64,000 nt of DNA from Phycisphaerae bacterium. Its GTDB lineage: Bacteria; Planctomycetota; Phycisphaerae; Sedimentisphaerales; Anaerobacaceae. The position numbers and the translations under genes are program-made. The stretch covers positions 188,572 to 252,571 of the forward strand of contig JAQTLP010000001.1 of NCBI GenBank assembly GCA_028714855.1. Direction: 5' to 3'. Below, one piece after another: positions 1 through 64,000 of this stretch. Each line of letters begins with the position of its first letter. Position 1 is the stretch's first letter. The notes under the pieces are model-generated. The model saw only the letters and a list, made by a program, of their open reading frames with translations, did no database searches and was not told where the DNA came from.

Positions 1-54
1 GATATATTCAGTTCGTAAGGTCCATCACAGGGAAAATTTAACGGCAGGTTAAAA

Positions 55-603
55 GTGGCAAAGAAGAAAAAACAATCTCTGGCTGCACTGTATATTATTT
101 TAATCGCAACAGCGGTGGTAATTTTATTAGTCAGGCATTTTCATATCAAGAATTTTTGTATCATAGAGCCGGATATCCTTTATACCAGCGGCCAGCCGCG
201 GGGAATGGACTATACCCGCCTGCTCTATAGATATCATATCGCCACAATTATCAACCTGCGCTCCCAGGCAGAGCACCGCAACAGAAACTGGTATAACGAA
301 GAAGTAACCTGGGTCAGGAACAATGGCGTTAAATATATCGAATTGCCTATGGATAAGAATAACCCTTTTCCTGACTGGCAAACTATCGACAGGTTTTTTA
401 ACACAATGTCTGACAAAACCAACCTGCCGGTTCTCCTGCACGGAAGCGGAGATGATGAGAGGGTTGCTATGCTCACAGCGGTGTGGCTGAGTAAAAGTCA
501 AAAATATACCGCCGGGGAAATCACATCGATAGTAAAAAAAATTGTAAACCGGCGCGAACTGACAAAAGCTGAGACGGAATATATCCGTTCTCTAACAGAA
601 TGA
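55..603 (+). CDS. Membrane-anchored dual-specificity phosphatase-like protein, catalytically dead
   Basis: 182 aa from a GTG start. A lysine-rich N-terminus is followed by one hydrophobic helix (about residues 9-27), so the domain is probably held on the outer face of the inner membrane. The remainder resembles the DSP/tyrosine phosphatase fold: 'YTSGQPRG' near residue 43, 'IINLR' near 65, and a P-loop position at 129-136. The P-loop reads HGSGDDER, so the catalytic Cys of HCx5R is replaced by Gly (residue 130) while His129 and Arg136 remain. It can hardly act by the usual cysteine-phosphate mechanism and may be a phosphate-binding pseudophosphatase. It converges on the glycosyltransferase gene with a 10-bp gap. 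Fold assignment is from motif pattern; function is unknown. Confidence 0.7.
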   Translation: MAKKKKQSLAALYIILIATAVVILLVRHFHIKNFCIIEPDILYTSGQPRGMDYTRLLYRYHIATIINLRSQAEHRNRNWYNEEVTWVRNNGVKYIELPMDKNNPFPDWQTIDRFFNTMSDKTNLPVLLHGSGDDERVAMLTAVWLSKSQKYTAGEITSIVKKIVNRRELTKAETEYIRSLTE

Positions 604-613
604 AAATACCCCG

Positions 614-2257
614 CTAAGTGTCGCTGTCCTTTTTTATCAGCGGGGCTGATTTGTGAAATAATGCTCCGCTTACCTCTCGCCAGCCCGAATTTTCTTTGCG
701 ATACACCTCTCTGAAACGGTTATCCTGAGTCAATTCTTTCATGTAACCTGAGGCTGCTGCAATCCAGTACCCCCTTTGATAACAGTTGTATAATTCATCC
801 GCATCCGATACTACCGGAACAGTTGTGCCGAAATAGTGTACAAAGTTGCTCGATACGTGTTTATAAACGACGATGTTTTCAGTCGGCGGGACTATCTGCG
901 CCACTTTTTTGGAGAAGTCTCGCGAATATCTAAACTCGTCCGTAGAAGCTGCAAAGCTCGCGTATGAAATCATACTCACGACAAGAACACCGGCGAAAAC
1001 CGCCGTACAACCCCAGCCGTTTTTCCCTTTGGCGAACAACGCAGCTATTATGGCAGCAGCTACTATCGTTGCCGACGCAAGTATTAACATCTTGTGAAGA
1101 TTCACAGGGCTTATTTTGGCTACGCAAATGGTCGCTATGATAATGCCGACAACTACAACTGCAAGATGTCCCTGGAACATTTTTACGGCAAATTTGTGCT
1201 CGTATGCTTTTTGACTGAAGACCATATCCTCAAGAAGAATGCCAATCAAAATTGCCATGGCAGGCATTGAAGGCAGAATATAATGCTGGCGTTTGCCTGC
1301 ATTGATAGTAAGAAACACCAGGTTCACAACGAACCACAACCACAAAAACAGCATCACAGGCCGCTTCTTGTTCCAAACCTTGTAGAAAGGAGCGGCCAGC
1401 GCCAGCGGTAAGAAAGCGGCCCAAGGCGCTATGTATCTGAACATTATGAGAAAATAGAAATAAGGCGGATAATCTCCTTTTGCATAAGTTCCGAAGAAAC
1501 GGTCGACAAATTCATGCTTCCATACCATTAAGTCCCAGTTTACTTTGTGAGCGATAGCCAGCGGCCACGGCAATACGATGGCCAGAAAAATAATCACCCC
1601 TGCCACTGATACCCAGTTAAATAGTTTCCTCCATTGCCGGAATATGGCAACGTAGAAAAACAGTGGAATCAGGACAAGCGGCAGCGGAGCAGGCCCTTTG
1701 GCCAGGTTACCAAGAGCAAAACTTATCCAGAAGACAAGCATATATACAATCTGCTTATTCCGGTCTTTTGCAATAACTGCCGAGTAGAAACTTAGAAAGC
1801 ACAGCAAAACAAAAAACATCAGAGCCATCTCCGGTCGGGCACTGTGGGAATAGCGGAGATAGCACAGCGATGTTGCCCAAACAGCCCCCGAAATTACTGC
1901 AATGCGAAAAGATAGCCACAGATTTACAAAGTACAGAATGGCGACAACAGAAAGCACCGCAAAGATAACGCTTGGCATCCGTGCGGCGAACTCATCAACC
2001 CTGCCGGTTATTTTAGCCAGGCCCGCCACAAGCCAATAGGACAGTGGTGTTTTTTGAAGACGAGGCTCTCCGTTACAGGTAGGCCAAGCCCAGTCGCCGC
2101 TTGCGAGCATCTCGCGAGCAGCAACAGAAACAAAACTTTCGTGATTGTCCAGAGCTTCTTCAGAAAGCATCCATGCTGCGTTTACCGCCGAAAGAAGCAG
2201 CACTCCACATACTATTAGAACTTTTGTATTTTTACCGTTTTTATAGTCGTTAGCCAT
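614..2257 (-). CDS. GT-C family glycosyltransferase (ArnT/PMT-like, GT39/GT83 type)
   Basis: 547-aa polytopic membrane protein with roughly 11-12 hydrophobic segments. The first luminal loop carries the acidic 'SEEALDNHESFVSVAAREML' region typical of the PMT_2/ArnT superfamily, which uses polyprenyl-phosphate-linked sugars as donors. 'LQKTPLSYWL' and 'HSARPEMALMF' are further family-like segments. The enzyme should transfer a sugar to lipid or protein at the periplasmic face; donor and acceptor cannot be told from sequence. It is the last gene of a minus-strand group, 34 bp after thrC, and may be co-transcribed, though its function is not obviously linked. The ATG start lies right after the N-terminal Lys/Asn-rich cytosolic tail. 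Confidence 0.8.
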   Translation of the reverse strand: MANDYKNGKNTKVLIVCGVLLLSAVNAAWMLSEEALDNHESFVSVAAREMLASGDWAWPTCNGEPRLQKTPLSYWLVAGLAKITGRVDEFAARMPSVIFAVLSVVAILYFVNLWLSFRIAVISGAVWATSLCYLRYSHSARPEMALMFFVLLCFLSFYSAVIAKDRNKQIVYMLVFWISFALGNLAKGPAPLPLVLIPLFFYVAIFRQWRKLFNWVSVAGVIIFLAIVLPWPLAIAHKVNWDLMVWKHEFVDRFFGTYAKGDYPPYFYFLIMFRYIAPWAAFLPLALAAPFYKVWNKKRPVMLFLWLWFVVNLVFLTINAGKRQHYILPSMPAMAILIGILLEDMVFSQKAYEHKFAVKMFQGHLAVVVVGIIIATICVAKISPVNLHKMLILASATIVAAAIIAALFAKGKNGWGCTAVFAGVLVVSMISYASFAASTDEFRYSRDFSKKVAQIVPPTENIVVYKHVSSNFVHYFGTTVPVVSDADELYNCYQRGYWIAAASGYMKELTQDNRFREVYRKENSGWREVSGALFHKSAPLIKKDSDT

Positions 2258-2291
2258 TGGTGGGGTATTGTGTCACCAAGCGTCTGAAGAA

Positions 2292-3644
2292 TCAACTGAT
2301 TAGTTTAATTATCTCATTAAGATTGTTAGGCGCTTCTATGGGCGGATTGCTAAACTTGCCCTGATTTTCTTTATGGTAGTTAACTGTTACATTAGGGTCT
2401 TTAAGTGCGTGCCCCGTCAGCACACAGGCAACCCGTTCGTTAGCCGAAATTTTGCCATTGGCCCGCAACTGCTTTAATCCTGCAATCGTTGCCGCCGAAG
2501 CCGGCTCGCAGCCTAGCCCGTATTTGCCTACAATCGCCTTTGCATCGACAATCTGCTCGTCGGTTACTGCACAAACAACACCATTACATACATCAATCGC
2601 CCGGAGACACTTTTTCAGATTGACCGGCCGTGAAATCTCTATCGCCGAGGCACAGGTGTGCGGTGAGAAATTACGTGCCGTCAAATCAGCATAATAATTA
2701 TCTATTATTTTCTGATTAACATAACCATTATTCCAGACAAGTTTCTTGTTATTGACCAGTTCGGTCAATGTATCGGCGCCGGCGGCATTAACAATCGCCA
2801 TCCGCGGTACTCGTTTAATCAGCCCGAGCTGTTTTAATTCTGAAAACGCCTTACCGAAGGCGCTCGAATTGCCGAGATTGCCGCCGGGCACCACAATCCA
2901 GTCCGGCACCTCCCAGTTTAACCCTTCGATAATTCTATACATTATCGTCTTTTGGCCTTCCAGCCGGAATGGGTTCAGTGAATTGAGCAGATACAATCCC
3001 AGCTTCGTGCTGACATCCTGAACCTGCCGCATACAGTCGTCGAAGTCTCCTTTTATTTGAATCGTTTGAGCGCCATAATCCATAGACTGGCTGAGCTTGC
3101 CGAAAGCAATCCTGCCGGAGCCGATGAAAACGGTGGCTTTCAGACCGCAGCTGTGTGCATACAGCGCCATTGCTGCTGAAGTATTTCCAGTCGATGCGCA
3201 TACGCACGAACTCGCCCCAACCATCCTGGCGTGACTGAATGCCGCGGTCATACCGTTATCTTTGAATGAACCCGATGGATTCAGCCCTTCGTATTGCAAA
3301 TATAAACACCCCGGCTTCATATCAGCGTACTTGGCAACCGCATCATTCTGCTGCAAAATTGTCTGCCCCTCACCTATCGTGACTTTATATTTGTCATCGC
3401 AGAAGTTAAGCAGCTCCCGAAACCGCCACACCCCCGAAAAATCCAGGGGACTGTTTCTGTTTGCCCAGCGTTTGCCGAACTCGCTGAGCTTCTTCGGCAC
3501 TTTTATCCTGTCCCAGTTATACTGCGTATCCAGAAGCTCGCCGCACTTCGGACACTTAAATCCGCCCGCGGCAAACGTGCAGTCGAACTGGGCTGCACAA
3601 TCCGGATTAATGCACTTCAGATAAGCTGCATCAGTTTTACTCAT
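2292..3644 (-). CDS. thrC: Threonine synthase
   Basis: 450 aa; a PLP-dependent fold-type II enzyme converting O-phospho-L-homoserine to threonine. An N-terminal zinc-ribbon-like segment (two CxxC-type pairs, 'KCINPDC' and 'CPKC') precedes the catalytic domain, as in many bacterial and archaeal ThrC. The PLP lysine is in '[11 protein letters not shown]' and a phosphate-binding glycine run is in 'PGGNLGN'. I chose the ATG at 3644, not an upstream in-frame start, because AAGGAG lies directly before it and it overlaps the preceding stop by 4 bp (ATGA), which implies translational coupling to the HAD gene. Third gene of the operon with the LeuA-family enzyme. Confidence 0.93.
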
Positions 3645-4465
3645 ACACAAAACTCCTTTTGGGTTTTGTTGTTTATAGTGTTTCGCGGCCCATCGTTTTC
3701 GGCCCGGACCGCAGCCGGACAATTGCCGTTGATTTTTTCTATTAATTTCGGCAGCTCGGCAAGCCGGCTTATTTTCAAAACGCCTTCCGGAATCGTCTTT
3801 CCGATATTAGTATATGCCTCTTTCAGAACGGCCTGCATACCGGCTCTTAAGGCTGGAGAGACGTCCTTGTTAATCCGGTCGCCGACAAATAATATGTTCC
3901 CCGGCGGTTCGCCTATTTGCTGAGCGGCTGTCTGGAAAATTCGGATGTCCGGCTTCCTGAAAGCAACCTGATATGAATAAATTCGAAGCGTGAAAAAATC
4001 AAGTATGCCGAACTGGGCAAGGTGCCTGTCTAAAGAACCCTCGCTTATAAAAGTGTTGGAAACTATGCCCAGTTTAAGGCCCATCTGTTTAAGGCAAGAC
4101 AGAGTCTCCTTCAGCTTAGGTTCGATTCGCGCCTGTTTCGCCAGCGGCTCATACCAGAGCCAGCCCAACTGACGCCACTGGTCCTCACTTAGGGTAAGGC
4201 CTTTCTTTGTACCGATTGTCTTCAATAATAAAATGGTGTCGAAATCTTTCCCCGTCAGCATGGAAACCAGGCAGCGGAATCTGAAAGCTGTCATGCTGTG
4301 CAGGAAATACCACGTGAAGCTGCCGAGCGGCTGCTTACAGCTTCGCAGGAATTCATAGGTCGCTTTTGCGCTTTGGCGAAAAATCTCTGTCGTATTTACT
4401 CTGCCGAAGTTCAGCAGAGTTTCGCCGAGGTCAAACAATATCGCTTTGATTTTTTTACCAGGCAT
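3641..4465 (-). CDS. HAD-superfamily hydrolase (phosphatase-like)
   Basis: 274 aa. Motif I is 'FDLGETL' at the N-terminus, giving the nucleophile Asp; the usual second Asp is Gly, a variant common in YjjG-like HADs. Motif II is 'IVSNTF', motif III Lys is in 'FRKPD', and motif IV is '[10 protein letters not shown]' with the metal-binding Asp residues. A helical cap is inserted between motifs I and II (about residues 20-110). The gene is 5 bp after the LeuA-family gene and overlaps thrC by 4 bp, so a role with phosphorylated amino-acid intermediates is possible but unproven. The C-terminal tail of about 25 residues is polar and looks disordered. Confidence 0.82.
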
Positions 4466-4470
4466 ATTCT

Positions 4471-5802
4471 TTATTTTCTCAGCGGCGGAATATCATCACC
4501 AAAAGTTTCCCGCACCCATTCGAACATTTCCTCATCCGATATCGCCGACGCACGATTGGCTGAATACTCAGCGTCAATTTTATCCTTTATCTTGGTTATA
4601 TGAGGGTTGTGCTTGGATATTTCAATATCGAACATAGACTCTATCCAGTGCTTGATGCCGGCAGCACCGCTCTTGTCGGTAATCGCCACGCTGACTGGTC
4701 TGTTAAACAGATTCTTCGTATCGAAGCAATTGTAAATCTGTTCGTCCTTTAGCAAACCGTCGGCGTGAATGCCGGCCCGCGTAACATTGAAATCCCTGCC
4801 GACCAGCGGATAATTGTGCGGAATTTCAAAGCCAAGCTCCTTTCTGGCATACTCAGCCAGCTCGGTTATCGCAGCGTAGTTAACACCAGCCGTCATCCCT
4901 TTCAGCTGGGCATGTTCGACAACAAGCATTTCCAAAGGTGAATTACCTGTTCGCTCGCCGACACCGAATATCGAAGCGTTGGCGGAACTACAGCCGTAGA
5001 ACCACGCCGCCGTTGCGTTTACCAAGGCCTTGTGGAAATCGTTATGACCGTGCCATTCGAGCCGCTCAGGGGGAACACCAATTTCTCGAAGGCCTCGGAC
5101 AAGTCTCGGAACGCTTCTCGGCAGGGCAACCTCGGGCCAGGGCAGGCCAAATCCAAGTGTATCACAAAGACGAATCTTTATCGGCTGTTTTCTCTCCTCT
5201 GCCAGCTTCATCAGCTCAGATGCAAAGGGCAGCACGAAACCTTCATAATCGGCACGGGTTATGTCTTCGAAGTGACATCGCGGTATGACCCCGTTATCCA
5301 GGGCCGCTTTGGCGATATCAAGGTAAGCGCTCATTATCTGTGAACGTGTCTTTCGCAGTTTCAGAAATATATGATAATCACTTACTGAGGTCAAAATACC
5401 GGTCTCAGCGAGCCCCATTTTCGCAACCAGCTTGAAATCGGCCTCCACAGCCCTTATCCAGCCGGTAATCTCAGGAAACTTGTACCCACGGGCCCTGCAC
5501 AGCTCTACCGCCTTTCTGTCTCGCTCTGAGTATAGAAAGAATTCACACTGCCGAATCAAACCTGTTCCGCCGTCTATTTCATGCAGTAAATCGTATATCC
5601 GCAGCACTTGCTCGGGGGTATAAGGGGGCCTGGACTGCTGACCGTCACGGAAAGTCGTATCGGTTATCCATATATTCTCCGGAATATCACGAGCAACTTT
5701 TTGCTCGTCGAATATTACCTTGGGAAATTCCACATACGGAAATATCTCCCGATACAAATTGGGTTTTTCTACTTCTACAAGTTTAGGCTTTTCTTTAGCC
5801 AT
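4471..5802 (-). CDS. LeuA/homocitrate-synthase family enzyme, Re-citrate-synthase-like
   Basis: 443 aa. DRE-TIM metallolyase: it condenses an acetyl group from acetyl-CoA onto a 2-oxoacid. The catalytic start of the barrel is 'DTTFRDGQQ', and the metal-binding HxH is in 'EWHGHNDF'. It lacks the C-terminal LeuA regulatory domain found in isopropylmalate synthase, and the unusual 'FRDGQQ', 'GWIRA' and 'TGILTSVSDYHIFLKL' stretches match what I recall of the Re-citrate synthases of strict anaerobes. A citrate synthase role is therefore preferred over LeuA or citramalate synthase, by inference. The start at 5802 has GGAG about 7 nt upstream; an in-frame extension of 15 Arg/Lys-rich codons is unlikely. 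First gene of the HAD-thrC operon. Confidence 0.75.
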   Translation of the reverse strand: MAKEKPKLVEVEKPNLYREIFPYVEFPKVIFDEQKVARDIPENIWITDTTFRDGQQSRPPYTPEQVLRIYDLLHEIDGGTGLIRQCEFFLYSERDRKAVELCRARGYKFPEITGWIRAVEADFKLVAKMGLAETGILTSVSDYHIFLKLRKTRSQIMSAYLDIAKAALDNGVIPRCHFEDITRADYEGFVLPFASELMKLAEERKQPIKIRLCDTLGFGLPWPEVALPRSVPRLVRGLREIGVPPERLEWHGHNDFHKALVNATAAWFYGCSSANASIFGVGERTGNSPLEMLVVEHAQLKGMTAGVNYAAITELAEYARKELGFEIPHNYPLVGRDFNVTRAGIHADGLLKDEQIYNCFDTKNLFNRPVSVAITDKSGAAGIKHWIESMFDIEISKHNPHITKIKDKIDAEYSANRASAISDEEMFEWVRETFGDDIPPLRK

Positions 5803-5887
5803 TCTTTTCTCCAGCTTTTCTCTGCGCTTTCGGCGCAGTCTTGGCATTCCAGCCCGCCATCACGCATCTCGTTTAAGATACGGATAG

Positions 5888-5970
5888 TGGCCGAGATGGG
5901 AGTCGAACCCATACGCCCGTGAGGACAGGGGATTTTAAGTCCCCAGCGTCTGCCATTCCGCCACTCGGCC
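5888..5970 (-). tRNA. tRNA-Leu (anticodon UAA)
   Basis: Class II tRNA on the minus strand. Acceptor GGCCGAG pairs with CTCGGCC, the anticodon loop CTTAAAA is closed by GGGGA/TCCCC, a long variable arm follows, and the T-arm is ATGGG-TTCGACT-CCCAT. No CCA is encoded. It ends 85 bp before the LeuA-family gene on the same strand. Confidence 0.95.
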
Positions 5971-6164
5971 CGGTTTCGCTCCGTCGCCAAGGCTATGAAG
6001 CGTCAGCCCCATAGACTAATGAATTTTACGCCGATTTGCAAATTGTTTCTTAATTTACCGGCCCCGCAGGCCTTTAGAAATGTGTCAGAGTAGCAGGAAA
6101 TGGGGTTAATCGCGAAGAACGTAAGGTGCGCAGAGAAAATTTAAACTCTGCGGCCAATGAGGGC

Positions 6165-7556
6165 TCAGCGGCCAAATAAAATCCAGCTCATCAAATACGA
6201 AACAAATCGAGGGTGGGGCCGCCAAAGAAAATCTGCTATTCGGCTTGCTGCCTGGGCCAGCCGGACTCTGCGACTAAGGGCCTTTAACCGTGAATCATCA
6301 TCTGCAAATTCCAGCGCCCTCTTAATTCTCTCCGCAGCCTCGGTTAATCTGCCCATCCCCAAACAAACAAGGGCGGAATCCCGCAAGGCACAAACGTCCG
6401 TAGGCCTTATGTCGAGAGCATTACCGAAGAACTCCATCGCATCCTCAAATCGACCTTTTATAGCGCTGACAAGACCGAGGTAATAATAGGCGTCCGCGTT
6501 GGAGCTGTCTATGTCGGTGACCTTCAGCAGGCAATGCATTGCATAATCCAAATCGCCAATTCCCAAAAACATCGACCCCATCGAAACCAGTATGTCAGTG
6601 TCCTCCGAAGCCAGCTTCGTCTCCGAAACCAGATGGCTTCTCGCCTCTTCTTTATTTCCGCACATTAACGCAAACTCAGCCAGCCGATACTGCGGCCCAG
6701 TGAGTCGATTGTCCCTTTGTAACGCCTCTTTGAACAGTGTTACTGCTCTTAGATAATCACCGCTTTTAAAAACAATCTCCCCCAAATAAAACATGGCGGC
6801 GGCAGAACCCGGCTTAAGCTCAAGTATCCTGTTAAACTTTTCCTTCGCCGATTCTACATCACCAACCTCGAGGAGAAACAGGCCGAAATCAAGGATGACA
6901 TCAACATCGCCCGGGTTAATGCGAAGCTCAACTAAGAAATACTCACGCCCGCACTCGTAATCGCCCATGGCCCAATATGCTTGAGCAATACGATAGTTAA
7001 TTTGCGGATGACTCGGTTCAAGCTTGGCTGTCTTCAGCCAGCAATGAATTGCTTTCTTATACTCGCCCCGAACGAAAAGACTGTTGCCAATATTATAGTA
7101 ACATAATGCACAGTCCGGATTTATCTGCTGGGCAAGGTAAAACATCTGCTCTGCAAGGTCGTGTTGCCCCATCTCGGTATAGGTAATTATCCGGTTGCAA
7201 TAGCATGGTTCAAACCCGGCATCTAACTGCTGGATATGCTCGAAAGTCTCGATGGCCAGGTCGTATTTGCCGGTGCGGGTATAATCGACCGCTAACGAAT
7301 TTAACACCTCCAAATCATCCGGCACCAGCTCCAGGGCGGTTTCGTATTCGGTTATTGCTTTCTCGAACTCACCCTTGGTGTCAAGGGTAAGGGCCTTGTC
7401 AAAATGCCAGGCGCTGTTGGACGGATTTATCTCAAGCGCCGCGTCCAGTTCGGTAAGAGCCTGAGTTATTTCGCCGTCTTCGTAAAGCTCGTAGGCCTTC
7501 TTGGCCTTATGTTCGGCTTCAGAAAAGCAGTCATATTCCATATCGTCGAACAGCAT
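6165..7556 (-). CDS. Tetratricopeptide repeat protein
   Basis: 463 aa, almost entirely TPR helices: about 11 units of 34 residues recognisable from 'A...Y..G....A' spacing (for example 'AHFDKALTLDTKGEFEKAI'-type segments from residue 50 on). No signal peptide; the N-terminus is acidic, so it is probably cytosolic, with a short hydrophobic C-terminal end ('YLMSWILFG') that might touch the membrane. TPR arrays are protein-protein scaffolds and no enzymatic domain is visible. The ATG at 7556 has CGGAG 5 nt upstream. It is divergent from the ribH operon across a 332-bp gap. The partner is unknown. Confidence 0.85.
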   Translation of the reverse strand: MLFDDMEYDCFSEAEHKAKKAYELYEDGEITQALTELDAALEINPSNSAWHFDKALTLDTKGEFEKAITEYETALELVPDDLEVLNSLAVDYTRTGKYDLAIETFEHIQQLDAGFEPCYCNRIITYTEMGQHDLAEQMFYLAQQINPDCALCYYNIGNSLFVRGEYKKAIHCWLKTAKLEPSHPQINYRIAQAYWAMGDYECGREYFLVELRINPGDVDVILDFGLFLLEVGDVESAKEKFNRILELKPGSAAAMFYLGEIVFKSGDYLRAVTLFKEALQRDNRLTGPQYRLAEFALMCGNKEEARSHLVSETKLASEDTDILVSMGSMFLGIGDLDYAMHCLLKVTDIDSSNADAYYYLGLVSAIKGRFEDAMEFFGNALDIRPTDVCALRDSALVCLGMGRLTEAAERIKRALEFADDDSRLKALSRRVRLAQAASRIADFLWRPHPRFVSYLMSWILFGR

Positions 7557-7779
7557 AAAACTCCGATTGCTTGTTTTAACCCAAAAAGTAATACATCACC
7601 CCAAACCGTTTCGGCAATAAACTCAGGCCGAATTAACGGTTTTTGCAGGCCTGATTTCTTTTTGAACCAATTAAAAATTTCGTCGGAAATTAGGCCTATA
7701 ACCACTTGCTGCTGCGAAAGTTAACTCAATAAAGACAGGCCGTCCAAACTGCCCGACAAAGCCGCAACAGGTCTTTTTC

Positions 7780-7808
7780 TGGAAACCAGCCGCTATTAGT
7801 CTTATAAT
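7780..7808 (+). promoter_or_regulatory. Sigma-70-type promoter of ribH-nusB
   Basis: TGGAAA (7780-7785), 17-bp spacer, perfect TATAAT (7803-7808). The predicted start near 7815 places the transcript's 5' end just before the hairpin at 7818-7851. The rest of the 7557-7888 gap holds no gene that I can see. Confidence 0.7.
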
Positions 7809-7817
7809 GTGTGACCG

Positions 7818-7851
7818 CCCCCGTGCTTTCTTGCGAAAGCAAGAACGGGGG
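7818..7851 (+). other. 5'-leader hairpin with GNRA loop before ribH
   Basis: Outer stem CCCCCGT/ACGGGGG and inner stem CTTGC/GCAAG, capped by GAAA. It would form at the very 5' end of the ribH mRNA. No U-run follows, so it is not an intrinsic terminator, and no FMN-riboswitch consensus is present. An mRNA-stabilising or regulatory hairpin is the simplest reading. Confidence 0.55.
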
Positions 7852-7888
7852 AAACTATAGTTCTGATTGTTTTGGGAGAAGCAAAACT

Positions 7889-8353
7889 ATGATTAAAGAA
7901 ATAAAAGGTCGGCTAACGGCCGGCAAAGGAAATTACGCCATTGTAATCAGCAGGTTCAACGAATTTATAACCGCTAAGCTGCTTGCCGGCGCCATAGATT
8001 GTCTCAAACGGCACGGTGCCGCTGACGAACAGATATCGGTAGTCTGGGTACCAGGCGCCTTGGAAATCACCATAGCTGCAAAAAAACTTGCGCAAAGCGG
8101 CAAATACGTTGCGGTCCTTTGCCTCGGCGCTGTAATACGCGGCCAAACATCTCACTGCGATTATATCGCTCAGATGGTAGCGAGGGGCGTCGGACAAATC
8201 AGCTATGATTCAGCGACCCCGGCGGTCTTCGCCGTCCTGACCTGTGATACCATCGAGCAGGCCGTCGAAAGGGCCGGAGCTAAAATGGGTAACGCAGGAA
8301 CCGACGCGGCATTGACAGCTATGGAAACTGCGAACGTGCTCGAACAGATTTGA
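7889..8353 (+). CDS. ribH: 6,7-dimethyl-8-ribityllumazine synthase
   Basis: 154 aa, the normal family length. It catalyses the penultimate riboflavin step, condensing 5-amino-6-ribitylamino-uracil with dihydroxybutanone phosphate. Family marks are 'VSRFNEF'-like 'ISRFNEFIT' near the N-terminus, 'VPGALEI' and '[14 protein letters not shown]', where the His is the catalytic base. The ATG at 7889 follows GGGAG and a GCAAAACT spacer; an upstream GTG frame runs through the hairpin and is rejected. It is the first gene of ribH-nusB, a pairing common across bacteria. Cytosolic, likely a 60-mer or pentamer. Confidence 0.95.
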
Positions 8354-8408
8354 GTCGTTCATTGACAATTTAACAATACCCAACAATCAATTGATAAGAG
8401 GCCTGAAG

Positions 8409-8825
8409 GTGGACAAAAGAACAAGGGCCAGAGAGCTGGCGATACAGGGACTATATCAGCTCGACATACAGGGTTCACACCTGCTCCCGCAATTAGCCGA
8501 GTTCTTCACTGAAAACGACCCGGATTCTTTAGTATGCAAGCTCGCCTCGGAATGGACAAAGGGAGCGTGGGAAAATCTGGCTGTATGTGATGAGCTTATA
8601 ACCGCTTCGGCAATAAAATGGCAGTTGTCCCGGCTTTCAGCTGTTGACAAAAGCATTTTGCGGCTGGCGGTTTACCAGTTGAAATTCTGTCCCGATATCC
8701 CGCCAAGAGTCGTGATAAACGAGGCTATCGAGCTTGCCAAGAAGTTCAGCACCGATAAGTCCTCGGCGTTCGTTAACGGCGTGCTGGACGCCGTCTTGAA
8801 GAAAATAAAAACCGAAAGCGATTGA
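8409..8825 (+). CDS. nusB: Transcription antitermination factor NusB
   Basis: 138 aa, all-helical NusB fold. It binds boxA RNA with NusE (S10) during rRNA transcription. Visible family segments are 'RARELAIQGLYQLDI' at the start and 'VVINEAIELAKKFSTDKSSAFVNGVL' near the end, the strongly conserved NusB signature. GTG at 8409, preceded by GAGG at about 7 nt, is preferred to the TTG at 8391. It is 55 bp after ribH and its stop codon overlaps the SD of the parA gene, so the three genes are probably one operon. Confidence 0.95.
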   Translation: MDKRTRARELAIQGLYQLDIQGSHLLPQLAEFFTENDPDSLVCKLASEWTKGAWENLAVCDELITASAIKWQLSRLSAVDKSILRLAVYQLKFCPDIPPRVVINEAIELAKKFSTDKSSAFVNGVLDAVLKKIKTESD

Positions 8826-8835
8826 GGTTAATGGA

Positions 8836-9741
8836 TTGAAGGTAATAGCGGTATTAAACCAGAAGGGTGGCGTTGGCAAAACCACAACGGTGGTAAATAC
8901 CGCCGCTGCTCTTGCCGCCGCAGGTCTGAAGGTGGCTGTTCTCGATTTCGACCCTCAGGCGCATCTGACGATACATCTCGGCGCAGAACCTGAAAGCATC
9001 GAATCAGGCTCATACAGACTTCTCACGCAATCGACAAAATTCGAAGACGAAATCCTGCTTGTTCGTCCAAACCTTTGGCTGTTGCCTGCAAATATTAATC
9101 TTGTCGGTGCCGAAAGTGAGCTCGTAAGCGTCGTCGGAAGAGAAACCATCCTGCGGGAAGCCCTCGCTTCTGTTGCGGATAGATTCGATTACGCTTTTAT
9201 CGATTGTCCCCCTTCACTGGGACTGTTGACCTTGAACGCCCTCGCTGCCGCCCAGGAGGTTATGATTCCGCTCCAGCCGCATTTCCTCGCCCTGCAGGGT
9301 TTCGGAAAACTGCTGCAAACCGTCGAGCTTGTAAATAAAAGAATAAATCCTAACCTTAAAGTTAAATGGATTTTACTGTGCATGTTCGACAGCCGTGCCT
9401 CGCTTCCCAATGAGGTCAAGGCCGACATAGAACAATTCTTAAAAAATGCCCGCACAACCAATTGTGCCTGGGCCGATGCTCAGGTCTTGCCTGTCTATAT
9501 CCGCAGAAACATCAAGCTCGCCGAGGCCCCAAGCTACGGCAAAACAATCTTCGAATACGAACCCGCCTGTCACGGCGCAGAGGATTACAAAAAAGTCGCC
9601 GAACTAATTCATAATCAAATGCAGCCGTCGACTGCCGACCCTAACCCGATAAAGATTGTTGAGATAGCTCCGCTGAACATTCAAACGTCTGCCGAAGCCG
9701 CACAAACAACAGCTTCCAACCCCGCATCCGAACCCAAATAG
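8836..9741 (+). CDS. ParA/Soj-family ATPase
   Basis: 301 aa. Deviant Walker A 'KGGVGKTT' (residues 10-17), Walker A' 'DFDPQAH' and Walker B-like 'FIDCPPSLG' identify a ParA/MinD-type ATPase that dimerises on nucleotide and binds DNA nonspecifically. The TTG start has GAGG at 8 nt, overlapping the nusB stop. The last ~40 residues are a Pro/Ala/Thr-rich tail outside the fold. No parB follows: the next gene is convergent. It may be the chromosomal Soj with a distant partner or position some other cargo. Confidence 0.88.
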   Translation: MKVIAVLNQKGGVGKTTTVVNTAAALAAAGLKVAVLDFDPQAHLTIHLGAEPESIESGSYRLLTQSTKFEDEILLVRPNLWLLPANINLVGAESELVSVVGRETILREALASVADRFDYAFIDCPPSLGLLTLNALAAAQEVMIPLQPHFLALQGFGKLLQTVELVNKRINPNLKVKWILLCMFDSRASLPNEVKADIEQFLKNARTTNCAWADAQVLPVYIRRNIKLAEAPSYGKTIFEYEPACHGAEDYKKVAELIHNQMQPSTADPNPIKIVEIAPLNIQTSAEAAQTTASNPASEPK

Positions 9742-9748
9742 CCCTCTG

Positions 9749-10462
9749 TCAAACCAGCTCTTGTGGATTTTGCAGCTGCTCGCCGATTGTGTTCAGAAAT
9801 TTCGCCGCGTAAACCTCGTCTGTGACCCTGCGGTCAACCGCAAGCGACAAACTTACTATTTTTCGCTCCACAGGTTTGCCGTCTATAGGAACAATCTCTC
9901 TATTTACATTACCTACAGCTAAAACGGTGCTTGTCGGCGGCGGTACGATTGCCAAAAAAGAATCGATGCCGTAAGCGCCGAGATTGCTTAACGCTATCGT
10001 CTCGCCTTCCATCTCCTCGAGCGTCAGCTTATTATCTCGCGCCTTATCAATGAGCACTTGTCCGAGCCCGGCAATCTCAGCCAGCGTTTTTTCGTCCGCA
10101 TCTTTTATCACCGGCACAACAAGGCCCTGCGGGGCGTTGACTGCAAAGCCGACATTGATTGAATCGGGTATTTTGATGTTGTCGCCATCGATTTTGCCGA
10201 GCACAAGTGGATTCCGCTTCGCCGCCAGCGCTAAAGCGCGAATATAAAAAGCATCCGTCGTTATTTTGACGCCCAGTGTCTTCCGCAGCTTCGGCCGAAG
10301 TCCCATCAGCTCGGTTACATCCGCTTTTATCTCGATATAAAAACAGGGCTTGCTCAGCTTTGACTGCAGCATCCTGTCGCCGATGAGCTTCTGGATTCGC
10401 GTCAGGGCAATAGAAGAGCTTTCCGGGTTTTCTGAAAATGGCTTTGTCTCTTCGTGGAACAA
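9749..10462 (-). CDS. Stand-alone 2-oxoacid dehydrogenase E2 catalytic-domain protein, degenerate active site
   Basis: 237 aa matching only the acyltransferase core of E2 (lipoamide acyltransferase) subunits: 'SNLGAYGIDSFLAIVPPP' and 'STVLAVG' are typical. The lipoyl domain and the peripheral E1/E3-binding domain are absent. The catalytic motif DHRxxDG reads D210-R-R-V-T-D-E, so the catalytic His is Arg and the Gly is Glu. Normal CoA acyl transfer is therefore doubtful; it may be a structural E2-like trimer or act on another substrate. No E1 or E3 genes are nearby. It converges with parA (7-bp gap). Confidence 0.82.
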   Translation of the reverse strand: MFHEETKPFSENPESSSIALTRIQKLIGDRMLQSKLSKPCFYIEIKADVTELMGLRPKLRKTLGVKITTDAFYIRALALAAKRNPLVLGKIDGDNIKIPDSINVGFAVNAPQGLVVPVIKDADEKTLAEIAGLGQVLIDKARDNKLTLEEMEGETIALSNLGAYGIDSFLAIVPPPTSTVLAVGNVNREIVPIDGKPVERKIVSLSLAVDRRVTDEVYAAKFLNTIGEQLQNPQELV

Positions 10463-10570
10463 AATAAAATCCTTAATTGAACAAAGTGAAATTATAGTAA
10501 TCCTGCTTGGTTCGTCAAGTCTGCCAGCCGGCCGTTAAGACTTATCACTTTAATTCCATCACCGTCCAGA

Positions 10571-10576
10571 TATAAT
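10571..10576 (+). promoter_or_regulatory. -10 element of polX, leaderless arrangement
   Basis: Perfect TATAAT ending 7 nt before the polX ATG. A transcript starting about 7 nt downstream would begin at or next to the start codon, consistent with the lack of an SD. The -35 region is weak (TTTAAT at 16 bp). Confidence 0.5.
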
Positions 10577-10583
10577 CATCTCT

Positions 10584-12311
10584 ATGAAAAACGCTGCTAT
10601 CAGTGAACTCTTCGGCCAGATGGCTGATATTATGGAAATCCTCGGCGACGACCGGTTCCGCATCAATTCCTGCCGCAGGGTAAGCCGGATTATTGCCGAT
10701 ATGACAACCGACATAGAAACACTTTTAGCAAGCGGCGATTTGGCAAAAACGCCAGGCATCGGCAAATCAAGTCTTGCCAGGATTGAAGAGTTCGTAAAAA
10801 CCGGCAAAATAACCGCCCACAAACAACTGCTCAAGAAAATCCCGCCGACTCTGCTGGACCTGCTCACTGTCCCCGGCGTAGGACCAAAAAGCGTAAAAGC
10901 CGTCTACGAAAAGCTGAACATCAAAACCATCGCCGGACTGAAAAAAGCGATTTCCTCCGGCTCCTTAGCCAAACTGCCCGGCTTTGGTGATAAAAAAGCT
11001 GCCGCGATTGCAAAAGGCATCGGATTTCTTGAAAAATCCACCGGCCGGATTCGGCTCGACCAGGCCCTTGTCGCCGCGGATATTGTTACCGGCTTTCTCA
11101 AAAAGCTTCCCAGCATCGGCAAAATCCAAACCGCCGGCTCACTGCGCCGCAGGGCCGAAACCATCGGCGATGTTGACGTCCTCGTAGCCTCTAAAAATGG
11201 CAAAAAGATAATAGACGCGTTTACTAAAGCGGCATTCGTCCAGCAGGTCCTCGCCGCAGGGCCGACAAAGGGCTCCGCGATTATCCGGACAGAGACAACT
11301 CCCGTCCACGTTGATGTGCGCGTCGTGCCCAAAGAAAGCTTCGGTGCCGCGCTGCAGTATTTCACCGGCTCGAAGCAGCACAACGTGCGATTAAGAGAAA
11401 TCGCCGTAAAAGCAAAATTAAAACTGAACGAGTACGGCTTATTCAAAGCAAATAAAAGAATTGCCGGAGCAGCTGAAGAAGAAATCTATAAAAAGCTCGG
11501 CATGGATTTTATCGACCCGCTATTGCGCGAAGACCGCGGCGAAATCGAAGCGGCGAAGTCACACGCCTTGCCTGAGCTGATTGATTTCAAAGATATCAAA
11601 GGCGACCTCCACGTCCATACAAATGCTTCCGACGGCCACGCCGGTATTTCAGAAATGGTTCTGGCGGCAAAAGATTTCGGCTACAAATATATCTGCATCA
11701 CAGATCACTCAAAGTCCGCCGCAATCGCCAATGGCTTATCGGGCAAACAATTGGCCGCTCAAATCAAACAAATCCGCAAACTAAACGAAAAAATAAAAGG
11801 CATAACCATCCTGGCAGGAACCGAAGTCGAAATCCTTGCCGACGGCTCTCTGGATTTCGACAATAAGCTGCTTGCTGACCTCGATTTTGTAATTGCTTCA
11901 ATACATTCAGGTATGACCGGTCCCCGCGAAAAGGTAACCGCCCGCACATTAAAAGCAATGGACAATCCTTACGTTAATTGCATCGCTCACCCCACAGGCC
12001 GCCTTCTCGGCGAGCGCGGGCCGATGGATATCGATATGGCTGCTGTAATCAAACACGCCGTCCAAACCCGCACTGCGCTGGAAGTAAACGCAAACCCCTA
12101 CCGCCTCGACCTTAAAGACGTCCACTGCAAAATGGCTATCAAGGCAAAAGCTGTGCTTGTCATCGGAACCGACTCTCACCGAACAACCGGCTTCGGCGCC
12201 ATCGGTCTCGGCGTGGCGACTGCTGCACGGGGCTGGGTAACGAAAAGCGATGTTTTAAATACGCTATCCGCAGCTAAGATAAAGAGTTGGGTAAAAGCGA
12301 AAAGGCCGTAG
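10584..12311 (+). CDS. polX: DNA polymerase X with PHP domain
   Basis: 575 aa, the usual bacterial PolX size. N-terminal 8-kDa-like helical domain and helix-hairpin-helix motifs ('TPGIGKSSLARI', 'VPGVGPKSV', 'LPGFGDKKAA'), then the palm with 'GSLRRRAETIGDVDVLV', where the two Asp of GDVDV bind metal, and a third Asp in 'VHVDVRVV'. The C-terminal PHP domain begins 'DLHVHTNASDGHAG' and contains 'ITDHS', 'GTEVEIL', 'IASIHSGM' and 'GTDSHR', a set of metal ligands consistent with 3'-5' exonuclease and AP-endonuclease activity. Gap-filling base-excision repair polymerase. No SD; see the -10 element just upstream. Confidence 0.94.
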   Translation: MKNAAISELFGQMADIMEILGDDRFRINSCRRVSRIIADMTTDIETLLASGDLAKTPGIGKSSLARIEEFVKTGKITAHKQLLKKIPPTLLDLLTVPGVGPKSVKAVYEKLNIKTIAGLKKAISSGSLAKLPGFGDKKAAAIAKGIGFLEKSTGRIRLDQALVAADIVTGFLKKLPSIGKIQTAGSLRRRAETIGDVDVLVASKNGKKIIDAFTKAAFVQQVLAAGPTKGSAIIRTETTPVHVDVRVVPKESFGAALQYFTGSKQHNVRLREIAVKAKLKLNEYGLFKANKRIAGAAEEEIYKKLGMDFIDPLLREDRGEIEAAKSHALPELIDFKDIKGDLHVHTNASDGHAGISEMVLAAKDFGYKYICITDHSKSAAIANGLSGKQLAAQIKQIRKLNEKIKGITILAGTEVEILADGSLDFDNKLLADLDFVIASIHSGMTGPREKVTARTLKAMDNPYVNCIAHPTGRLLGERGPMDIDMAAVIKHAVQTRTALEVNANPYRLDLKDVHCKMAIKAKAVLVIGTDSHRTTGFGAIGLGVATAARGWVTKSDVLNTLSAAKIKSWVKAKRP

Positions 12312-12333
12312 ATTTTCCCGATGTGCTTAATAA

Positions 12334-12407
12334 TGGGCGATACAGGATTCGAACCTGTGACCTCACGGGTGTGATCCGTGCGTTCTAACCAGCTGAACTA
12401 ATCGCCC
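12334..12407 (-). tRNA. tRNA-Val (anticodon CAC)
   Basis: 74 nt on the minus strand. Acceptor GGGCGAT/ATCGCCC, D-arm GTTCAGCTGGTTAGAAC, anticodon stem CACGG/CCGTG with loop ATCACAC (anticodon CAC), T-loop GTTCGAATC. No encoded CCA. Confidence 0.93.
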
Positions 12408-12452
12408 AAAGTTCAGCTATATTAAAACACTTTACGCAGTTATTTTCAAGTT

Positions 12453-12872
12453 CTAATCGCTGTCTCTCCCCGCGGCGACGAAGTTAATCCTGCCGAGCTT
12501 GACGCCTTTTATACTGATTATACTCTCCGCCGTCTTCTTGATTTCACTCACGCGCCCACGCAGCGCAATTACCTCTAAACAGTCGTGCTCGTCCAGATGA
12601 ATGTGCATCGCGGAAATCGTTTGCAGAAGATGTGAATGCTGCAAATCGGTTATTTTCTCCATCACCTTTGTCGAATGATGGTCGTAAACTAAAATCACCG
12701 CAGCTACCGCTTCGGCCTTCGGGTCGCCAACCTGTTTGTCGCTTAGCCGTTGGCGCACAAGGTCACGTATGGCCTCCGACCGGCTCTGATAACCCTGTTT
12801 GGCAATCAGTTTGTCGAACTTCGCAAGCAATTCCTTCTCCAGCGACACCCCTATGCGCTCAATCTGGCTCAT
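12453..12872 (-). CDS. nikR: Nickel-responsive regulator NikR
   Basis: 139 aa, the family length. N-terminal ribbon-helix-helix DNA-binding domain ('RIGVSLEKELLAKFDKLI', then 'YQSRSEAIRDLVRQRL') and a C-terminal ACT-like tetramerisation domain. All high-affinity Ni(II) ligands of E. coli NikR have counterparts: His79, His90, His92 and Cys98 in the segments 'LQHSHLL' and 'MHIHLDEHDCLE'. It should repress nickel uptake when Ni is sufficient. GGGAG lies 8 nt before the ATG. It is divergent from the OprB porin and the ECF nickel transporter, its likely targets. Confidence 0.95.
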   Translation of the reverse strand: MSQIERIGVSLEKELLAKFDKLIAKQGYQSRSEAIRDLVRQRLSDKQVGDPKAEAVAAVILVYDHHSTKVMEKITDLQHSHLLQTISAMHIHLDEHDCLEVIALRGRVSEIKKTAESIISIKGVKLGRINFVAAGRDSD

Positions 12873-12983
12873 TCTTTGTTCTCCCGTGACAATAACACAA
12901 ACTTGCCGGCTGTTGACCGGCTGAAAGCTATTTTACCTGATAAAATTTTTTTTGAAATAATTAAATTTTCTTGTTGGCGCGGT

Positions 12984-13008
12984 AGCATGATTTTTGTATT
13001 TTTATGCT
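12984..13008. promoter_or_regulatory. Candidate NikR operator
   Basis: Inverted repeat AGCATGA-N11-TTATGCT (one mismatch; arms AGCAT/ATGCT perfect), 25 bp end to end. Known NikR operators are dyads of about 25-28 bp with a long AT-rich centre, so length and shape fit. It lies 47 bp before the porin ATG, in the only intergenic space between nikR and the uptake genes. Assignment is inferred. Confidence 0.45.
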
Positions 13009-13054
13009 TCAGTAACACGTTTTTATGATTTTTATGCGCAAAGAAAGGAAGGAT

Positions 13055-14332
13055 ATGAAAAAAATGTGTATCGTTTTTAGCGTCACTACACTGCTGGCAT
13101 TCGCACAACTGTCCTCTGCTGACATTGAACCAAACTGCCCTGACAGCATCTGGGAAAGAGAGACACTGTCGAGTGGTTTCTTCGGCCTGAACGACAAACT
13201 GGCCGATAAAGGCCTGGAAATGGCCATTGGCGTTACAAATATTTATCAGCAAAATCTTCGCGGCGGAATCAGCACGCACCGGCGGGCCGGTCGCTTCTCC
13301 GGAAGCTACGATCTCGAACTATCGGCTGACTCTGAAAAACTGCTGGGAATTAAAGGCGGCAGAGTTTTTGTGCATACCGAAGGTGTATGGTCTAAATCTG
13401 CCGGTATTGATGGGCCTTCCGTAGGCAGCGCATTCGGCGTAAATGGTGACGCCCGCGACAGACGCACAATAGACGTTACCGAATTATGGTATGAACAATC
13501 ACTTTTAGATGAAACTCTACGTGTTCGCCTCGGCAAAATGGACCTTACCTGCGGATTTGAACATCACAATTGCCCCGTCTCATTCGATTGCAGTAATTTC
13601 GCCAACGACGAAACCTCTCAGTTCCTTAACGGAGCTCTTATCAACAACCCGACTATACCCTTCCCTGATTACGGCCTTGGCGCATCTATCCACTATGTCC
13701 CGGCCGGCTCCTGGTATGTGTCAGCAGCCGTAGCTGATGCGCAGGCCGACTTAAGGGAAACCGGATTCAGAACAACATTCTGCGGCCCCGCTTACTTCTT
13801 TTATATCTTTGAAACAGGCATAACCCCGCAGTTCGAATCAGCTAAAGGCCCCCTGCAGGGCGCGTATCGTCTTGGCCTCTGGTATGACCCCCAGCCGAAA
13901 GCAAACTCCGACAGCGCCAACGCAGGCAGGGACGATGTCGGCTTCTATGCCACCTGCGACCAGATGCTGATTAGGGAAAACGACGACCCTCAGGACAGCC
14001 AGGGACTCGGTACTTTTTTCAGATACGGCCATGCCGACAGCAAAAGAAACGATATCGTTGATTTCTGGAGTTTTGGTTTTCAGTATCAGGGTATATTTGA
14101 TGGCCGTGACGACGATACCCTCGGCTTAGGTTTCGCACAGGGCTTCTTCAGTAACTACGCATCCACAACCTACACCGACGATTACGAAAGTGCCCTCGAG
14201 CTTTACTACAATGCCCGGATAACCCCCTGGCTGAATATAAGTCCATCTATACAATACATTGCAAACCCCGGCGGCAACAAAGCCGCTGACAACGCCGTGG
14301 TGCTGGGCGTAAGGGCACAAATGATTTTTTAA
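13055..14332 (+). CDS. OprB-family outer-membrane porin in the nickel locus
   Basis: 425 aa. Signal peptide 'MKKMCIVFSVTTLLAFAQLSSA', then an OprB-like carbohydrate-selective porin body: 'GLEMAIGVTNIYQQNLRGG', repeated amphipathic strands with aromatic girdles, and a C-terminal Phe ('GVRAQMIF') as expected for Bam recognition. The ATG at 13055 follows AGGAAGG; an upstream ATG at 13025 would disrupt the signal peptide. OprB porins usually pass sugars, but this gene stands between nikR and nikMN in the same direction, with no sugar genes nearby, so nickel or nickel-chelate entry is a reasonable inference. Confidence 0.82.
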   Translation: MKKMCIVFSVTTLLAFAQLSSADIEPNCPDSIWERETLSSGFFGLNDKLADKGLEMAIGVTNIYQQNLRGGISTHRRAGRFSGSYDLELSADSEKLLGIKGGRVFVHTEGVWSKSAGIDGPSVGSAFGVNGDARDRRTIDVTELWYEQSLLDETLRVRLGKMDLTCGFEHHNCPVSFDCSNFANDETSQFLNGALINNPTIPFPDYGLGASIHYVPAGSWYVSAAVADAQADLRETGFRTTFCGPAYFFYIFETGITPQFESAKGPLQGAYRLGLWYDPQPKANSDSANAGRDDVGFYATCDQMLIRENDDPQDSQGLGTFFRYGHADSKRNDIVDFWSFGFQYQGIFDGRDDDTLGLGFAQGFFSNYASTTYTDDYESALELYYNARITPWLNISPSIQYIANPGGNKAADNAVVLGVRAQMIF

Positions 14333-14400
14333 ACGCCGCAATTTTGTATGGCAAAACAAAAAACAATAACGTTAACTAATAAGAATAGGAGTACTTAACT

Positions 14401-15435
14401 ATGCATATGGCCAATGAGTTACTGTCTGTTCCGGTCGCCGCTGGAACGCTCACAATAGCCGCCGCAGGCCTGAGTATTGTCTGCCGAAAGCTAAGGCGGA
14501 TTATTACATCTGAAAAGCTCGCCCTGATGGGTATCTTGGGTGCGTTTGTTTTCGCCGCGCAAATGGTAAATTTCCAGCTCCCCGCGATGCCCGGTACAAG
14601 CGGACATCTGGTCGGAGCGGTCCTTTTGGCAATAATCCTCGGCCCGCACATCGGCGCGCTGGTTATCTCCTCCGTCGTTATTGTCCAGTGTCTCATCTTC
14701 CAGGATGGCGGCCTGCTCGCTTTGGGCTGCAACCTTATCAATATGGCGCTCGTCCCCAGCTATCTCGGTTACTTCTTATACAAAACCATTACAAAGAACC
14801 GCACAAGCAGTTTGTGGATTTACATCGCCACTTTACTCGCCTGCGTGATTGCGATTGAAGCCGGTGCCGTCCTTGTCCCGATTGAAGCCGCTCTCTCAGG
14901 CGTCCTCGCTGTGCCGTTCGCGACCTTCCTCGTAACAATGCTCGGCGTCCATTTGCTGGTCGGCCTCGTCGAAGGCTTCGTCACCGTCGCCGTATTGGGT
15001 TACCTCCAGCAGGTCAGGCCCGACATCGTTATAGACTCTCTGCCCGGCCAAGTCAGGTTAAGTAAAAAGGCTGTGCTCGTAACCCTGCTCATTTTCACTA
15101 TCATCATCGGCGCAGGACTTTCTCTGTTCGCCTGCGGCTTTCCCGACGGTCTCGAGTGGAGCTACGCCGAAAGGCCGGACCAGCCGGACTTCAAATCCGC
15201 CGTGGAAAACCCAGACCCGAGAATCGCCGCCGTCGATGACTTCCAATCACAATATTCGCCGCTGCCCGATTATTCCGTAAGGTCCTCAAAGCTGGGACAA
15301 ACACCCGCACAGGAAATCGAGGCCGCCGCCGGCTGGACAAGCTTCGCGGGAGTCATCGGCTCCGTTTTAACAATGATACTCATCTGGCTGGTTGCTTGGC
15401 TTTTGAGGAGAAAACAATCAGCTAAAGTGGTATAA
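14401..15435 (+). CDS. nikMN: ECF nickel transporter substrate-binding subunit, NikM-NikN fusion
   Basis: 344 aa, about 8 membrane segments. It begins Met-His-Met: in CbiM/NikM the free N-terminus and His2 coordinate the metal and must be exactly at the start, which supports this ATG (AGGAG at 9 nt). A second ligand candidate is His69 in 'GTSGHLVG'. The C-terminal part contains 'FPDGLEW', the hallmark of the PDGLE/CbiN-NikN domain, then a last helix. Thus M and N components are fused, as in several NikMNQO systems. Co/Ni choice cannot be read from sequence alone, but NikR next door favours nickel. 68 bp after the porin. Confidence 0.9.
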   Translation: MHMANELLSVPVAAGTLTIAAAGLSIVCRKLRRIITSEKLALMGILGAFVFAAQMVNFQLPAMPGTSGHLVGAVLLAIILGPHIGALVISSVVIVQCLIFQDGGLLALGCNLINMALVPSYLGYFLYKTITKNRTSSLWIYIATLLACVIAIEAGAVLVPIEAALSGVLAVPFATFLVTMLGVHLLVGLVEGFVTVAVLGYLQQVRPDIVIDSLPGQVRLSKKAVLVTLLIFTIIIGAGLSLFACGFPDGLEWSYAERPDQPDFKSAVENPDPRIAAVDDFQSQYSPLPDYSVRSSKLGQTPAQEIEAAAGWTSFAGVIGSVLTMILIWLVAWLLRRKQSAKVV

Positions 15436-15449
15436 TCATCCCTTAAACA

Positions 15450-15477
15450 AGATACGAGGCACAAGTAACGAACGACG
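15450..15477 (+). repeat. Heptad-periodic leader repeat before nikQ
   Basis: Four degenerate 7-bp units (agatacg, aggcaca, agtaacg, aacgacg) fill the short gap and end 4 bp before the nikQ ATG. Similar period-7 tracts occur at 48323, 49101, 50146 and 57953. Confidence 0.5.
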
Positions 15478-15481
15478 AAAA

Positions 15482-16258
15482 ATGCACCACGCGCATATAG
15501 ATAAATTCGCTTATCAGGATTCGCTCGTCCATCGGCTGGATAGCAGAATAAAATTTATTATTGTGCTCATCTTTACCGCCGTCGTCATTTCTCTACCTGT
15601 AACCTCGCCGGCTATTTTGACCTGCTACGCCGTCGGCCCATTCGCGATACTTGTGCTGGGCCGAATCCCGATAAGGTTCGCACTAAAACATATATTGGTC
15701 GTCAGCCCGTTTGTGCTGGTGCTCGCCTTGAGCTGTCCCCTCTACGATAAGACCTCGTTCACCGCTGCCTTCGGCCCATTCACATGGCAAACCTCGGCTG
15801 GCTGGATGCGCTGCTTCACAATTCTCGGTAAATTCATCGTTACAATGCTTGCCCTGATAGCTCTCGTCTCCACCACCCGCTTCAACGACCTGCTCGCCGG
15901 CCTGCAGCAATTGGGATTGCCGAAACTGCTGACTATCCAGCTCGGCTTTCTATACCGATACATATTCATCCTTATAGATAGAGCCCAGCATATCCTGCAG
16001 GCAAGGGCAGGCAGAAAACTCAAAAATCTCGACGCCAAAATCGAATTGAAAACCGCCGCCGCTATGCTCGGCTCGCTGTTCATTCGCAGTATCGACACCG
16101 CAGAGCAGATAAATATCGCGATGCAGGCTCGCGGCTTCGACAGGAAATGGCGAACAATTTCCAAATTGCAGGTTCGCGGCCGCGATTTAGTCTTCGCCGC
16201 AATCACCGCGATTTTCCTGTTCGGACTGCATTTTTTAGTAAGACCGTTTTTGCAATAG
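15482..16258 (+). CDS. nikQ: ECF transporter transmembrane (T) component
   Basis: 258 aa CbiQ/NikQ family. An N-terminal 'HAHIDKFAYQDSLVHRLDSRIKFI' region precedes about five membrane helices, with the paired Ala-Arg-Gly coupling motifs 'LQARAGRK' and 'MQARGFDRKW' that dock onto the ATPase. It couples ATP hydrolysis by NikO to transport by NikMN. No clear SD: the heptad-repeat leader sits where it should be. Ten bp separate it from nikO, so they are co-transcribed. Confidence 0.92.
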   Translation: MHHAHIDKFAYQDSLVHRLDSRIKFIIVLIFTAVVISLPVTSPAILTCYAVGPFAILVLGRIPIRFALKHILVVSPFVLVLALSCPLYDKTSFTAAFGPFTWQTSAGWMRCFTILGKFIVTMLALIALVSTTRFNDLLAGLQQLGLPKLLTIQLGFLYRYIFILIDRAQHILQARAGRKLKNLDAKIELKTAAAMLGSLFIRSIDTAEQINIAMQARGFDRKWRTISKLQVRGRDLVFAAITAIFLFGLHFLVRPFLQ

Positions 16259-16267
16259 GATTCTTTA

Positions 16268-16993
16268 ATGCCGAACGCAATTGAGATAATAAGTTTTTCA
16301 TACAAATATCCCGACGGCACAGCCGCTCTCGATAATATTACCCTCGCTGTTGAGCATGGCCAATCGCTCGCCCTCATCGGCCCAAACGGCGCAGGCAAAT
16401 CGACCCTGCTGCTCGCAATGGCCGGCTTCGTAAAAGGAACTGGAAACGTGCTCATTGACGGCCTGCAAATCAATAGACAAAACACAAAAAAGATTCGCGC
16501 CCTAATTGGCTCCTGCCTTGAAGACCCCGACGACCAGCTATTTATGCCGACCTTGTTCGACGACGTCGCGTTCGGCCCGCTGAATATGGGCCTCGATGCT
16601 GAAGAAGTAAAGGCCCGCGTCACTGATGTGCTGAAAACCGTTGGCTTGGCCGATATGGCCGACAAAGCGCCGCACCATCTCTCCGCAGGCCAAAAAAGGG
16701 CCGCCGCGATTGCGACCGTCCTCGCGATGTCCCCGAAAATAATCACCCTCGACGAGCCCGATGGTTCGCTCGACCCGAGAAACCGAAATAATCTTATAAA
16801 GCTGCTCGCGAATCTATCCCAGACCCTTATCATCACGACCGCCAATATGGATTTTGCCGCCGCCGTCGCCGAGCGCGTCGTCCTTCTCGACAACGGCCGA
16901 ATCATAGCTGACGGCCCCACCCAAAAAATAATGTCCGACCCCGAACTGATGACCACCCACGGCCTCGAAGTACCCGCAAAATTCGGGATATGA
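16268..16993 (+). CDS. nikO: ECF transporter ATPase component
   Basis: 241 aa, a complete ABC ATPase of the CbiO/NikO group. Walker A 'GPNGAGKST', Q-loop region 'CLEDPDDQLF' (typical of ECF ATPases), signature 'HLSAGQKR', Walker B 'IITLDEPDGSLD', and no C-terminal extension. The switch His of the H-loop is not obvious: 'IITTANMDFA' stands where '..TH' is expected. Other ECF ATPases usually keep the His, so this deserves checking. Last gene of the nickel operon; the next gene is convergent. Confidence 0.92.
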   Translation: MPNAIEIISFSYKYPDGTAALDNITLAVEHGQSLALIGPNGAGKSTLLLAMAGFVKGTGNVLIDGLQINRQNTKKIRALIGSCLEDPDDQLFMPTLFDDVAFGPLNMGLDAEEVKARVTDVLKTVGLADMADKAPHHLSAGQKRAAAIATVLAMSPKIITLDEPDGSLDPRNRNNLIKLLANLSQTLIITTANMDFAAAVAERVVLLDNGRIIADGPTQKIMSDPELMTTHGLEVPAKFGI

Positions 16994-17033
16994 AAATTAA
17001 ACCGCTACTCCAACTGAATTCCATTCCGCAAAT

Positions 17034-17633
17034 TTACCCTCCGATGTGTCCTCGTAGGACTTCGTGGAGCCATTCTCTTTCCGGCTCTGTAAGGGTATCC
17101 CCAATCTCGACCCTCTCGGCGCCCACATCAAAAGTAAGTCTTTGTCTTTCACCGATACGTTCAAGGTGGAGATTAACAGGTTGTTTCAGTTCGACCCGGT
17201 AATTTTTATTTTTATTGCGGAAACTCTGAAAGAAATTTGGTTTCCCCTGAGAACGGTCGTATTTGTAATAATTAAAATTATAAGGTTTCGTGCCAGTTTC
17301 ATATTCGAAATACGTCGAAGCTAAAGTTAACTTCGAGGGCTTGATTGGTTTGAAGGTGTTGTATAAAACGTAAATTACAGCCGCTTCGCCGCATGCCCAG
17401 CCGCCCAGCCAGAAAAGCATAAATAAACGTCCAAAAAGAGGCATGTCCTTGCCGGAAAAAACTTCTCTTGCTGCCACAAAACCGCCTACTGTCCACCCGC
17501 AAAGCCAAAATAACATGAATGCCGCAGCACCGTATTGACCGATACTTTTCTCCCCGTTCTTCCATGAGTAAGTCATGGAATACATGTCCCTGTCAACTTT
17601 GATATTCGTCCCCGCCGGCGGCTCCATATCCAT
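17034..17633 (-). CDS. Uncharacterised membrane protein with two TM helices
   Basis: 199 aa. A short N-terminal region, two Trp/Gly-rich hydrophobic helices ('FMLFWLCGWTVGGFVAA' near 40-55 and 'LFMLFWLGGWACGEAAVIYVLY' near 70-92) that resemble each other, and a basic C-terminal soluble domain of about 100 residues rich in beta-type sequence. I do not recognise a family; the two-helix plus beta-domain shape resembles bacterial PH-like membrane proteins. AGGAGA lies 7 nt before the ATG, a strong SD, so it is real. It converges with the nickel operon. Confidence 0.65.
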   Translation of the reverse strand: MDMEPPAGTNIKVDRDMYSMTYSWKNGEKSIGQYGAAAFMLFWLCGWTVGGFVAAREVFSGKDMPLFGRLFMLFWLGGWACGEAAVIYVLYNTFKPIKPSKLTLASTYFEYETGTKPYNFNYYKYDRSQGKPNFFQSFRNKNKNYRVELKQPVNLHLERIGERQRLTFDVGAERVEIGDTLTEPEREWLHEVLRGHIGG

Positions 17634-17840
17634 TTTATTCTCTCCTAAAATCTCCCTCTGAAATTATAAAAACAAGTTGATGCAATTTCAAGTCTTGTTT
17701 CTCCAACCTCCTCGGTCAGATGCTAAACATCCCTATATGCGGCGATTCCGGAGGGAAGGAGAAAAATCAATCAAATGCGCGGTGGTTTAAGAGTAAAAAT
17801 CCATTTTTTCAAAATTTTTTCTATCTCTTTAGCCGTAAGT

Positions 17841-18168
17841 ACTTAGCCAAAACCTCACCTCTGAAAACTCCGTAATTTTCGCATCAAACGCGCAAGTCCG
17901 CCCAATTGTAGAAGGGACATATTCTAAATATTACAAAAGACATGAAGCAGCAAAACATAGTTAATTTAGGCAACTTATATTTAGTAATCAGTGTTAATCC
18001 GTGTAATCCGTGGTTGGAAGTCAATCAATCAAAACAACTAAATTATGCAAAACGAACCCAATTTTTCAAAAAGTCAAATGCTTATAACCGTAATTAATAC
18101 AACCAATTACAACGAAAAATGCGAATTGGACACTTGGTCAAAACGAACCCAAACAAAGCCAATTTTAA
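17841..18168 (+). repeat. Dispersed repeat, copy A
   Basis: Two conserved blocks: 17841-17924 and 18023-18168. Block 1 begins ACTTAGCCAAAAC and contains TTTTCGCATCAA and CGCGCAAGTCC. Block 2 begins AATCAATCAAAACA and ends ACAAAGCCAATTTTAA. Both are matched in the same order by copy B (50525 down to 50113, opposite strand). Block 2 contains an internal double motif (AAAACGAACCCAA twice). Its end covers the stop codon of the metX-metW gene on the other strand. The spacer carries 'GTTAATCCGTGTAATCCGTG'. The 17634-18164 gap holds no gene. Confidence 0.85.
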
Positions 18169-19967
18169 TCTTTACTGGTTACGTAGATTACCTGCTCAGC
18201 GAGCAGGTTCGGGGCAAAGCGCACGGGGGCGATTTTGGCCTTGCCCATTGGAATCCGCTTTTCCACTTTTACCCCCAGTTTCTCGCAAAACTCGTCAAAA
18301 TCCTTCAGCGACAAAAAGTGTATGTTCGGCGAATCATACCAATTCAAAGGCAGTTGTTTTGTAACAGGCGCTTTGCCGGTAAATATAAGCTGTGCCCTGC
18401 ACCGCCAGTTCGCGAAATTTGGAAAGCTGACGATTACTTTTTTGCCGACCCGAAGCAATTCTCTGAAAACTTTCTCCGGCTCTTTTATCGTCTGCAATGT
18501 CTGCGACAGGATTACGTAATCGAAGCTCTTATCGCCATAAAACCTAAGCCCCTCGCCGACGTTCTGCTGAATAATCGGCAGACGCCTGCAAACGCAATCC
18601 AGCACAAGCTCCTGGTCAATTTCGATGCCATTGCCTTTTATGTTCTTATCGCGCACGAGATTGACCAGCAATTGTCCATCGCCGCAGCCGACGTCGAGGA
18701 CGGAGCTATCCGGCTCAATGAGAGATTGTATTCGCTCATAATCAACGCGTGCCCTGTGCGCGTGCTCGAACTCGTCGAGCTTGCGCATACTTCTCGCGTA
18801 ACAGGAGCACGTCTGCTGGTCGGTCACCGGCCTGTATGTAGCCTGCAAAAAGCAGCAGAGGTATCTGCCCAGTATCTCCGGCTCCAGCAGAAACGCATCG
18901 TGGCCGTATGGCGAAGCGATATCGCAATAGCTGACGTCTTTGCCCGCAGCGGCAAGGGCGTCCACCATCGTCTTGGATTGTGCGGGCGTAAAGAGCCAGT
19001 CGCTGGCGAAACTGATTACAAGGAACCGGGATTTGGTTTTCGCAAACGCTTTCTCCAGAGAGCCATATTCTCTGTGAAGGTCGAAGTAATCCGCCGCCTT
19101 GGTTATATAAAGGTAACTGTCGGCGTCGAATCTTTCAACGAAGCTTTGCCCCTGATGGTCGAGATACGTCTCGACCGAGAACTCGCTGTTGAAATCATAA
19201 CTGTAGCTGTCAGCACTTCGCAGCTCGCGCCCGAACTTGGCACGCATACCCTGCTCCGACAGATACGTTATATGCCCAATCATCCGCGCGATGGCCAGAC
19301 CTCTGTCGGGCCCGGCGCCATCGTGATACTGCCCGCCGGCAAAGTTGGAGTCGGCCAGTATCGCGTTTCGCCCGACCGCGTCGAACGCTATCGACTGTGC
19401 GCTTAGGTGTGTAGCCGTCGCAATCGCTATCGCCGATTCGACAAAATCAGGATACGCAATCGCCCACTGCAGGGCCTGCATTCCGCCGATGGAGCCGCCG
19501 ATTACGCTAAGAAGTTTTTTTATTCCGAGTTTATCGGCCAGCAGCTTCTGCACCTTCACCATATCGGCGATGGTTATAATCGGAAAATCCAGCCCGTATG
19601 GCTTACCCGTCTGCGGATTAGTATCGCGAGGCCCGGTCGTTCCGCTGCACCCGCCGAGAAAATTCGAGCAAATTACAAAATATTTATTCGTATCGATACC
19701 CTTGCCGGGCCCGACCATAACGTCCCACCAGCCCGGCTTTTTGTCATCGATACTGTGGATACCCGCAACATGCGCGTTGCCGCTGAGGGCGTGGCAAATC
19801 AAAACAGCGTTATCGCCCGCCTCGTTGAGCCTGCCGTATGTCTCGTATGCCACATCGATAGGGCCCAATCGCTTGCCGCTCTCCAATTCGAGGGGCCTAT
19901 CCTGCTCTACGACGCGCATTGTCTGCGTTTTTACGACGCCGACCGAATTTTCCCTTGTTTCTGCCAT
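18165..19967 (-). CDS. metXW: Homoserine O-acetyltransferase fused to MetW methyltransferase-like domain
   Basis: 600 aa with two domains. Residues 1-~375 are MetX, an alpha/beta hydrolase that acetylates (or succinylates) homoserine for methionine synthesis: nucleophile Ser159 in 'GGSIGGMQ', Asp323 in 'SDWLF', His356 in 'YGHDAF'. Residues ~395-600 are MetW-like, with the SAM-binding '[12 protein letters not shown]' and '[12 protein letters not shown]'. MetX and MetW are normally separate neighbouring genes; here they are one chain. No SD precedes the ATG, and the promoter sits very close, suggesting a leaderless mRNA. The stop lies inside dispersed repeat copy A. Confidence 0.92.
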
Positions 19968-19977
19968 AGCTGGTTTA

Positions 19978-20005
19978 AGTATATACTAAAACTTTCCTCT
20001 GTAAA
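19978..20005 (-). promoter_or_regulatory. Promoter of metX-metW, leaderless arrangement
   Basis: On the minus strand TTTACA (20005-20000), 16-bp spacer, TATACT (19983-19978). Only 10 nt separate the -10 box from the ATG at 19967, so the leader would be about 3-5 nt. No SAM riboswitch is visible. Confidence 0.6.
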
Positions 20006-20064
20006 GCACAACAGCAGCCCGGCAGGGGGGATGATATTTTCTGCATTGAAATTTCTAAAAATCC

Positions 20065-20093
20065 TTGACATTGACTATAAATTGTATTTCAAT
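20065..20093 (+). promoter_or_regulatory. Promoter of the small basic protein gene
   Basis: TTGACA (20065-20070), 17 bp, TTCAAT (20088-20093), in an AT-rich stretch divergent from metX-metW. A CCGCC-TCC-GGCGG hairpin lies in the leader at 20139-20151. Confidence 0.5.
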
Positions 20094-20178
20094 TGTTTTA
20101 GAATTACTAAAACACAGGGGCCTACCCAAACACTTGTCCGCCTCCGGCGGGAATATATTTAGCGAAAGGAACTGTAAT

Positions 20179-20391
20179 ATGGCAAAGAAAAGAAAAGCCG
20201 CAAAAAGAAAAAAAGCTGTACCGATGTGGTCAACCCGTGACGTCAATCTGCTAAAGAAGCTTTTCCCGACCAATCCGACCTCCAAGATAGCTAAAAAGCT
20301 CAAACGCAAAATCGACGCGGTAAAGAAAAAAGCCTCCAGAATGGGTCTTTCAAAGTCAAAGAAATACCTGAAATCTCTCGGCAAGGCCTAA
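20179..20391 (+). CDS. Small lysine-rich DNA-binding-like protein
   Basis: 70 aa, about one third Lys/Arg. After a basic N-terminal run comes 'WSTRDVNLLKKLFPTNPTSKIAKKLKRK', then 'IDAVKKKASRMGLSKSKKYL'. This W...L...F....T...IA..L.R...AV..KA..LGL pattern is like the Myb/SANT-type helix-turn-helix seen in small phage and bacterial regulators. The ATG at 20179 follows AAAGGA. It stands alone with its own promoter. A nucleoid-associated or regulatory role is inferred from charge and fold pattern; the target is unknown. Confidence 0.75.
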   Translation: MAKKRKAAKRKKAVPMWSTRDVNLLKKLFPTNPTSKIAKKLKRKIDAVKKKASRMGLSKSKKYLKSLGKA

Positions 20392-20497
20392 ACCGGCCGG
20401 ACCGCACCAGATTCATTGGAGATGGGGGCCGCCCCGGAAAAGGTTCTTGAAACTACAAACAGCGGTCCCCCCGCAGCAGAGCTATTAGGAGTAATTC

Positions 20498-21493
20498 TTG
20501 AAAGTTCTATTTATTGGCGGCACAGGAGTAATTAGTTCCGCTTGCTCGCAATTGGCCGTGGAACGCGGCATTGACCTTTACCTGCTTAATCGCGGACAAT
20601 CCGAGCGTCCTGTCCCGCCATCGGCCAGGGTCCTGCACGGAGATATTCGTGACAAAGACTCGGCTAATCGAGTCCTGGACAAAATGACTTTCGACGCGGT
20701 CGTTGACTGGGTCGCTTTCACGCCGGCCCATATCGAGATAGACTTAGAGCTGTTCCGGCAGCGGACGAAGCAATATATTTTCATCAGTTCCGCCTCTGCC
20801 TATCAAAAACCGCTGGCAACTCTACCCATCACGGAAACAACCGCCCTAAGCAACCCCTTTTGGAAATATTCACAGGACAAAATCGCCTGCGAGCAATTGC
20901 TGATGCGCGCCCTCGACCGCGACGGCTTCCCGGTAACAATTGTTCGTCCTTCGCATACCTACGACCGCACCAGTCTGCCTGTTGACGGCGGGTATACTGT
21001 ATTGAACCGTATGCGGCAGGGCAAGAAAGTAATCGTTCACGGCGACGGTTCTTCTCTATGGACTTTGACCAATCATCGTGATTTCGCCAAAGGATTTGTT
21101 CCTTTATTGGGCAATAGCAGTGCCATCGGCCAGGTCTTTCATATAACATCCGATGAGCTTCTCACATGGAACCAGATTTTTGAAATACTCGCCGAAGCCG
21201 CCGGTGCAAAACCCCGTATAGTCCACGTATCTTCGGATATAATTGCTTCTTTTGACCCGAATTGGGGGGCAGGCCTGCTCGGCGATAAGGCCCACAGCGT
21301 GATTTTCGACAATTCCAAAATCAAAAGTTTCGTTCCGGACTACGCCGCGACCATTCCCTTTGCCGAAGGCGCAAAGGAAATAATATCCTGGTTCGATTCC
21401 AATCCGCGGCAGCAGACTGTAAATGAGCAAACCGACCAAATGATTGATAAAATCATCGCCGCCTGCGAATCAATCCGCCCCTGTTTATCTTAA
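20498..21493 (+). CDS. NAD-dependent epimerase/dehydratase family protein (extended SDR)
   Basis: 331 aa. N-terminal Rossmann fold with 'FIGGTGVISSACSQ' (GxxGxxS-type dinucleotide site), 'HGDIRD', a Ser-rich 'FISSASAYQ' strand and the catalytic Tyr/Lys in 'YSQDK'. 'IVRPSHTYD' and 'VIVHGDGSSLWTLTNHRDFAKGF' are typical of the CSP41-like/atypical extended SDRs that act on nucleotide sugars or bind RNA. The substrate cannot be named. The TTG start has AGGAG at 6 nt. No sugar-nucleotide genes are adjacent, so it appears to be a single-gene unit. Confidence 0.85.
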   Translation: MKVLFIGGTGVISSACSQLAVERGIDLYLLNRGQSERPVPPSARVLHGDIRDKDSANRVLDKMTFDAVVDWVAFTPAHIEIDLELFRQRTKQYIFISSASAYQKPLATLPITETTALSNPFWKYSQDKIACEQLLMRALDRDGFPVTIVRPSHTYDRTSLPVDGGYTVLNRMRQGKKVIVHGDGSSLWTLTNHRDFAKGFVPLLGNSSAIGQVFHITSDELLTWNQIFEILAEAAGAKPRIVHVSSDIIASFDPNWGAGLLGDKAHSVIFDNSKIKSFVPDYAATIPFAEGAKEIISWFDSNPRQQTVNEQTDQMIDKIIAACESIRPCLS

Positions 21494-21519
21494 CATCTTC
21501 ATTTTAACCCGCAAAAACA

Positions 21520-21548
21520 TTGACATTTACGGTGTTTTTACGTAGAAT
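21520..21548 (+). promoter_or_regulatory. Promoter of the trpS operon
   Basis: Perfect TTGACA (21520-21525), 17-bp spacer, TAGAAT (21543-21548); 51 nt separate the -10 box from the trpS start. The leader is too short for a T-box. Confidence 0.75.
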
Positions 21549-21599
21549 CTTCGGGATATTTCGCTTTTTACAAAACTCACTACAAGAAGGGAGTTTGAA

Positions 21600-22565
21600 T
21601 TGAGAGTTCTATCGGGGATACAGCCGAGCGGCAGGTTGCATATAGGTAATTTCTTTGGCGCAATGCGTCAGCATATCAAGCTCCAATCCGAGCACGATGG
21701 CTTTTATTTCATCGCTGACTACCACGCCCTGACCAGCAATCCAAAGCCGGCGGATGTCGCCCAGCATAGCCTCGATGTTACAATAGATTATCTCGCCTTG
21801 GGCCTTGATACGAAGAAAACCGTCTTCTGGCGGCAATCGGACGTGCCGGAGGTGCTGGAGCTTGCGTGGCTGCTATCGTGCGTAACGCCGATGGGACTTT
21901 TGCAGCGATGCACAAGCTTCAAGGACAAGGTCGCACAGGGCATAAGCCCAAACCACGGCCTGTTCGCATACCCGGTGCTGCAGGCGGCGGACATCCTGAT
22001 TTTCAAAAGCGATTTAGTGCCGGTAGGGGCAGACCAGAAGCAGCATATCGAGGTAACCCGCGACATCGCAATCCGATTCAACAACGCATACGGCGAAGTG
22101 TTCACTGTGCCGAAGGAATATATCATCGAATCGGTAGCTGTCGTGCCGGGCATCGACGGACGAAAGATGAGCAAAAGCTATAATAATACGATTGGGATAT
22201 TCGAGCCGGAGAAGGCCGTTAAGAAAAAGATTATGAGCATTGTTACCGACTCCACGCCTGTCGAAGACCCCAAAAATCCGGACAAGTGCAACGTCTTTGC
22301 GCTTTTGAAGCTGGTCGCCTCGCCGGATGAATTGGCGGAGTGGGAAAAAAGGTATCGCAACGGCGGGATGGGATACGGTGAAGCGAAGAAACGCTTAGTA
22401 GAGCTGATAACAGAATATTTTGCCCCGTTCAGGCAGAAAAGAACCGAGCTTGAAAATAATATCGGCTACGTCAAGGAAGTGCTTGCTGACGGGGCTGCGC
22501 GGGCAAAAGCGGTAGCCTCAAAGGTCCTCGAACAGGCGAGACAAGCCGTTGGATTAAGAAAGTAA
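21600..22565 (+). CDS. trpS: Tryptophanyl-tRNA synthetase
   Basis: 321 aa class I synthetase. 'GIQPSGRLHIGNFFGA' carries the HIGH-type signature (HIGN) and 'GRKMSKSYNNTIG' the KMSKS loop. 'HALTSNPKP', 'YPVLQAADIL' and 'GADQKQHIE' are TrpRS-specific. TTG start with AGGGAG at 7 nt. It heads a plus-strand operon with the DUF2007 gene (2-bp gap) and scpA. Confidence 0.96.
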   Translation: MRVLSGIQPSGRLHIGNFFGAMRQHIKLQSEHDGFYFIADYHALTSNPKPADVAQHSLDVTIDYLALGLDTKKTVFWRQSDVPEVLELAWLLSCVTPMGLLQRCTSFKDKVAQGISPNHGLFAYPVLQAADILIFKSDLVPVGADQKQHIEVTRDIAIRFNNAYGEVFTVPKEYIIESVAVVPGIDGRKMSKSYNNTIGIFEPEKAVKKKIMSIVTDSTPVEDPKNPDKCNVFALLKLVASPDELAEWEKRYRNGGMGYGEAKKRLVELITEYFAPFRQKRTELENNIGYVKEVLADGAARAKAVASKVLEQARQAVGLRK

Positions 22566-22567
22566 TA

Positions 22568-22819
22568 ATGGGTGATAGACTCGTTAAAATAGCACAGTTC
22601 GGAAACTACATCGAAGCGGAGCTGGCAAAACAACAACTGGCAGATTCCGGAGTTGAGGCCATTGTGACAGGCGCAAATGCTTCAAATATGTATGGCGGGC
22701 TTCCATCTATTGAAGGGCCTGAGCTGCAGGTGCTCGAAAGCAGGGCCAAAGAGGCACTGGAAATTCTGGAATCCAGCAAGGGACAGGAATTGGAATTTGA
22801 AGAGGAAGAGGAACAATAA
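22568..22819 (+). CDS. DUF2007-family small protein
   Basis: 83 aa. The pattern 'LVKIAQFGNYIEAELAKQQLADSGVEAIVTG...N....G' matches the DUF2007 ('putative signal transducing protein') family: a ferredoxin-like beta-alpha-beta domain often fused to or next to zinc-ribbon or membrane proteins. The C-terminus is a run of Glu residues. No catalytic residues are visible. It lies between trpS and scpA, with gaps of 2 and 0 bp, so it is translated from the same mRNA. Role unknown. Confidence 0.8.
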   Translation: MGDRLVKIAQFGNYIEAELAKQQLADSGVEAIVTGANASNMYGGLPSIEGPELQVLESRAKEALEILESSKGQELEFEEEEEQ

Positions 22820-23743
22820 ATGGCTGATTATCGCGTAAATCTGGATATATTTGCAGGGCCGATGGATTTACTGCTGTATCTTGTCCGCAGGGAGGAAGTA
22901 GATATTTATGATATCCCCATCGCGGAGATAACCGACCAATACGTCCGCTATATCGAGATGCTGCAAAATCTGGATATTGATTTAGCGGGCGATTTTTTAG
23001 TAATGGCATCGACATTGCTACAGATAAAATCTGCGATGCTGCTGCCGAAAACGGAGATAGATGCGACAGTCGGCAGCGAGGATTTAGCAGACCCGCGGGC
23101 GGAGCTGATACGGCAATTGCTGGAATATAAGAAGTTCAAGGACGCTGCGAATCTGCTTAGCGCCGCAGCGGATGAGACGAACAAGCGGTTCGTACGGCCG
23201 GGGACAATTATCGAGCAGCTAAAGCCAGGCGACGAGCCGGAGGTTGATATCGAACAGTTGAGCATCTGGGACCTGCTCGAAGCATTCGGCTCAATCGTCG
23301 AGGCCACCAGCGGGGCCAGTTTCGATGTGAGTCATATCAAGGACGATACGCCGATTGATTTGTATCAGATAGAAATTCTGCACCGTTTGCAAACAGAAGG
23401 CGCGATGAGTTTCGAACGAATATTTGAGGGACGAACCAGACGGATAGTAATGATTGGATTATTTCTGGCGACTCTCGAATTAGTTCGGGAGAAGCTGGTC
23501 GGCGCCGAGCAGCAGGATAGTTCAATATATTTGCGGCCATTGACGGAGGAAAACGCCGAACAGGCGGTGCAAAAGGCCATTTTTACCCTTACTGAGGCCA
23601 ATAACGAACAATCCGTTGAGGTGAAACAACCTGAAAAACCGCCTATTCCGATATCCGAAATACCGCCTGAAAGCCGGCACGGGGCCTCGGCAGCAGAATA
23701 CGAAAAAGTAGAATCCGCCGACAAACAACAGGCGGAAAATTAA
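22820..23743 (+). CDS. scpA: Segregation and condensation protein A
   Basis: 307 aa kleisin. The N-terminal 'FAGPMDLLLYLVRREEVDIYDIPIAEITDQYVRYI' SMC-neck-binding region is highly typical. A helical middle ('ADPRAELIRQLLEYKKFKDAA') precedes a winged-helix C-terminal domain ('GAMSFERIFEGRTRRIVMIGLFLATLELV') that binds the SMC head. A Pro/Glu-rich tail of about 50 residues extends beyond the family end. ScpA closes the SMC ring for chromosome compaction with ScpB, whose gene is not in the window. The ATG abuts the DUF2007 stop. Confidence 0.94.
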   Translation: MADYRVNLDIFAGPMDLLLYLVRREEVDIYDIPIAEITDQYVRYIEMLQNLDIDLAGDFLVMASTLLQIKSAMLLPKTEIDATVGSEDLADPRAELIRQLLEYKKFKDAANLLSAAADETNKRFVRPGTIIEQLKPGDEPEVDIEQLSIWDLLEAFGSIVEATSGASFDVSHIKDDTPIDLYQIEILHRLQTEGAMSFERIFEGRTRRIVMIGLFLATLELVREKLVGAEQQDSSIYLRPLTEENAEQAVQKAIFTLTEANNEQSVEVKQPEKPPIPISEIPPESRHGASAAEYEKVESADKQQAEN

Positions 23744-23765
23744 TCTGCAGCGGCCGGATTAACAT

Positions 23766-23794
23766 TTGACAGGGCCTCTTTTCATCACTAAAAT
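23766..23794 (+). promoter_or_regulatory. Promoter of trxA
   Basis: TTGACA (23766-23771), 17 bp, TAAAAT (23789-23794). A TTAATC/GATTAA hairpin over the scpA stop (23740-23762) lies just upstream. Confidence 0.7.
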
Positions 23795-23874
23795 GTTTTC
23801 ATTCATCGGAAAATAATTAGCCGACCTGTTTTGTATTTTTTTTGCAAAATGGTCGCATCGGAAAGGATAAAATA

Positions 23875-24201
23875 ATGGCTGGTAACATAACTGAGCTAAC
23901 TGACGCTGATTTTGACGAGGTTGTTCACAGTTCTGATGTGCCGGTGCTGGTCGATTTCTGGGCACCGTGGTGCGGACCGTGCAAGATGATGGCTCCGATC
24001 CTCAAAGAAGTTGCGGACGATTATGCGGACAAGGCCAAAATCTGCAAACTTAATACGGACGATGCCCGTGACAGCGCTATGGAATTCGGTATAAATGCGA
24101 TACCGACTATTATTTTATTCAAGAACGGCGAGGTTCAAAAGAAGTGGGTCGGCTTAACCAGTAAAAAAATCTTAGCTGAGGCCATCGACGAGCTGCTCTG
24201 A
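23875..24201 (+). CDS. trxA: Thioredoxin
   Basis: 108 aa, the classic length. Active site 'FWAPWCGPCKMM' (WCGPC), cis-Pro in 'NAIPTIILF', and a C-terminal helix. A general protein-disulfide reductant of the cytosol. The ATG at 23875 follows AAAGGA; the in-frame ATG 33 bp upstream lacks an SD and would add a non-family extension. Single-gene unit with its own promoter. Confidence 0.97.
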   Translation: MAGNITELTDADFDEVVHSSDVPVLVDFWAPWCGPCKMMAPILKEVADDYADKAKICKLNTDDARDSAMEFGINAIPTIILFKNGEVQKKWVGLTSKKILAEAIDELL

Positions 24202-24242
24202 GAACGACGACGACAGACCCTTTACCGCCGATGGGGCGATTT

Positions 24243-24620
24243 TCAATACCAAACCATAACGATAAGATTTGGCTCGGTCTTTTTTCCCTGAATCTCACCG
24301 GTAATTACATTGGTATGTCTGATGGAGATGCCCGGGTTGTCTTTGAGCCATTTGGAGATCATCTCATCGAGGAACTCAATAGCGCCGCCGTGCAGTTTTG
24401 TAAAGAAAGTCTTAACACCGGTAATTCGTTCTGTGGAAGCCAATGCCTTCTCCGCAGGCTTTATCATGGCCGATGGCGGCATAGCAGGCCTTTCAATCTT
24501 AGGCGCCGCAGCACCTCCGCCGCCTAAATCCAATGGCGCATGGGAAACACTATTGTCAAAAGGAATTGGTTTATCGAGGTTACGATCGGAGGAGCTTTTG
24601 TTGACGTCAAAATTTTCCAT
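24243..24620 (-). CDS. Uncharacterised small protein
   Basis: 125 aa. The N-terminal half is polar, Pro/Gly/Ala-rich and probably disordered. The C-terminal half, 'FLDEMISKWLKDNPGISIRHTNVITGEI' followed by 'NLIVMVWY', forms a compact alpha-beta unit resembling short domains of the type 'I..WL..NP.I.I......' found in small sporulation-associated or hypothetical proteins. GAGGGA at 5 nt before the ATG supports it over the overlapping plus-strand frame. It converges with trxA and is divergent from rimO. Function unknown. Confidence 0.6.
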   Translation of the reverse strand: MENFDVNKSSSDRNLDKPIPFDNSVSHAPLDLGGGGAAAPKIERPAMPPSAMIKPAEKALASTERITGVKTFFTKLHGGAIEFLDEMISKWLKDNPGISIRHTNVITGEIQGKKTEPNLIVMVWY

Positions 24621-24756
24621 ATACGGTCCCTCAACTAAAAACTCTAAATTGCATATAGTGATACCCAGTATACCTCCACTTTCTTAAAGTGTAAAGCGCC
24701 TAAATTGAATTAAAATATTAGACCAGGCGGCGTTTTTCTGCTACTTTTACCCTGCC

Positions 24757-26130
24757 ATGAGAAAGAAAAAACACCAAAAATCCGGGCAGAGCCGAGGAAC
24801 TGTCGGCTTTATAGCTCTTGGCTGTCCTAAAAACATGGTTGACAGCGAAAGGATGCTGGCCGAAATCGCAAAAGCGGGTTTCCTGATAATAACCGAGCCA
24901 GACCCGTCAAACGTATGGCGGGCTGATGTCGTTGTCGTCAATACCTGCGGCTTTATCGCTCCTGCCAGGACCGAAGCGCTCAAAGCAATAAGGCACGCTA
25001 TAAAGTGCAAACGCAGCGGCACCGTCAGGAAAGTGATTGTCGCAGGATGTCTGCCGCAAAGGTCGGGACCGGAGCTGTTCAAGGATGCAAATGGCATCGA
25101 CGCCATAGTCGGCCTCGGCCGGCGGGATTCGATAGCACAGATAATCAAAAAAACCATACGCTCGAAAAAGCCGGCCTCTTTTCTCGGTCATTTGCCGGAC
25201 GAAATCAATGACGACAGAACCAGATTGCTTATTACTCCGCGCCACTGGGCGTATCTGCGAATCAGCGATGGCTGCAATCACCGCTGCTCTTTTTGCACAG
25301 TACCGGCAATAAGAGGCCCGTTCAGGAGCAAGCCCAAAGAACTTATCCTCGATGAAGCCGCGGAGCTGGTTTCCTCAGGTGCGGTCGAATTAAACATCAT
25401 AGCGCAGGACACCACTAACTACGGCATGGACTTGAAAATAAAAAATGGGCTGGCGGAGCTGGTAAAAGAGATTGAAAAAATCGCGGGACTGTCGTGGATT
25501 AGATTGATGTATCTATACCCGGGGCGGATAACGGACCAGCTGATTGAAACAGTCGCGGAAAGCAAAAAAATTGTCCACTATTTCGACATTCCAATCCAGC
25601 ACATAAACGATAAAATCTTAAAGGATATGCGCCGGCCAGACACAAAGGAGCGCATCTGCCGTCTTATTGAGAAACTGCGGGCAAATATGCCGGATGCTGT
25701 GCTGCGAACCACTCTCATCGTCGGTTTTCCCGGCGAGACCGATCTGGAATTTAACGAGCTGCTGGATTTCGTCAAATCGGCTGAATTCGATGCGCTTGGC
25801 GCCTTTAAGTACTATCCCGAATCAGGCACAGACGCCGCAGAGATGCCTGGCCAGGTCCCGGACAGGGTGAAACGTCAGCGTCTCAAAGAGCTGATGCTGA
25901 CCCAGCAGAAAATCGCTTTCGCGAAGAACAAAAACCGAATCGGCAGCAAGCTTACCTGCCTTGTCGACTCTGTTAAAGCAAAAGGCGCCGCAAAGGGACG
26001 CTTTTACGGCCAGGCGCCCGACATCGACAGCGTTTGCTTTATAAAAAGCTGCTCGGCAAGCCTCGGCCGATTCATTGAAACGAAAGTCATCGGCACAAAA
26101 AACTATGATTTGGTCGTCGAGCAAATTTAG
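24757..26130 (+). CDS. rimO: Ribosomal protein S12 methylthiotransferase
   Basis: 457 aa radical-SAM methylthiotransferase. The N-terminal UPF0004 domain has three cluster cysteines ('ALGCPKNMVDSE', 'VNTCGFI', 'AGCLPQR'). The radical-SAM domain carries 'ISDGCNHRCSFCTVP' (CxxxCxxC). A C-terminal TRAM domain follows. The 'LGCPKNMVDSE' start distinguishes RimO from MiaB. It thiomethylates an Asp of ribosomal protein S12. No SD is seen; a TACTTT -10-like box lies 9 nt before the ATG. pgsA follows after 37 bp. Confidence 0.93.
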   Translation: MRKKKHQKSGQSRGTVGFIALGCPKNMVDSERMLAEIAKAGFLIITEPDPSNVWRADVVVVNTCGFIAPARTEALKAIRHAIKCKRSGTVRKVIVAGCLPQRSGPELFKDANGIDAIVGLGRRDSIAQIIKKTIRSKKPASFLGHLPDEINDDRTRLLITPRHWAYLRISDGCNHRCSFCTVPAIRGPFRSKPKELILDEAAELVSSGAVELNIIAQDTTNYGMDLKIKNGLAELVKEIEKIAGLSWIRLMYLYPGRITDQLIETVAESKKIVHYFDIPIQHINDKILKDMRRPDTKERICRLIEKLRANMPDAVLRTTLIVGFPGETDLEFNELLDFVKSAEFDALGAFKYYPESGTDAAEMPGQVPDRVKRQRLKELMLTQQKIAFAKNKNRIGSKLTCLVDSVKAKGAAKGRFYGQAPDIDSVCFIKSCSASLGRFIETKVIGTKNYDLVVEQI

Positions 26131-26154
26131 CATTGTATTGCGATGAAAAAAAAC

Positions 26155-26160
26155 TAAAAT
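26155..26160 (+). promoter_or_regulatory. -10 element of pgsA, leaderless arrangement
   Basis: TAAAAT ending 7 nt before the pgsA ATG, with TTGTAT 16 bp upstream as a weak -35. No SD lies between, so a leaderless transcript is likely. Confidence 0.4.
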
Positions 26161-26167
26161 TACCGGT

Positions 26168-26788
26168 ATGATTAAACATTTACCCAATATTCTGACCTTC
26201 GGACGGCTTGTTTTAACCGTCATTTTTCTGGTTATGCTTTTGATGTCGCCGCGGTATTATACTGATGGCGAACGCCCTTTTCCGGATTTTCTCGACTACG
26301 CATTCATAATTTTTGTCATAGCCGGCCTTACCGACGTGATAGACGGCCCCATAGCCCGAAAGCTAAATGTCGCCAGCAAGTTCGGGCGGATGCTTGACCC
26401 ATTAATAGATAAAGTCCTGGTATGCGGGGCATTTATATGCTTTGTGATAATCGGCGAGCCGAAACTTTTCGGTTTCGCGCCGGCTGCAATGGCCGCTATA
26501 CAATGGTCGATAACGGGGGTTATCATTTTAAGAGAAGTTTACGTTACCGCACTGCGTCATATTGCCGAAGCTCGCGGCATCAATTTTGCCGCCACAGCAT
26601 CCGGAAAAATCAAAATGTTTTTACAGTCCTTTGCAATAGGAACAGTGGTAATAAAAATAGCACACGTCCAGACCGCCACTTGGGGATACTGGTTCACAAC
26701 CATAACATTCGCGATTACACTGATAGTTACTATTGTCTCCGGGTTAAGGGCCACTCAAAGAAGCGCCTGGAAAAAGGTATCAGGTTAA
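26168..26788 (+). CDS. pgsA: CDP-diacylglycerol-glycerol-3-phosphate 3-phosphatidyltransferase
   Basis: 206 aa integral membrane enzyme of the CDP-alcohol phosphatidyltransferase family, making phosphatidylglycerol phosphate. The catalytic motif D-x2-D-G-x2-A-R-x8-G-x3-D-x3-D is complete in 'DVIDGPIARKLNVASKFG' followed by 'RMLDPLIDK'. 'PNILTFGRLVLT' at the N-terminus is the usual PgsA opening. About five TM helices. A GC-rich GGCGGC/GCCGCC hairpin (26793-26807) follows the stop. Confidence 0.92.
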   Translation: MIKHLPNILTFGRLVLTVIFLVMLLMSPRYYTDGERPFPDFLDYAFIIFVIAGLTDVIDGPIARKLNVASKFGRMLDPLIDKVLVCGAFICFVIIGEPKLFGFAPAAMAAIQWSITGVIILREVYVTALRHIAEARGINFAATASGKIKMFLQSFAIGTVVIKIAHVQTATWGYWFTTITFAITLIVTIVSGLRATQRSAWKKVSG

Positions 26789-26850
26789 AATCAGGCGGCG
26801 CTGCCGCCGCGTAAAATTCCGGGTCTGTTTTATGCTGTTAAAATAAAAAA

Positions 26851-26880
26851 CCGCTATGAAGAAACAAATCTTCATAGCGG
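26851..26880. terminator. Bidirectional intrinsic terminator
   Basis: Perfect 11-bp stem CCGCTATGAAG/CTTCATAGCGG with an 8-nt loop. T-rich sequence follows on both strands (TTTTTT on the minus strand, TTTAATTCTT on the plus), serving the minus-strand secreted protein and pgsA. Confidence 0.85.
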
Positions 26881-26910
26881 TTTAATTCTTACCCGTAGTT
26901 TCTTTACTGT

Positions 26911-27273
26911 TTACTTGGTCTTGGCGGCCGGTGTTTTTTCAACTGCTTTATAACTTTGTACCTTTATCCACTCGTGTACGCCTTTCTTTGAAACGAGCCC
27001 CTCGACCTCAACTTCCTTGTCGGCCATTGTTTTGCCAAGCTCCATGCCTTTTACGTCCAGTTTTACGTCGTAAACGACTTTATCTTTTGTTACCAAAGTC
27101 ACCTTAGTGATTTCATTTACGTCCATGGTAACATTTACCATACCCTGCACTTTGACCATCTTCGGCTGCTCCGCCCCTGGGGCTGGCTCAGCAGCAAAGC
27201 ATACTGTGTTCAAAAGTGCAGTCCCTGCGATTAACACAACCGCAAGCTTTACCAAATTCTTCTTCGTCAACAT
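26911..27273 (-). CDS. Small secreted OB-fold-like protein (paralogue 1)
   Basis: 120 aa. Signal peptide 'MLTKKNLVKLAVVLIAGTALLNTVCFA', then about 90 residues of beta-type sequence ending 'KEVEVEGLVSKKGVHEWIKVQSY'. The 'G.V..K.G..WI.V.S' pattern resembles the OB-fold domains that bind small ligands in periplasmic BOF-like proteins. It shares this end and its overall layout with the protein at 27813-28127, so they are paralogues. SD GGAGGT at 8 nt. It has its own terminator. Function unknown; periplasmic location predicted. Confidence 0.78.
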   Translation of the reverse strand: MLTKKNLVKLAVVLIAGTALLNTVCFAAEPAPGAEQPKMVKVQGMVNVTMDVNEITKVTLVTKDKVVYDVKLDVKGMELGKTMADKEVEVEGLVSKKGVHEWIKVQSYKAVEKTPAAKTK

Positions 27274-27434
27274 GTTTCTTTACCTCCAAATATATCTTAC
27301 ATATTTGCAGTTTTCTCAAGAAGCATACACATCTTCCACAAGAGAACCGCTACATTTCAGTAACATTGGGAAAATACCGTAAGAGATGGTACTTAGGACA
27401 ACAGGAAAGCACCTATCAGTGCGTGTGTCCCGCT

Positions 27435-27451
27435 TTGTACAGAGTGTACAA
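27435..27451. promoter_or_regulatory. Perfect palindrome, possible operator
   Basis: TTGTACA-GAG-TGTACAA: 7-bp perfect arms with a 3-bp centre, 162 bp before the start of the minus-strand secreted protein gene. It resembles binding sites of small dimeric regulators. Otherwise the 27274-27812 gap (539 bp) holds only a terminator and AT-rich sequence, with no gene that I can support. Confidence 0.4.
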
Positions 27452-27703
27452 TATACAGGATTTTTTTTTAAACTCAAGAAAAATGTGGAATTTTTCGCAA
27501 TTTTTTCTGTTCTTTAAAACCAGAAAATTCACTTCTGGCGAACTCTGGAGGGGGCGGGCGGAAATATGATAACATGCTGCAAACAAATGACTTGCGCATT
27601 TTTTGCTTGCACAACCGCCGTTTGCCTGCCGTGCGATTACCCATCGATGCCTGATTTAAATGCCGCAAACAGCTTGTGCATTCTCAACAAAGTAGCCGGC
27701 ACG

Positions 27704-27744
27704 TAAAAAAACCGCCGCAGCTAATACTGTCTTAACTGCGGCGG
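27704..27744 (-). terminator. Intrinsic terminator of the second secreted protein gene
   Basis: On the minus strand, stem CCGCCGCAG/CTGCGGCGG with a 15-nt loop, followed by seven or more T. It ends the transcript of 27813-28127. Confidence 0.85.
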
Positions 27745-27812
27745 CGTAATGCCTCAAGCTGCTCCGGACTGATGTCCAGTCCCGCTAAATTATCGCGGGT
27801 TTATTTTTCTTC

Positions 27813-28127
27813 TTACTCAGGAACTTCGAAAGATGTCACTTTAATCCACTTCTGGCCGTCTTTTTCGGTTAGCACGCCGGTGACTTCGACATTCTGGCCG
27901 TCCATTGCACCGAGCTCCAAACCCGTCGCATCGAGCTCAACATTAAGATCGCCTATGTCTGAAGCCAACTGCACTGCTGTTATAACACCATTAGCATCTT
28001 TGGTGGCGATGACAACACCGCCCGCTATGGCATCTTCGCCTTCATCCGCAAAGCAGACTGAACCGAAAAGCGCTGCCACAAGTATTGCCAACAACGCAAT
28101 GCTCATTCTTTGTGTTTTCACGAACAT
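27813..28127 (-). CDS. Small secreted OB-fold-like protein (paralogue 2)
   Basis: 104 aa. Signal peptide ('SIALLAILVAALFGSVCFA') and an acidic mature domain ending 'NVEVTGVLTEKDGQKWIKVTSF', which aligns with 'VEVEGLVSKKGVHEWIKVQSY' in the gene at 26911-27273. No cysteines in the mature part, no catalytic motif. SD AGGAGA before the ATG. The 28128-28438 gap separates it from dnaE and contains the dnaE promoter; nothing else is visible there. Confidence 0.78.
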   Translation of the reverse strand: MFVKTQRMSIALLAILVAALFGSVCFADEGEDAIAGGVVIATKDANGVITAVQLASDIGDLNVELDATGLELGAMDGQNVEVTGVLTEKDGQKWIKVTSFEVPE

Positions 28128-28372
28128 TTTTATCTTCTCCTGTAAATATGGTTAATTCCTCAACCGCTAAGCAACGCGCTTCACAGCGGGGAATCATATA
28201 TCATAATAATAGGTTCAACTGTATGACACTCTCGTTATCTAAAACATCAAAATATAGCTGCTTACCTGTTAAATGTCAACTAAAATACACCGCAGATGAC
28301 CGATTTTTAACCGCCCGGGGACTTCAAATTACAGCCCTTGTTTTCACAAACCGCTTCAAAATCTACACACCC

Positions 28373-28401
28373 TTGACACAGCCAAATCCAGCCTCTATTA
28401 T
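28373..28401 (+). promoter_or_regulatory. Promoter of dnaE
   Basis: TTGACA (28373-28378), 17-bp spacer, TATTAT (28396-28401), 37 nt before the dnaE start. Confidence 0.75.
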
Positions 28402-28438
28402 AAGCATACAGTTTTACTCTTAAGGAATTGCTTAACTT

Positions 28439-31400
28439 ATGCCAAATAAAGGATTTACGCACCTTCACCTGCACAGCCAATATTCGCTGCTCGATGGCGC
28501 AATATCTCCCGACGAATTGCTCAAGCGCTGCAAAAAACTGGAAATGGATGCCGCAGCCGTTACCGACCACGGCAATATGTTCGGCGCCGTCGAATTCTAT
28601 ACAAAAGCCCTTGCCTGCCACATCAAGCCGATACTTGGTATAGAAGCATATATCGCCCCGAACAGCAGATTCAACAAACAAAAAAGCAGTATCACCGACG
28701 TTGCTTTTCATCTAATCCTTCTGGCTGAAAATAACACCGGCTATCAAAATCTTCTGAAGCTGGCAAGTGCCGGATTTACTGAAGGATTTTACTATCGTCC
28801 CAGAATTGACAAGGAAATCCTCGCCGAGTTAAGCGCCGGACTGATAGCTACATCAGCCTGTCTGAAAGGCGAGCTTGCTGCGCTGCTGGCGCGAGGCGAT
28901 GAAGGGGCGGCCGAAGCCGCCGCAGAAAGCTATTTGAAGATATTCGGCCCCGACAGATTCTTCATTGAAATCCAAAGCCACGAAAACGACGACCCGCATA
29001 TCCGCGAGGCGCTGATAAACCTTGCAAAAAAAATGGGGCTGGGTCTGGTCGCAACCAATGACGTGCATTTCCTGCAGGAAGATGATTGGGAGGCGCACAA
29101 TTGTTTATGCTGTATAAGCACAGGCAGAAACGCCGCCGACCCCAACAGAATGATTTATCCGAAAGATATTTTCTTAAAAGATGCCGAGCAAATGCGGTCG
29201 CTCTTCACAGGGCCGGCCGCCGAGGCCTGCGACAATACCCTGGCCATCGCTGAGCGATGCAATGTGGAGCTTGATTTAAAAACGCGCCACGCCCCCCGTT
29301 TCAAACCTCCCGACGGCACAACCGCCGAAAAGTTTCTCACTAAATTATGCTACGAACGTGCCGAGCGAATATACGGCCAAATTACGGACAAGATAAAAGA
29401 ACGGCTCGACAGAGAGCTGGAGGTAATCGAATCGAAAGGCTTCGCCAGCTATTTCCTTATCGTCTGGGACTTCTGTAATTTCGCCCACGAAAACAATATC
29501 CCTGTCGGTGCAAGGGGCAGCGGCGTGGGGACACTGGTGGGTTACTGCCTGGGATTGTGCGATGTTGACCCGATTCGATACGACCTGCTTTTCGAGCGAT
29601 TTATGGACCCGCAGCGCAACGAGCTGCCGGATATCGACATCGACATCTGCCAGGTCGGCAGGGCCAAAATCATCGACTATGTCCGCCGGAAATACGGCCA
29701 TGTCGCACAAATCATAACTTTCGGAACAATGAAGGCGCGGGCTGTTATCCGTGATATCTGCAGGGTGCTCGGCGTGCCGCTTAGCGAGGCCGATACATTA
29801 GCCAAGCTTGTCCCTGATTCTCTCGGCATGACTCTCGATAAGGCCTTGGACACTGAGCCGAAATTAAAACAAGCCTACGAGCAAAGCGACCAAACCAGAA
29901 GGGTAATCGACATCTGCAAAAGGCTCGAAGGCCTCACCCGCCACGCGTCCGTTCATGCTGCCGGGGTTGTCATTGCCGATGAGCCATTGACAAATTTTAT
30001 ACCCCTCTATAAGGCGTCCGATTCCGACGACGTCGTGACCCAGTTCGAAGGGCCGATGGTTGAAAAAGTCGGGCTGCTGAAGATGGACTTTCTGGGACTG
30101 AAGACCCTTAGCGTCCTGGAGCGTTCCCGTCAATTGGCTGCTAATCTTCACAAGCGGGACATCGACCTGGAAAAAATCGATTTCTGCGACCAGAAGGTTT
30201 TTGAACTATTCTCCAGCGGCAAAACAAAAGGCGTTTTCCAGTTCGAGTCCGGAGGCATGCAGGACTTACTGATGAAAATGAAGCCTGACAGAATCGAAGA
30301 CCTCATCGCCGCAAACGCGCTATACCGCCCGGGCCCTATGATATTAATCCCGGATTACGTCGACCGAAAGCACGGGGCAAAATGGCGTTTGCCGCATCCG
30401 ATTATGAATGAAATCCTCGATGAGACCTATGGCATTATGGTCTATCAGGAACAGGTGATGCGGATTTGCAACCGCTTAGGCGATATACCGTTGCGGGAAG
30501 CCTACGGCCTAATCAAGGCGATAAGCAAAAAGAAGGCCAAAACCATCGCCAAGGAAAAAGAAAGGTTCGTGGCAGGCTGCACCAATAAAGGTTTGACGAA
30601 AAGTCAGGCGCAGCAGATTTTCGAATTCATCGAGCGCTTCGCCGGCTACGGCTTCAACAAGAGCCATTCGACCCGCTACGCAGTCATCGCATATCAGACG
30701 GCCTATATGAAAACCTATTGGCCTGTCGAGTATATGGCGGCGCTATTGACTTATGAAATGGGCGACACCGATAAGGTCGTCAGCTATATCACCGAGTGCA
30801 GGAAAATGAATGTCGAGGTCTTGGCGCCGGACATCAACGAAAGCGGCGTCGATTTCACGCCGCTTTACAAAGGTCACGGCGAAGAGAAAAAAGGCGTAAT
30901 ACGTTTCGGCCTTGCCGCGGTCAAGGGCATCGGCGAAAAGGCGGTCGAGCAAATCATTGCCGCACGCGAAAGAGTAGGCCGGTTCCAGAGCTTGTTCCAT
31001 TTCTGCGAAAACGTTGATTTAAGGGCAGCCAACAAACAGGTGATCGAGGCCCTGATAAAAGCCGGCGCCTGCGACAAGCTCGGAGGAAGCCGGGCACAAA
31101 TGCTGGCCGGCATGGAAAAGGCGATGCAAATCGGCACCACGCTCCAGGCCGACAAACAAAACGGCCAGATGAATTTCTTCGGGAAATCTGGCCAGTCCGA
31201 TTACTCGAAAGACCACGAACGCCTGCCCAATGCCACCCCTTGGCCGGAGCCGCAGATGTTAGCTTATGAAAAAGAGGTCCTCGGCTTCTATGTAACCAGC
31301 AACCCCTTGAGCCATCACGCCGAGATAATAAACCTTTATTCCACGCTTGACACCTCGCAATTGGCCGGCCACACGCAGGATAAACAGGTCGTCATCGGCG

Positions 31401-31891
31401 GCCTGATAGACAAAATCAGATACCACATCACGCAAAAAGGGCGAAACGCCGGGGCAAAAATGGCCGTCTTTACGCTCGAAGATTTGCAGGGACAGGTCGA
31501 AGTTGTCATGTTCCCGGACGTGCTCACTAAATTCGCGGAAATGCTGCTCAAAGATGCTATTGTCTTTGTAAAGGGAAAACTCGATTACAGAAGGGAGAAA
31601 CCCAACATCATCGCCATTGAACTGATACCGCTCGAGCGGGTCAGGGAAAATCTGGCAGCGAAAGTAAAGATAAGACTGAACGCTGAAGACGTCACCAAAG
31701 AAAAGGTGGCGGCGATAAAAACCATCTGCCAGCACCACAGAGGACAAAGCCCTGTTTATGTAGCGGTAAGAACTGAAAAAGGCAAAGTTTACGCGGCCGC
31801 CAACAAAGGCCTTTCCGTCAATCCCGACCTCGAATTCTGCAGAAAGATGCGCCAGCTGGTCGGTGAAGAAAACTTCCAACTGGCTAAATAA
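28439..31891 (+). CDS. dnaE: DNA polymerase III alpha subunit
   Basis: 1150 aa, full length. The N-terminal PHP domain starts 'THLHLHSQYSLLDG' with 'VTDHGNMFGAVEF'. The polymerase active site is in 'ARGSGVGTLVGYCLG' and 'ELPDIDIDIC' (two catalytic Asp), with the third region around 'GVFQFESGGMQDLL'. HhH ('AVKGIGEKAVEQI') and OB-fold domains ('VVIGGLIDKIRYH') follow near the C-terminus. The replicative polymerase of the chromosome. It starts a plus-strand run that ends at the Minf_1886 gene. AAGGA is 12 nt from the ATG, a rather long spacing. Confidence 0.97.
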   Translation: MPNKGFTHLHLHSQYSLLDGAISPDELLKRCKKLEMDAAAVTDHGNMFGAVEFYTKALACHIKPILGIEAYIAPNSRFNKQKSSITDVAFHLILLAENNTGYQNLLKLASAGFTEGFYYRPRIDKEILAELSAGLIATSACLKGELAALLARGDEGAAEAAAESYLKIFGPDRFFIEIQSHENDDPHIREALINLAKKMGLGLVATNDVHFLQEDDWEAHNCLCCISTGRNAADPNRMIYPKDIFLKDAEQMRSLFTGPAAEACDNTLAIAERCNVELDLKTRHAPRFKPPDGTTAEKFLTKLCYERAERIYGQITDKIKERLDRELEVIESKGFASYFLIVWDFCNFAHENNIPVGARGSGVGTLVGYCLGLCDVDPIRYDLLFERFMDPQRNELPDIDIDICQVGRAKIIDYVRRKYGHVAQIITFGTMKARAVIRDICRVLGVPLSEADTLAKLVPDSLGMTLDKALDTEPKLKQAYEQSDQTRRVIDICKRLEGLTRHASVHAAGVVIADEPLTNFIPLYKASDSDDVVTQFEGPMVEKVGLLKMDFLGLKTLSVLERSRQLAANLHKRDIDLEKIDFCDQKVFELFSSGKTKGVFQFESGGMQDLLMKMKPDRIEDLIAANALYRPGPMILIPDYVDRKHGAKWRLPHPIMNEILDETYGIMVYQEQVMRICNRLGDIPLREAYGLIKAISKKKAKTIAKEKERFVAGCTNKGLTKSQAQQIFEFIERFAGYGFNKSHSTRYAVIAYQTAYMKTYWPVEYMAALLTYEMGDTDKVVSYITECRKMNVEVLAPDINESGVDFTPLYKGHGEEKKGVIRFGLAAVKGIGEKAVEQIIAARERVGRFQSLFHFCENVDLRAANKQVIEALIKAGACDKLGGSRAQMLAGMEKAMQIGTTLQADKQNGQMNFFGKSGQSDYSKDHERLPNATPWPEPQMLAYEKEVLGFYVTSNPLSHHAEIINLYSTLDTSQLAGHTQDKQVVIGGLIDKIRYHITQKGRNAGAKMAVFTLEDLQGQVEVVMFPDVLTKFAEMLLKDAIVFVKGKLDYRREKPNIIAIELIPLERVRENLAAKVKIRLNAEDVTKEKVAAIKTICQHHRGQSPVYVAVRTEKGKVYAAANKGLSVNPDLEFCRKMRQLVGEENFQLAK

Positions 31892-31892
31892 A

Positions 31893-32714
31893 ATGACCGA
31901 AATCAAAAAAACACTCGCTATCCTCAAAGTCCGCTGGCCGGAGGTAGTGCTTATTATTGGTGCTGGTCTTTTGATTATAATATCAAGTAGACTTCTCACG
32001 GCATTAAGACCAAAATCAATACGAACTGTCAGTTTAGTAATTCCATTTTTATCAGTACTGTTTTTATTAATTCAAACATTGCTTCGCTGCGGCTTTCTCA
32101 GGACAGTTTATTTAGAATGCTCAAAACGACAATCACTGTTGGTTCTGCTGCGGACAGGCATGCGTTTTCTCTGGAGAATGTTCGTGTTGCATCTGATTTA
32201 TTCGCTACCTTTTATGCTCTCATTTCTATTGCTTTCCAAATTGGTCTATAAATATATTATCCCAAGCAATACGATGTCCCCACATATTGTTTTTTTGTTT
32301 AATACATTATATCCTGTTTGTATAAGTTTAGCCCTAATTAAACTAATACTGTTAATACCGGCTTTAATAATCGTATTAGGCTGCACAGTTTTTGATAGCT
32401 TCAAATTGTTCAGGCGGTACAAGTTATCGGATGCAAAAGAATTAGTCCTTTTGTACTTTGCTAACATTGCTATTGGCCTTTTGGGGTCAATATTGTCGCA
32501 CTGTTTTTGGGGCGCTACCTGTTCAACGGCACAATCACAATATATTTTGAGAACCGGTTTTTTTCTGGTAACATATTTTATCAACTTGATGATAGCCGTC
32601 ATGGCTGTTAGATTTGTGGCCTCTCAGAATTTAGTGTTTGATAACCACGAACCTTCTAACGATTTAAATTTTGAAGATTTACAAAAGTACACAAATAGAA
32701 ACTACAAGGAATAA
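31893..32714 (+). CDS. Uncharacterised polytopic membrane protein
   Basis: 273 aa, about six hydrophobic segments, with charged ends and no recognisable motif. 'SLLVLLRTGMRFLWRMFVLHLIYSLP' and 'IPALIIVLGCTVFDSFKLFRRY' resemble the general layout of bacterial DUF975/GlpM-like multipass proteins, but I cannot name a family. The coding sequence is clearly more AT-rich than dnaE and tmk. The ATG at 31893 starts 1 bp after the dnaE stop and lacks a clear SD; an ATG at 31863 inside dnaE is the alternative. It interrupts an otherwise replication-related gene run. Confidence 0.65.
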   Translation: MTEIKKTLAILKVRWPEVVLIIGAGLLIIISSRLLTALRPKSIRTVSLVIPFLSVLFLLIQTLLRCGFLRTVYLECSKRQSLLVLLRTGMRFLWRMFVLHLIYSLPFMLSFLLLSKLVYKYIIPSNTMSPHIVFLFNTLYPVCISLALIKLILLIPALIIVLGCTVFDSFKLFRRYKLSDAKELVLLYFANIAIGLLGSILSHCFWGATCSTAQSQYILRTGFFLVTYFINLMIAVMAVRFVASQNLVFDNHEPSNDLNFEDLQKYTNRNYKE

Positions 32715-32717
32715 ACG

Positions 32718-33338
32718 TTGAACGAAAAATTCGCAGGCAAATTCATAGTTATCGATGGTCCCGACGGTTGCGGAAAGACCACGCAAGCAAAACTGCTGGC
32801 CGACTGGCTGAAAAAACAGGGTGTTGTGGTTGAAATCTTCCGCGAGCCCGGCGGAACAGCCATCGGCGAGAAAATCCGCCAAATCCTGCTCAAGCCCGAG
32901 CATGTCGCGATGAGCACAGAAGCAGAAGTAATGCTCTATATGGCGGCAAGGGTTCAGCTCTGGCGGGAAAAGATAGCGCCGGCCTTAAAACAAAATAAAT
33001 GCGTCGTTATCGACAGATGGCTCTCGAGCACCTGCGCGTATCAGGGCTTTGCCGGCGGATTCGGCGTCGAGCGCATCATAAAAATTGCAAAAGACTGCCT
33101 CGAAAGGCCCTGGCCTGATTTGACAATAATCCTCGATGTCGATTCGGAAACGGCAGCGACGCGGCTCAAGAAAAATCTGGACAGGATGGAGCAAAAAGGC
33201 GACAGTTACCACAAAAAAGTCCGCGAAGGTTTTCTCAAGCTTGCCGAAGACTTAAGCAATTTTGCCGTAATTGATGCTGCCGATGATATTGAAACAGTCC
33301 ACAAGCAAATAATAACCACCATTGAGAAAAAGTTTTAA
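32718..33338 (+). CDS. tmk: Thymidylate kinase
   Basis: 206 aa. P-loop 'IDGPDGCGKTTQAK', the dTMP-binding 'FREPGGTAIGEKIR', 'DRWLSSTCAYQG' and a LID segment. It phosphorylates dTMP to dTDP. TTG start with AAGGA at 8 nt. It is followed by holB (6-bp gap) and ricT, the same order seen around tmk in Firmicutes and other phyla. Confidence 0.95.
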   Translation: MNEKFAGKFIVIDGPDGCGKTTQAKLLADWLKKQGVVVEIFREPGGTAIGEKIRQILLKPEHVAMSTEAEVMLYMAARVQLWREKIAPALKQNKCVVIDRWLSSTCAYQGFAGGFGVERIIKIAKDCLERPWPDLTIILDVDSETAATRLKKNLDRMEQKGDSYHKKVREGFLKLAEDLSNFAVIDAADDIETVHKQIITTIEKKF

Positions 33339-33344
33339 CCCACA

Positions 33345-34457
33345 ATGTCACTTAAAGAAATTTTCTGTCAGGATAAGGCGATTTCAATTCTGCAGCGCGG
33401 CTTAGCCGCGGACAAGATGCCCCACGCGTACATTTTCGCCGGCGCCGAAGGCGTCGGCAAATTCAAGACCGCACGCGAATGGGCCAAGGTGCTGCTTTGT
33501 AAAAATCCTGTTGCGGAAGACGGCTTCGCTGATAGCTGTGGCGCCTGTCAATCCTGCCTGTCATTCGAGGCCGGCTCGCATCCAGACTTCAATCATATCT
33601 ACAAAGAGCTGCTCGAGTTTACAGAAGGTAATAAAGACAAAAAAACACCCGTCGATTTGGCAATTATTGTCATCCGCGAATTTCTAATCGAAAAAGTATC
33701 GACCAGGCCGACCTTGTCACAAAGGAAGGTTTACGTCATCAGTGAAGCTGAACGGCTAAATGCCTCATCGCAAAACGCAATGCTGAAAGTCCTCGAAGAA
33801 CCGCCCGAGGCCTGCACAATCATCCTGCTGTGCACACGAATGGAAAGACTTCTTCCCACTACAAGATCAAGGTGCCGGACAATACGCTTCTCGCGCATCG
33901 ACACAGAGAGGATATTTGACCGGCTGAAAGCGGTGGGGCTGGACAGCAAAAAGGCCGAATACTTCGCGCATCTGGCCGGTGGCAGTTTAGGGCAGGGCTG
34001 CCGGTGGGCACAGCTCGAGCTGGCCGGCGCAAATCTTTACCAAATCAAAAAAGAGCTGCTCAATTCTCTTTCAACATATAAATTAGCCGATAGTTTAGAC
34101 TTGGCTGAACAGCTTTTGGGCAAAGCCAAGAAAATCGCCGAGGCCTGGGGAGAACTCGACGAGGCCGTCAGCAAAACAGATATAAATCGCAGGGCACAGA
34201 AAACCATTGTGCAGATAATCATATCGGCCTTGCACGATGCAATGAAACTAACTATTACTGGGCCGCAGGGGCTTATCAATTCCGACCAGCCGGAGCAAAT
34301 AAAAAGCATAGCCGAACACTTCCGCCCTGAGCAGTCAGCCGAAAAAATCGCCGATGCCTATACAACGATGCACTGGATTGAATCCAGCGTCAACGAAAAG
34401 CTTATTTTCGAACAGCTATTGTTAAACCTCGTAGTTTCTGATACAATGAGAGTTTAA
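33345..34457 (+). CDS. holB: DNA polymerase III delta-prime subunit
   Basis: 370 aa AAA+ clamp-loader subunit. 'PHAYIFAGAEGVGKFKTAREWA' is a P-loop-like segment, but with Phe after the Lys instead of Thr/Ser, so ATP hydrolysis is not expected, as usual for delta-prime. A zinc module is in 'CGACQSCLSF' plus an upstream Cys. Sensor-like 'SRPTLSQRKVYVISEAERLNASSQNAMLKVLEEPP' follows, with 'STRSRC'-like 'TTRSRCRTIRF'. It works with DnaX to load the beta clamp. Located between tmk and ricT. Confidence 0.92.
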   Translation: MSLKEIFCQDKAISILQRGLAADKMPHAYIFAGAEGVGKFKTAREWAKVLLCKNPVAEDGFADSCGACQSCLSFEAGSHPDFNHIYKELLEFTEGNKDKKTPVDLAIIVIREFLIEKVSTRPTLSQRKVYVISEAERLNASSQNAMLKVLEEPPEACTIILLCTRMERLLPTTRSRCRTIRFSRIDTERIFDRLKAVGLDSKKAEYFAHLAGGSLGQGCRWAQLELAGANLYQIKKELLNSLSTYKLADSLDLAEQLLGKAKKIAEAWGELDEAVSKTDINRRAQKTIVQIIISALHDAMKLTITGPQGLINSDQPEQIKSIAEHFRPEQSAEKIADAYTTMHWIESSVNEKLIFEQLLLNLVVSDTMRV

Positions 34458-34492
34458 GAATAGCGGCGAGAACGCTAAAAATAGGCTTTGAT

Positions 34493-35470
34493 ATGACAGA
34501 AATCACGGTAATAAAGCCCAAGCAGGCAAAAAATAAAAAATACATGCTGGTCAGTTACGGCCGAATGAACACTCTCGGCTGGTTCGAGCACCACGAAGTC
34601 AACATACCCAAACTGCCCTGCCGCGTCGTCGTAAAAACCGAGAGGGGCCTCGAGCTGGGCCGTATCGTAGGTCAATCCTGCCCTTACAGGGCAGGGCAAT
34701 TCAGATTAAGTCCGGAGCAAACTAAAAAATATTTTTACGACAGCGAGATCGACATTGTTGTCGAAGAGGCGGGCAAATTCATCCGTTACGCAACTCCTGA
34801 GGATATAAGCGAAGAAAAGCATCTGCGGAAAATATCAGAAGAAGAGCTCAAATGTTGCCAGCGTTTTGCCAAAGAATTAGGGCTGCCGATGAAAATAGTC
34901 GAGGCAGAACACATATTTGGCGGAGAGCGCCTCATCTTCTACTTTATGTCCGACGGCCGTGTGGATTTCCGCGACCTTGTAAAGAAAATCGCGCGCGAAC
35001 AGCAGACAAGAATCGAAATGCGTCAAATCGGCTCGCGCGACGAAGCCCGCCTGCTCGGTGACATAGAAAGCTGCGGACAGGAATGCTGCTGCATAAGGTT
35101 TCTCAAGGCGCTGAAGCCGGTGAATATGCGAATGGCCAAAATGCAGAAGGCGACGCTTGACCCTTCGAAAATCTCCGGATACTGCGGAAGACTTAAATGC
35201 TGCCTGCGATACGAGGACAAAACATACACCGACCTTAAAAGGAGCCTGCCGAGAAAGAACACCATTGTAAAAACCAAAGATGGCCAGGGGAGAGTCGTCG
35301 ATACCCAGATACTAACTCAGCTTGTTATGATAGAACACGCCGACGGCACGAAAACCGCCGTCCCCGTCGATGAGCTTGAGGAAATTTCCTCGACGCCAAT
35401 CGAAAAGGAAGAGCAAAGCGATTCTGCAAATGGCGAAGGCCGGGACGACAAGGAAGATACAAAGCAGTAA
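34493..35470 (+). CDS. ricT: PSP1-domain protein RicT/YaaT
   Basis: 325 aa. The PSP1 C-terminal domain holds the cysteine-rich 'SCGQECCCIRFL' and 'GYCGRLKCCLRYED' segments, matching RicT (YaaT) of Bacillus, which with RicA and RicF carries 4Fe-4S clusters and tunes RNase Y mRNA processing. 'GRIVGQS' and 'MKIVEAEHIFGGERLIFYF' are further family marks. The tail of about 30 residues is acidic. The gene order tmk-holB-ricT is conserved in distant phyla. Whether this organism has the partner proteins cannot be seen here. Confidence 0.9.
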   Translation: MTEITVIKPKQAKNKKYMLVSYGRMNTLGWFEHHEVNIPKLPCRVVVKTERGLELGRIVGQSCPYRAGQFRLSPEQTKKYFYDSEIDIVVEEAGKFIRYATPEDISEEKHLRKISEEELKCCQRFAKELGLPMKIVEAEHIFGGERLIFYFMSDGRVDFRDLVKKIAREQQTRIEMRQIGSRDEARLLGDIESCGQECCCIRFLKALKPVNMRMAKMQKATLDPSKISGYCGRLKCCLRYEDKTYTDLKRSLPRKNTIVKTKDGQGRVVDTQILTQLVMIEHADGTKTAVPVDELEEISSTPIEKEEQSDSANGEGRDDKEDTKQ

Positions 35471-35479
35471 GGAAACGCT

Positions 35480-37483
35480 ATGCCTCGCAAAATTCTTGTA
35501 ACGTCAGCCCTGCCTTATGCAAACGGCCCCATACACATAGGACACCTCGTTGAATATCTCCAAACCGATATCTGGGTTCGGTTTCAAAAGATGTGCGGTA
35601 ACGAATGTCTCTACTTTTGCGCCGATGACACTCACGGCACCCCAATTATGATAAGCGCACGAGCTGCCGGGATAACCCCCGAACAGCTAATCGAACAAAT
35701 GCACATAGCGCACAAAGCGGATTTCGACGGCTTCCTCGTTGAATTCGACAACTATTACACAACACATTCGCCGGAAAATAAACGCTTCAGCGAGCTTTTT
35801 TTTGATTCGCTCAACAAAGCCGGCTCAATCGTAAAACGCAGCATCGAACAGGCATATTGCGAAAGCTGCAGGATGTTTCTTCCTGACAGATTCATTCGAG
35901 GCGCCTGCCCAAAGTGTAAGGCCGAAGACCAGTATGGAGACTCCTGTGAAGTCTGCGGAGGAACACATCACCCGACCGAGCTGATTAATCCCCACTGTGC
36001 AACCTGCGGAAGCAAACCTGCCCTGAAGACGTCCGAGCACTACTTCTTTAAACTGGCTGATTACGAAGAGCGCCTCAGAGACCTCATTGCTGCGGAACAT
36101 ATCCAGAAATCGGTCGCAAACAAACTCGAAGAGTGGTTCAAGACAGGCCTGAAAGACTGGGACATCTCCAGAGACGGCCCATATTTCGGATTCAAAATAC
36201 CAGGCGAAGAAAATAAATTCTTCTACGTCTGGCTGGATGCCCCCATCGGGTATATGGCCTCGGCAAAAAACTATTGCGACAGGAACGGCCTTGACTTCGA
36301 CAAGCTCTGGAATGGCCCCGAATACGAGCTTTATCACTTTATCGGCAAGGATATTACCTATTTTCACGCCCTTTTCTGGCCGGCAATGCTGATGGGCGCG
36401 GGCTTCAGGACCGCAAACAAGCTCTTCATACACGGCTTCCTGACGGTAAACGGCGAGAAGATGTCAAAATCCCGCGGGACATTTATCAAGGCAAGCACCT
36501 ATCTGAAGTATCTCAATCCCGAATACCTGCGATACTACTACGCGAGCAAGCTGGTCGGCGGCGTCGAAGATATAGATTTGAGCACGGAAGATTTTATAAA
36601 CAAAATCAATTCTGATTTGGTCGGAAAACTCGCCAACCTCGCCTCGCGTTCGGTCCCGATGATTACAAAAAAATTCGACGGTCAACTCGGCCGATTAGAT
36701 AGCCAAGGCAAGGAATTAATAAAAAAGCTCGCCGAGGCCAAAGCGGAAATCATAGAAAACTACGAAAACCTCAACTACGCCGCCGTCATCCGGATAATTA
36801 CTTCTCTGGCCGACGAGGCAAACCGTTACGTCGAGCAGAACCAGCCGTGGGCGACCGTAAAAACCGATTTGGAAAAAACGCAAACAACTCTCACGGCAAT
36901 AATAAACGCTGTGAAAATTCTGACGATTTATCTAAAGCCGGTCCTGCCCGCTTATGCCAAAAAGGTGCAGGAATTTCTAAATGTCGCAGAACTGAAATTT
37001 TCCGACGTTGAGATGGTATTGGAAAACCACAAAATAAACGATTACCCGCGATTAGTTGAAAGAGTTGACGAAGAAAAGGTCAAAGCTATGATAGAAGAAA
37101 GCAAAGAATCCAAAGCCCCTCAGGCGCCCGCGGCAGTCCCCGCCGAGCCGATTAAACCGGAATGTTCTATTGACGACTTCGCAAAAATCGATTTGCGAAT
37201 CGCCAAAGTCATAAAGGCCGAAAAGGTCGAAGGCGCAGATAAACTCCTGCATCTCGAACTCGATATTGACGGGATAACCAAAAATGTCTTTGCCGGTATA
37301 GCACAGGCATATACCCCCGAGCAGCTTGTGGGTAAACTCGTTGTTTGCGTCGCCAATCTACAGCCGCGCAAAATGAAATTCGGCGTATCGGAAGGAATGA
37401 TTCTCGCTTCGGGGGCAGGCGGAAAAGAAATTTTTATGCTCACTGTTGACCCCGGCGCAGAACCCGGACAGACCGTGCACTAA
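35480..37483 (+). CDS. metG: Methionyl-tRNA synthetase
   Basis: 667 aa. '[23 protein letters not shown]' contains the HIGH signature; the zinc knuckle has four CxxC pairs ('CESCRMF', 'CPKC', 'CEVCGG', 'CATCG'); '[11 protein letters not shown]' is KMSKS. The C-terminal ~110 residues ('[24 protein letters not shown]' onward) form the EMAPII/Trbp111-like tRNA-binding domain that dimerises bacterial MetRS. An Ala/Pro/Glu-rich linker joins them. SD AAGGA, 9 bp after ricT. Confidence 0.97.
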
Positions 37484-37494
37484 AAAAACAAATC

Positions 37495-37845
37495 ATGAAA
37501 AAGAAGTTGGAGGAAATTGCCAAAGAAGACGGCCGATTCAGCGCTGGGGCGCTGAAGTTCGTTTATGAGGGGCTTGGCTACACCGCGAAAAAAACTGCCA
37601 CCGAACCCAGCCATATCACAGGAAGCGACCTTTGCGAGGGACTAAGGAAATTAGCTGTCGAAAAATGGGGCGGACTGGCATTGCTCGTATTGAACAACTG
37701 GAACATAAAAACAACTCGCGACTTCGGCGAAATTGTCTATCTGATGATAAAACACGGGTGGATGAGCGCCCAGCCGACCGACTCTATCGACGATTTCAAC
37801 GACGTCTACGACTTCAAAACCGCCTTCACAGACCTGTCCGCCTAA
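37495..37845 (+). CDS. Minf_1886-family protein
   Basis: 116 aa. Sequence layout 'EDGRFSAGALKFVYEGLGYT', 'GSDLCEGLRKLAVEKWG', 'DFGEIVYLMIKHGWMS', ending 'YDFKTAF', matches the Minf_1886 family (TIGR04138) known in Planctomycetes and Verrucomicrobia; function undetermined. Mostly helical and cytosolic. Last gene of the plus-strand dnaE run, 11 bp after metG, no SD. A 13-bp palindrome (CCGCCTAAGGCGG) overlaps the stop. A near-identical copy of its last ~165 bp lies at 52749-52927. Confidence 0.85.
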   Translation: MKKKLEEIAKEDGRFSAGALKFVYEGLGYTAKKTATEPSHITGSDLCEGLRKLAVEKWGGLALLVLNNWNIKTTRDFGEIVYLMIKHGWMSAQPTDSIDDFNDVYDFKTAFTDLSA

Positions 37846-37851
37846 GGCGGC

Positions 37852-39393
37852 TTACAATGCAGGTAGCCGATTTATGCCATAGGTCTTTGGAACATACAGG
37901 TATTCCGGCCTTATACGTCTGCCTGTAACCGGCCAAAAGACGGTTTTATTATCGAAGACGAAGCGCTTTAAGGCGTAATGGTTTTCCACCTCTTTACGGA
38001 ACTGCATAAGCCAGGTGTCGCCGGGGGCATTAATGATAATTGCGTCAAATCTTTTTTCTTTTACTGCCCGGCGCAGCTCATTCATAAACTTTTCGCCCTG
38101 CTCTGTCGAGCCTCCTCCGAATATGCCGACAAGCTCAGCGAAAGCCGATTCGTCGGCATACCAGTCTTTACCGGCGAGGACAGGCAAATATGCGTTACAG
38201 GGAACAAATACATCGCCTTTTGTTTGCTGTATGGTGCTGACAAGCTTTTTGCCTGCCTCTAAATCATTGCGGGTCGGAATTTGCTTAAAGGGGTTGTAAA
38301 AAAGCAGAAAAAATTGCACGATGCAGACGAGACAAACAGATATTTCCTCTAAATTTCTTCTGCCGTCAGGTTTAGGCAGAGCAGATTGAAAGGCGGTATG
38401 TGCCGCCAACCCGAACAGGATAGATATGACTGCGTAGGCGGGCAGCAGCGCATTGGGATAACCTCCTCTATTTAATCTTGCCATGAAAGACAACCCGAGG
38501 GCGCCGACGGCTATTACGGAGTAAAAGAGTAAGTTCTTTTTGTTCGATTTTAAGAACTGGACGTATATGTAAAATATTGATGCCACAAGCGCGATTGGCA
38601 GCGGTCGTATTAAATCTTCAAACCAGAAGCGGGCAAACATCCGGAGGTTTGCAGTGTGCCGAGCAGGCAGCGTGAAAACGAAATAGCTGAACCATCCATC
38701 ATGAATGTAATCGAGGACCAGCGTGCTTGCCACTGCTATTACACATATGGTACCGATGAAGAAAAGAGAGCGGCGCCAGTTTATGAGAACGCAATAGAGC
38801 ATTATTGGCGCGGCAAGCAACATCGCCGTCTGCTTGGTCAGGAAAGAAAGCGAAACGAGTACCCCGGCTAAGATGAGCGATTTTGGCGAATCTTTGAATT
38901 TGATTAAGTATAGCGCTGCCAGCAGAAAAAAAAGAAACAGTGAATCTACCCTGGCGATGTCGAAGAAAGCGCCGCTTATTTTAAAAACGGCTGAAAACAG
39001 GCAGGAGGCGAGAACGGCGAAGAAGCTGTTTTTTGTTTCCAGTTTAACGATAAGAAAGATAATAAGGAAGCACCCTAAAGAGGCGATGAAAGAGAGGAGT
39101 CTTAGCGGGACGAAACCGCCGCCGAGGGCTTTTGATACAAGAGCCGAAGCGTAAAAGTAAAGAGGGGTATATATATACGGCACAAATTCGAGTGACGGGC
39201 TAACGTATAACTTTTGCCCGGCGAGTATTCTTGTCACCTGATGCAGCGAGCCGCCTTCCATCCATTCTAATTCGAAGGGGTATTGAATCCGGAAGAAAAC
39301 AAGGACGAGATAGACAATAACATACAGGGCGGCAATCGCCAGTAAAGCGTATTTAGATAACCGGGAAATTACGTTTAGAATTTCTGGCTTCAT
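37852..39393 (-). CDS. GT-C family membrane glycosyltransferase-like protein
   Basis: 513 aa, about 11 TM helices. The first loop carries 'YPFELEWMEGGSLHQVTRILAG', the acidic E-x-E/D-x-E type segment of GT39/GT83-like enzymes, and 'YIYTPLYFY' near residue 75 is common in this superfamily. A soluble C-terminal domain of ~120 residues contains 'GDVFVPCNAYLPVLAGK'. It probably transfers a polyprenyl-linked sugar, substrate unknown. AGAGGT lies before the ATG. The gene ends 6 bp from the Minf_1886 stop, convergent. Confidence 0.78.
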   Translation of the reverse strand: MKPEILNVISRLSKYALLAIAALYVIVYLVLVFFRIQYPFELEWMEGGSLHQVTRILAGQKLYVSPSLEFVPYIYTPLYFYASALVSKALGGGFVPLRLLSFIASLGCFLIIFLIVKLETKNSFFAVLASCLFSAVFKISGAFFDIARVDSLFLFFLLAALYLIKFKDSPKSLILAGVLVSLSFLTKQTAMLLAAPIMLYCVLINWRRSLFFIGTICVIAVASTLVLDYIHDGWFSYFVFTLPARHTANLRMFARFWFEDLIRPLPIALVASIFYIYVQFLKSNKKNLLFYSVIAVGALGLSFMARLNRGGYPNALLPAYAVISILFGLAAHTAFQSALPKPDGRRNLEEISVCLVCIVQFFLLFYNPFKQIPTRNDLEAGKKLVSTIQQTKGDVFVPCNAYLPVLAGKDWYADESAFAELVGIFGGGSTEQGEKFMNELRRAVKEKRFDAIIINAPGDTWLMQFRKEVENHYALKRFVFDNKTVFWPVTGRRIRPEYLYVPKTYGINRLPAL

Positions 39394-39488
39394 TCTGGCT
39401 TACCTCTTGTCTGCAAGAGCAATATCATACGGTTTAATCCCGTTCGAGCAAAGAGCATTTCGAATCAAATATATATTACCCGCCTCAT

Positions 39489-40172
39489 CTAAAGGTATTC
39501 GTCGCCGGGGTTATGCGACAGTTTTTCCAGCGGGCAGCGGGGGCATTTGGCGCTGGGTCTGCAAAATTCTTTGCCGATTCTTACCAATAGTGCATGGTAT
39601 TCGTTGAAAAGCTGCGGTTCCTGCGGCAGATTAGATTGGAATAAATCCCGCAGTTGTTCGTAATCGGCATCCGGCTCGATTAATCCGTGGCGAACAGCCA
39701 CCCGGGCGGTGTAGGCATCTACGACAAATGAGAGTCTTCCGAAAGCGTAAAGCAGAATAGAATCGGCGGTTTCGGGGCCGATGCCCTTTACGGCCAACAG
39801 CTCAGCCCTTAAACGACCGGTGTCGAGGTTTTCAAGATTTTCCAGCCGGCCATCGTAATTCTGAAAGAGCCAGGTCAGGAAGTTTTTGAGCCGTTTTGCT
39901 TTTATATTGTAATAACCGGCCGGCCGGATAAGCTCGGCCAGCTTAGAGACATCGAGATGGTAGAGTTTTTCGGCGGTCAGCAGATTAGCGGATTTCAGAT
40001 TTGCTATCGCTTTTTCGACATTTGCCCAGTTCGTGTTCTGGGTCAGTATGGCGCCTGTGATTATCTCGAAGGCCGTTTCGCCCGGCCACCAGCGCTGAGG
40101 GCCGAAGCGGTCGAGGAGCAGTTGATAAATTTCAGTCAGTTGCTCAGTTAGCATTGCGGCAGTTTTTCCCAT
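39489..40172 (-). CDS. HhH-GPD base-excision DNA glycosylase (endonuclease III-like)
   Basis: 227 aa. HhH-GPD fold: 'AFEIITGAILTQNTNWANVEKAI' near the N-terminus, the hairpin 'LLAVKGIGPETADSILLYAF', and the catalytic Asp in 'FVVDAYTARV'. The Lys of Nth ('GVGRKTA') is Glu here ('GIGPETA'), so it is probably a monofunctional glycosylase without AP-lyase activity, like MagIII-type 3-methyladenine glycosylases. The C-terminal cluster region 'CRPSAKCPRCPLEKL' has only three Cys instead of four. Substrate inferred only. Minus strand, 95 bp before the glycosyltransferase gene. Confidence 0.85.
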   Translation of the reverse strand: MGKTAAMLTEQLTEIYQLLLDRFGPQRWWPGETAFEIITGAILTQNTNWANVEKAIANLKSANLLTAEKLYHLDVSKLAELIRPAGYYNIKAKRLKNFLTWLFQNYDGRLENLENLDTGRLRAELLAVKGIGPETADSILLYAFGRLSFVVDAYTARVAVRHGLIEPDADYEQLRDLFQSNLPQEPQLFNEYHALLVRIGKEFCRPSAKCPRCPLEKLSHNPGDEYL

Positions 40173-40274
40173 GTAACAAGGTTATTTTTGGCTATTGTAA
40201 TTTCGATTCACTTAAAGTAAACTCTCCGAAATTTGAGCCGTGCAGTCAACTGATTTTTGGCATTCGAAGGCAAA

Positions 40275-41210
40275 ATGAAAGAGAAGAGATACAGCGTCAG
40301 CCAATTATTTAACTTCGCGCAGGATTCCTATTTCGAACGGACGAGCCGGCCAATTTACGCCATAGTTTTTCTGCTGCCGTTCATCGCATTTTATGAGCTA
40401 GGCACGATTCTTATCAATACCGATTTACTGCGGCGTTACTGGCTTGGTAGAGTGGTGGCATTTTCCTGGCTGCAGGATTTTCTCACATATCTGGGGTTTG
40501 GCAGCAAGTTCGGGTGGGCGGCAACCCCCTTGGCGGTCGTGGTGATTTTGCTGGCATTACAGGTGGCGTCGCGCAAAGGATGGCGGTTTTGGTTCGGTGA
40601 TATTTTCCCGATGGCAATTGAGTGTATTTTGCTTGCGGTGCCCTTGATTGTTTTGAGCATGTTTTTGAGCGGTTCGATTCAGCGGCAGAGCGATGCCGAC
40701 CAATTCGCAAGCAGCGCGGCAAGAACACAAACGGCCGCGATTTTAAGGTGCTATTCGGTCGCCCCCGCGCCTTCTGCCGAAGACGGCGACTGGGGCCTGC
40801 CTACGGCGGAGGAAGACGGCGGCGGTGACGGGAAATGGCAGGAGCTGCTGGCCAACGTTGTTACCGGCATAGGAGCGGGAATTTATGAGGAGCTTGTTTT
40901 CCGGCTGATTTTGATTGTTGCATTGATGATATTGTTTCAGGACGCTTTTCAGCTTGGCCACAAGGTTTCAATTATACTTTCAGTTTTTATTTCAGCGGCA
41001 CTGTTCGGCGCGTATCATCATATAGTATTTCTGGGAGGTCAATTTATCCAGAGCAGTCCGTTCAACTGGGCGGAGTTTAGTTTCAGGACAATCGCCGGTA
41101 TTTATTTTGCCGTTCTTTTTGCTATTCGCGGCTTCGGAATTACAGCAGGCGCTCACGCCTTTTACGATATTATCGCGGTTTTTATGAATGCCTTTTTTAC
41201 ACAGCCCTGA
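40275..41210 (+). CDS. CPBP-family intramembrane metalloprotease
   Basis: 311 aa, about seven TM helices. The conserved CAAX-protease/bacteriocin-processing motifs are 'GAGIYEELVFRLIL' (EExxxR), 'FGAYHH' and 'HAFYD', giving the glutamates and histidines of the active site. A soluble insert of about 60 acidic residues ('SAEDGDWGLPTAEEDGGG') interrupts the membrane part and is unusual. The ATG at 40275 follows AAGG; the frame is open from a TTG further upstream. Divergent from the glycosylase gene. Substrate unknown. Confidence 0.85.
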   Translation: MKEKRYSVSQLFNFAQDSYFERTSRPIYAIVFLLPFIAFYELGTILINTDLLRRYWLGRVVAFSWLQDFLTYLGFGSKFGWAATPLAVVVILLALQVASRKGWRFWFGDIFPMAIECILLAVPLIVLSMFLSGSIQRQSDADQFASSAARTQTAAILRCYSVAPAPSAEDGDWGLPTAEEDGGGDGKWQELLANVVTGIGAGIYEELVFRLILIVALMILFQDAFQLGHKVSIILSVFISAALFGAYHHIVFLGGQFIQSSPFNWAEFSFRTIAGIYFAVLFAIRGFGITAGAHAFYDIIAVFMNAFFTQP

Positions 41211-41345
41211 AAAATTATAAGATAGTTTGTCTTTCTTGATTTTTTTCAAAAAAACCTTGCCATCATTACTCTTTTGATTTGCGTAACTTGTGAAATCATC
41301 GTCCTATAAGCGAGAGAACAAGCGTTATCAATACTGATATTGCGC

Positions 41346-41374
41346 TTGAATAAAGAGGGGATTTTTTGTATAAT
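41346..41374 (+). promoter_or_regulatory. Promoter of the DUF2617-like gene
   Basis: TTGAAT (41346-41351), 17-bp spacer, perfect TATAAT (41369-41374). The expected start near 41381 rules out an earlier in-frame TTG at 41366 and sets translation at the ATG 41429. Confidence 0.75.
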
Positions 41375-41428
41375 AGCGTTCAGAATAAGCAGAACGCCTT
41401 TAGTATAGAGAGCGGGGAAATTTTAACT

Positions 41429-41974
41429 ATGGAATTACCGCAAATCAATGTGGCAATTGAAGAGCTGACACTCAGTCTTTTTCAGAGACCGCTGCACCCG
41501 GAGCTTTTCCAGATTTACGCAAAGCGGCAGCTGAGAACCGGCAAATACGAAGCTGATATCTGGATTACAGGATGCACCCACGTTATCAGCGTTTATGCCG
41601 GGGACGTTTGTCTGAGCGAAGTAATAAGCTCGCCGGGACAGATGCTTCCGCGCCGAGGGCTGATTGAGCGTTTTCAATTTCATGGCCCGCGCTCTCACAA
41701 GTGCACTTTGAGCAGAGGTGTGAGCTATATGACCGATTTTCAGATTGAGAAGATGAGTCCCAATCTGTATCGGCAGAGCCATATTGACCTTGAGGGTTTT
41801 GCCCGAAATCGCGGCGTGTTTGTTAAATTTCCGGATCTGGAAATCGGAGGCCTGCAGCCTTTCTGTTATGTTGACTTCGAGGCCAGACAAACCGAGCTGC
41901 ACATACACACGTTCGCTGCTTATCCAGACCAGGTAACGATGATTAAGACGCAGTCACTATTCGACTTTCAGTAG
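41429..41974 (+). CDS. DUF2617-like protein
   Basis: 181 aa, soluble. The pattern 'LTLSLFQRPLHPELF', 'WITGCTHVISV', then a C-terminal 'ELHIHTFAAYPDQVTMIKTQSLFD' resembles DUF2617 proteins, which have no known function. I rate the family match as moderate. No signal peptide, no TM. The promoter position forces the start at the internal ATG; the ~45-nt leader includes GCGGGG, a weak SD. It is convergent with the next gene and stands alone. Confidence 0.65.
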   Translation: MELPQINVAIEELTLSLFQRPLHPELFQIYAKRQLRTGKYEADIWITGCTHVISVYAGDVCLSEVISSPGQMLPRRGLIERFQFHGPRSHKCTLSRGVSYMTDFQIEKMSPNLYRQSHIDLEGFARNRGVFVKFPDLEIGGLQPFCYVDFEARQTELHIHTFAAYPDQVTMIKTQSLFDFQ

Positions 41975-42015
41975 TGAAAAGCGAGTTTTTAATCGCCCCC
42001 GTTTCGTTATCCGCG

Positions 42016-43008
42016 TTAACTATTCTGCTGGCCGACTTTCTGTCTTAAAATATCCCACTTTTCGTGGATTTCCTCGGCCATTCTGCTGTTCGGGAAGTCA
42101 CGGATAATCTGCTCGCCGGCCGCAATAGCTTTTTCCCATTGTTTTCCAGACACAGCCAGGGAGAATTGGACGCCGAGGTTGTGCAGCTTGTTCCTGAAAA
42201 CGTCCTTTGCAGCTTCCTGCAAAGCCAGCCCTTCATTCGGAGTGAGGTAGAGGTCCAGCTCTCTTAGAATCTCCAGGCTTCGGTCGGTGGCTTGGCGTTT
42301 TATGGCATCGTCCCAGGCGTTGAGCAATATCTTTTTTCGCTCCTCTTTTTTATCGAGCAGTCTCTGCCGCATTGCTCTTGCATTTTCGGCTTTGGGGAAA
42401 TCTCTGATTAATCTTTCAATCTGGGTGCTTGCTTTGGCCCACTGAGAGCTGTCGAAGAGCTTCTCGATATGCGATATGACCTGGTTTACCCTTTCCGCAT
42501 CGGTTGCATCGCGGTAATCGTTTGCCTGTGTCCGTAACTGCTCAGCCAGACTCGCGTATTCTATGTGACGGGCAACCTCATCAATTATTTCATAAGTAGC
42601 CTCGAAATCCTGCTGCTGGAGCTTATCAAACACAGCCTCCCTTAGCGCCTGTATATCAGCGTCGCGGAATGCAATCGCCTTTGCCGCTTCGCTGAGGCGG
42701 GTGTTTTGGCTGATTTGAGTCAGAACGGAGCGGTTCTTTTCCAGCAGCTCGGCTATTCTTTCGAGCTTCGTGTTGTTTTCCGCAAGTGAGTCGAAGAGTT
42801 TAAATGTTTTTGTGAGTATCAATATGACCGCTGCCAAAAGCACCAGAGCGACGAGGAGCCATGCGAGATGTAATATCCTGCTTCCTAACTGAGGGGGCAG
42901 GAATGTGTCGGCAAGGACCACGAGCAGGACCACAGCGAGTAATGCGACAGGGATAATGATGAAATACGGCTTAAACCGTCCTAAGGGTCTATCTTTTCCT
43001 AGGTTCAT
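42016..43008 (-). CDS. Membrane-anchored coiled-coil/TPR-like protein
   Basis: 330 aa. Two adjacent TM helices near the N-terminus ('YFIIIPVALLAVVLLVVLAD' and 'HLAWLLVALVLLAAVILILT') form a hairpin, then a coiled coil ('LAENNTKLERIAELLEKNRSVL'), then ~200 residues of helical repeats in which 'W..A....E.LIRDFPKAENA' and 'WEKAIAAGEQIIRDFPNSRMAEEI' are two similar TPR-like units. A cytosolic scaffold tethered to the inner membrane is predicted. AAGGG precedes the ATG. No family name known to me. Confidence 0.7.
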   Translation of the reverse strand: MNLGKDRPLGRFKPYFIIIPVALLAVVLLVVLADTFLPPQLGSRILHLAWLLVALVLLAAVILILTKTFKLFDSLAENNTKLERIAELLEKNRSVLTQISQNTRLSEAAKAIAFRDADIQALREAVFDKLQQQDFEATYEIIDEVARHIEYASLAEQLRTQANDYRDATDAERVNQVISHIEKLFDSSQWAKASTQIERLIRDFPKAENARAMRQRLLDKKEERKKILLNAWDDAIKRQATDRSLEILRELDLYLTPNEGLALQEAAKDVFRNKLHNLGVQFSLAVSGKQWEKAIAAGEQIIRDFPNSRMAEEIHEKWDILRQKVGQQNS

Positions 43009-43506
43009 AATCAGCCCTTTTCAAAAAGGATTTTATGCAACCAATCCGGCTGCGGCTCGGTCTTCGCCGAGACGAGTCTTCAGATATTATAGTCGTTTTA
43101 ACAGGGAAACTGCAACTAAAAAAGTCGCCGATGCTCCAAAGCTATGGCGACCGAGCGCTGTTTGTGCGGCCGGGCGTTTATAATAAGCAACGCTGATGTA
43201 AGTAACTGTGACCAAAGCTGTTACGGATGGTTGGAAAAAACAGGCAAATACACGGCGTCGCTTTTTTGCTACGCACAGTTTTAATCCGTACAGGGGTTAT
43301 GTCCCAATGCATCGGGATAATGCTTAAAGGTGTTACTTCAAGTTGCCTTGGGAGACTTCTAATGGGGTTGGAAAGAAGGATTTTTCGGCATGGACTTTTA
43401 GCAGCATATTGGTATGAATTTTGCATTATTTTATTTAGAACAAGAGGCAGGGAGGCCCTGTAAAAATAAGAGGAGAAGGAAGGTTTGTTACGTGAGGAGC
43501 ACTGTG
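43009..43506. other. 498-bp intergenic region with a sigma-54-like promoter
   Basis: Between the divergent coiled-coil genes. It contains small imperfect dyads (for example TCCCAATGCATCGGGA at about 43292-43307 and GGCAGGGAGGCCCTG near 43446) and the sigma-54-like site listed separately. A 78-codon open frame at 43227-43463 has no SD and no family-like sequence. The length would accommodate a non-coding RNA, but I see no known one. Confidence 0.35.
43410..43425 (+). promoter_or_regulatory. Sigma-54-type promoter candidate
   Basis: TGGTATGAATTTTGCA fits TGGYAYR-N4-TTGCW, with GG and GC exactly 10 bp apart, 82 bp before the coiled-coil gene start. No sigma-70 box is evident there. One mismatch to the strict consensus (T for C). 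Confidence 0.45.
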
Positions 43507-43782
43507 ATGGACGAGGCGCAACTGGAAAACAAGCTTAAAGAACTGGTCAAGGAATTCGGGGGAACGGCTGACTCGCAATATAGAAAGTTAGCTATGCTGG
43601 CCCAGCAGGCCGGCGAAAGCCAGAAGAAGCTCGAAAAGAGCGTCAACAGTCTGCAGGAATCGCTGGACTATTTGCGGGTGTGCATTAAGTACCAGCTTTT
43701 CGACTTGGAAGCCACTCGCCGGGAAAATGAATACCTGAGAAAAATGCTCGGGGATAATAACAACGACCAGGGGCCGGCGTAG
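43507..43782 (+). CDS. Small coiled-coil protein
   Basis: 91 aa, helical with heptad pattern ('ESQKKLEKSVNSLQESLDYLRVCIKYQLFDLEATRRENEYLRKML'). No signal peptide or TM. The ATG at 43507 follows GAGGAGC; upstream in-frame codons are not protein-like. Probably a small oligomeric cytosolic protein; partner unknown. It is preceded by a sigma-54-like promoter and followed by a structured element and clpC. Confidence 0.65.
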   Translation: MDEAQLENKLKELVKEFGGTADSQYRKLAMLAQQAGESQKKLEKSVNSLQESLDYLRVCIKYQLFDLEATRRENEYLRKMLGDNNNDQGPA

Positions 43783-43812
43783 AACTCGGAAAGTACCAGA
43801 CATACACACTAA

Positions 43813-43851
43813 ATACGGGGGTTCGGGTGAATCCCGGGTAAAAGCCCGTAT
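43813..43851 (+). other. Structured element between the coiled-coil gene and clpC
   Basis: Outer stem ATACGGG/CCCGTAT and inner stem CGGG-TGAAT-CCCG. No U-run, so it is a weak terminator at best; it may be a processed RNA end. The 43783-44132 gap (350 bp) otherwise contains a second stem (GCCTAAA/TTTAGGC near 43897-43914) and the clpC promoter. Confidence 0.4.
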
Positions 43852-44061
43852 ATCAGTTCTATTTTGCCAAAATATTATTATGCGGATTTTTTTGCGCCTA
43901 AAGGGGTTTTTAGGCAACCAAAAGGAAAGTCTGCCTGCATTTTTGTCGATAAAATTGGTGTTGAAGTAAAACGATAGTCCGGTAAACGAACATCAATCTG
44001 GTTTGGAACATATAAAGTAGAGATGCTCGCGGCCGTCAGAACGAGATTGTTTTTCGGCGGT

Positions 44062-44090
44062 TTGACAGGCGGGTTGAGGTATAGTATAGT
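44062..44090 (+). promoter_or_regulatory. Promoter of clpC
   Basis: TTGACA (44062-44067), 17-bp spacer, TATAGT (44085-44090), 42 nt before the ATG. No CIRCE-type inverted repeat or CtsR heptad is visible. Confidence 0.75.
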
Positions 44091-44132
44091 AAACGTTTTG
44101 CGGGAAACTAAAAGTTTTTGAGGTAACTAAAG

Positions 44133-46649
44133 ATGTTTGAGCGTTTTACAGACCGTGCACGCAAGGTTATGGCCCTGGCTAATCAGGAAGCTCAGCGGTT
44201 TAATCACGACGTTATAGGCACAGAACATATTCTGCTGGGACTGGTTAAAGAAGGCAGCGGAGTCGGCGCTACCGTCCTTAAGAACTTTGATGTCGATATA
44301 AAGAAACTTCGGCTGGAGGTGGAAAAGCACGTCAAAAGCGGTCCTGATATGGTCACCATGGGCAAGCTTCCCCAGAGTCCGCGCGCAAAGAAGGTTATTG
44401 AGTATGCCATTGAAGAGGCCAGAGCACTGAACCATAATTATGTCGGCACTGAGCATATTTTGCTTGGGCTGCTGAGAGAGAGCGAAGGTATTGCCGCTCA
44501 GGTTCTTGTCGGGCTCGGTTTGAAACTCGAAGAAGTTCGCCAGGAAATCCTGAATTTACTCGGCGCCAGCACAGACAGCGGGCCTGCGGCCCTCGATATG
44601 AAGCTCGGGCCGGCTATCGGCCGTAAGCCAAAGAGCAAAACCCCGGCGCTCGATTCTTTCGGCAGAGACCTGACCGAATTGGCAACCAACGATGAGCTCG
44701 ACCCGGTTATCGGCAGGAAAGATGAAATCGAGCGGCTTATACAGATTCTCTGCAGGAGAACGAAAAACAATCCCGTTCTGCTCGGTGAAGCAGGCGTCGG
44801 TAAGACTGCCATCGTCGAGGGACTCAGCCAGCAGATTATTAATAAGCAAGTCCCGGAAATTCTCAAAGACAAACGTATAGTTGTGCTCGATTTGGCCATG
44901 ATGGTCGCGGGTACGAAATACAGGGGCCAATTCGAGGAGAGAATTAAGGCGGTCATTACCGAGGTGGTCAGGGCTAAAAATGTAGTGCTCTTTATCGATG
45001 AGCTGCATACGCTCGTAGGTGCGGGCGGCGCTGAGGGGGCTATTGATGCGGCTAATGTCCTCAAGCCTGCCTTGGCTCGCGGCGAGGTGCAATGTATCGG
45101 GGCCACTACTCTGGATGAGTATAGAAAACATATCGAAAAAGACGGCGCCTTGGAGAGACGTTTCCAAACGATAATTGTCGAGCCGCCGACAAAAGATGAA
45201 ACGTTAGAAATACTGCGGGGACTGCAGGACAGATACGAAGCGCACCATAGAGTGCGATTCAGCGATGAGTCTCTGTATCAGGCTGTCGAACTGTCGACCA
45301 GATATATAACCGGCCGGTGTCTGCCGGATAAGGCCATAGACGTGGTCGATGAGGCCGGCGCTCGAGTGAGACTGAAGAATATGGCTGTGCCGCCGGATTT
45401 GACGGAAATAGAAGAAAAGATTGTCAAGCTGCAGAGGGAAAAAGATGAAGCAGTCAAAAGCGCCGACTATGAACGGGCGGCTGCATTGAGGGATGAGGCC
45501 CAGCAGCTTTTGAGCGAGAAGACAGCCCTGCATAAAAAATGGTACGAAGAGAACAAAGAAACTACCGGTGTAGTTGACACCGAGATTATTGCAGAGGTCG
45601 TAAGCAAGATGACAGGTGTTCCTTTGACGAGACTGGAAAAGAAGGAAACCCAACGGCTTTTGGAACTCGAAATCGAGCTGCATAAGCGGGTGGTTTCGCA
45701 GGACGAGGCCATTAACGCTATTGCTAAAGCTGTAAGACGTGCCAGAAGCGGAATAAAAGATCCGAATCGACCGATGGGCTCTTTCATCTTCCTCGGACCG
45801 AGCGGCGTCGGGAAAACTCTGCTTGCCAAATCGCTCGCTGAGTTTATGTTCGGCGATGAAAACGCGCTCATCCAAATCGATATGTCCGAATTTATGGAGA
45901 AGCACAACGTCAGCAGATTAGTCGGGGCTCCTCCGGGATATGTCGGATACGAAGAAGGCGGACAGTTAACCGAAAGAATCAGACGCAGACCTTATGCCGT
46001 CCTGCTGTTGGATGAAATCGAAAAGGCGCATCCGGACGTTTATAATATACTGCTGCAAATTATGGACGAGGGCAGGTTGACAGACAGTTTCGGCCGGCAC
46101 GTTGATTTTAAGAATATCGTGCTGATTATGACCAGCAATATCGGCGCCGACCTGATTAAGAACAGCTCCGGTTTCGGCTTCGGGAAGAAAACCCCTGAGG
46201 CCAACTACGAGAAAATGAAAGACATGCTGCATAAAGAGGTCGAGCGGCATTTCAGACCTGAGTTTCTGAACAGACTCGATGATGTGATAGTGCTCAAGCC
46301 GCTGTCCAGGGAGAACCTGCAGACTATCGTAGAATTCGAGCTTGTAAAGGTGTTCAAGCGGCTGATTGAGCACGGCTTGAAACTGGAGCTCACAGAGCAG
46401 GCAAAGGAATTTCTTATTGACAAAGGTTACAATCCGGAATTTGGCGCAAGGCCGCTGCGAAGAGCGATTGAGCACTACATAGAGGATCCGCTCTCGGAGA
46501 GTTTGCTACAGGGACGATTCAAGCGAGAGAAGCTGATAAAGATTGACGTGCAGGACGAAGAGCACTTGAAGTTTGACGGTTTGAAGACAGATGATGCTGA
46601 GGAGAGCGAACAGCCGGTCGCACAACAGAATAGTGGGGACGGAAGCTGA
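44133..46649 (+). CDS. clpC: ATP-dependent protease unfoldase ClpC
   Basis: 838 aa Hsp100 chaperone. An N-terminal Clp repeat domain ('MFERFTDRARKVMALANQEAQRF', 'IGTEHILLGLVKEGSG' and its repeat 'VGTEHILLGLLRESEG'), AAA-1 ('GEAGVGKTAIVEGL', 'FIDELHTLVGAG'), an M-domain with UVR-like coiled coil ('EKIVKLQREKDEAVKSADYERAA'), and AAA-2 ('GPSGVGKTLLAK', 'LLDEIEKAHPDVYN'). It feeds substrates to ClpP, whose gene is not here. The C-terminal tail is acidic. GAGG at 9 nt. Confidence 0.97.
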   Translation: MFERFTDRARKVMALANQEAQRFNHDVIGTEHILLGLVKEGSGVGATVLKNFDVDIKKLRLEVEKHVKSGPDMVTMGKLPQSPRAKKVIEYAIEEARALNHNYVGTEHILLGLLRESEGIAAQVLVGLGLKLEEVRQEILNLLGASTDSGPAALDMKLGPAIGRKPKSKTPALDSFGRDLTELATNDELDPVIGRKDEIERLIQILCRRTKNNPVLLGEAGVGKTAIVEGLSQQIINKQVPEILKDKRIVVLDLAMMVAGTKYRGQFEERIKAVITEVVRAKNVVLFIDELHTLVGAGGAEGAIDAANVLKPALARGEVQCIGATTLDEYRKHIEKDGALERRFQTIIVEPPTKDETLEILRGLQDRYEAHHRVRFSDESLYQAVELSTRYITGRCLPDKAIDVVDEAGARVRLKNMAVPPDLTEIEEKIVKLQREKDEAVKSADYERAAALRDEAQQLLSEKTALHKKWYEENKETTGVVDTEIIAEVVSKMTGVPLTRLEKKETQRLLELEIELHKRVVSQDEAINAIAKAVRRARSGIKDPNRPMGSFIFLGPSGVGKTLLAKSLAEFMFGDENALIQIDMSEFMEKHNVSRLVGAPPGYVGYEEGGQLTERIRRRPYAVLLLDEIEKAHPDVYNILLQIMDEGRLTDSFGRHVDFKNIVLIMTSNIGADLIKNSSGFGFGKKTPEANYEKMKDMLHKEVERHFRPEFLNRLDDVIVLKPLSRENLQTIVEFELVKVFKRLIEHGLKLELTEQAKEFLIDKGYNPEFGARPLRRAIEHYIEDPLSESLLQGRFKREKLIKIDVQDEEHLKFDGLKTDDAEESEQPVAQQNSGDGS

Positions 46650-46682
46650 TTTTGAGCAGCGTTTTACGACTGGAAAAGATAT

Positions 46683-47180
46683 CTACGGACCGAAAAAAGG
46701 ATTAGAAGACGGGGGTGAAGCTTGCTTCAACTTTTTGTGCAGCATTTCAAGTTCTTGAGAGCTTTGCTGTTTAGCTAACAGGGACTCGAGCTTTTGTTTA
46801 GCTATCCACTCCACGCGGCCGTCAAGACGAAGGATAAGATATTTTTTGCCTAACAGCCATGAACTGTGGTAGTTTTCGGTGTAAGCCAGAATATCATCCG
46901 GCTTTGACTCGTAATTTATCCATTGAGCCCTGTAAATCAATTTGCCGAGCCTGACGTTCCCTTCCAATTCTTCTTTGATTCTATCGATATAAGATTCAGG
47001 AGGGACAGAGCCGTATTTTTCACGGTGCTGCAGGACTATTCGGCTGAGATGCTCCATTGCCCGCATTGACTCTGAACGGTTTACCCAGTTTTTAAGGTTA
47101 ATCATTGCTGTGACGGCAACGGCTGTAACAACCATTACAGTTGCGGTGTTTGTTAATATGGCTTTTTGCCGTCTGTTCAT
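46683..47180 (-). CDS. Uncharacterised protein with N-terminal membrane anchor
   Basis: 165 aa. A short basic N-terminus and one TM helix ('ATVMVVTAVAVTAMINL'), then a soluble domain with charged helices and 'YLILRLDGRVEWIAKQKLE' near the end. The layout (TM helix, 'HREKYGSVPP', beta segments) resembles a pseudopilin or a small secretion-related protein but lacks a clear prepilin peptidase site. No SD. It converges with clpC (33-bp gap) and follows the RNase H-PurN fusion. Function unknown. Confidence 0.6.
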   Translation of the reverse strand: MNRRQKAILTNTATVMVVTAVAVTAMINLKNWVNRSESMRAMEHLSRIVLQHREKYGSVPPESYIDRIKEELEGNVRLGKLIYRAQWINYESKPDDILAYTENYHSSWLLGKKYLILRLDGRVEWIAKQKLESLLAKQQSSQELEMLHKKLKQASPPSSNPFFGP

Positions 47181-47220
47181 ATCTTGTATTTCGGCTGGGG
47201 TACGGTTGATGATTAATGCT

Positions 47221-48303
47221 TCATGATTTTATTTTTACCCTGCCGTTTTGAACGAGCAGCTTATCTTCTGCGAACAGTTTTATGGCCTGCGGATATGCGA
47301 CGCATTCCTGCTCAAAGACCCTTGCGGCAAGCGTTTCGGGGCTGTCGTCATTTTTGACCGGGCAGCTCTGCTGGAGGATTATTGGTCCTTTGTCGTACTC
47401 ATTCGTGCAAAAATGCACGGTGCAGCCGCTGATTTTGCACCCTGCCGCGAGGACGGCCTCGTGGACATGATGTCCCCACATGCCTTCTCCGCCGAAGCTC
47501 GGCAGCAGGGCCGGGTGTATGTTCATTACGCGGCTTTCGTATCGGGGCGGTATTTTCCACAGGCACAGCCAGCCGCCCTGGACGACGAGGTCAACGTTTG
47601 CGGCAACAAGCTCACCTTCGAGGTGTTTGCTGAATTCGTCGATGTCCGGATAGTCTTTTTTGCGAATGATTTTTACGTTTAGTCCGGCGGCTTTTGCTTT
47701 TTCGACGCCGGCCGCTTTCGATAGCGAACTTATTACGACGGCGACTTCAACGTTCAGTAGGCCTTTATTTATATATTCGAGAATATTCATTAATGTTGTT
47801 CCGCCGCCGCTAATCAGAACACCGAGCCGAATCGGCTTTTTGTTTTTTACAGTCGATTTTTGCTGGTCGCCGGGTTCGTCTTCGATATCCTGTTCGAGGT
47901 TTAATGCCTGGTTAACGAGGTCATCGGCCTGCTGGTTTTTGTTTCTGGTGATGTGTTTGACTTTGCAGCCCTCGAATTCGTTAATTAAATCTACGGCTTG
48001 CCGGAAAAGCGGTCTGAGTTGCTCGCTTTTTACCTTGTATTGGCCGTTAATCTGTTTTACGAGCAGTTCGCTGTCACTGAAAATCGTCAGCCGTTTTGCG
48101 CCGAGTTGCTTTGCGGCTTCGAGCGCTTTTACAAGGGCAGTGTATTCGGCCACGTTGTTTGTGGTCTGGCCGAGAAATAAAGCTTTGGATTGTATTTGGT
48201 TTCCATTAAGGTCGGCCAATATGAAGCCGGCAGCGGCCGGGCCTGGGTTGCCTCTGCTGCCGCCGTCTGTGTAAACGGTGATTTGCTCTATTTGCTTCGG
48301 CAA
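47221..48303 (-). CDS. RNase HI fused to phosphoribosylglycinamide formyltransferase (PurN)
   Basis: 360 aa with two complete domains. Residues 1-~140 are RNase HI: 'VYTDGGSRGNPGPAAAGF', with metal-binding Asp13, Glu53 ('NNVAEYTAL'), Asp77 ('FSDSELLVKQ') and Asp127 ('NQQADDL'). Residues ~157-360 are PurN, with the substrate-binding 'LISGGGTTLMNIL' and the catalytic Asn261, His263 ('MNIHPALLPSF') and Asp304 ('YDKGPII'), which transfers formyl from 10-formyl-THF to GAR in purine synthesis. A ~17-residue charged linker joins them. TTG start with AAGGAG at 7 nt. The fusion of these two functions is unusual. Confidence 0.92.
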   Translation of the reverse strand: MPKQIEQITVYTDGGSRGNPGPAAAGFILADLNGNQIQSKALFLGQTTNNVAEYTALVKALEAAKQLGAKRLTIFSDSELLVKQINGQYKVKSEQLRPLFRQAVDLINEFEGCKVKHITRNKNQQADDLVNQALNLEQDIEDEPGDQQKSTVKNKKPIRLGVLISGGGTTLMNILEYINKGLLNVEVAVVISSLSKAAGVEKAKAAGLNVKIIRKKDYPDIDEFSKHLEGELVAANVDLVVQGGWLCLWKIPPRYESRVMNIHPALLPSFGGEGMWGHHVHEAVLAAGCKISGCTVHFCTNEYDKGPIILQQSCPVKNDDSPETLAARVFEQECVAYPQAIKLFAEDKLLVQNGRVKIKS

Positions 48304-48322
48304 TTATTCACTCCTTAAAACC

Positions 48323-48350
48323 GGTGACTGGTAATTGGTAATTGGTAATT
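48323..48350 (-). repeat. Heptad-periodic leader repeat before the RNase H-PurN gene
   Basis: On the plus strand ggtgact followed by three perfect ggtaatt units; read in the gene's direction it lies 20 bp before the start and just upstream of the AAGGAG. Confidence 0.6.
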
Positions 48351-48362
48351 ACCGGTTACCAT

Positions 48363-49100
48363 TTAACTATCATGCGAATCGCTAAGTACGAGTATCCTCG
48401 TGCAGCTTGGGCAGCGGATTATTTCGTCCTTGGAGAGGAGCAGGTTGACGGACTCAGCGGTGATACCCATAAAGCAGCCGCCGCAGCTATAGGCATCTGT
48501 TTTGTTCTCCTGTTTATCAACCACCGCCAATGCTTCGCCGTCGTATGTTTCTGCGACGCGATTGAAAACCTGCAGCGGTTCGGCAGGTATATCTTGCATT
48601 TTCTTGTCCCATTCAGCCTGGATTTCTTCGATTTCGGCCTCGTATTTAGCCGCCATCTGTTCAGCGTCTTTTCGGGTCTGCTCGAGCGCCTGTTTACGTT
48701 CATCTATCTGGTTCTGTATATTTTGGCGTTCGGCTTCGTCTGCTTCAATGTCTTTCAGCAGTTCAAGAACTTGGGCTTCAATTTTGGAGTTGTCGGCCTT
48801 GGTTGTGTTAAGCTGAGTCAGAACCGCGGCGTATTCCTTGTTTGTTTTTGCGGCGTTAAGGTGGGCCCTTAATTTGGCGACCTCTTCTTCTCTGGTTTTC
48901 AGCTCCAGTTCGAGGCGGTCAGACTGTACCTTGGTTAATTGAACCTCTTCTTTTTTGGCCTCGTATGCGTTTTGAAGACTTCTGACCTGGTTTTCCGCAA
49001 TGATTACGTTTCTTCTGCATCTTGCAAGCTTTGCTTTTGCCGCCCGCAGCTGATTTTCAACACTCTGAAGTTTTATAAGGGCATTTAATATAGGTCCCAT
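48363..49100 (-). CDS. Coiled-coil zinc-ribbon protein (CdsZ/DUF164-like)
   Basis: 245 aa. A long antiparallel coiled coil (residues ~10-175) is followed by a C4 zinc ribbon: 'YSCGGCFMGI' and 'IIRCPSCTRIL' give two CxxC pairs. This is the layout of the zf-RING_7/DUF164 family (CdsZ), which is thought to be RNA- or ribosome-associated and is often next to an RNase H or GTP cyclohydrolase-like gene, as here. ATG start, no clear SD: a heptad repeat fills the leader. It lies upstream of the RNase H-PurN gene on the same strand. Confidence 0.85.
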   Translation of the reverse strand: MGPILNALIKLQSVENQLRAAKAKLARCRRNVIIAENQVRSLQNAYEAKKEEVQLTKVQSDRLELELKTREEEVAKLRAHLNAAKTNKEYAAVLTQLNTTKADNSKIEAQVLELLKDIEADEAERQNIQNQIDERKQALEQTRKDAEQMAAKYEAEIEEIQAEWDKKMQDIPAEPLQVFNRVAETYDGEALAVVDKQENKTDAYSCGGCFMGITAESVNLLLSKDEIIRCPSCTRILVLSDSHDS

Positions 49101-49127
49101 TTACGTCTTTCGTCCTTCGTCTTTCGT
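49101..49127 (-). repeat. Heptad-periodic leader repeat before the zinc-ribbon gene
   Basis: On the plus strand, units ctttcgt, ccttcgt, ctttcgt; read in the gene's direction they run acgaaag/acgaagg/acgaaag directly into the ATG at 49100. Confidence 0.6.
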
Positions 49128-49258
49128 ACTTAAGCCCTGCATTATGTCCATTTGTGTTTTAATCTGCAACAAAAATTTTTCTCTTTTTTTATTTTCGCTC
49201 GTCTCGCTGGCGAAGCGGGCGGGACGGAGTGTATAATGGCAGCCCTAAGGGCTTCTTT

Positions 49259-50098
49259 ATGGATAAGCGCAGGATAAAAAAGATACTGGTAGGCGATTTC
49301 ACAATAAAAAGACTGGTTCGGTCGGTCGTTTTTGTATGTGCCTGCCTGCTGCTTTTTGTATACTTCTTTTCCGACCGGATGATTTTCTGGGGGCAAAGCC
49401 AGCCATCGAGTTATGGAGACGGACCTGAAATTCTCAAGATTAAAACCAAAGACGGGGCGGAAATCTCCGCGCTTTATCTCGCTGCGCCGAACTCGGAATT
49501 CACCATACTCTATAGTCACGGCAACTCGGAGGATATCGGGGACATCCGCGGAGTTTTGGAGGCGTTTCGGGACAAGGACTTTTCTGTGCTTGCTTATGAC
49601 TACCGCGGTTACGGCACGAGCGGCGGCAGGGCTTCGGGAAAAAACGCCTATGAAGATGTCGAAACAGTTTATGAGTATCTGGTTGGCAAACTTGGATGTC
49701 CCCCTGACCGAATTATTGCACTGGGCAGGTCGCTGGGCGGAGCGATTGCGATGCACCTTGCCTGCAGGGAGAAATTGGCAGGGTTGATACTTGAAAGCTC
49801 GTTTGTTTCGGCGTTTCGCGTGGTAACGCACGTTCCACTTCTTCCTTTCGACAAATTCAGGAATATCGACAAGATTAAAGAAGTGCAGTGCCCTATCCTT
49901 ATAATTCACGGCAGAGATGACGAGGTGGTTCCATTCTGGCACGGGGAAAGACTTTTCGAAACGGCAAATGAGCCAAAACTTAAATTCTGGGTCGATGGGG
50001 CGGGACATAATGATTTGTTTTGGGTAGCAGGCGATAGTTACTGGGATGTGATTGGCGAGTTCACGGGTATTATCCGGGCAAACAGGCGGAAATTTTGA
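49259..50098 (+). CDS. Membrane-anchored alpha/beta hydrolase
   Basis: 279 aa. An N-terminal TM anchor ('LVRSVVFVCACLLLFVYFF') precedes a serine-hydrolase domain like ABHD17/BEM46: oxyanion segment 'LYSHGNSEDIGD', 'YDYRGYGTSGG', nucleophile in 'GRSLGGAIA', Asp in 'IIHGRDDEVVP', His in 'DGAGHNDL'. Predicted esterase or thioesterase with the active site outside the inner membrane. The ATG at 49259 follows AAGGG; an earlier GTG lies on a TATAAT box (49232-49237) that is probably its promoter. Its stop is followed after 14 bp by dispersed repeat copy B. Confidence 0.87.
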   Translation: MDKRRIKKILVGDFTIKRLVRSVVFVCACLLLFVYFFSDRMIFWGQSQPSSYGDGPEILKIKTKDGAEISALYLAAPNSEFTILYSHGNSEDIGDIRGVLEAFRDKDFSVLAYDYRGYGTSGGRASGKNAYEDVETVYEYLVGKLGCPPDRIIALGRSLGGAIAMHLACREKLAGLILESSFVSAFRVVTHVPLLPFDKFRNIDKIKEVQCPILIIHGRDDEVVPFWHGERLFETANEPKLKFWVDGAGHNDLFWVAGDSYWDVIGEFTGIIRANRRKF

Positions 50099-50112
50099 GT
50101 AAGTCACCTGTT

Positions 50113-50525
50113 TTAAAATTGGCTTTGTTTGGGTTTGTTTTAAGTAGTTCATAGTTCGTTGTTCATTGTTATTAGTCATTGCTGTTACTAAAGTTACAAG
50201 CATTTTTGGGGTTTTGAAAATTGGGTTTGTTTTGCATAATTAATATGTTTTGATTGATTTTTCCCCTATAAATAGACAATCTCCGTTGCCGAAATTTCAG
50301 CCACAGAGAAAAAAAAGAAAAGTAAATTGTAAACAACATTAATTGGTTATTATTAACCACTCATTAGTAATTCCTTTATAGAGAAACTGCCTTTCTACCC
50401 CCGCTACTTCGCTTTGGCGAAGTAAAACGACGGGGGCGAGGGGAATACATCCCCTCGTAATTGGAGGGACTTGCGCGATTGATGCGAAAATTGTGCCCAT
50501 TTCGACGGTGATGTTTTGGCTAAGT
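50113..50525 (-). repeat. Dispersed repeat, copy B
   Basis: Inverted copy of the element at 17841-18168. Block 1 (50525-50443) and block 2 (50260-50113) match copy A's blocks in order, with a longer, different spacer holding a nested CCCCCG...CGGGGG hairpin (50398-50436). Block 2 again ends ACAAAGCCAATTTTAA and abuts the stop codon of the hydrolase gene on the other strand. Translated blocks give 'MQNKPNF' and 'QTQTKPILK'. The 50099-50728 gap holds no gene besides this element and the tail remnant at 50668. Confidence 0.85.
50146..50187 (-). repeat. Heptad-periodic tract inside repeat copy B
   Basis: Six degenerate 7-bp units on the plus strand (agttcat, agttcgt, tgttcat, tgttatt, agtcatt, gctgtta) occupy the variable middle of block 2, where copy A has unrelated sequence. 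Confidence 0.55.
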
Positions 50526-50667
50526 CGTTGCAATTAAAGAAGTAAAAAAATTTATGAATTTTCAGAATTGAGCAAACATCTATCTGCGATTTTGATTGAA
50601 AAATAACTCTGCTTGTCGCGGAGACAAGTTATTCGCAGGCCGTTAGGAGTTAGAGAATAAATGCTTA

Positions 50668-50733
50668 TTATTTTGTGCGTTTTTTTAAAAACACCGCACC
50701 GAGGCCGAGCAGTAAAAACGTGTCTGATTTATT
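50668..50733 (-). pseudogene. Orphan PEP-CTERM-like C-terminal tail downstream of the dockerin gene
   Basis: A 21-codon frame on the minus strand ending 'LLLGLGAVFLKKRTK', that is, a hydrophobic helix plus basic end like the C-terminal sorting tails of PEP-CTERM proteins. It overlaps the last codon and stop of the dockerin gene in another frame and has no start. It contains ACCGCACCGAGGCCGAG, identical at 52649-52665. Probably a remnant or a frameshifted end. Confidence 0.5.
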
Positions 50734-52420
50734 CTAAGCAGGCTTCTGGTGGGTCAAGGTTACAATCAAACCAGTGGAAAGCCATAATCGCAAAGTCCAG
50801 CATATTCACCTTGCAATCGTCATTCAAGTCGCCTTTTATCGGCTCGGTGCACTCGCCTCTGGTGACAAGCAGTTGATAATCACCAGTATCGCCATTGAAT
50901 CCAGCCACACGGATAAAATACGTTTTGCCCTTGACCACACTGGTAACAACTTTAGATTGCAGGTTGTCAGAGCAGTAGTCATCGTTGCAGGCAAGCTCTG
51001 TACCGCCGCAGGTGCTATAAACAGCCAGCGTGGTATCAAAATTGCTGCCGTCGGTTGTAATTGTAACCTGGCCGCCGGCATTTGGCTTATAGAAATGCCA
51101 CGTATCAATGGTGTCATTATCCGCACAACTGCTTACATCGGTGCCTGTCGCTCCTGTGGTGGAACCGTTGTAAGGCGTGTCATCTACGACTTCAACGGCA
51201 TCGAGGCACTCGTCATTAATTATGCTGTAAATACTCGCACCATAGAGTACCCTATTCATCATATCTTTCCAGACGACATAATTGCCGCTAATGGCAATAC
51301 TCATCGTGTCCACGTCATTCGGAGAAACTATAAAACCATCTCTGGTAGCCAGGTCATACCCACAAAAGCCACCACACGGCGAATCTTCAAAGACGACATA
51401 GTTACTGTTTGGCGAAAGATGTGCTTTTACGGGCGTACAGCCGGGAGGAATATCAAACCCTTCTCCCATTGACAGGTCATAACCCCAGAGTCCAACCATC
51501 TCTCCCCAGACGACATAGCTGCTGTTATTGGAAATAGTTGCCGGGCCTACACCATATCCATATGTAGGGATGCTAAACCCTTCTCTCGTCAACAGGTTAT
51601 AACCATGAAGGTCTTCGCTGTAATCCTTCCAGACAACATAGTTGCCGCTAATGGCAATACTCATCGTGTCCACATCATTTGGACAGATTATAAACTCACC
51701 TCTGGCTGACAGGTCATAGCCATGGAGTTGGGAAGTGGCGGACATATCCTTCCAGACGACGTAGTTACTATCCGGCGAAAGATTTATCGAGTCCGAGTAT
51801 AAGTCGTTTTGAGAGATGACAAATTCTTCTCTGGATGACAGGTCATAGCCATAAAATTTATTGTCAAGGGGCATTTTTTTCCAGACGACATAGCTGCCGT
51901 TATTGGAAACACTCTGTGGTTCCACATTATTTGGACAGACGATAAACCCTTCTTTTGTTAACAGGTTATAGCCATGGAGACCAGCGTCAGGTGGGGATAT
52001 ATTTTCCCAGACGACATAGTTGCCGCTAATGGCAATACTCATCGTGTCCACATCATTTGGACAGATTATAAACCCACCTCTGGCTGACAGGTCATAGCCA
52101 TAGAGTTGGTAAGTTGCGGACATATCCTTCCAGACGACGTAGTTACTATCCGGCGAAAGATTTATCGAGTCCGAGTATACGTCGTTTCGAGAGATGACAA
52201 ATTCTTCTCTGGATGACAGGTCATAGCCTTGAAGCCTGGGAATGCCCCCCATATTTCTCCAGACGACATAGTTGCCGTTATTGGAAACAGTGGATGAGTC
52301 TGCATCACCCCACGTATTGACGGTAAACTCCTCTATGTTATAGCTCCACGCCTGTGCCTGTGTCGGGGCCAGCACCAGAACCATTGCCAGCATCGCTAAT
52401 GCAAATACTTGTTTTTTCAT
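50729..52420 (-). CDS. Secreted beta-propeller-like repeat protein with dockerin domain
   Basis: 563 aa. Signal peptide 'MKKQVFALAMLAMVLVLAPTQAQA'. Residues ~25-380 are about nine TolB/WD-like blades marked by 'SNNGNYVVW' or 'ISGNYVVWKD' and 'GYDLS.RE.F'. Then comes a pre-peptidase C-terminal-like beta domain ('TWHFYKPNAGGQVTITTDG', 'YFIRVAGFNGDTGDYQLLV'), and a planctomycete dockerin type I-like end ('KGDLNDDCKVNMLDFAIMAFHWFDC') with a calcium-binding pattern. Likely exported and attached to a surface complex. SD GGAGGAG gives the start. Long DNA duplications lie inside; an orphan tail follows. Confidence 0.85.
   Translation of the reverse strand: MKKQVFALAMLAMVLVLAPTQAQAWSYNIEEFTVNTWGDADSSTVSNNGNYVVWRNMGGIPRLQGYDLSSREEFVISRNDVYSDSINLSPDSNYVVWKDMSATYQLYGYDLSARGGFIICPNDVDTMSIAISGNYVVWENISPPDAGLHGYNLLTKEGFIVCPNNVEPQSVSNNGSYVVWKKMPLDNKFYGYDLSSREEFVISQNDLYSDSINLSPDSNYVVWKDMSATSQLHGYDLSARGEFIICPNDVDTMSIAISGNYVVWKDYSEDLHGYNLLTREGFSIPTYGYGVGPATISNNSSYVVWGEMVGLWGYDLSMGEGFDIPPGCTPVKAHLSPNSNYVVFEDSPCGGFCGYDLATRDGFIVSPNDVDTMSIAISGNYVVWKDMMNRVLYGASIYSIINDECLDAVEVVDDTPYNGSTTGATGTDVSSCADNDTIDTWHFYKPNAGGQVTITTDGSNFDTTLAVYSTCGGTELACNDDYCSDNLQSKVVTSVVKGKTYFIRVAGFNGDTGDYQLLVTRGECTEPIKGDLNDDCKVNMLDFAIMAFHWFDCNLDPPEACLE
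51626..52232 (-). repeat. Near-identical internal duplications in the dockerin gene
   Basis: About 228 bp at 51626-51854 recur almost unchanged at 52004-52232, 378 bp (126 codons) apart, with a third shorter match near 51287-51360. In-frame duplication of blade pairs is the simplest explanation; the high DNA identity suggests recent duplication or gene conversion. Confidence 0.8.
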
Positions 52421-52626
52421 TTTCTTCTCCTCCTTCCAAAAGTTGTTAATATTTTTATCGCACCTGCTGCGCAGAAATACCACAGTGAAACTTATGGAAA
52501 CTCGAAGAATTGCTTATCCTCATCTTCCTACCTCTTCTCTTCCGCTCTTGCTATAAACCACTGCAAAAGCCGACACTATTATACATTTCGCTGGCTGAAA
52601 AGCAACGAAAATATGAGGCAGTTATT

Positions 52627-52710
52627 TCAGCGTTTTCTTCTCAACATTACCGCACCGAGGCCGAGGGGAAAAAGACGAAACGGTGCCTTATAAGCCCAAA
52701 TCCAGTAGTA
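52627..52710 (-). pseudogene. Second orphan PEP-CTERM-like C-terminal tail
   Basis: A 27-codon startless frame ending 'PLGLGAVMLRRKR' then TGA, again a hydrophobic helix plus basic end. It shares the 17-bp identical stretch with the tail at 50668. It lies upstream of the dockerin gene. Interpreted as the leftover 3' end of a lost surface-protein gene. Confidence 0.5.
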
Positions 52711-52748
52711 TTACGGGTACAGAAAAGGCGGAAATCAGGCGGGAGAAT

Positions 52749-52927
52749 CCGCCTTAGGCGTGAAGGCGGTTTTGAAGTCGTAAACGTCGTTGAAATCGTC
52801 GATAGAATCAGTCGGCTGGGCGCTCATCCAGCCGTGCTTTATCATCAGATAGACAATTTCGCCGAAGTCGCGAGTTGTTTTTATGTTCCAGTTGTTTAAT
52901 ACGAGCATTGCCAGCCCGCCCCATTTT
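52749..52927 (-). pseudogene. Truncated second copy of the Minf_1886-family gene
   Basis: The last ~55 codons of the gene at 37495-37845, from 'KWGGLA' to 'YDFKTAF', recur here in inverted orientation. Only one amino acid differs over that stretch (Leu to Met); the other base changes are synonymous. A 10-bp deletion near the end changes the last residues, and the 5' half is missing: an in-frame TAA lies just before it and there is no start. The flanking CCGCC..GGCG palindrome is partly kept. The 52421-53076 gap holds this, the tail remnant and no intact gene. Confidence 0.85.
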
Positions 52928-53076
52928 TTGAGGGTTACTCTCTCTCTCGAACTGAGGTTTTTAAGTTAGCTCAACGAAAACGTTCTGGCGAGGCAAAAAC
53001 CCTTGCGGAAATTGGGGAAATAGGTAAAGATGAGGGTGTAAAGCTGATTAATCCATTAATTTGAAAGGGAAATAAA

Positions 53077-53391
53077 ATGGAACTAAAACTTGATGTTAAG
53101 ACACTTGTGATAGGGATTGCGATTGGAGTTGTAGCTACCGCAGTGGTAGGAGCCGGCAGTGCGGACAAAACCGATTTCGGTATTGCCATACCTTCGAATA
53201 TAGGTGACGGTGCAGCACTTGTAAGGACGGCAGACGACGGCCTCTTCATCGTTAGTGCAAAAAGCGGCATGGCGGTAAGAGTTTTGCATGCCGTCACAAG
53301 AGCCGAACCTGCGGATCGCAGGGAATCTAAAGGTAAGCCTTTTTACTTAACCAGCCCAAGCCAGGCCCAAAAAGCGGGTGGGGGATATTAG
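53077..53391 (+). CDS. Small membrane-anchored protein
   Basis: 104 aa. A TM or uncleaved signal segment ('TLVIGIAIGVVATAVVGAG', residues 9-27) is followed by a short beta-rich part ('AALVRTADDGLFIVSAKSGMAVRVLHAV') and a Gly/Gln-rich polar tail. No motif recognised. AAAGGG at 7 nt before the ATG supports expression. It stands alone between the truncated Minf_1886 copy and the STAS gene. The 53392-53648 gap shows only small hairpins. Confidence 0.6.
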   Translation: MELKLDVKTLVIGIAIGVVATAVVGAGSADKTDFGIAIPSNIGDGAALVRTADDGLFIVSAKSGMAVRVLHAVTRAEPADRRESKGKPFYLTSPSQAQKAGGGY

Positions 53392-53648
53392 TTAAGACAA
53401 AACCACCGCAGGCGATGAGCATTACATTACGTGGTTTTTACTGGGGAAAAATGGCCGTCAGATAAAAATTTTTGCCTTTTACTGATAGTTTGCATCAAAG
53501 ACAGGCTTCAGGAGGCAAAACCGCTGTTTTTATAGGGCGATACCGCAAAGCGGGCTTGATTTCTACTTAACCTGGTTTGAACTTGTGCCGATACAGTTAT
53601 TGGAAGTTGTGAAAACTGTGTTGAGTTCTTAAAAAAAGGAGTGTTAAA

Positions 53649-53984
53649 ATGGGGATACAAAACTGGTCGGAGGACATTATTCTGGTGGATTTGCCCCAGG
53701 AACCGGGTATGGGCGAAGAGCTTAAGACCGTTACTGAAATGGCGCGAGACAGAGGCGACTGTGATGTGGTAGTTGATTTTTCCGAGGTCGATATAGTGAC
53801 CTCTTCAAGCCTCTCGAAGCTGCTGAAGCTGCGCAAGCTGATGGTTGATTGCGGGCACAGGCTTATTTTCTGCAACGTTGCTCCTGCAACCAAAGGCATT
53901 TTTACGGTAACCGGTCTTGATGGGATTTTTGAACTTGCGGACGACAAGTTCGTTGCCCTGGCAAGTTTGCAGATTGTCATATAA
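53649..53984 (+). CDS. STAS-domain anti-sigma factor antagonist-like protein
   Basis: 111 aa, one STAS domain like SpoIIAA/RsbV. The strand-helix order is typical: 'CDVVVDFSEVDIVTSSSLSKLLKLRKLM', where the Ser in 'TSSSLSKLL' is the site normally phosphorylated by an anti-sigma kinase, then 'HRLIFCNVAP' and 'LDGIFELADD'. It would release a sigma factor or regulate a signalling complex when dephosphorylated. No kinase or sigma gene is adjacent. SD AAGGAG. Confidence 0.88.
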   Translation: MGIQNWSEDIILVDLPQEPGMGEELKTVTEMARDRGDCDVVVDFSEVDIVTSSSLSKLLKLRKLMVDCGHRLIFCNVAPATKGIFTVTGLDGIFELADDKFVALASLQIVI

Positions 53985-54002
53985 CCGGAGACTAACGGGG
54001 GA

Positions 54003-54031
54003 TTGACAGGCAGTTTGGTTTTTCGCATAAT
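54003..54031 (+). promoter_or_regulatory. Promoter of rnc
   Basis: TTGACA (54003-54008), 17-bp spacer, CATAAT (54026-54031). The rnc leader would be about 95 nt, long enough for the hairpin that RNase III often uses for self-control, although no strong one is evident. Confidence 0.65.
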
Positions 54032-54131
54032 ACAGCAAGGATTAATCATTGTTGAGCTGGCTACGAAAACCACTTAAGGCGGCGGTGTTCGTAATCTGCT
54101 CGCAAGGTTTGTGCAAAAGCGGGACAGTATA

Positions 54132-54842
54132 ATGGACGAAGGAACTCTCCAGCAAATCGAGCAGGTAATAGGTTATAAATTTTCCAACCGAGAACTCCTA
54201 TCCAAAGCATTCTCGCATTCCTCCGCAGTTGACGACCGTCTTTTCAGCAATGAACGGCTCGAGTTTCTGGGCGACTCCATATTAGGGGCGGTCATTTGCC
54301 GCGCCTTGTTCGAGCGGTTCCCCGGTTATATGGAAGGTGACCTGACGAAGATAAAGAGCATGCTTGTATCCCGCAGGACGTGTGCCCGCATTACGAAGCG
54401 TCTTGGCCTGCAGGAGTTTCTGAAAATCGGCAAAGGGATGGCCTCCAGCCGGGCTTTGACCAGCTCTCTTGCCGCCGGCTTATTAGAGGCCGTTATCGCT
54501 GCAATATATATTGACGGCGGATTTGGCGCCGCCGATGATTTCGTTTTAAGAATTTTCGCACCGGAAATCGACAGGACCGATTCAAAACAATCTCACGGCA
54601 ATTTCAAATCATTGCTTCAGCAGCACGCCCAGCAGCAGTTTAATACCACACCTAATTATGTACTGCTCGATGAAAAAGGGCCTGACCACGACAAATGTTT
54701 CGAATCGGAAGTTGTTATAGACGAGCGTCATTTCCCAAGCGCCTGGGGGACAAACAAAAAAGAAGCGGAGCAAAAAGCCGCTTTCAATGCACTGGTCGAG
54801 TTGGGTGTTCTTGAAGGCACTTTGCCGGATGTCGAAATCTAA
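54132..54842 (+). CDS. rnc: Ribonuclease III
   Basis: 236 aa. The nuclease domain carries the signature 'NERLEFLGDSILG' with catalytic Glu and Asp, and 'LLEAVIAAIYIDGG' with the second acidic pair. The dsRNA-binding domain is C-terminal ('NFKSLLQQHAQQQF', 'WGTNKKEAEQKAAFNAL'). It cleaves rRNA precursors and structured mRNAs. The ATG at 54132 starts where the family alignment begins; a GTG 21 bp upstream is the alternative. Single-gene unit. Confidence 0.95.
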   Translation: MDEGTLQQIEQVIGYKFSNRELLSKAFSHSSAVDDRLFSNERLEFLGDSILGAVICRALFERFPGYMEGDLTKIKSMLVSRRTCARITKRLGLQEFLKIGKGMASSRALTSSLAAGLLEAVIAAIYIDGGFGAADDFVLRIFAPEIDRTDSKQSHGNFKSLLQQHAQQQFNTTPNYVLLDEKGPDHDKCFESEVVIDERHFPSAWGTNKKEAEQKAAFNALVELGVLEGTLPDVEI

Positions 54843-54908
54843 ATCCGCATGCTGCGGGTTTGGCAATCTTTCGACTCTCCGCTCAGGATGGTGAGCACAG
54901 TCGAAGCA

Positions 54909-55160
54909 TCACAGGGAAATCAGCCATACCAGGGCGAACAAAGCCAATGCGGTTATAACAGAGAAACCAACGATGGATCCGAATAAAATCACCGTCTCTT
55001 TTAAGAAATTGTCGGTTGTAATAGTCGGCAGCTTCGTTGCTTTGTAAACAGTTGCTATCGCTGCTGATAAGGGCAGCAGCCAGAACATAGCCTGCGGATT
55101 TGCATGGATTTGCTCCGGCGCTGTAAAGGTCGCTAACACGAAAATATCTATTGCCGACAT
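54909..55160 (-). CDS. Small two-helix membrane protein
   Basis: 83 aa, essentially two TM helices ('MFWLLPLSAAIATVYKA' and 'ILFGSIVGFSVITALALFALVWLI') joined by a short polar loop. GGGAGA precedes the ATG at 55160, which is 1 bp after the stop of the DUF6677-like gene, so the two are co-translated. The in-frame region upstream of this ATG is not protein-like. No function known. Confidence 0.7.
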   Translation of the reverse strand: MSAIDIFVLATFTAPEQIHANPQAMFWLLPLSAAIATVYKATKLPTITTDNFLKETVILFGSIVGFSVITALALFALVWLISL

Positions 55161-55161
55161 A

Positions 55162-55566
55162 TTATTCTCCCGTTCGTATTTTTCCGAGATGGGCCAAAGA
55201 GACGGCGTTGATAATGCACAAGAGGTTAAGCAGCCCCGAGACCATCGTATATATCTGACCGATTTCGTTCGGCCAGCCGTAGACAGGATACGTTCCTCCG
55301 GCGGTGCGATGTGATATGAGTAAAACAATCGGCGGATTCATAATTTGTGCAGCCTTAACATACGACGGCGATGGTCCCTTGAAGTCAATTACGCCGATAG
55401 AACCGACGTATAATCCCAGGCAGAGAGTTAAGCAGATAGTAACGAATATAATTATTGCCCGTTTTTTTTCTTCGAGTACGAAATACCCAGCGCCCGGTAT
55501 CAGCCAGCTCAACAGTCCGACAATCAGCAAAAGCTGCGTGCGGTTTTGGTTCGAAAGCCGTGCCAT
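55162..55566 (-). CDS. DUF6677-like membrane protein
   Basis: 134 aa with four hydrophobic segments. The N-terminal 'LLSWLIPGAGYFVLEEKKRAIIIFVTICLTLCLGLYVG' resembles the 'W..PGAGH...G...KG' opening of planctomycete DUF6677/TM2-like proteins; family assignment is moderate. The start codon shares a base with the SurA-like stop (TAATG overlap), implying coupled translation. The three-gene set SurA-like, DUF6677-like, two-helix protein forms an operon and probably a membrane complex. Confidence 0.7.
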   Translation of the reverse strand: MARLSNQNRTQLLLIVGLLSWLIPGAGYFVLEEKKRAIIIFVTICLTLCLGLYVGSIGVIDFKGPSPSYVKAAQIMNPPIVLLISHRTAGGTYPVYGWPNEIGQIYTMVSGLLNLLCIINAVSLAHLGKIRTGE

Positions 55567-57791
55567 TAAAAATCTCCTTCGGGTTCCGACGGCGTATCAG
55601 AATCTACCGGTCCATTATCTTGCTCGACCAGTTTAAATTTCAGGCGCTTTAGTATGTTATCGGGGTTAAGGTGCACCGGCGCCAGAGACTGGGATTGAAT
55701 AAAGTCTTCTTTGTAGTCATGTAATGCTTTGACTCTATCGTATTGTTCCTGGTTGAGGCGTTTAACCGAAATATTCTTCAAGCAGTAGTAGGACACATCC
55801 GGCTTGAATTCCACAACCATGGGCAGGGTGTCGATGGTGTTACTATCCTGCGGGACAAGCGAATACAACTGATTTATGAACAGGTCTTCCTTTTTAGACT
55901 TATTGATTAACAGCTGTCTAGCTGGATTGCCCCGGCTTTGCAGAATCGCCGTTTCCAGAGCCACGCTTGAGGCCCTCTGGAGATTGGTAAAGCTTTGCAG
56001 CTCGAATGCATTGGCATCTTTTAGGTCTTGCTTGTCCTGCTGCCCATAGAGCTTATTGAACTTGTCAACCGCACTCTCCCAGCCATTCTTCGCTGCCAGG
56101 CGGAGGAACTCTTCGGCTTTGTTTTTGGCGGTATCCATTGCCGAAAGTTTTTTTAGGTCTTCGGCCACTGCTTTTCTTACCGAATAAACATTTGCATCCG
56201 CCGGCGTTTGGCCTTCGTCGAATTTAATCGACCCTTTGGCGATGGTTTGATTTACGCTTTCCGGTTCGGAGGCCTTTTTAGCTTCTGTCGCTCGCATAAT
56301 CGTCATTATTTGTGTGCGCATATCCATCGCCGGTCCGATATTTTCATATAATCTCGGCTTTGGTATATCAAACGGGCCAAGCTCGCCTGTTGCAAGTTCG
56401 TTGATTGCAAAGACGACCCGAGTCAATGACAACGGATTGTATCCATAGCCTTTGAGGAACAGCATCCCAAGGTATTTGTCCGTGAGAAGGTCTGACACAT
56501 TAAGCAGCCCAGTCTTGCCCGTATATACCTTGATTTTGTATTTTTCGCTTAATTTTTCGGCAGCAGCTGCATAATCGCCGGCCATTTGCCTAAGCTGCTC
56601 GTCGGTGATTTTCTCGAACTCGATATCTGTCGCCTGCAGGCCGGCCTCGGTAAGAGTCCTGGCTTCTTGGAGGATTTTTTCCGCCTCGGTGTTTATTTTG
56701 TTTTGCAGCAGGCTTCTTGAAATGATACCTGCCACCTCGCCGTAGCTTCTGATTCGTCTGACAGGTGTCGAATTCGGGTCGTTTGGGTCCGAAGGAGTCG
56801 ATACGGCGAATTCTACTCTATGTTTTTGGTAAAATTCTTCCGCATCTTCCTCTGTGGGAGGCGTTATTATCGCTGAAACCTCGTCAAGCTTGACGGCGAT
56901 GTATTCAAGCTGGACCCTGTCGTCTAACTTATACCCAAAGCCGTAAGGATTTTGGTCGGTTACGTCACCGGCAAAGAAACTTTTGTATTTGTCGAATTGC
57001 TCAATTATTTCCTTTTCATCAGGTTCTTTCTGGTTTTTGGCAAACAAGGCGGGATCAATTTTTACAAATTCAACGTCGATTGTCTCCTCTTCCCAGCTTA
57101 CGTTACACATTATCTGTGAGGTTGTAATATCTTCGCTCGAGCAAATCGTCCTGGCATACGTCAATATCGCCGTCAATTCGCTGAACGCTGTCAGTATTTC
57201 TTCTTCCGGAGCGCCTGTTCGGTTTGTTATTGACCCGATTATTTGGGGATATGAAGCGCCCTCGAAAAGCTGCGGTATTACTTGAACAAGCTGCATACCC
57301 GAAATCTCGTTCGATGCTTTTATACCGGCCAGATGCGCTTCGTTCTTCAACAGCAGCCAGTATATCTCGTTCGGCATCGAGTGTTTGTAAATATCATTAA
57401 TTTGTGCCTCGCTGATTCTGTACCGGTTTGCTACTATCGTCTGTCTTATATAGGCGATTATCGTAGGCGAAACTGTCCTGTCGGGAAACAGCAGTTCGGC
57501 CAGCAGGACTCCATGTAAGTCGATGGAGCCAAATACCGGCACGTTTATATTTCTCAGGAGTTTATCTGCCTGCAGGAGTTTTAGAATTTCCAGTTCCTGC
57601 CGGGCCAGAGCCAGGTCGTAGTTTGTGATTTCCCTGTTGTCTGCGAAGTGGGCAATGGTTTCGCGCCGGTTTGTTCTTCTTCGGCCGAGCTCGGCGAAGA
57701 ATTGCTGGCCTACAAAGCCGACGAATACGACGATGACCACAACAGCTATCACTTTATTTCTATTTTTTCGAATCTTTTTGATTAAATTCAT
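55566..57791 (-). CDS. Membrane-anchored SurA/PpiD-like protein without a visible PPIase domain
   Basis: 741 aa. N-terminal basic stretch and one TM helix ('VIAVVVIVVFVGFVGQQFF'), then a large periplasmic part. 'ADNREITNYDLALARQELEIL' is the SurA_N-type chaperone start. The rest is helical with long charged regions and no clear parvulin signature, where PpiD normally has one or more. It probably acts as a periplasmic folding helper or scaffold tethered to the inner membrane. First gene of an operon with the DUF6677-like and two-helix membrane proteins. The C-terminus is acidic. Confidence 0.72.
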   Translation of the reverse strand: MNLIKKIRKNRNKVIAVVVIVVFVGFVGQQFFAELGRRRTNRRETIAHFADNREITNYDLALARQELEILKLLQADKLLRNINVPVFGSIDLHGVLLAELLFPDRTVSPTIIAYIRQTIVANRYRISEAQINDIYKHSMPNEIYWLLLKNEAHLAGIKASNEISGMQLVQVIPQLFEGASYPQIIGSITNRTGAPEEEILTAFSELTAILTYARTICSSEDITTSQIMCNVSWEEETIDVEFVKIDPALFAKNQKEPDEKEIIEQFDKYKSFFAGDVTDQNPYGFGYKLDDRVQLEYIAVKLDEVSAIITPPTEEDAEEFYQKHRVEFAVSTPSDPNDPNSTPVRRIRSYGEVAGIISRSLLQNKINTEAEKILQEARTLTEAGLQATDIEFEKITDEQLRQMAGDYAAAAEKLSEKYKIKVYTGKTGLLNVSDLLTDKYLGMLFLKGYGYNPLSLTRVVFAINELATGELGPFDIPKPRLYENIGPAMDMRTQIMTIMRATEAKKASEPESVNQTIAKGSIKFDEGQTPADANVYSVRKAVAEDLKKLSAMDTAKNKAEEFLRLAAKNGWESAVDKFNKLYGQQDKQDLKDANAFELQSFTNLQRASSVALETAILQSRGNPARQLLINKSKKEDLFINQLYSLVPQDSNTIDTLPMVVEFKPDVSYYCLKNISVKRLNQEQYDRVKALHDYKEDFIQSQSLAPVHLNPDNILKRLKFKLVEQDNGPVDSDTPSEPEGDF

Positions 57792-57952
57792 AACTATGCT
57801 CCGAATTCGTACTAAAATTGCCGGTTCATATCGAGAAGATTTCCATTATGCAGTTTATCGCAAAATGGTGTCCTTTTCTGAAACCCTATAAGTATATTCA
57901 GCCGCCTCGGTTTTGCAAGGAAAATAGCGGTTTGTTAAAAACCAGGGATTTA

Positions 57953-58008
57953 CAATATACGCAGCACACTATACGATACACGAATACGCACGAGGCAATA
58001 CGGATAAT
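57953..58008 (+). repeat. Heptad-periodic leader repeat before hemL
   Basis: Eight degenerate 7-bp units (caatata, cgcagca, cactata, cgataca, cgaatac, gcacgag, gcaatac, ggataat) run directly into the hemL ATG at 58007. Confidence 0.5.
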
Positions 58009-59293
58009 GGAAGAATCACAAAAAAACGCGAAATCAGCCCGGGCATTTGCCAAGGCTGAAAGTTTGCTGCCGGGAGGTGTCAATTCGCCGGTAAGGGCCT
58101 TCGGCGGTGTGAATATCAAGCCGCTTTTTATTGCCGCCGCGAAAGGCTCGAAAATCTATGATATCGACGGCAATGAATACATCGATTACGTTGGCTCATG
58201 GGGGCCGATGATACTCGGGCACGCCCATCCGAAGGTAATAGAGGCTATACGGGCCGCTGCGAAAAAAGGGACATCTTTCGGTGCGCCGACACTGGCCGAA
58301 ACCGCGCTGGCCGAAAAGATAGCCAACGCCTTCGATTCCATCGAAAAAGTGCGTCTGCTTAACAGCGGCACCGAGGCAGTAATGACCGCGGTTCGATTGG
58401 CGAGGGGTTATACGAAAAAAGATTTGATAATCAAAATGGCAGGCTGCTATCACGGCCACAGCGATTCGATGCTCGTCGCCGCCGGCTCAGGCCTTGCCGA
58501 GGCCGGCAGGCCTTTAAGCGCAGGCGTTCCGGAGTCAATCGCCAAACAGACCATTGTGATACCATATAATGATATTGATGCTGCCGAAACAGCTTTTCGG
58601 AAACACAGGGGGAAAATCGCAGCGATTTTAGTCGAGCCGGTCGCTGCCAATATGGGCGTGGTGCCGCCGGTTGAAGGTTATCTTGAGGAACTTCGGAATT
58701 TGTGCAATACCAACAAGGCACTGCTTGTCTTCGATGAGGTGATAACCGGCTTTCGCGTCGCCTTCGGCGGGGCACAGGAGCTTTTTGGGGTAAAAGCGGA
58801 TATTACCTGTCTGGGCAAAATAATAGGCGGGGGCTTGCCTCTGGCGGCTTTGGGGAGCAGGGCAGATATTATGGATATGCTCGCACCGGCTGGATCTGTC
58901 TATCAGGCGGGGACGCTTAGCGGCAACCCAATCGCAACCGCGGCGGCTAACGCGACGCTGGATATTCTCGCAAAAGGCGACTGCTACAATAAACTCGAAA
59001 CCAAATCAGCAATGCTGGAGGCAGGCTTGAATGACGTCGCCAAAGACGCCGGCGTAGCTGTTACAATCGACCGCGTCGGCTCTATTATGAGCTGCTTTTT
59101 CACGGACAAACCGGTGAAAAATTTTACCGATGTTCAATCAACTGATATAAAACAATTCAAAAGATTCTTTGCGGAAATGCTAAAGCAGGGTATTTACCTT
59201 GCCCCCAGCGCTTACGAGGCGATGTTCGTTTCCTTGGCCCATACAAAACAAGACATCGAAAAGACCATCAAAGCTGCGCGAAATGTGTGGTAA
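58007..59293 (+). CDS. hemL: Glutamate-1-semialdehyde 2,1-aminomutase
   Basis: 428 aa, the normal size. A PLP class III aminotransferase making 5-aminolevulinate for tetrapyrroles. 'LLPGGVNSPVRAFG' opens the family, 'LNSGTEAVMTAVRLARG' and 'FDEVITGFRV' hold the cofactor, and the PLP Lys is in 'LGKIIGGGLPL'. An in-frame extension of 63 codons upstream is not protein-like; the ATG at 58007 follows the heptad tract, with GAGG at about 12 nt. It ends directly against the stop codon of the convergent GH97 gene (no gap). Confidence 0.95.
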   Translation: MEESQKNAKSARAFAKAESLLPGGVNSPVRAFGGVNIKPLFIAAAKGSKIYDIDGNEYIDYVGSWGPMILGHAHPKVIEAIRAAAKKGTSFGAPTLAETALAEKIANAFDSIEKVRLLNSGTEAVMTAVRLARGYTKKDLIIKMAGCYHGHSDSMLVAAGSGLAEAGRPLSAGVPESIAKQTIVIPYNDIDAAETAFRKHRGKIAAILVEPVAANMGVVPPVEGYLEELRNLCNTNKALLVFDEVITGFRVAFGGAQELFGVKADITCLGKIIGGGLPLAALGSRADIMDMLAPAGSVYQAGTLSGNPIATAAANATLDILAKGDCYNKLETKSAMLEAGLNDVAKDAGVAVTIDRVGSIMSCFFTDKPVKNFTDVQSTDIKQFKRFFAEMLKQGIYLAPSAYEAMFVSLAHTKQDIEKTIKAARNVW

Positions 59294-61240
59294 CTAATTT
59301 TCAACCTTTATAATGAAACCGCCGTTACCTTTGAGTTTAATTTTGAGTGGTTTGCCGGTGGTAAGCGTAATTTTCTTCATATCGAATGAACGATTTCTGG
59401 AGCCATCGGTTATTAATACTCCTGTTTTGAAATTTTTAATAAAGGTGAGGTCGAGGTCGATACTTTTTTCTGTATCTTCGCCGTTTATACCGGCAATGAA
59501 CCAGCTATTGTTGAATTTCCGTGCGATAACAACGAGCTTTCCTGGGTAGCCATCTATGAAGCGGGTATCATCCCAACGCGAGGGGACTTCTTTTATAAAA
59601 TCTTTAACGTAATCCGGAACGGCGGCCATACCTTCGGGCGTTTGGGCGAAGTGCTGTATGCCGGAAGTAAAAATCACCGACAGGGCCAGTTCGAAGCCGT
59701 TGGTTGTCACTCGCTTTATGTTTGGCACTTCGGTGAAGCAGACCGGTGTGAAATCCATCGGGTCAAAAACATTCCGCGTGAAGGGCAGGACGCAGCAATG
59801 ATTGGGCTGGAGGTCGGCATTATTCTGGTCAAAGGTTACATACTCGAAGCCCTTTACCGCCTCGAAGGTTAACAAATTCGGATAAGTCCTCTGCCAGCCC
59901 CTCGGCAGGGTTGCTCCGTGACAATTTACGGACAGGTCGAAGTCAGCCGCATCTTCAAAAATATCCTGATAATATGTCATCACTGATTGGCCGTCTCCGC
60001 CGAAGAAATCTACTTTGATTCCCTTTATGCCCATTTCTTTCAGCTTGCTGAATTCCTTAACGCGGGTCTCGTGGGTCAGCAGCTTATCTTTAGGATGATA
60101 TGTAACGGTATTCCAGTTTCCCGCTGAGTTGTACCACAAAACAAGGCCTACCTTTTTGCCTTTGGCGTATTTAGTAAGGGCTTTTATTTTTTCGTAGCCG
60201 ATTTGCGTATCCCAGTTTGCGTCAATCAGACAGTATTCCCACCCCATATCAGCGGCAAAATCAACGAATCTTTTCTGCACATCATAAACTACCGAATCAT
60301 CCTTGAGCATAATCCAGCTCCACGAAGCCCTGCCCGGCTTTACGAATGAAATATCTTTCATTTTAGTAGGATTGGCCAAGTCGGTTCCCAATGTCGATTC
60401 TGCAATTGTTTTCAAGCTGTCGCCGATAACAATAATCCGCCATGGGGTGTACCAGGGCAGTTTCGATTCCGGGTTTACCGGCCCGCCGGGAAAAACTTCC
60501 GCAGACTGAGGGAAGCCAATGACAAATTCGTTGCCTGCCGAATCTTGTTTTAACCTGCAGCCGCAGTAGTTTCTGTCTGGCGCAGTTTCACTAATCAGCA
60601 TCCAGTATTTGTCGCAGTTAAAAAGCGCCGGGAAGACCCAGCCCGCATCGTTGCGAGGTAATTTGTCTGCTTCAATGCCCTGCTTGTAATATTCTTCATA
60701 CGAAGGTTGGGTCTGGCACCAGCCTGATTTTGCCTCCGCAATCGGCTGAATCCACGCCTTTGTGCCGGGGAGGAAATTAAACGATGTGGTTTCTTCTTTG
60801 ATTTTTTTGACTGCTTCTGATTTTTCCGGGAAATGGTATCTGAAAGCGACGCTGTCATCGGAGACCTGGAAAATGACATCGATTTTTTCACCGGAAGCGG
60901 TTTTCAAACGAAAGATTCTTTTGTTGGCTGTGTATGAATAATGACGTTTTTTACCTTGCGCCATTTCGTAATCGGCTTTGATGATCTCAACATCCGATAC
61001 CGATTCCAGCGACATGTTTTTGGAAAAGTCCTCGTCCTCTCTGATTAACCCTAATTTGGACTCTCCAATAACGGCTTTGCCGGCAAATTCAATACGGTAA
61101 CAGGCGTTCTTATTATCGGATACCCGAAAATATACGGAGATTCTCTTGTCGGGACTGCTTAACGAGTACTCGTTTTCTTTTGCCGAACAGGGATTCATAC
61201 AGAGTATAGAAAGCAGCAAAGCGAACGTTTTTCCTGCCAT
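59294..61240 (-). CDS. Secreted GH97 alpha-glycosidase, predicted retaining
   Basis: 648 aa. Signal peptide 'MAGKTFALLLSILCMNPCSA', then the three GH97 domains: an N-terminal beta-sandwich, a (beta/alpha)8 barrel (residues ~270-540; 'WSWIMLKDDSVVYDVQKRFVDFAADMGWEYCLID') and a C-terminal beta domain. The nucleophile Asp of retaining members is present (Asp411 in 'GIKVDFFGGD'), and Glu460 ('LLTFEAVKG') is the acid/base. This matches the retaining alpha-galactosidase type rather than the inverting SusB type, where the Asp is missing. Substrate still inferred. AAGGA at 8 nt. Stand-alone gene. Confidence 0.9.
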   Translation of the reverse strand: MAGKTFALLLSILCMNPCSAKENEYSLSSPDKRISVYFRVSDNKNACYRIEFAGKAVIGESKLGLIREDEDFSKNMSLESVSDVEIIKADYEMAQGKKRHYSYTANKRIFRLKTASGEKIDVIFQVSDDSVAFRYHFPEKSEAVKKIKEETTSFNFLPGTKAWIQPIAEAKSGWCQTQPSYEEYYKQGIEADKLPRNDAGWVFPALFNCDKYWMLISETAPDRNYCGCRLKQDSAGNEFVIGFPQSAEVFPGGPVNPESKLPWYTPWRIIVIGDSLKTIAESTLGTDLANPTKMKDISFVKPGRASWSWIMLKDDSVVYDVQKRFVDFAADMGWEYCLIDANWDTQIGYEKIKALTKYAKGKKVGLVLWYNSAGNWNTVTYHPKDKLLTHETRVKEFSKLKEMGIKGIKVDFFGGDGQSVMTYYQDIFEDAADFDLSVNCHGATLPRGWQRTYPNLLTFEAVKGFEYVTFDQNNADLQPNHCCVLPFTRNVFDPMDFTPVCFTEVPNIKRVTTNGFELALSVIFTSGIQHFAQTPEGMAAVPDYVKDFIKEVPSRWDDTRFIDGYPGKLVVIARKFNNSWFIAGINGEDTEKSIDLDLTFIKNFKTGVLITDGSRNRSFDMKKITLTTGKPLKIKLKGNGGFIIKVEN

Positions 61241-61332
61241 AAATAAATTCCTTGCACTTGTATTTACTGCAAAGCATAATAACAGCCGATATTATAAGCA
61301 ATATTAAACACGGATTGTCAGGAGATACAAAA

Positions 61333-62112
61333 ATGGATTTTGAACAGGAGCAGCAAAAAAATCTAATCGACACTACCGATTGTCTCGAAGCTATCAATGT
61401 CTTCAGGGGATGGAAAAACTTTTTGTTCGTAGTTGTAATACTTTGCCTGCTCTTATTACAGGCGTCTTTCTGGCTTGTAAATACCGGCTATGTTCCAACA
61501 GGAGAGATAAGCTGCGATAAGGCCGTTGCCGCCGCCGTTATCACAGAGCCGGTTGTGGAGGATGCGAAAGCGAAGGAAGATGTTAAGAAGGAAGATATTA
61601 AGAAAGCTGCGGAACAAGTGGCTGCGCCGAACGAGCCGGCCAAAACGGCGACAGAGAAGCCGCAATCCAAACTTGCCAATTTTCACTTTAAGATAGAATT
61701 CAAACACCTCACCTGGCTTATCAGTCTTGTCAATTTTGCGCTTATATTTGCGGCGATACTTTACTGTCTTACGATGCTGTTCAGCCTGAAAGTCTCACTG
61801 CTCGGGAGACTCGGCGGAATAAACCACATCAGCCGGGCGTTTTTCCTTTCGCTGGTTTTTATTGTTTTTCTCCTGCCCTGGCAGATACCCTGGCGGGAGT
61901 TTTTTGCCGGCGGGCTTTTTGGAGCAATGTACACCCCGGGCCAGTTACAGAGTTCCTTTGCGGCCCTCAAAGACAGCGGAATCTTCTATAAAACTTTTTA
62001 CTATTTACGATTCAGCGGCTACTGGCTGATTGTGCTGTTGCTGCTTATCTTCTCATATATCCGCAGCTGCCGCTGGGCAAAGACCATTCTTCGCCGGCTT
62101 GAGGTAATATAG
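61333..62112 (+). CDS. Uncharacterised membrane protein with linker
   Basis: 259 aa, four TM segments: one at ~25-48, then an Ala/Lys/Glu-rich low-complexity linker (residues ~68-115), and three more. 'FRGWKNFLFVVVILCLLLLQASFWLV' and 'LPWQIPWREFFAGGLFGAMYTPGQL' are distinctive and look conserved, but I cannot name a family. AGGAG at 9 nt before the ATG at 61333. It is divergent from GH97 and convergent with the peptidase gene. Confidence 0.65.
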   Translation: MDFEQEQQKNLIDTTDCLEAINVFRGWKNFLFVVVILCLLLLQASFWLVNTGYVPTGEISCDKAVAAAVITEPVVEDAKAKEDVKKEDIKKAAEQVAAPNEPAKTATEKPQSKLANFHFKIEFKHLTWLISLVNFALIFAAILYCLTMLFSLKVSLLGRLGGINHISRAFFLSLVFIVFLLPWQIPWREFFAGGLFGAMYTPGQLQSSFAALKDSGIFYKTFYYLRFSGYWLIVLLLLIFSYIRSCRWAKTILRRLEVI

Positions 62113-62130
62113 AGGCGGGGAGCGAGAATA

Positions 62131-63483
62131 TTATTGCTGTTGCCGGTGCGCAGATTTTTGGGGTGAGGCCGTATTGCTGACGCTGTTGGCATCGGCTTTA
62201 GTGTTTTTTTCGGATTTGACACGGTTTGCGTCAGCAGTTGTTGTAGATGCGAGGTATTTTCTCGCGTAATCGGCGCTGGTCTTCATATCTTCCTTTTCCC
62301 AGTTGCATTTCAGAAACTTCTCATACCAGCACTTGGCGTTTTTCGGGTCTTTCAGGTGATAGTAACAGTTTCCAATATGGTAGGCCGTTCGATGTTTGTA
62401 TTCGTAATAATCTGCGTATTCCCATGCTTTGTTGTAATACTCAATCGCTTTTTGGTAGTCCTTCTCGTTATAATATATGTTAGCCATCAGGCCGGCTGCC
62501 TGCGGATACTCAACGCTTTCCGGGTCTTCGAGAATTGGCTTGAGATTCTCCCTGCATTTTTCGTAATCCTTGCTTCGGTAATAACATTCAGCTAATTCCA
62601 GCCGGGCTGCGGGATAATCCGGTTTCAATTCGAGGGCACTTGAAAATGCCTGAATCTTTTGGGCCTGGTCACTAGCTTGCTGGCCGTCCTTCAAATATGC
62701 CCCGGCATAACAATTCGTTTCGATGAACTTTTTAAGCTCTATATTTATCTTTCCATAAGTGGCGCCCACTGTTTCTTCGAGGACCGGAAGCTCATAACCT
62801 TTTTCCTGGACGGCTTTTAAGTATTGCTCGATCTGGCCCGTTTCGTGCAGCCAGTAAAAAAGCGCTCTTGCAAAATGACAGCCCAAATTCCACTCATTAA
62901 ATTGTTCTGTTGAGGATGCGAACAGGCGTTTTATATTGGGCCTGCGTCCCTCCTCCATTTCTTTTCTCAATATTTGTTCCCGCCATGGGTTCGGCCTGCC
63001 GACGTTTAGTTTGCCTTTGACGATTCGATTCTGTTCGCCCAAAAAACAGGCAAGCCCTTCATTAAACCACGTGGGAGAGTTTCGATAATTCAGCCGAATG
63101 AAGTGATGCGCGATTTCGTGAAAAAGCGTGCCCCAGCCGCTAAGCTCTCCGTCGTTCATATACCGATGCGTGTATATCGCCGGCATATCGGGGTCATAGA
63201 AGCCGTAATCGACTTCCGTCTTCTTGCCGTTTTTGTCGAGGAGATGCTGAGTGTCGGACTGTGTTTTGGAGTAGTAGATTGTCAGAGGTTTCTGCCAGCC
63301 CGTTTGAAAATACTGTCCCAGCAGATTCTCGTAATACGCATCGGCGTTTACCTGGACAAATTCCACGAAACAGGGGTCTAAATCGCTGGAGATTATAAAG
63401 TGGTCGCTTTTGTAATCTTCAGCAAAAGTATTTGCAGGAAACAGAAATGCGCAGCATAGATACAAGAATATTTGTTTCTTCAT
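62131..63483 (-). CDS. Secreted HExxH metallopeptidase with TPR domain (DUF1570-like)
   Basis: 450 aa. Signal peptide 'MKKQIFLYLCCAFLFPANTFA'. The peptidase domain has 'LFHEIAHHFI' (HExxH) and a downstream 'WFNEGLACFLGEQ' carrying the third zinc ligand Glu: a gluzincin pattern seen in planctomycete DUF1570-type proteins. The C-terminal half has about four TPR units ('AARLELAECYYRSKDYEKCRENL', 'AGLMANIYYNEKDYQKAIEYYNKA'). The tail is Asn/Ser/Lys-rich. A TTG three codons earlier is the alternative start and has better SD spacing. Probably periplasmic; substrate unknown. Confidence 0.82.
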   Translation of the reverse strand: MKKQIFLYLCCAFLFPANTFAEDYKSDHFIISSDLDPCFVEFVQVNADAYYENLLGQYFQTGWQKPLTIYYSKTQSDTQHLLDKNGKKTEVDYGFYDPDMPAIYTHRYMNDGELSGWGTLFHEIAHHFIRLNYRNSPTWFNEGLACFLGEQNRIVKGKLNVGRPNPWREQILRKEMEEGRRPNIKRLFASSTEQFNEWNLGCHFARALFYWLHETGQIEQYLKAVQEKGYELPVLEETVGATYGKINIELKKFIETNCYAGAYLKDGQQASDQAQKIQAFSSALELKPDYPAARLELAECYYRSKDYEKCRENLKPILEDPESVEYPQAAGLMANIYYNEKDYQKAIEYYNKAWEYADYYEYKHRTAYHIGNCYYHLKDPKNAKCWYEKFLKCNWEKEDMKTSADYARKYLASTTTADANRVKSEKNTKADANSVSNTASPQKSAHRQQQ

Positions 63484-63587
63484 CTTTTGCAAAATTCCCG
63501 TAATGTGTTAATAAAAAGTCCGACTTCATCCCACTTAGGGACTATGCCGTGACACCCTTCGTCCGCCGACAAGCGGCGAACGAAGAC

Positions 63588-63943
63588 TGGAGGCGGGGGG
63601 ATTCGAACCCCCGTCCCGAGATGCTTCAAGACAAGCATCTACATGTTTAGTCGCTTTATTTACTATTTTCGCCTTATTAAGCGCCAAACGACAGGCTCAA
63701 AATTCAGCTATTTCGGGATTAAGTCTCACCGCACCGGCCCGAAAAACCGACTTGGCCAGCCTGCTTTTTTACGCCCTTGCCTAACCCACAGGCAAAGTCA
63801 GACAGGACGAGCCGCTAAATTAAGCAGCCATTTGCAACTGGTAGTTGCCAATTAAAGTTGTTGCCGGAATGATTAGCCAGGCCAACCGGCGTCCTGGACA
63901 TGCGTCTTGGCTCTCCGTCATCCGGTCGAAGCCTTTCGCCCCC
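63588..63943 (-). ncRNA. ssrA: Transfer-messenger RNA
   Basis: One-piece tmRNA, 356 nt, minus strand. The 5' end GGGGGCGAAAGGCTTCGACCG is typical; GGGGGCG pairs with CGCCTCC in the acceptor stem; the T-arm is GGGGG-TTCGAAT-CCCCC, the discriminator is A, and no CCA is encoded. The tag reading frame at 63864-63820 begins with a GCA resume codon and encodes ATTLIGNYQLQMAA followed by TAA. Ending in Ala-Ala fits a protease-recognised degron. A hairpin with CTTCGT/ACGAAG (63558-63586) follows the 3' end. Confidence 0.93.
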
Positions 63944-64000
63944 GTATTAACTTTTCAAAAATTCCGCTTTGTGGTTCGATGGCGCATCCGCAATCGTACG

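Follow-up and report, generated by a model that had tools for sequence, protein, structure and literature searches.

A putative bifunctional RNase HI–PurN fusion in the planctomycete order Sedimentisphaerales

Introduction

The closest fusion of the same type to the gene reported here is the RNase HI–CobC protein of actinobacteria (Rv2228c, MSMEG_4305), which is restricted to Actinomycetales and which, in MSMEG_4305, can be deprived of its CobC part with hardly any effect on growth (PMC7466739). Both fusions begin with an RNase HI of one structural type, as matches to 3hst indicate, and continue with a variable linker and an unrelated metabolic enzyme; the best NCBIfam RNase H family match of our protein, PRK07238, points to the same likeness. 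They differ in the C-terminal partner, which in the actinobacterial protein is an alpha-ribazole/acid phosphatase rather than PurN. RelZ (MSMEG_5849) likewise joins an RNase H to a nucleotide-metabolism enzyme, but its RNase H is of type II, its partner is an alarmone synthetase, and it forms a hexamer whose domains depend on each other (PMC7591505). Stand-alone PurN enzymes (TIGR00639, e.g., 3auf) resemble the fused PurN in fold and in the catalytic Asn-His-Asp while lacking an RNase H domain. Among nearer relatives, RNase HI–cupin proteins (in the family that we designate f5) and RNase HI–TIGR04076 proteins (in other Phycisphaerae) share both the fusion point and the zinc-ribbon–rnhA gene neighbourhood with the present fusion and differ in the C-terminal domain. 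As far as the literature searched shows, which yielded no paper on an RNase HI–PurN pairing, this particular fusion is undescribed, although its kind is already known.

The fusion gene and its two domains

In the window, the 64,000-nucleotide stretch of a Phycisphaerae genome that was analysed, the rnhA–purN gene occupies positions 47221..48303 of the minus strand and runs as a single open frame of 360 amino acids from a TTG start at 48303 to a stop at 47221; a Shine-Dalgarno-like AAGGAG (48311..48316, minus strand), read from the sequence, lies 7 nt before the start. An RNase HI domain of the RVT_3/archaeal type (residues ~6–135; 47899..48288, minus strand), supported by profiles, alignment and structure matches, is followed by a variable linker (residues 139–156; 47836..47889, minus strand) and a PurN (GAR transformylase) domain (residues 157–360; 47224..47835, minus strand). 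Upstream lies a gene for a coiled-coil C4 zinc-ribbon protein (PF02591/DUF164; 48363..49100, minus strand) and downstream one for a 165-aa product, hydrophobic near its N-terminus and probably a small membrane protein (46683..47180, minus strand). Elsewhere in the window, 50729–52483 (minus strand) encodes a predicted secreted protein that contains repeated "NYVVW" modules and ends in a dockerin-like region.

Both assignments are supported by profile searches. Residues 6–133 match the Pfam families RVT_3 (PF13456; E = 3.6e-25, 88.7 bits against a cut-off of 21.6) and RNase_H (PF00075; E = 1.5e-15, 58 bits against 25.8), and residues 159–341 match Formyl_trans_N (E = 1e-36); the NCBIfam equivalog for PurN, TIGR00639, scores 158.4 bits against a curated cut-off of 150.1. 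Formyltetrahydrofolate deformylase (PurU) was rejected as an identity, given 75.5 bits for TIGR00655 against a cut-off of 285.95 and an N-terminus that is RNase H rather than the required ACT domain. Membership of the RNase HI–CobC family (NF005567, Rv2228c) was rejected as well: the match reaches 123.5 bits against a cut-off of 326 and covers the RNase H part only, the C-terminus being PurN. The original prediction of one polypeptide with two intact catalytic sets holds on both counts, since the single open frame recurs in 118 loci and all seven residues that it named, the RNase H DEDD set D13, E53, D77 and D127 and the PurN set N261, H263 and D304, are present here and invariant in 95 of 95 distinct full-length fused homologues. 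Glu333 of the PurN domain is equally invariant in the 95. The N-terminal domain would cut the RNA of RNA/DNA hybrids and the C-terminal domain would formylate glycinamide ribonucleotide with 10-formyl-THF, and we infer that both activities work in the fused protein.

The linker is far less constrained, ranging from 7 to 52 aa among the 95 homologues with no invariant position; charged residues, Pro and Ala are abundant in it, and in some species it carries repeat-like inserts. The linkers of two loci (L061 and L129) contain an in-frame repeat of the STGILPVS...HGQDARAT type, and in another (L128, genome G020) an insert of ~27 aa, resembling a repeat element inserted in frame, sits within the fused PurN directly after the HPALLPS motif, beside the active-site loop. 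AlphaFold predicts two confident domains separated by a core of low confidence and predicted disorder (pLDDT < 50 at residues 144–153). The first domain matches the RNase H1 structure 4e19 (TMt 0.94) and the RNase H domain of Rv2228c, 3hst (TMt 0.91–0.94), and the second matches 3auf (41% identity, TMt 0.88). The overall pTM of 0.57 is compatible with, though short of proof for, the absence of a fixed interface. Separate production of PurN from an internal translation start was considered and rejected: the window's linker contains no ATG, GTG or TTG, and a linker start codon with an SD-like motif occurs in only 4 of the 95 homologues.

Copy number in the window's genome

Profile searches of the window's genome, on which any sole-copy status rests (2.31 Mb, 98% complete), recovered three formyl-transferase domains, namely methionyl-tRNA formyltransferase (fmt), identified from the ORFs of its locus, where its gene adjoins that of peptide deformylase, a 588-aa protein encoded in a glycan-type locus, and the fused PurN. 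The last is the only recognised PurN, no PurT scored above cut-off, and the fused RNase HI is the only RNase HI domain; a search for a separate purN or rnhA thus returned no other recognised copy of either in this genome. The genome also encodes a divergent RNase HII-like protein scoring 35.8 bits as a protein, above the PF01351 cut-off, and therefore the cell probably has a type II RNase H. This protein, at L026:1300-2445(+) in genome C10 and carrying a IDEAGFGPILGP motif, is the only RNase HII candidate found there.

Distribution

The fusion spans one planctomycete order, the Sedimentisphaerales lineage. Among 298 genomes of the class we found 48 co-linear full-length matches and among 392 genomes across the phylum 7, all from the window's order, with none in other orders of either sample; named records among the relatives read Phycisphaerae, Sedimentisphaerales and Anaerohalosphaeraceae. 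The fusion is therefore not one that many phyla already carry, the phylum sample placing it in a single order. Outside the order, among the matches listed, PurN aligns alone. A scan of 84,980 species genomes gave the best 80 of 563 confirmed relatives, and an independent, more divergent fusion may exist in another phylum. Spread by phage was also considered and rejected, no relative having been found in viral contigs.

That the fusion might be an assembly error or chimeric contig is an explanation to which we attach practically no weight. The same single frame and gene order recur in 118 loci, which represent 95 distinct proteins since some loci are one genome fetched twice, and these come from many independent assemblies, among which are several MAG chromosomes in a single contig. 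No relative has a stop between the domains. Sequencing error is therefore excluded, and the single frame called for by the original prediction is confirmed.

Neighbourhood and origin

The zinc-ribbon gene stands directly upstream in every fused locus with enough flank, and a homologue of the 165-aa gene follows downstream in most. In family f5, as in the outgroup orders, an rnhA to which no purN is joined follows the zinc-ribbon gene, and the same zinc-ribbon–rnhA neighbourhood is drawn in Fig. 3 of PMC3372290; fused loci, outgroup loci and that figure agree with the earlier suggestion that this gene is a frequent RNase H neighbour. The further suggestion that the fusion may have formed from adjacent genes has to be amended, since purN was no long-standing neighbour of rnhA. 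No ancestral purN–rnhA adjacency was seen; stand-alone purN lies directly 3′ of ileS in f5, the earliest-branching family (L162, L163), and in two outgroup loci (L165, L167), and therefore purN probably moved before fusing. In both f5 loci the 165-aa-gene homologue comes next after purN (E = 1.7e-21 and 1.9e-9).

The timing of the fusion is best read from synteny and the rpoB tree. In that tree, read without the row of genome G032, whose end branch of 10 and odd composition mark it as a wrong frame, f5 falls outside a clade of the fused genomes plus family f4 with a support of 100. In the PurN tree the stand-alone PurN of f5 falls among fused sequences (SH-aLRT 98), a position that taken alone would suggest a re-split of the fusion; an arrangement with a single origin remains acceptable under the AU test (p = 0.26), and the RNase H genes are too short for their tree to be resolved. 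Together, synteny and the rpoB tree suggest that the fusion has one origin, after f5 branched off. In the simplest history, a block of purN and the 165-aa gene would have left the ileS locus and come to lie behind the zinc-ribbon–rnhA unit, at its 3′ end, whereupon loss of the rnhA stop would have produced a single fusion event in the ancestor of most Sedimentisphaerales. Loss of the RNase H domain in part of f4 appears to have come later. In three f4 genomes (G039, G044, G048) purN comes immediately after the zinc-ribbon gene, without an intervening RNase H, and the only RNase HI in these three is an E. coli-type rnhA; RNase HI was therefore replaced rather than dropped. Other members of the family retain the fusion.

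The ileS locus itself also differs (L209–L234). Genomes of f5 and f12 encode a long IleS (~1055–1110 aa), adjoined in several by purN, and fused genomes encode only an IleS of ~950–1010 aa that is ~30% identical to the long form. The IleS switch coincides with the departure of purN from the locus.

Other additions occur at the same place. The RNase HI of five f5 loci (L130, L134, L136, L137, L138), in the zinc-ribbon neighbourhood, is followed by a C-terminal domain of ~100 aa with a predicted cupin fold, the predicted model matching 3cew in Foldseek (E = 1.3e-7). Four further loci (L135, L141, L144, L146) carry Cys-containing C-terminal extensions, of which two were scanned against NCBIfam and gave TIGR04076 scores of 36.5 and 29.1 bits, on either side of the cut-off of 33. 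With a cupin fold and TIGR04076 on the same RNase HI type, the PurN fusion is one of several C-terminal additions, and their placement at the same point in sister lineages suggests that the 3′ end of this rnhA is a recurrent fusion site.

Why the fusion is kept

We consider the protein to be a bifunctional fusion of single origin, with independent domains, kept through the joint expression of two needed enzymes, and give this reading a probability of roughly 0.7. The domains would fold and work independently, tethered by a short, unconserved, flexible linker, and we infer that neither affects the other; the fusion would persist because neither enzyme can be spared and neither has a recognised second copy, and because one polypeptide fixes their joint expression. 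A linker of 7–52 aa with no conserved position and predicted disorder makes co-expression of independent enzymes the best reading. In vivo, the actinobacterial RNase HI–CobC fusion acts in this manner too (PMC7466739). Linker and structure data, pointing to independent domains, thus favour the second of two functions proposed for the fusion at the outset, simple fixation of co-expression. They lend no support to the first, a coupling of nucleotide salvage to synthesis, in which RNase H would in any case have to be a salvage enzyme, as it is not.

Two other accounts deserve weighing. The domains could be interdependent, or one could regulate the other, so that purine supply would be tied to the removal of R-loops or primers; RNase H might, for example, be clustered by self-association of PurN, or PurN might be modulated by the binding of nucleotides or RNA. 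Most of the order has kept the fusion, and near-universal retention in a deep clade could mean that the physical link is itself beneficial and selected. In RelZ, the M. smegmatis fusion of an RNase HII with a (p)ppGpp synthetase, the domains are interdependent in this way (PMC7591505). Yet the length and sequence of the linker are unconstrained, the AlphaFold model offers no confident fixed arrangement, the RNase H domain was lost in part of f4 while PurN stayed, and RNase HI–CobC is functionally dissociated (PMC7466739), so that we regard a functional link as quite improbable. A more specific version, in which communicating domains would match purine-precursor synthesis to the RNA/DNA-hybrid load where replication or transcription takes place, PurN doubling as a platform for oligomerising or targeting RNase HI, seems to us highly speculative and less probable again. 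Pure drift, whereby the fusion brings no benefit, not even co-expression, and persists as fission is rarely needed, is unlikely too, if somewhat easier to entertain: in related lineages this type of RNase HI has received several unrelated domains at its C-terminus, and the same conclusion was drawn for MSMEG_4305 (PMC7466739). Against drift stand the few re-separations seen and the strong conservation of both domains, though the latter shows only that both activities matter.

Significance

The RNase HI–PurN fusion adds a second clear example, from a phylum unrelated to the first, of this RNase HI type gaining a metabolic enzyme at its C-terminus. Its unfused, fused, and RNase H-lost-and-replaced forms make up a natural series in which selection and drift can be asked about. 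For annotation it carries a warning, as one gene in these genomes bears two apparently needed functions.
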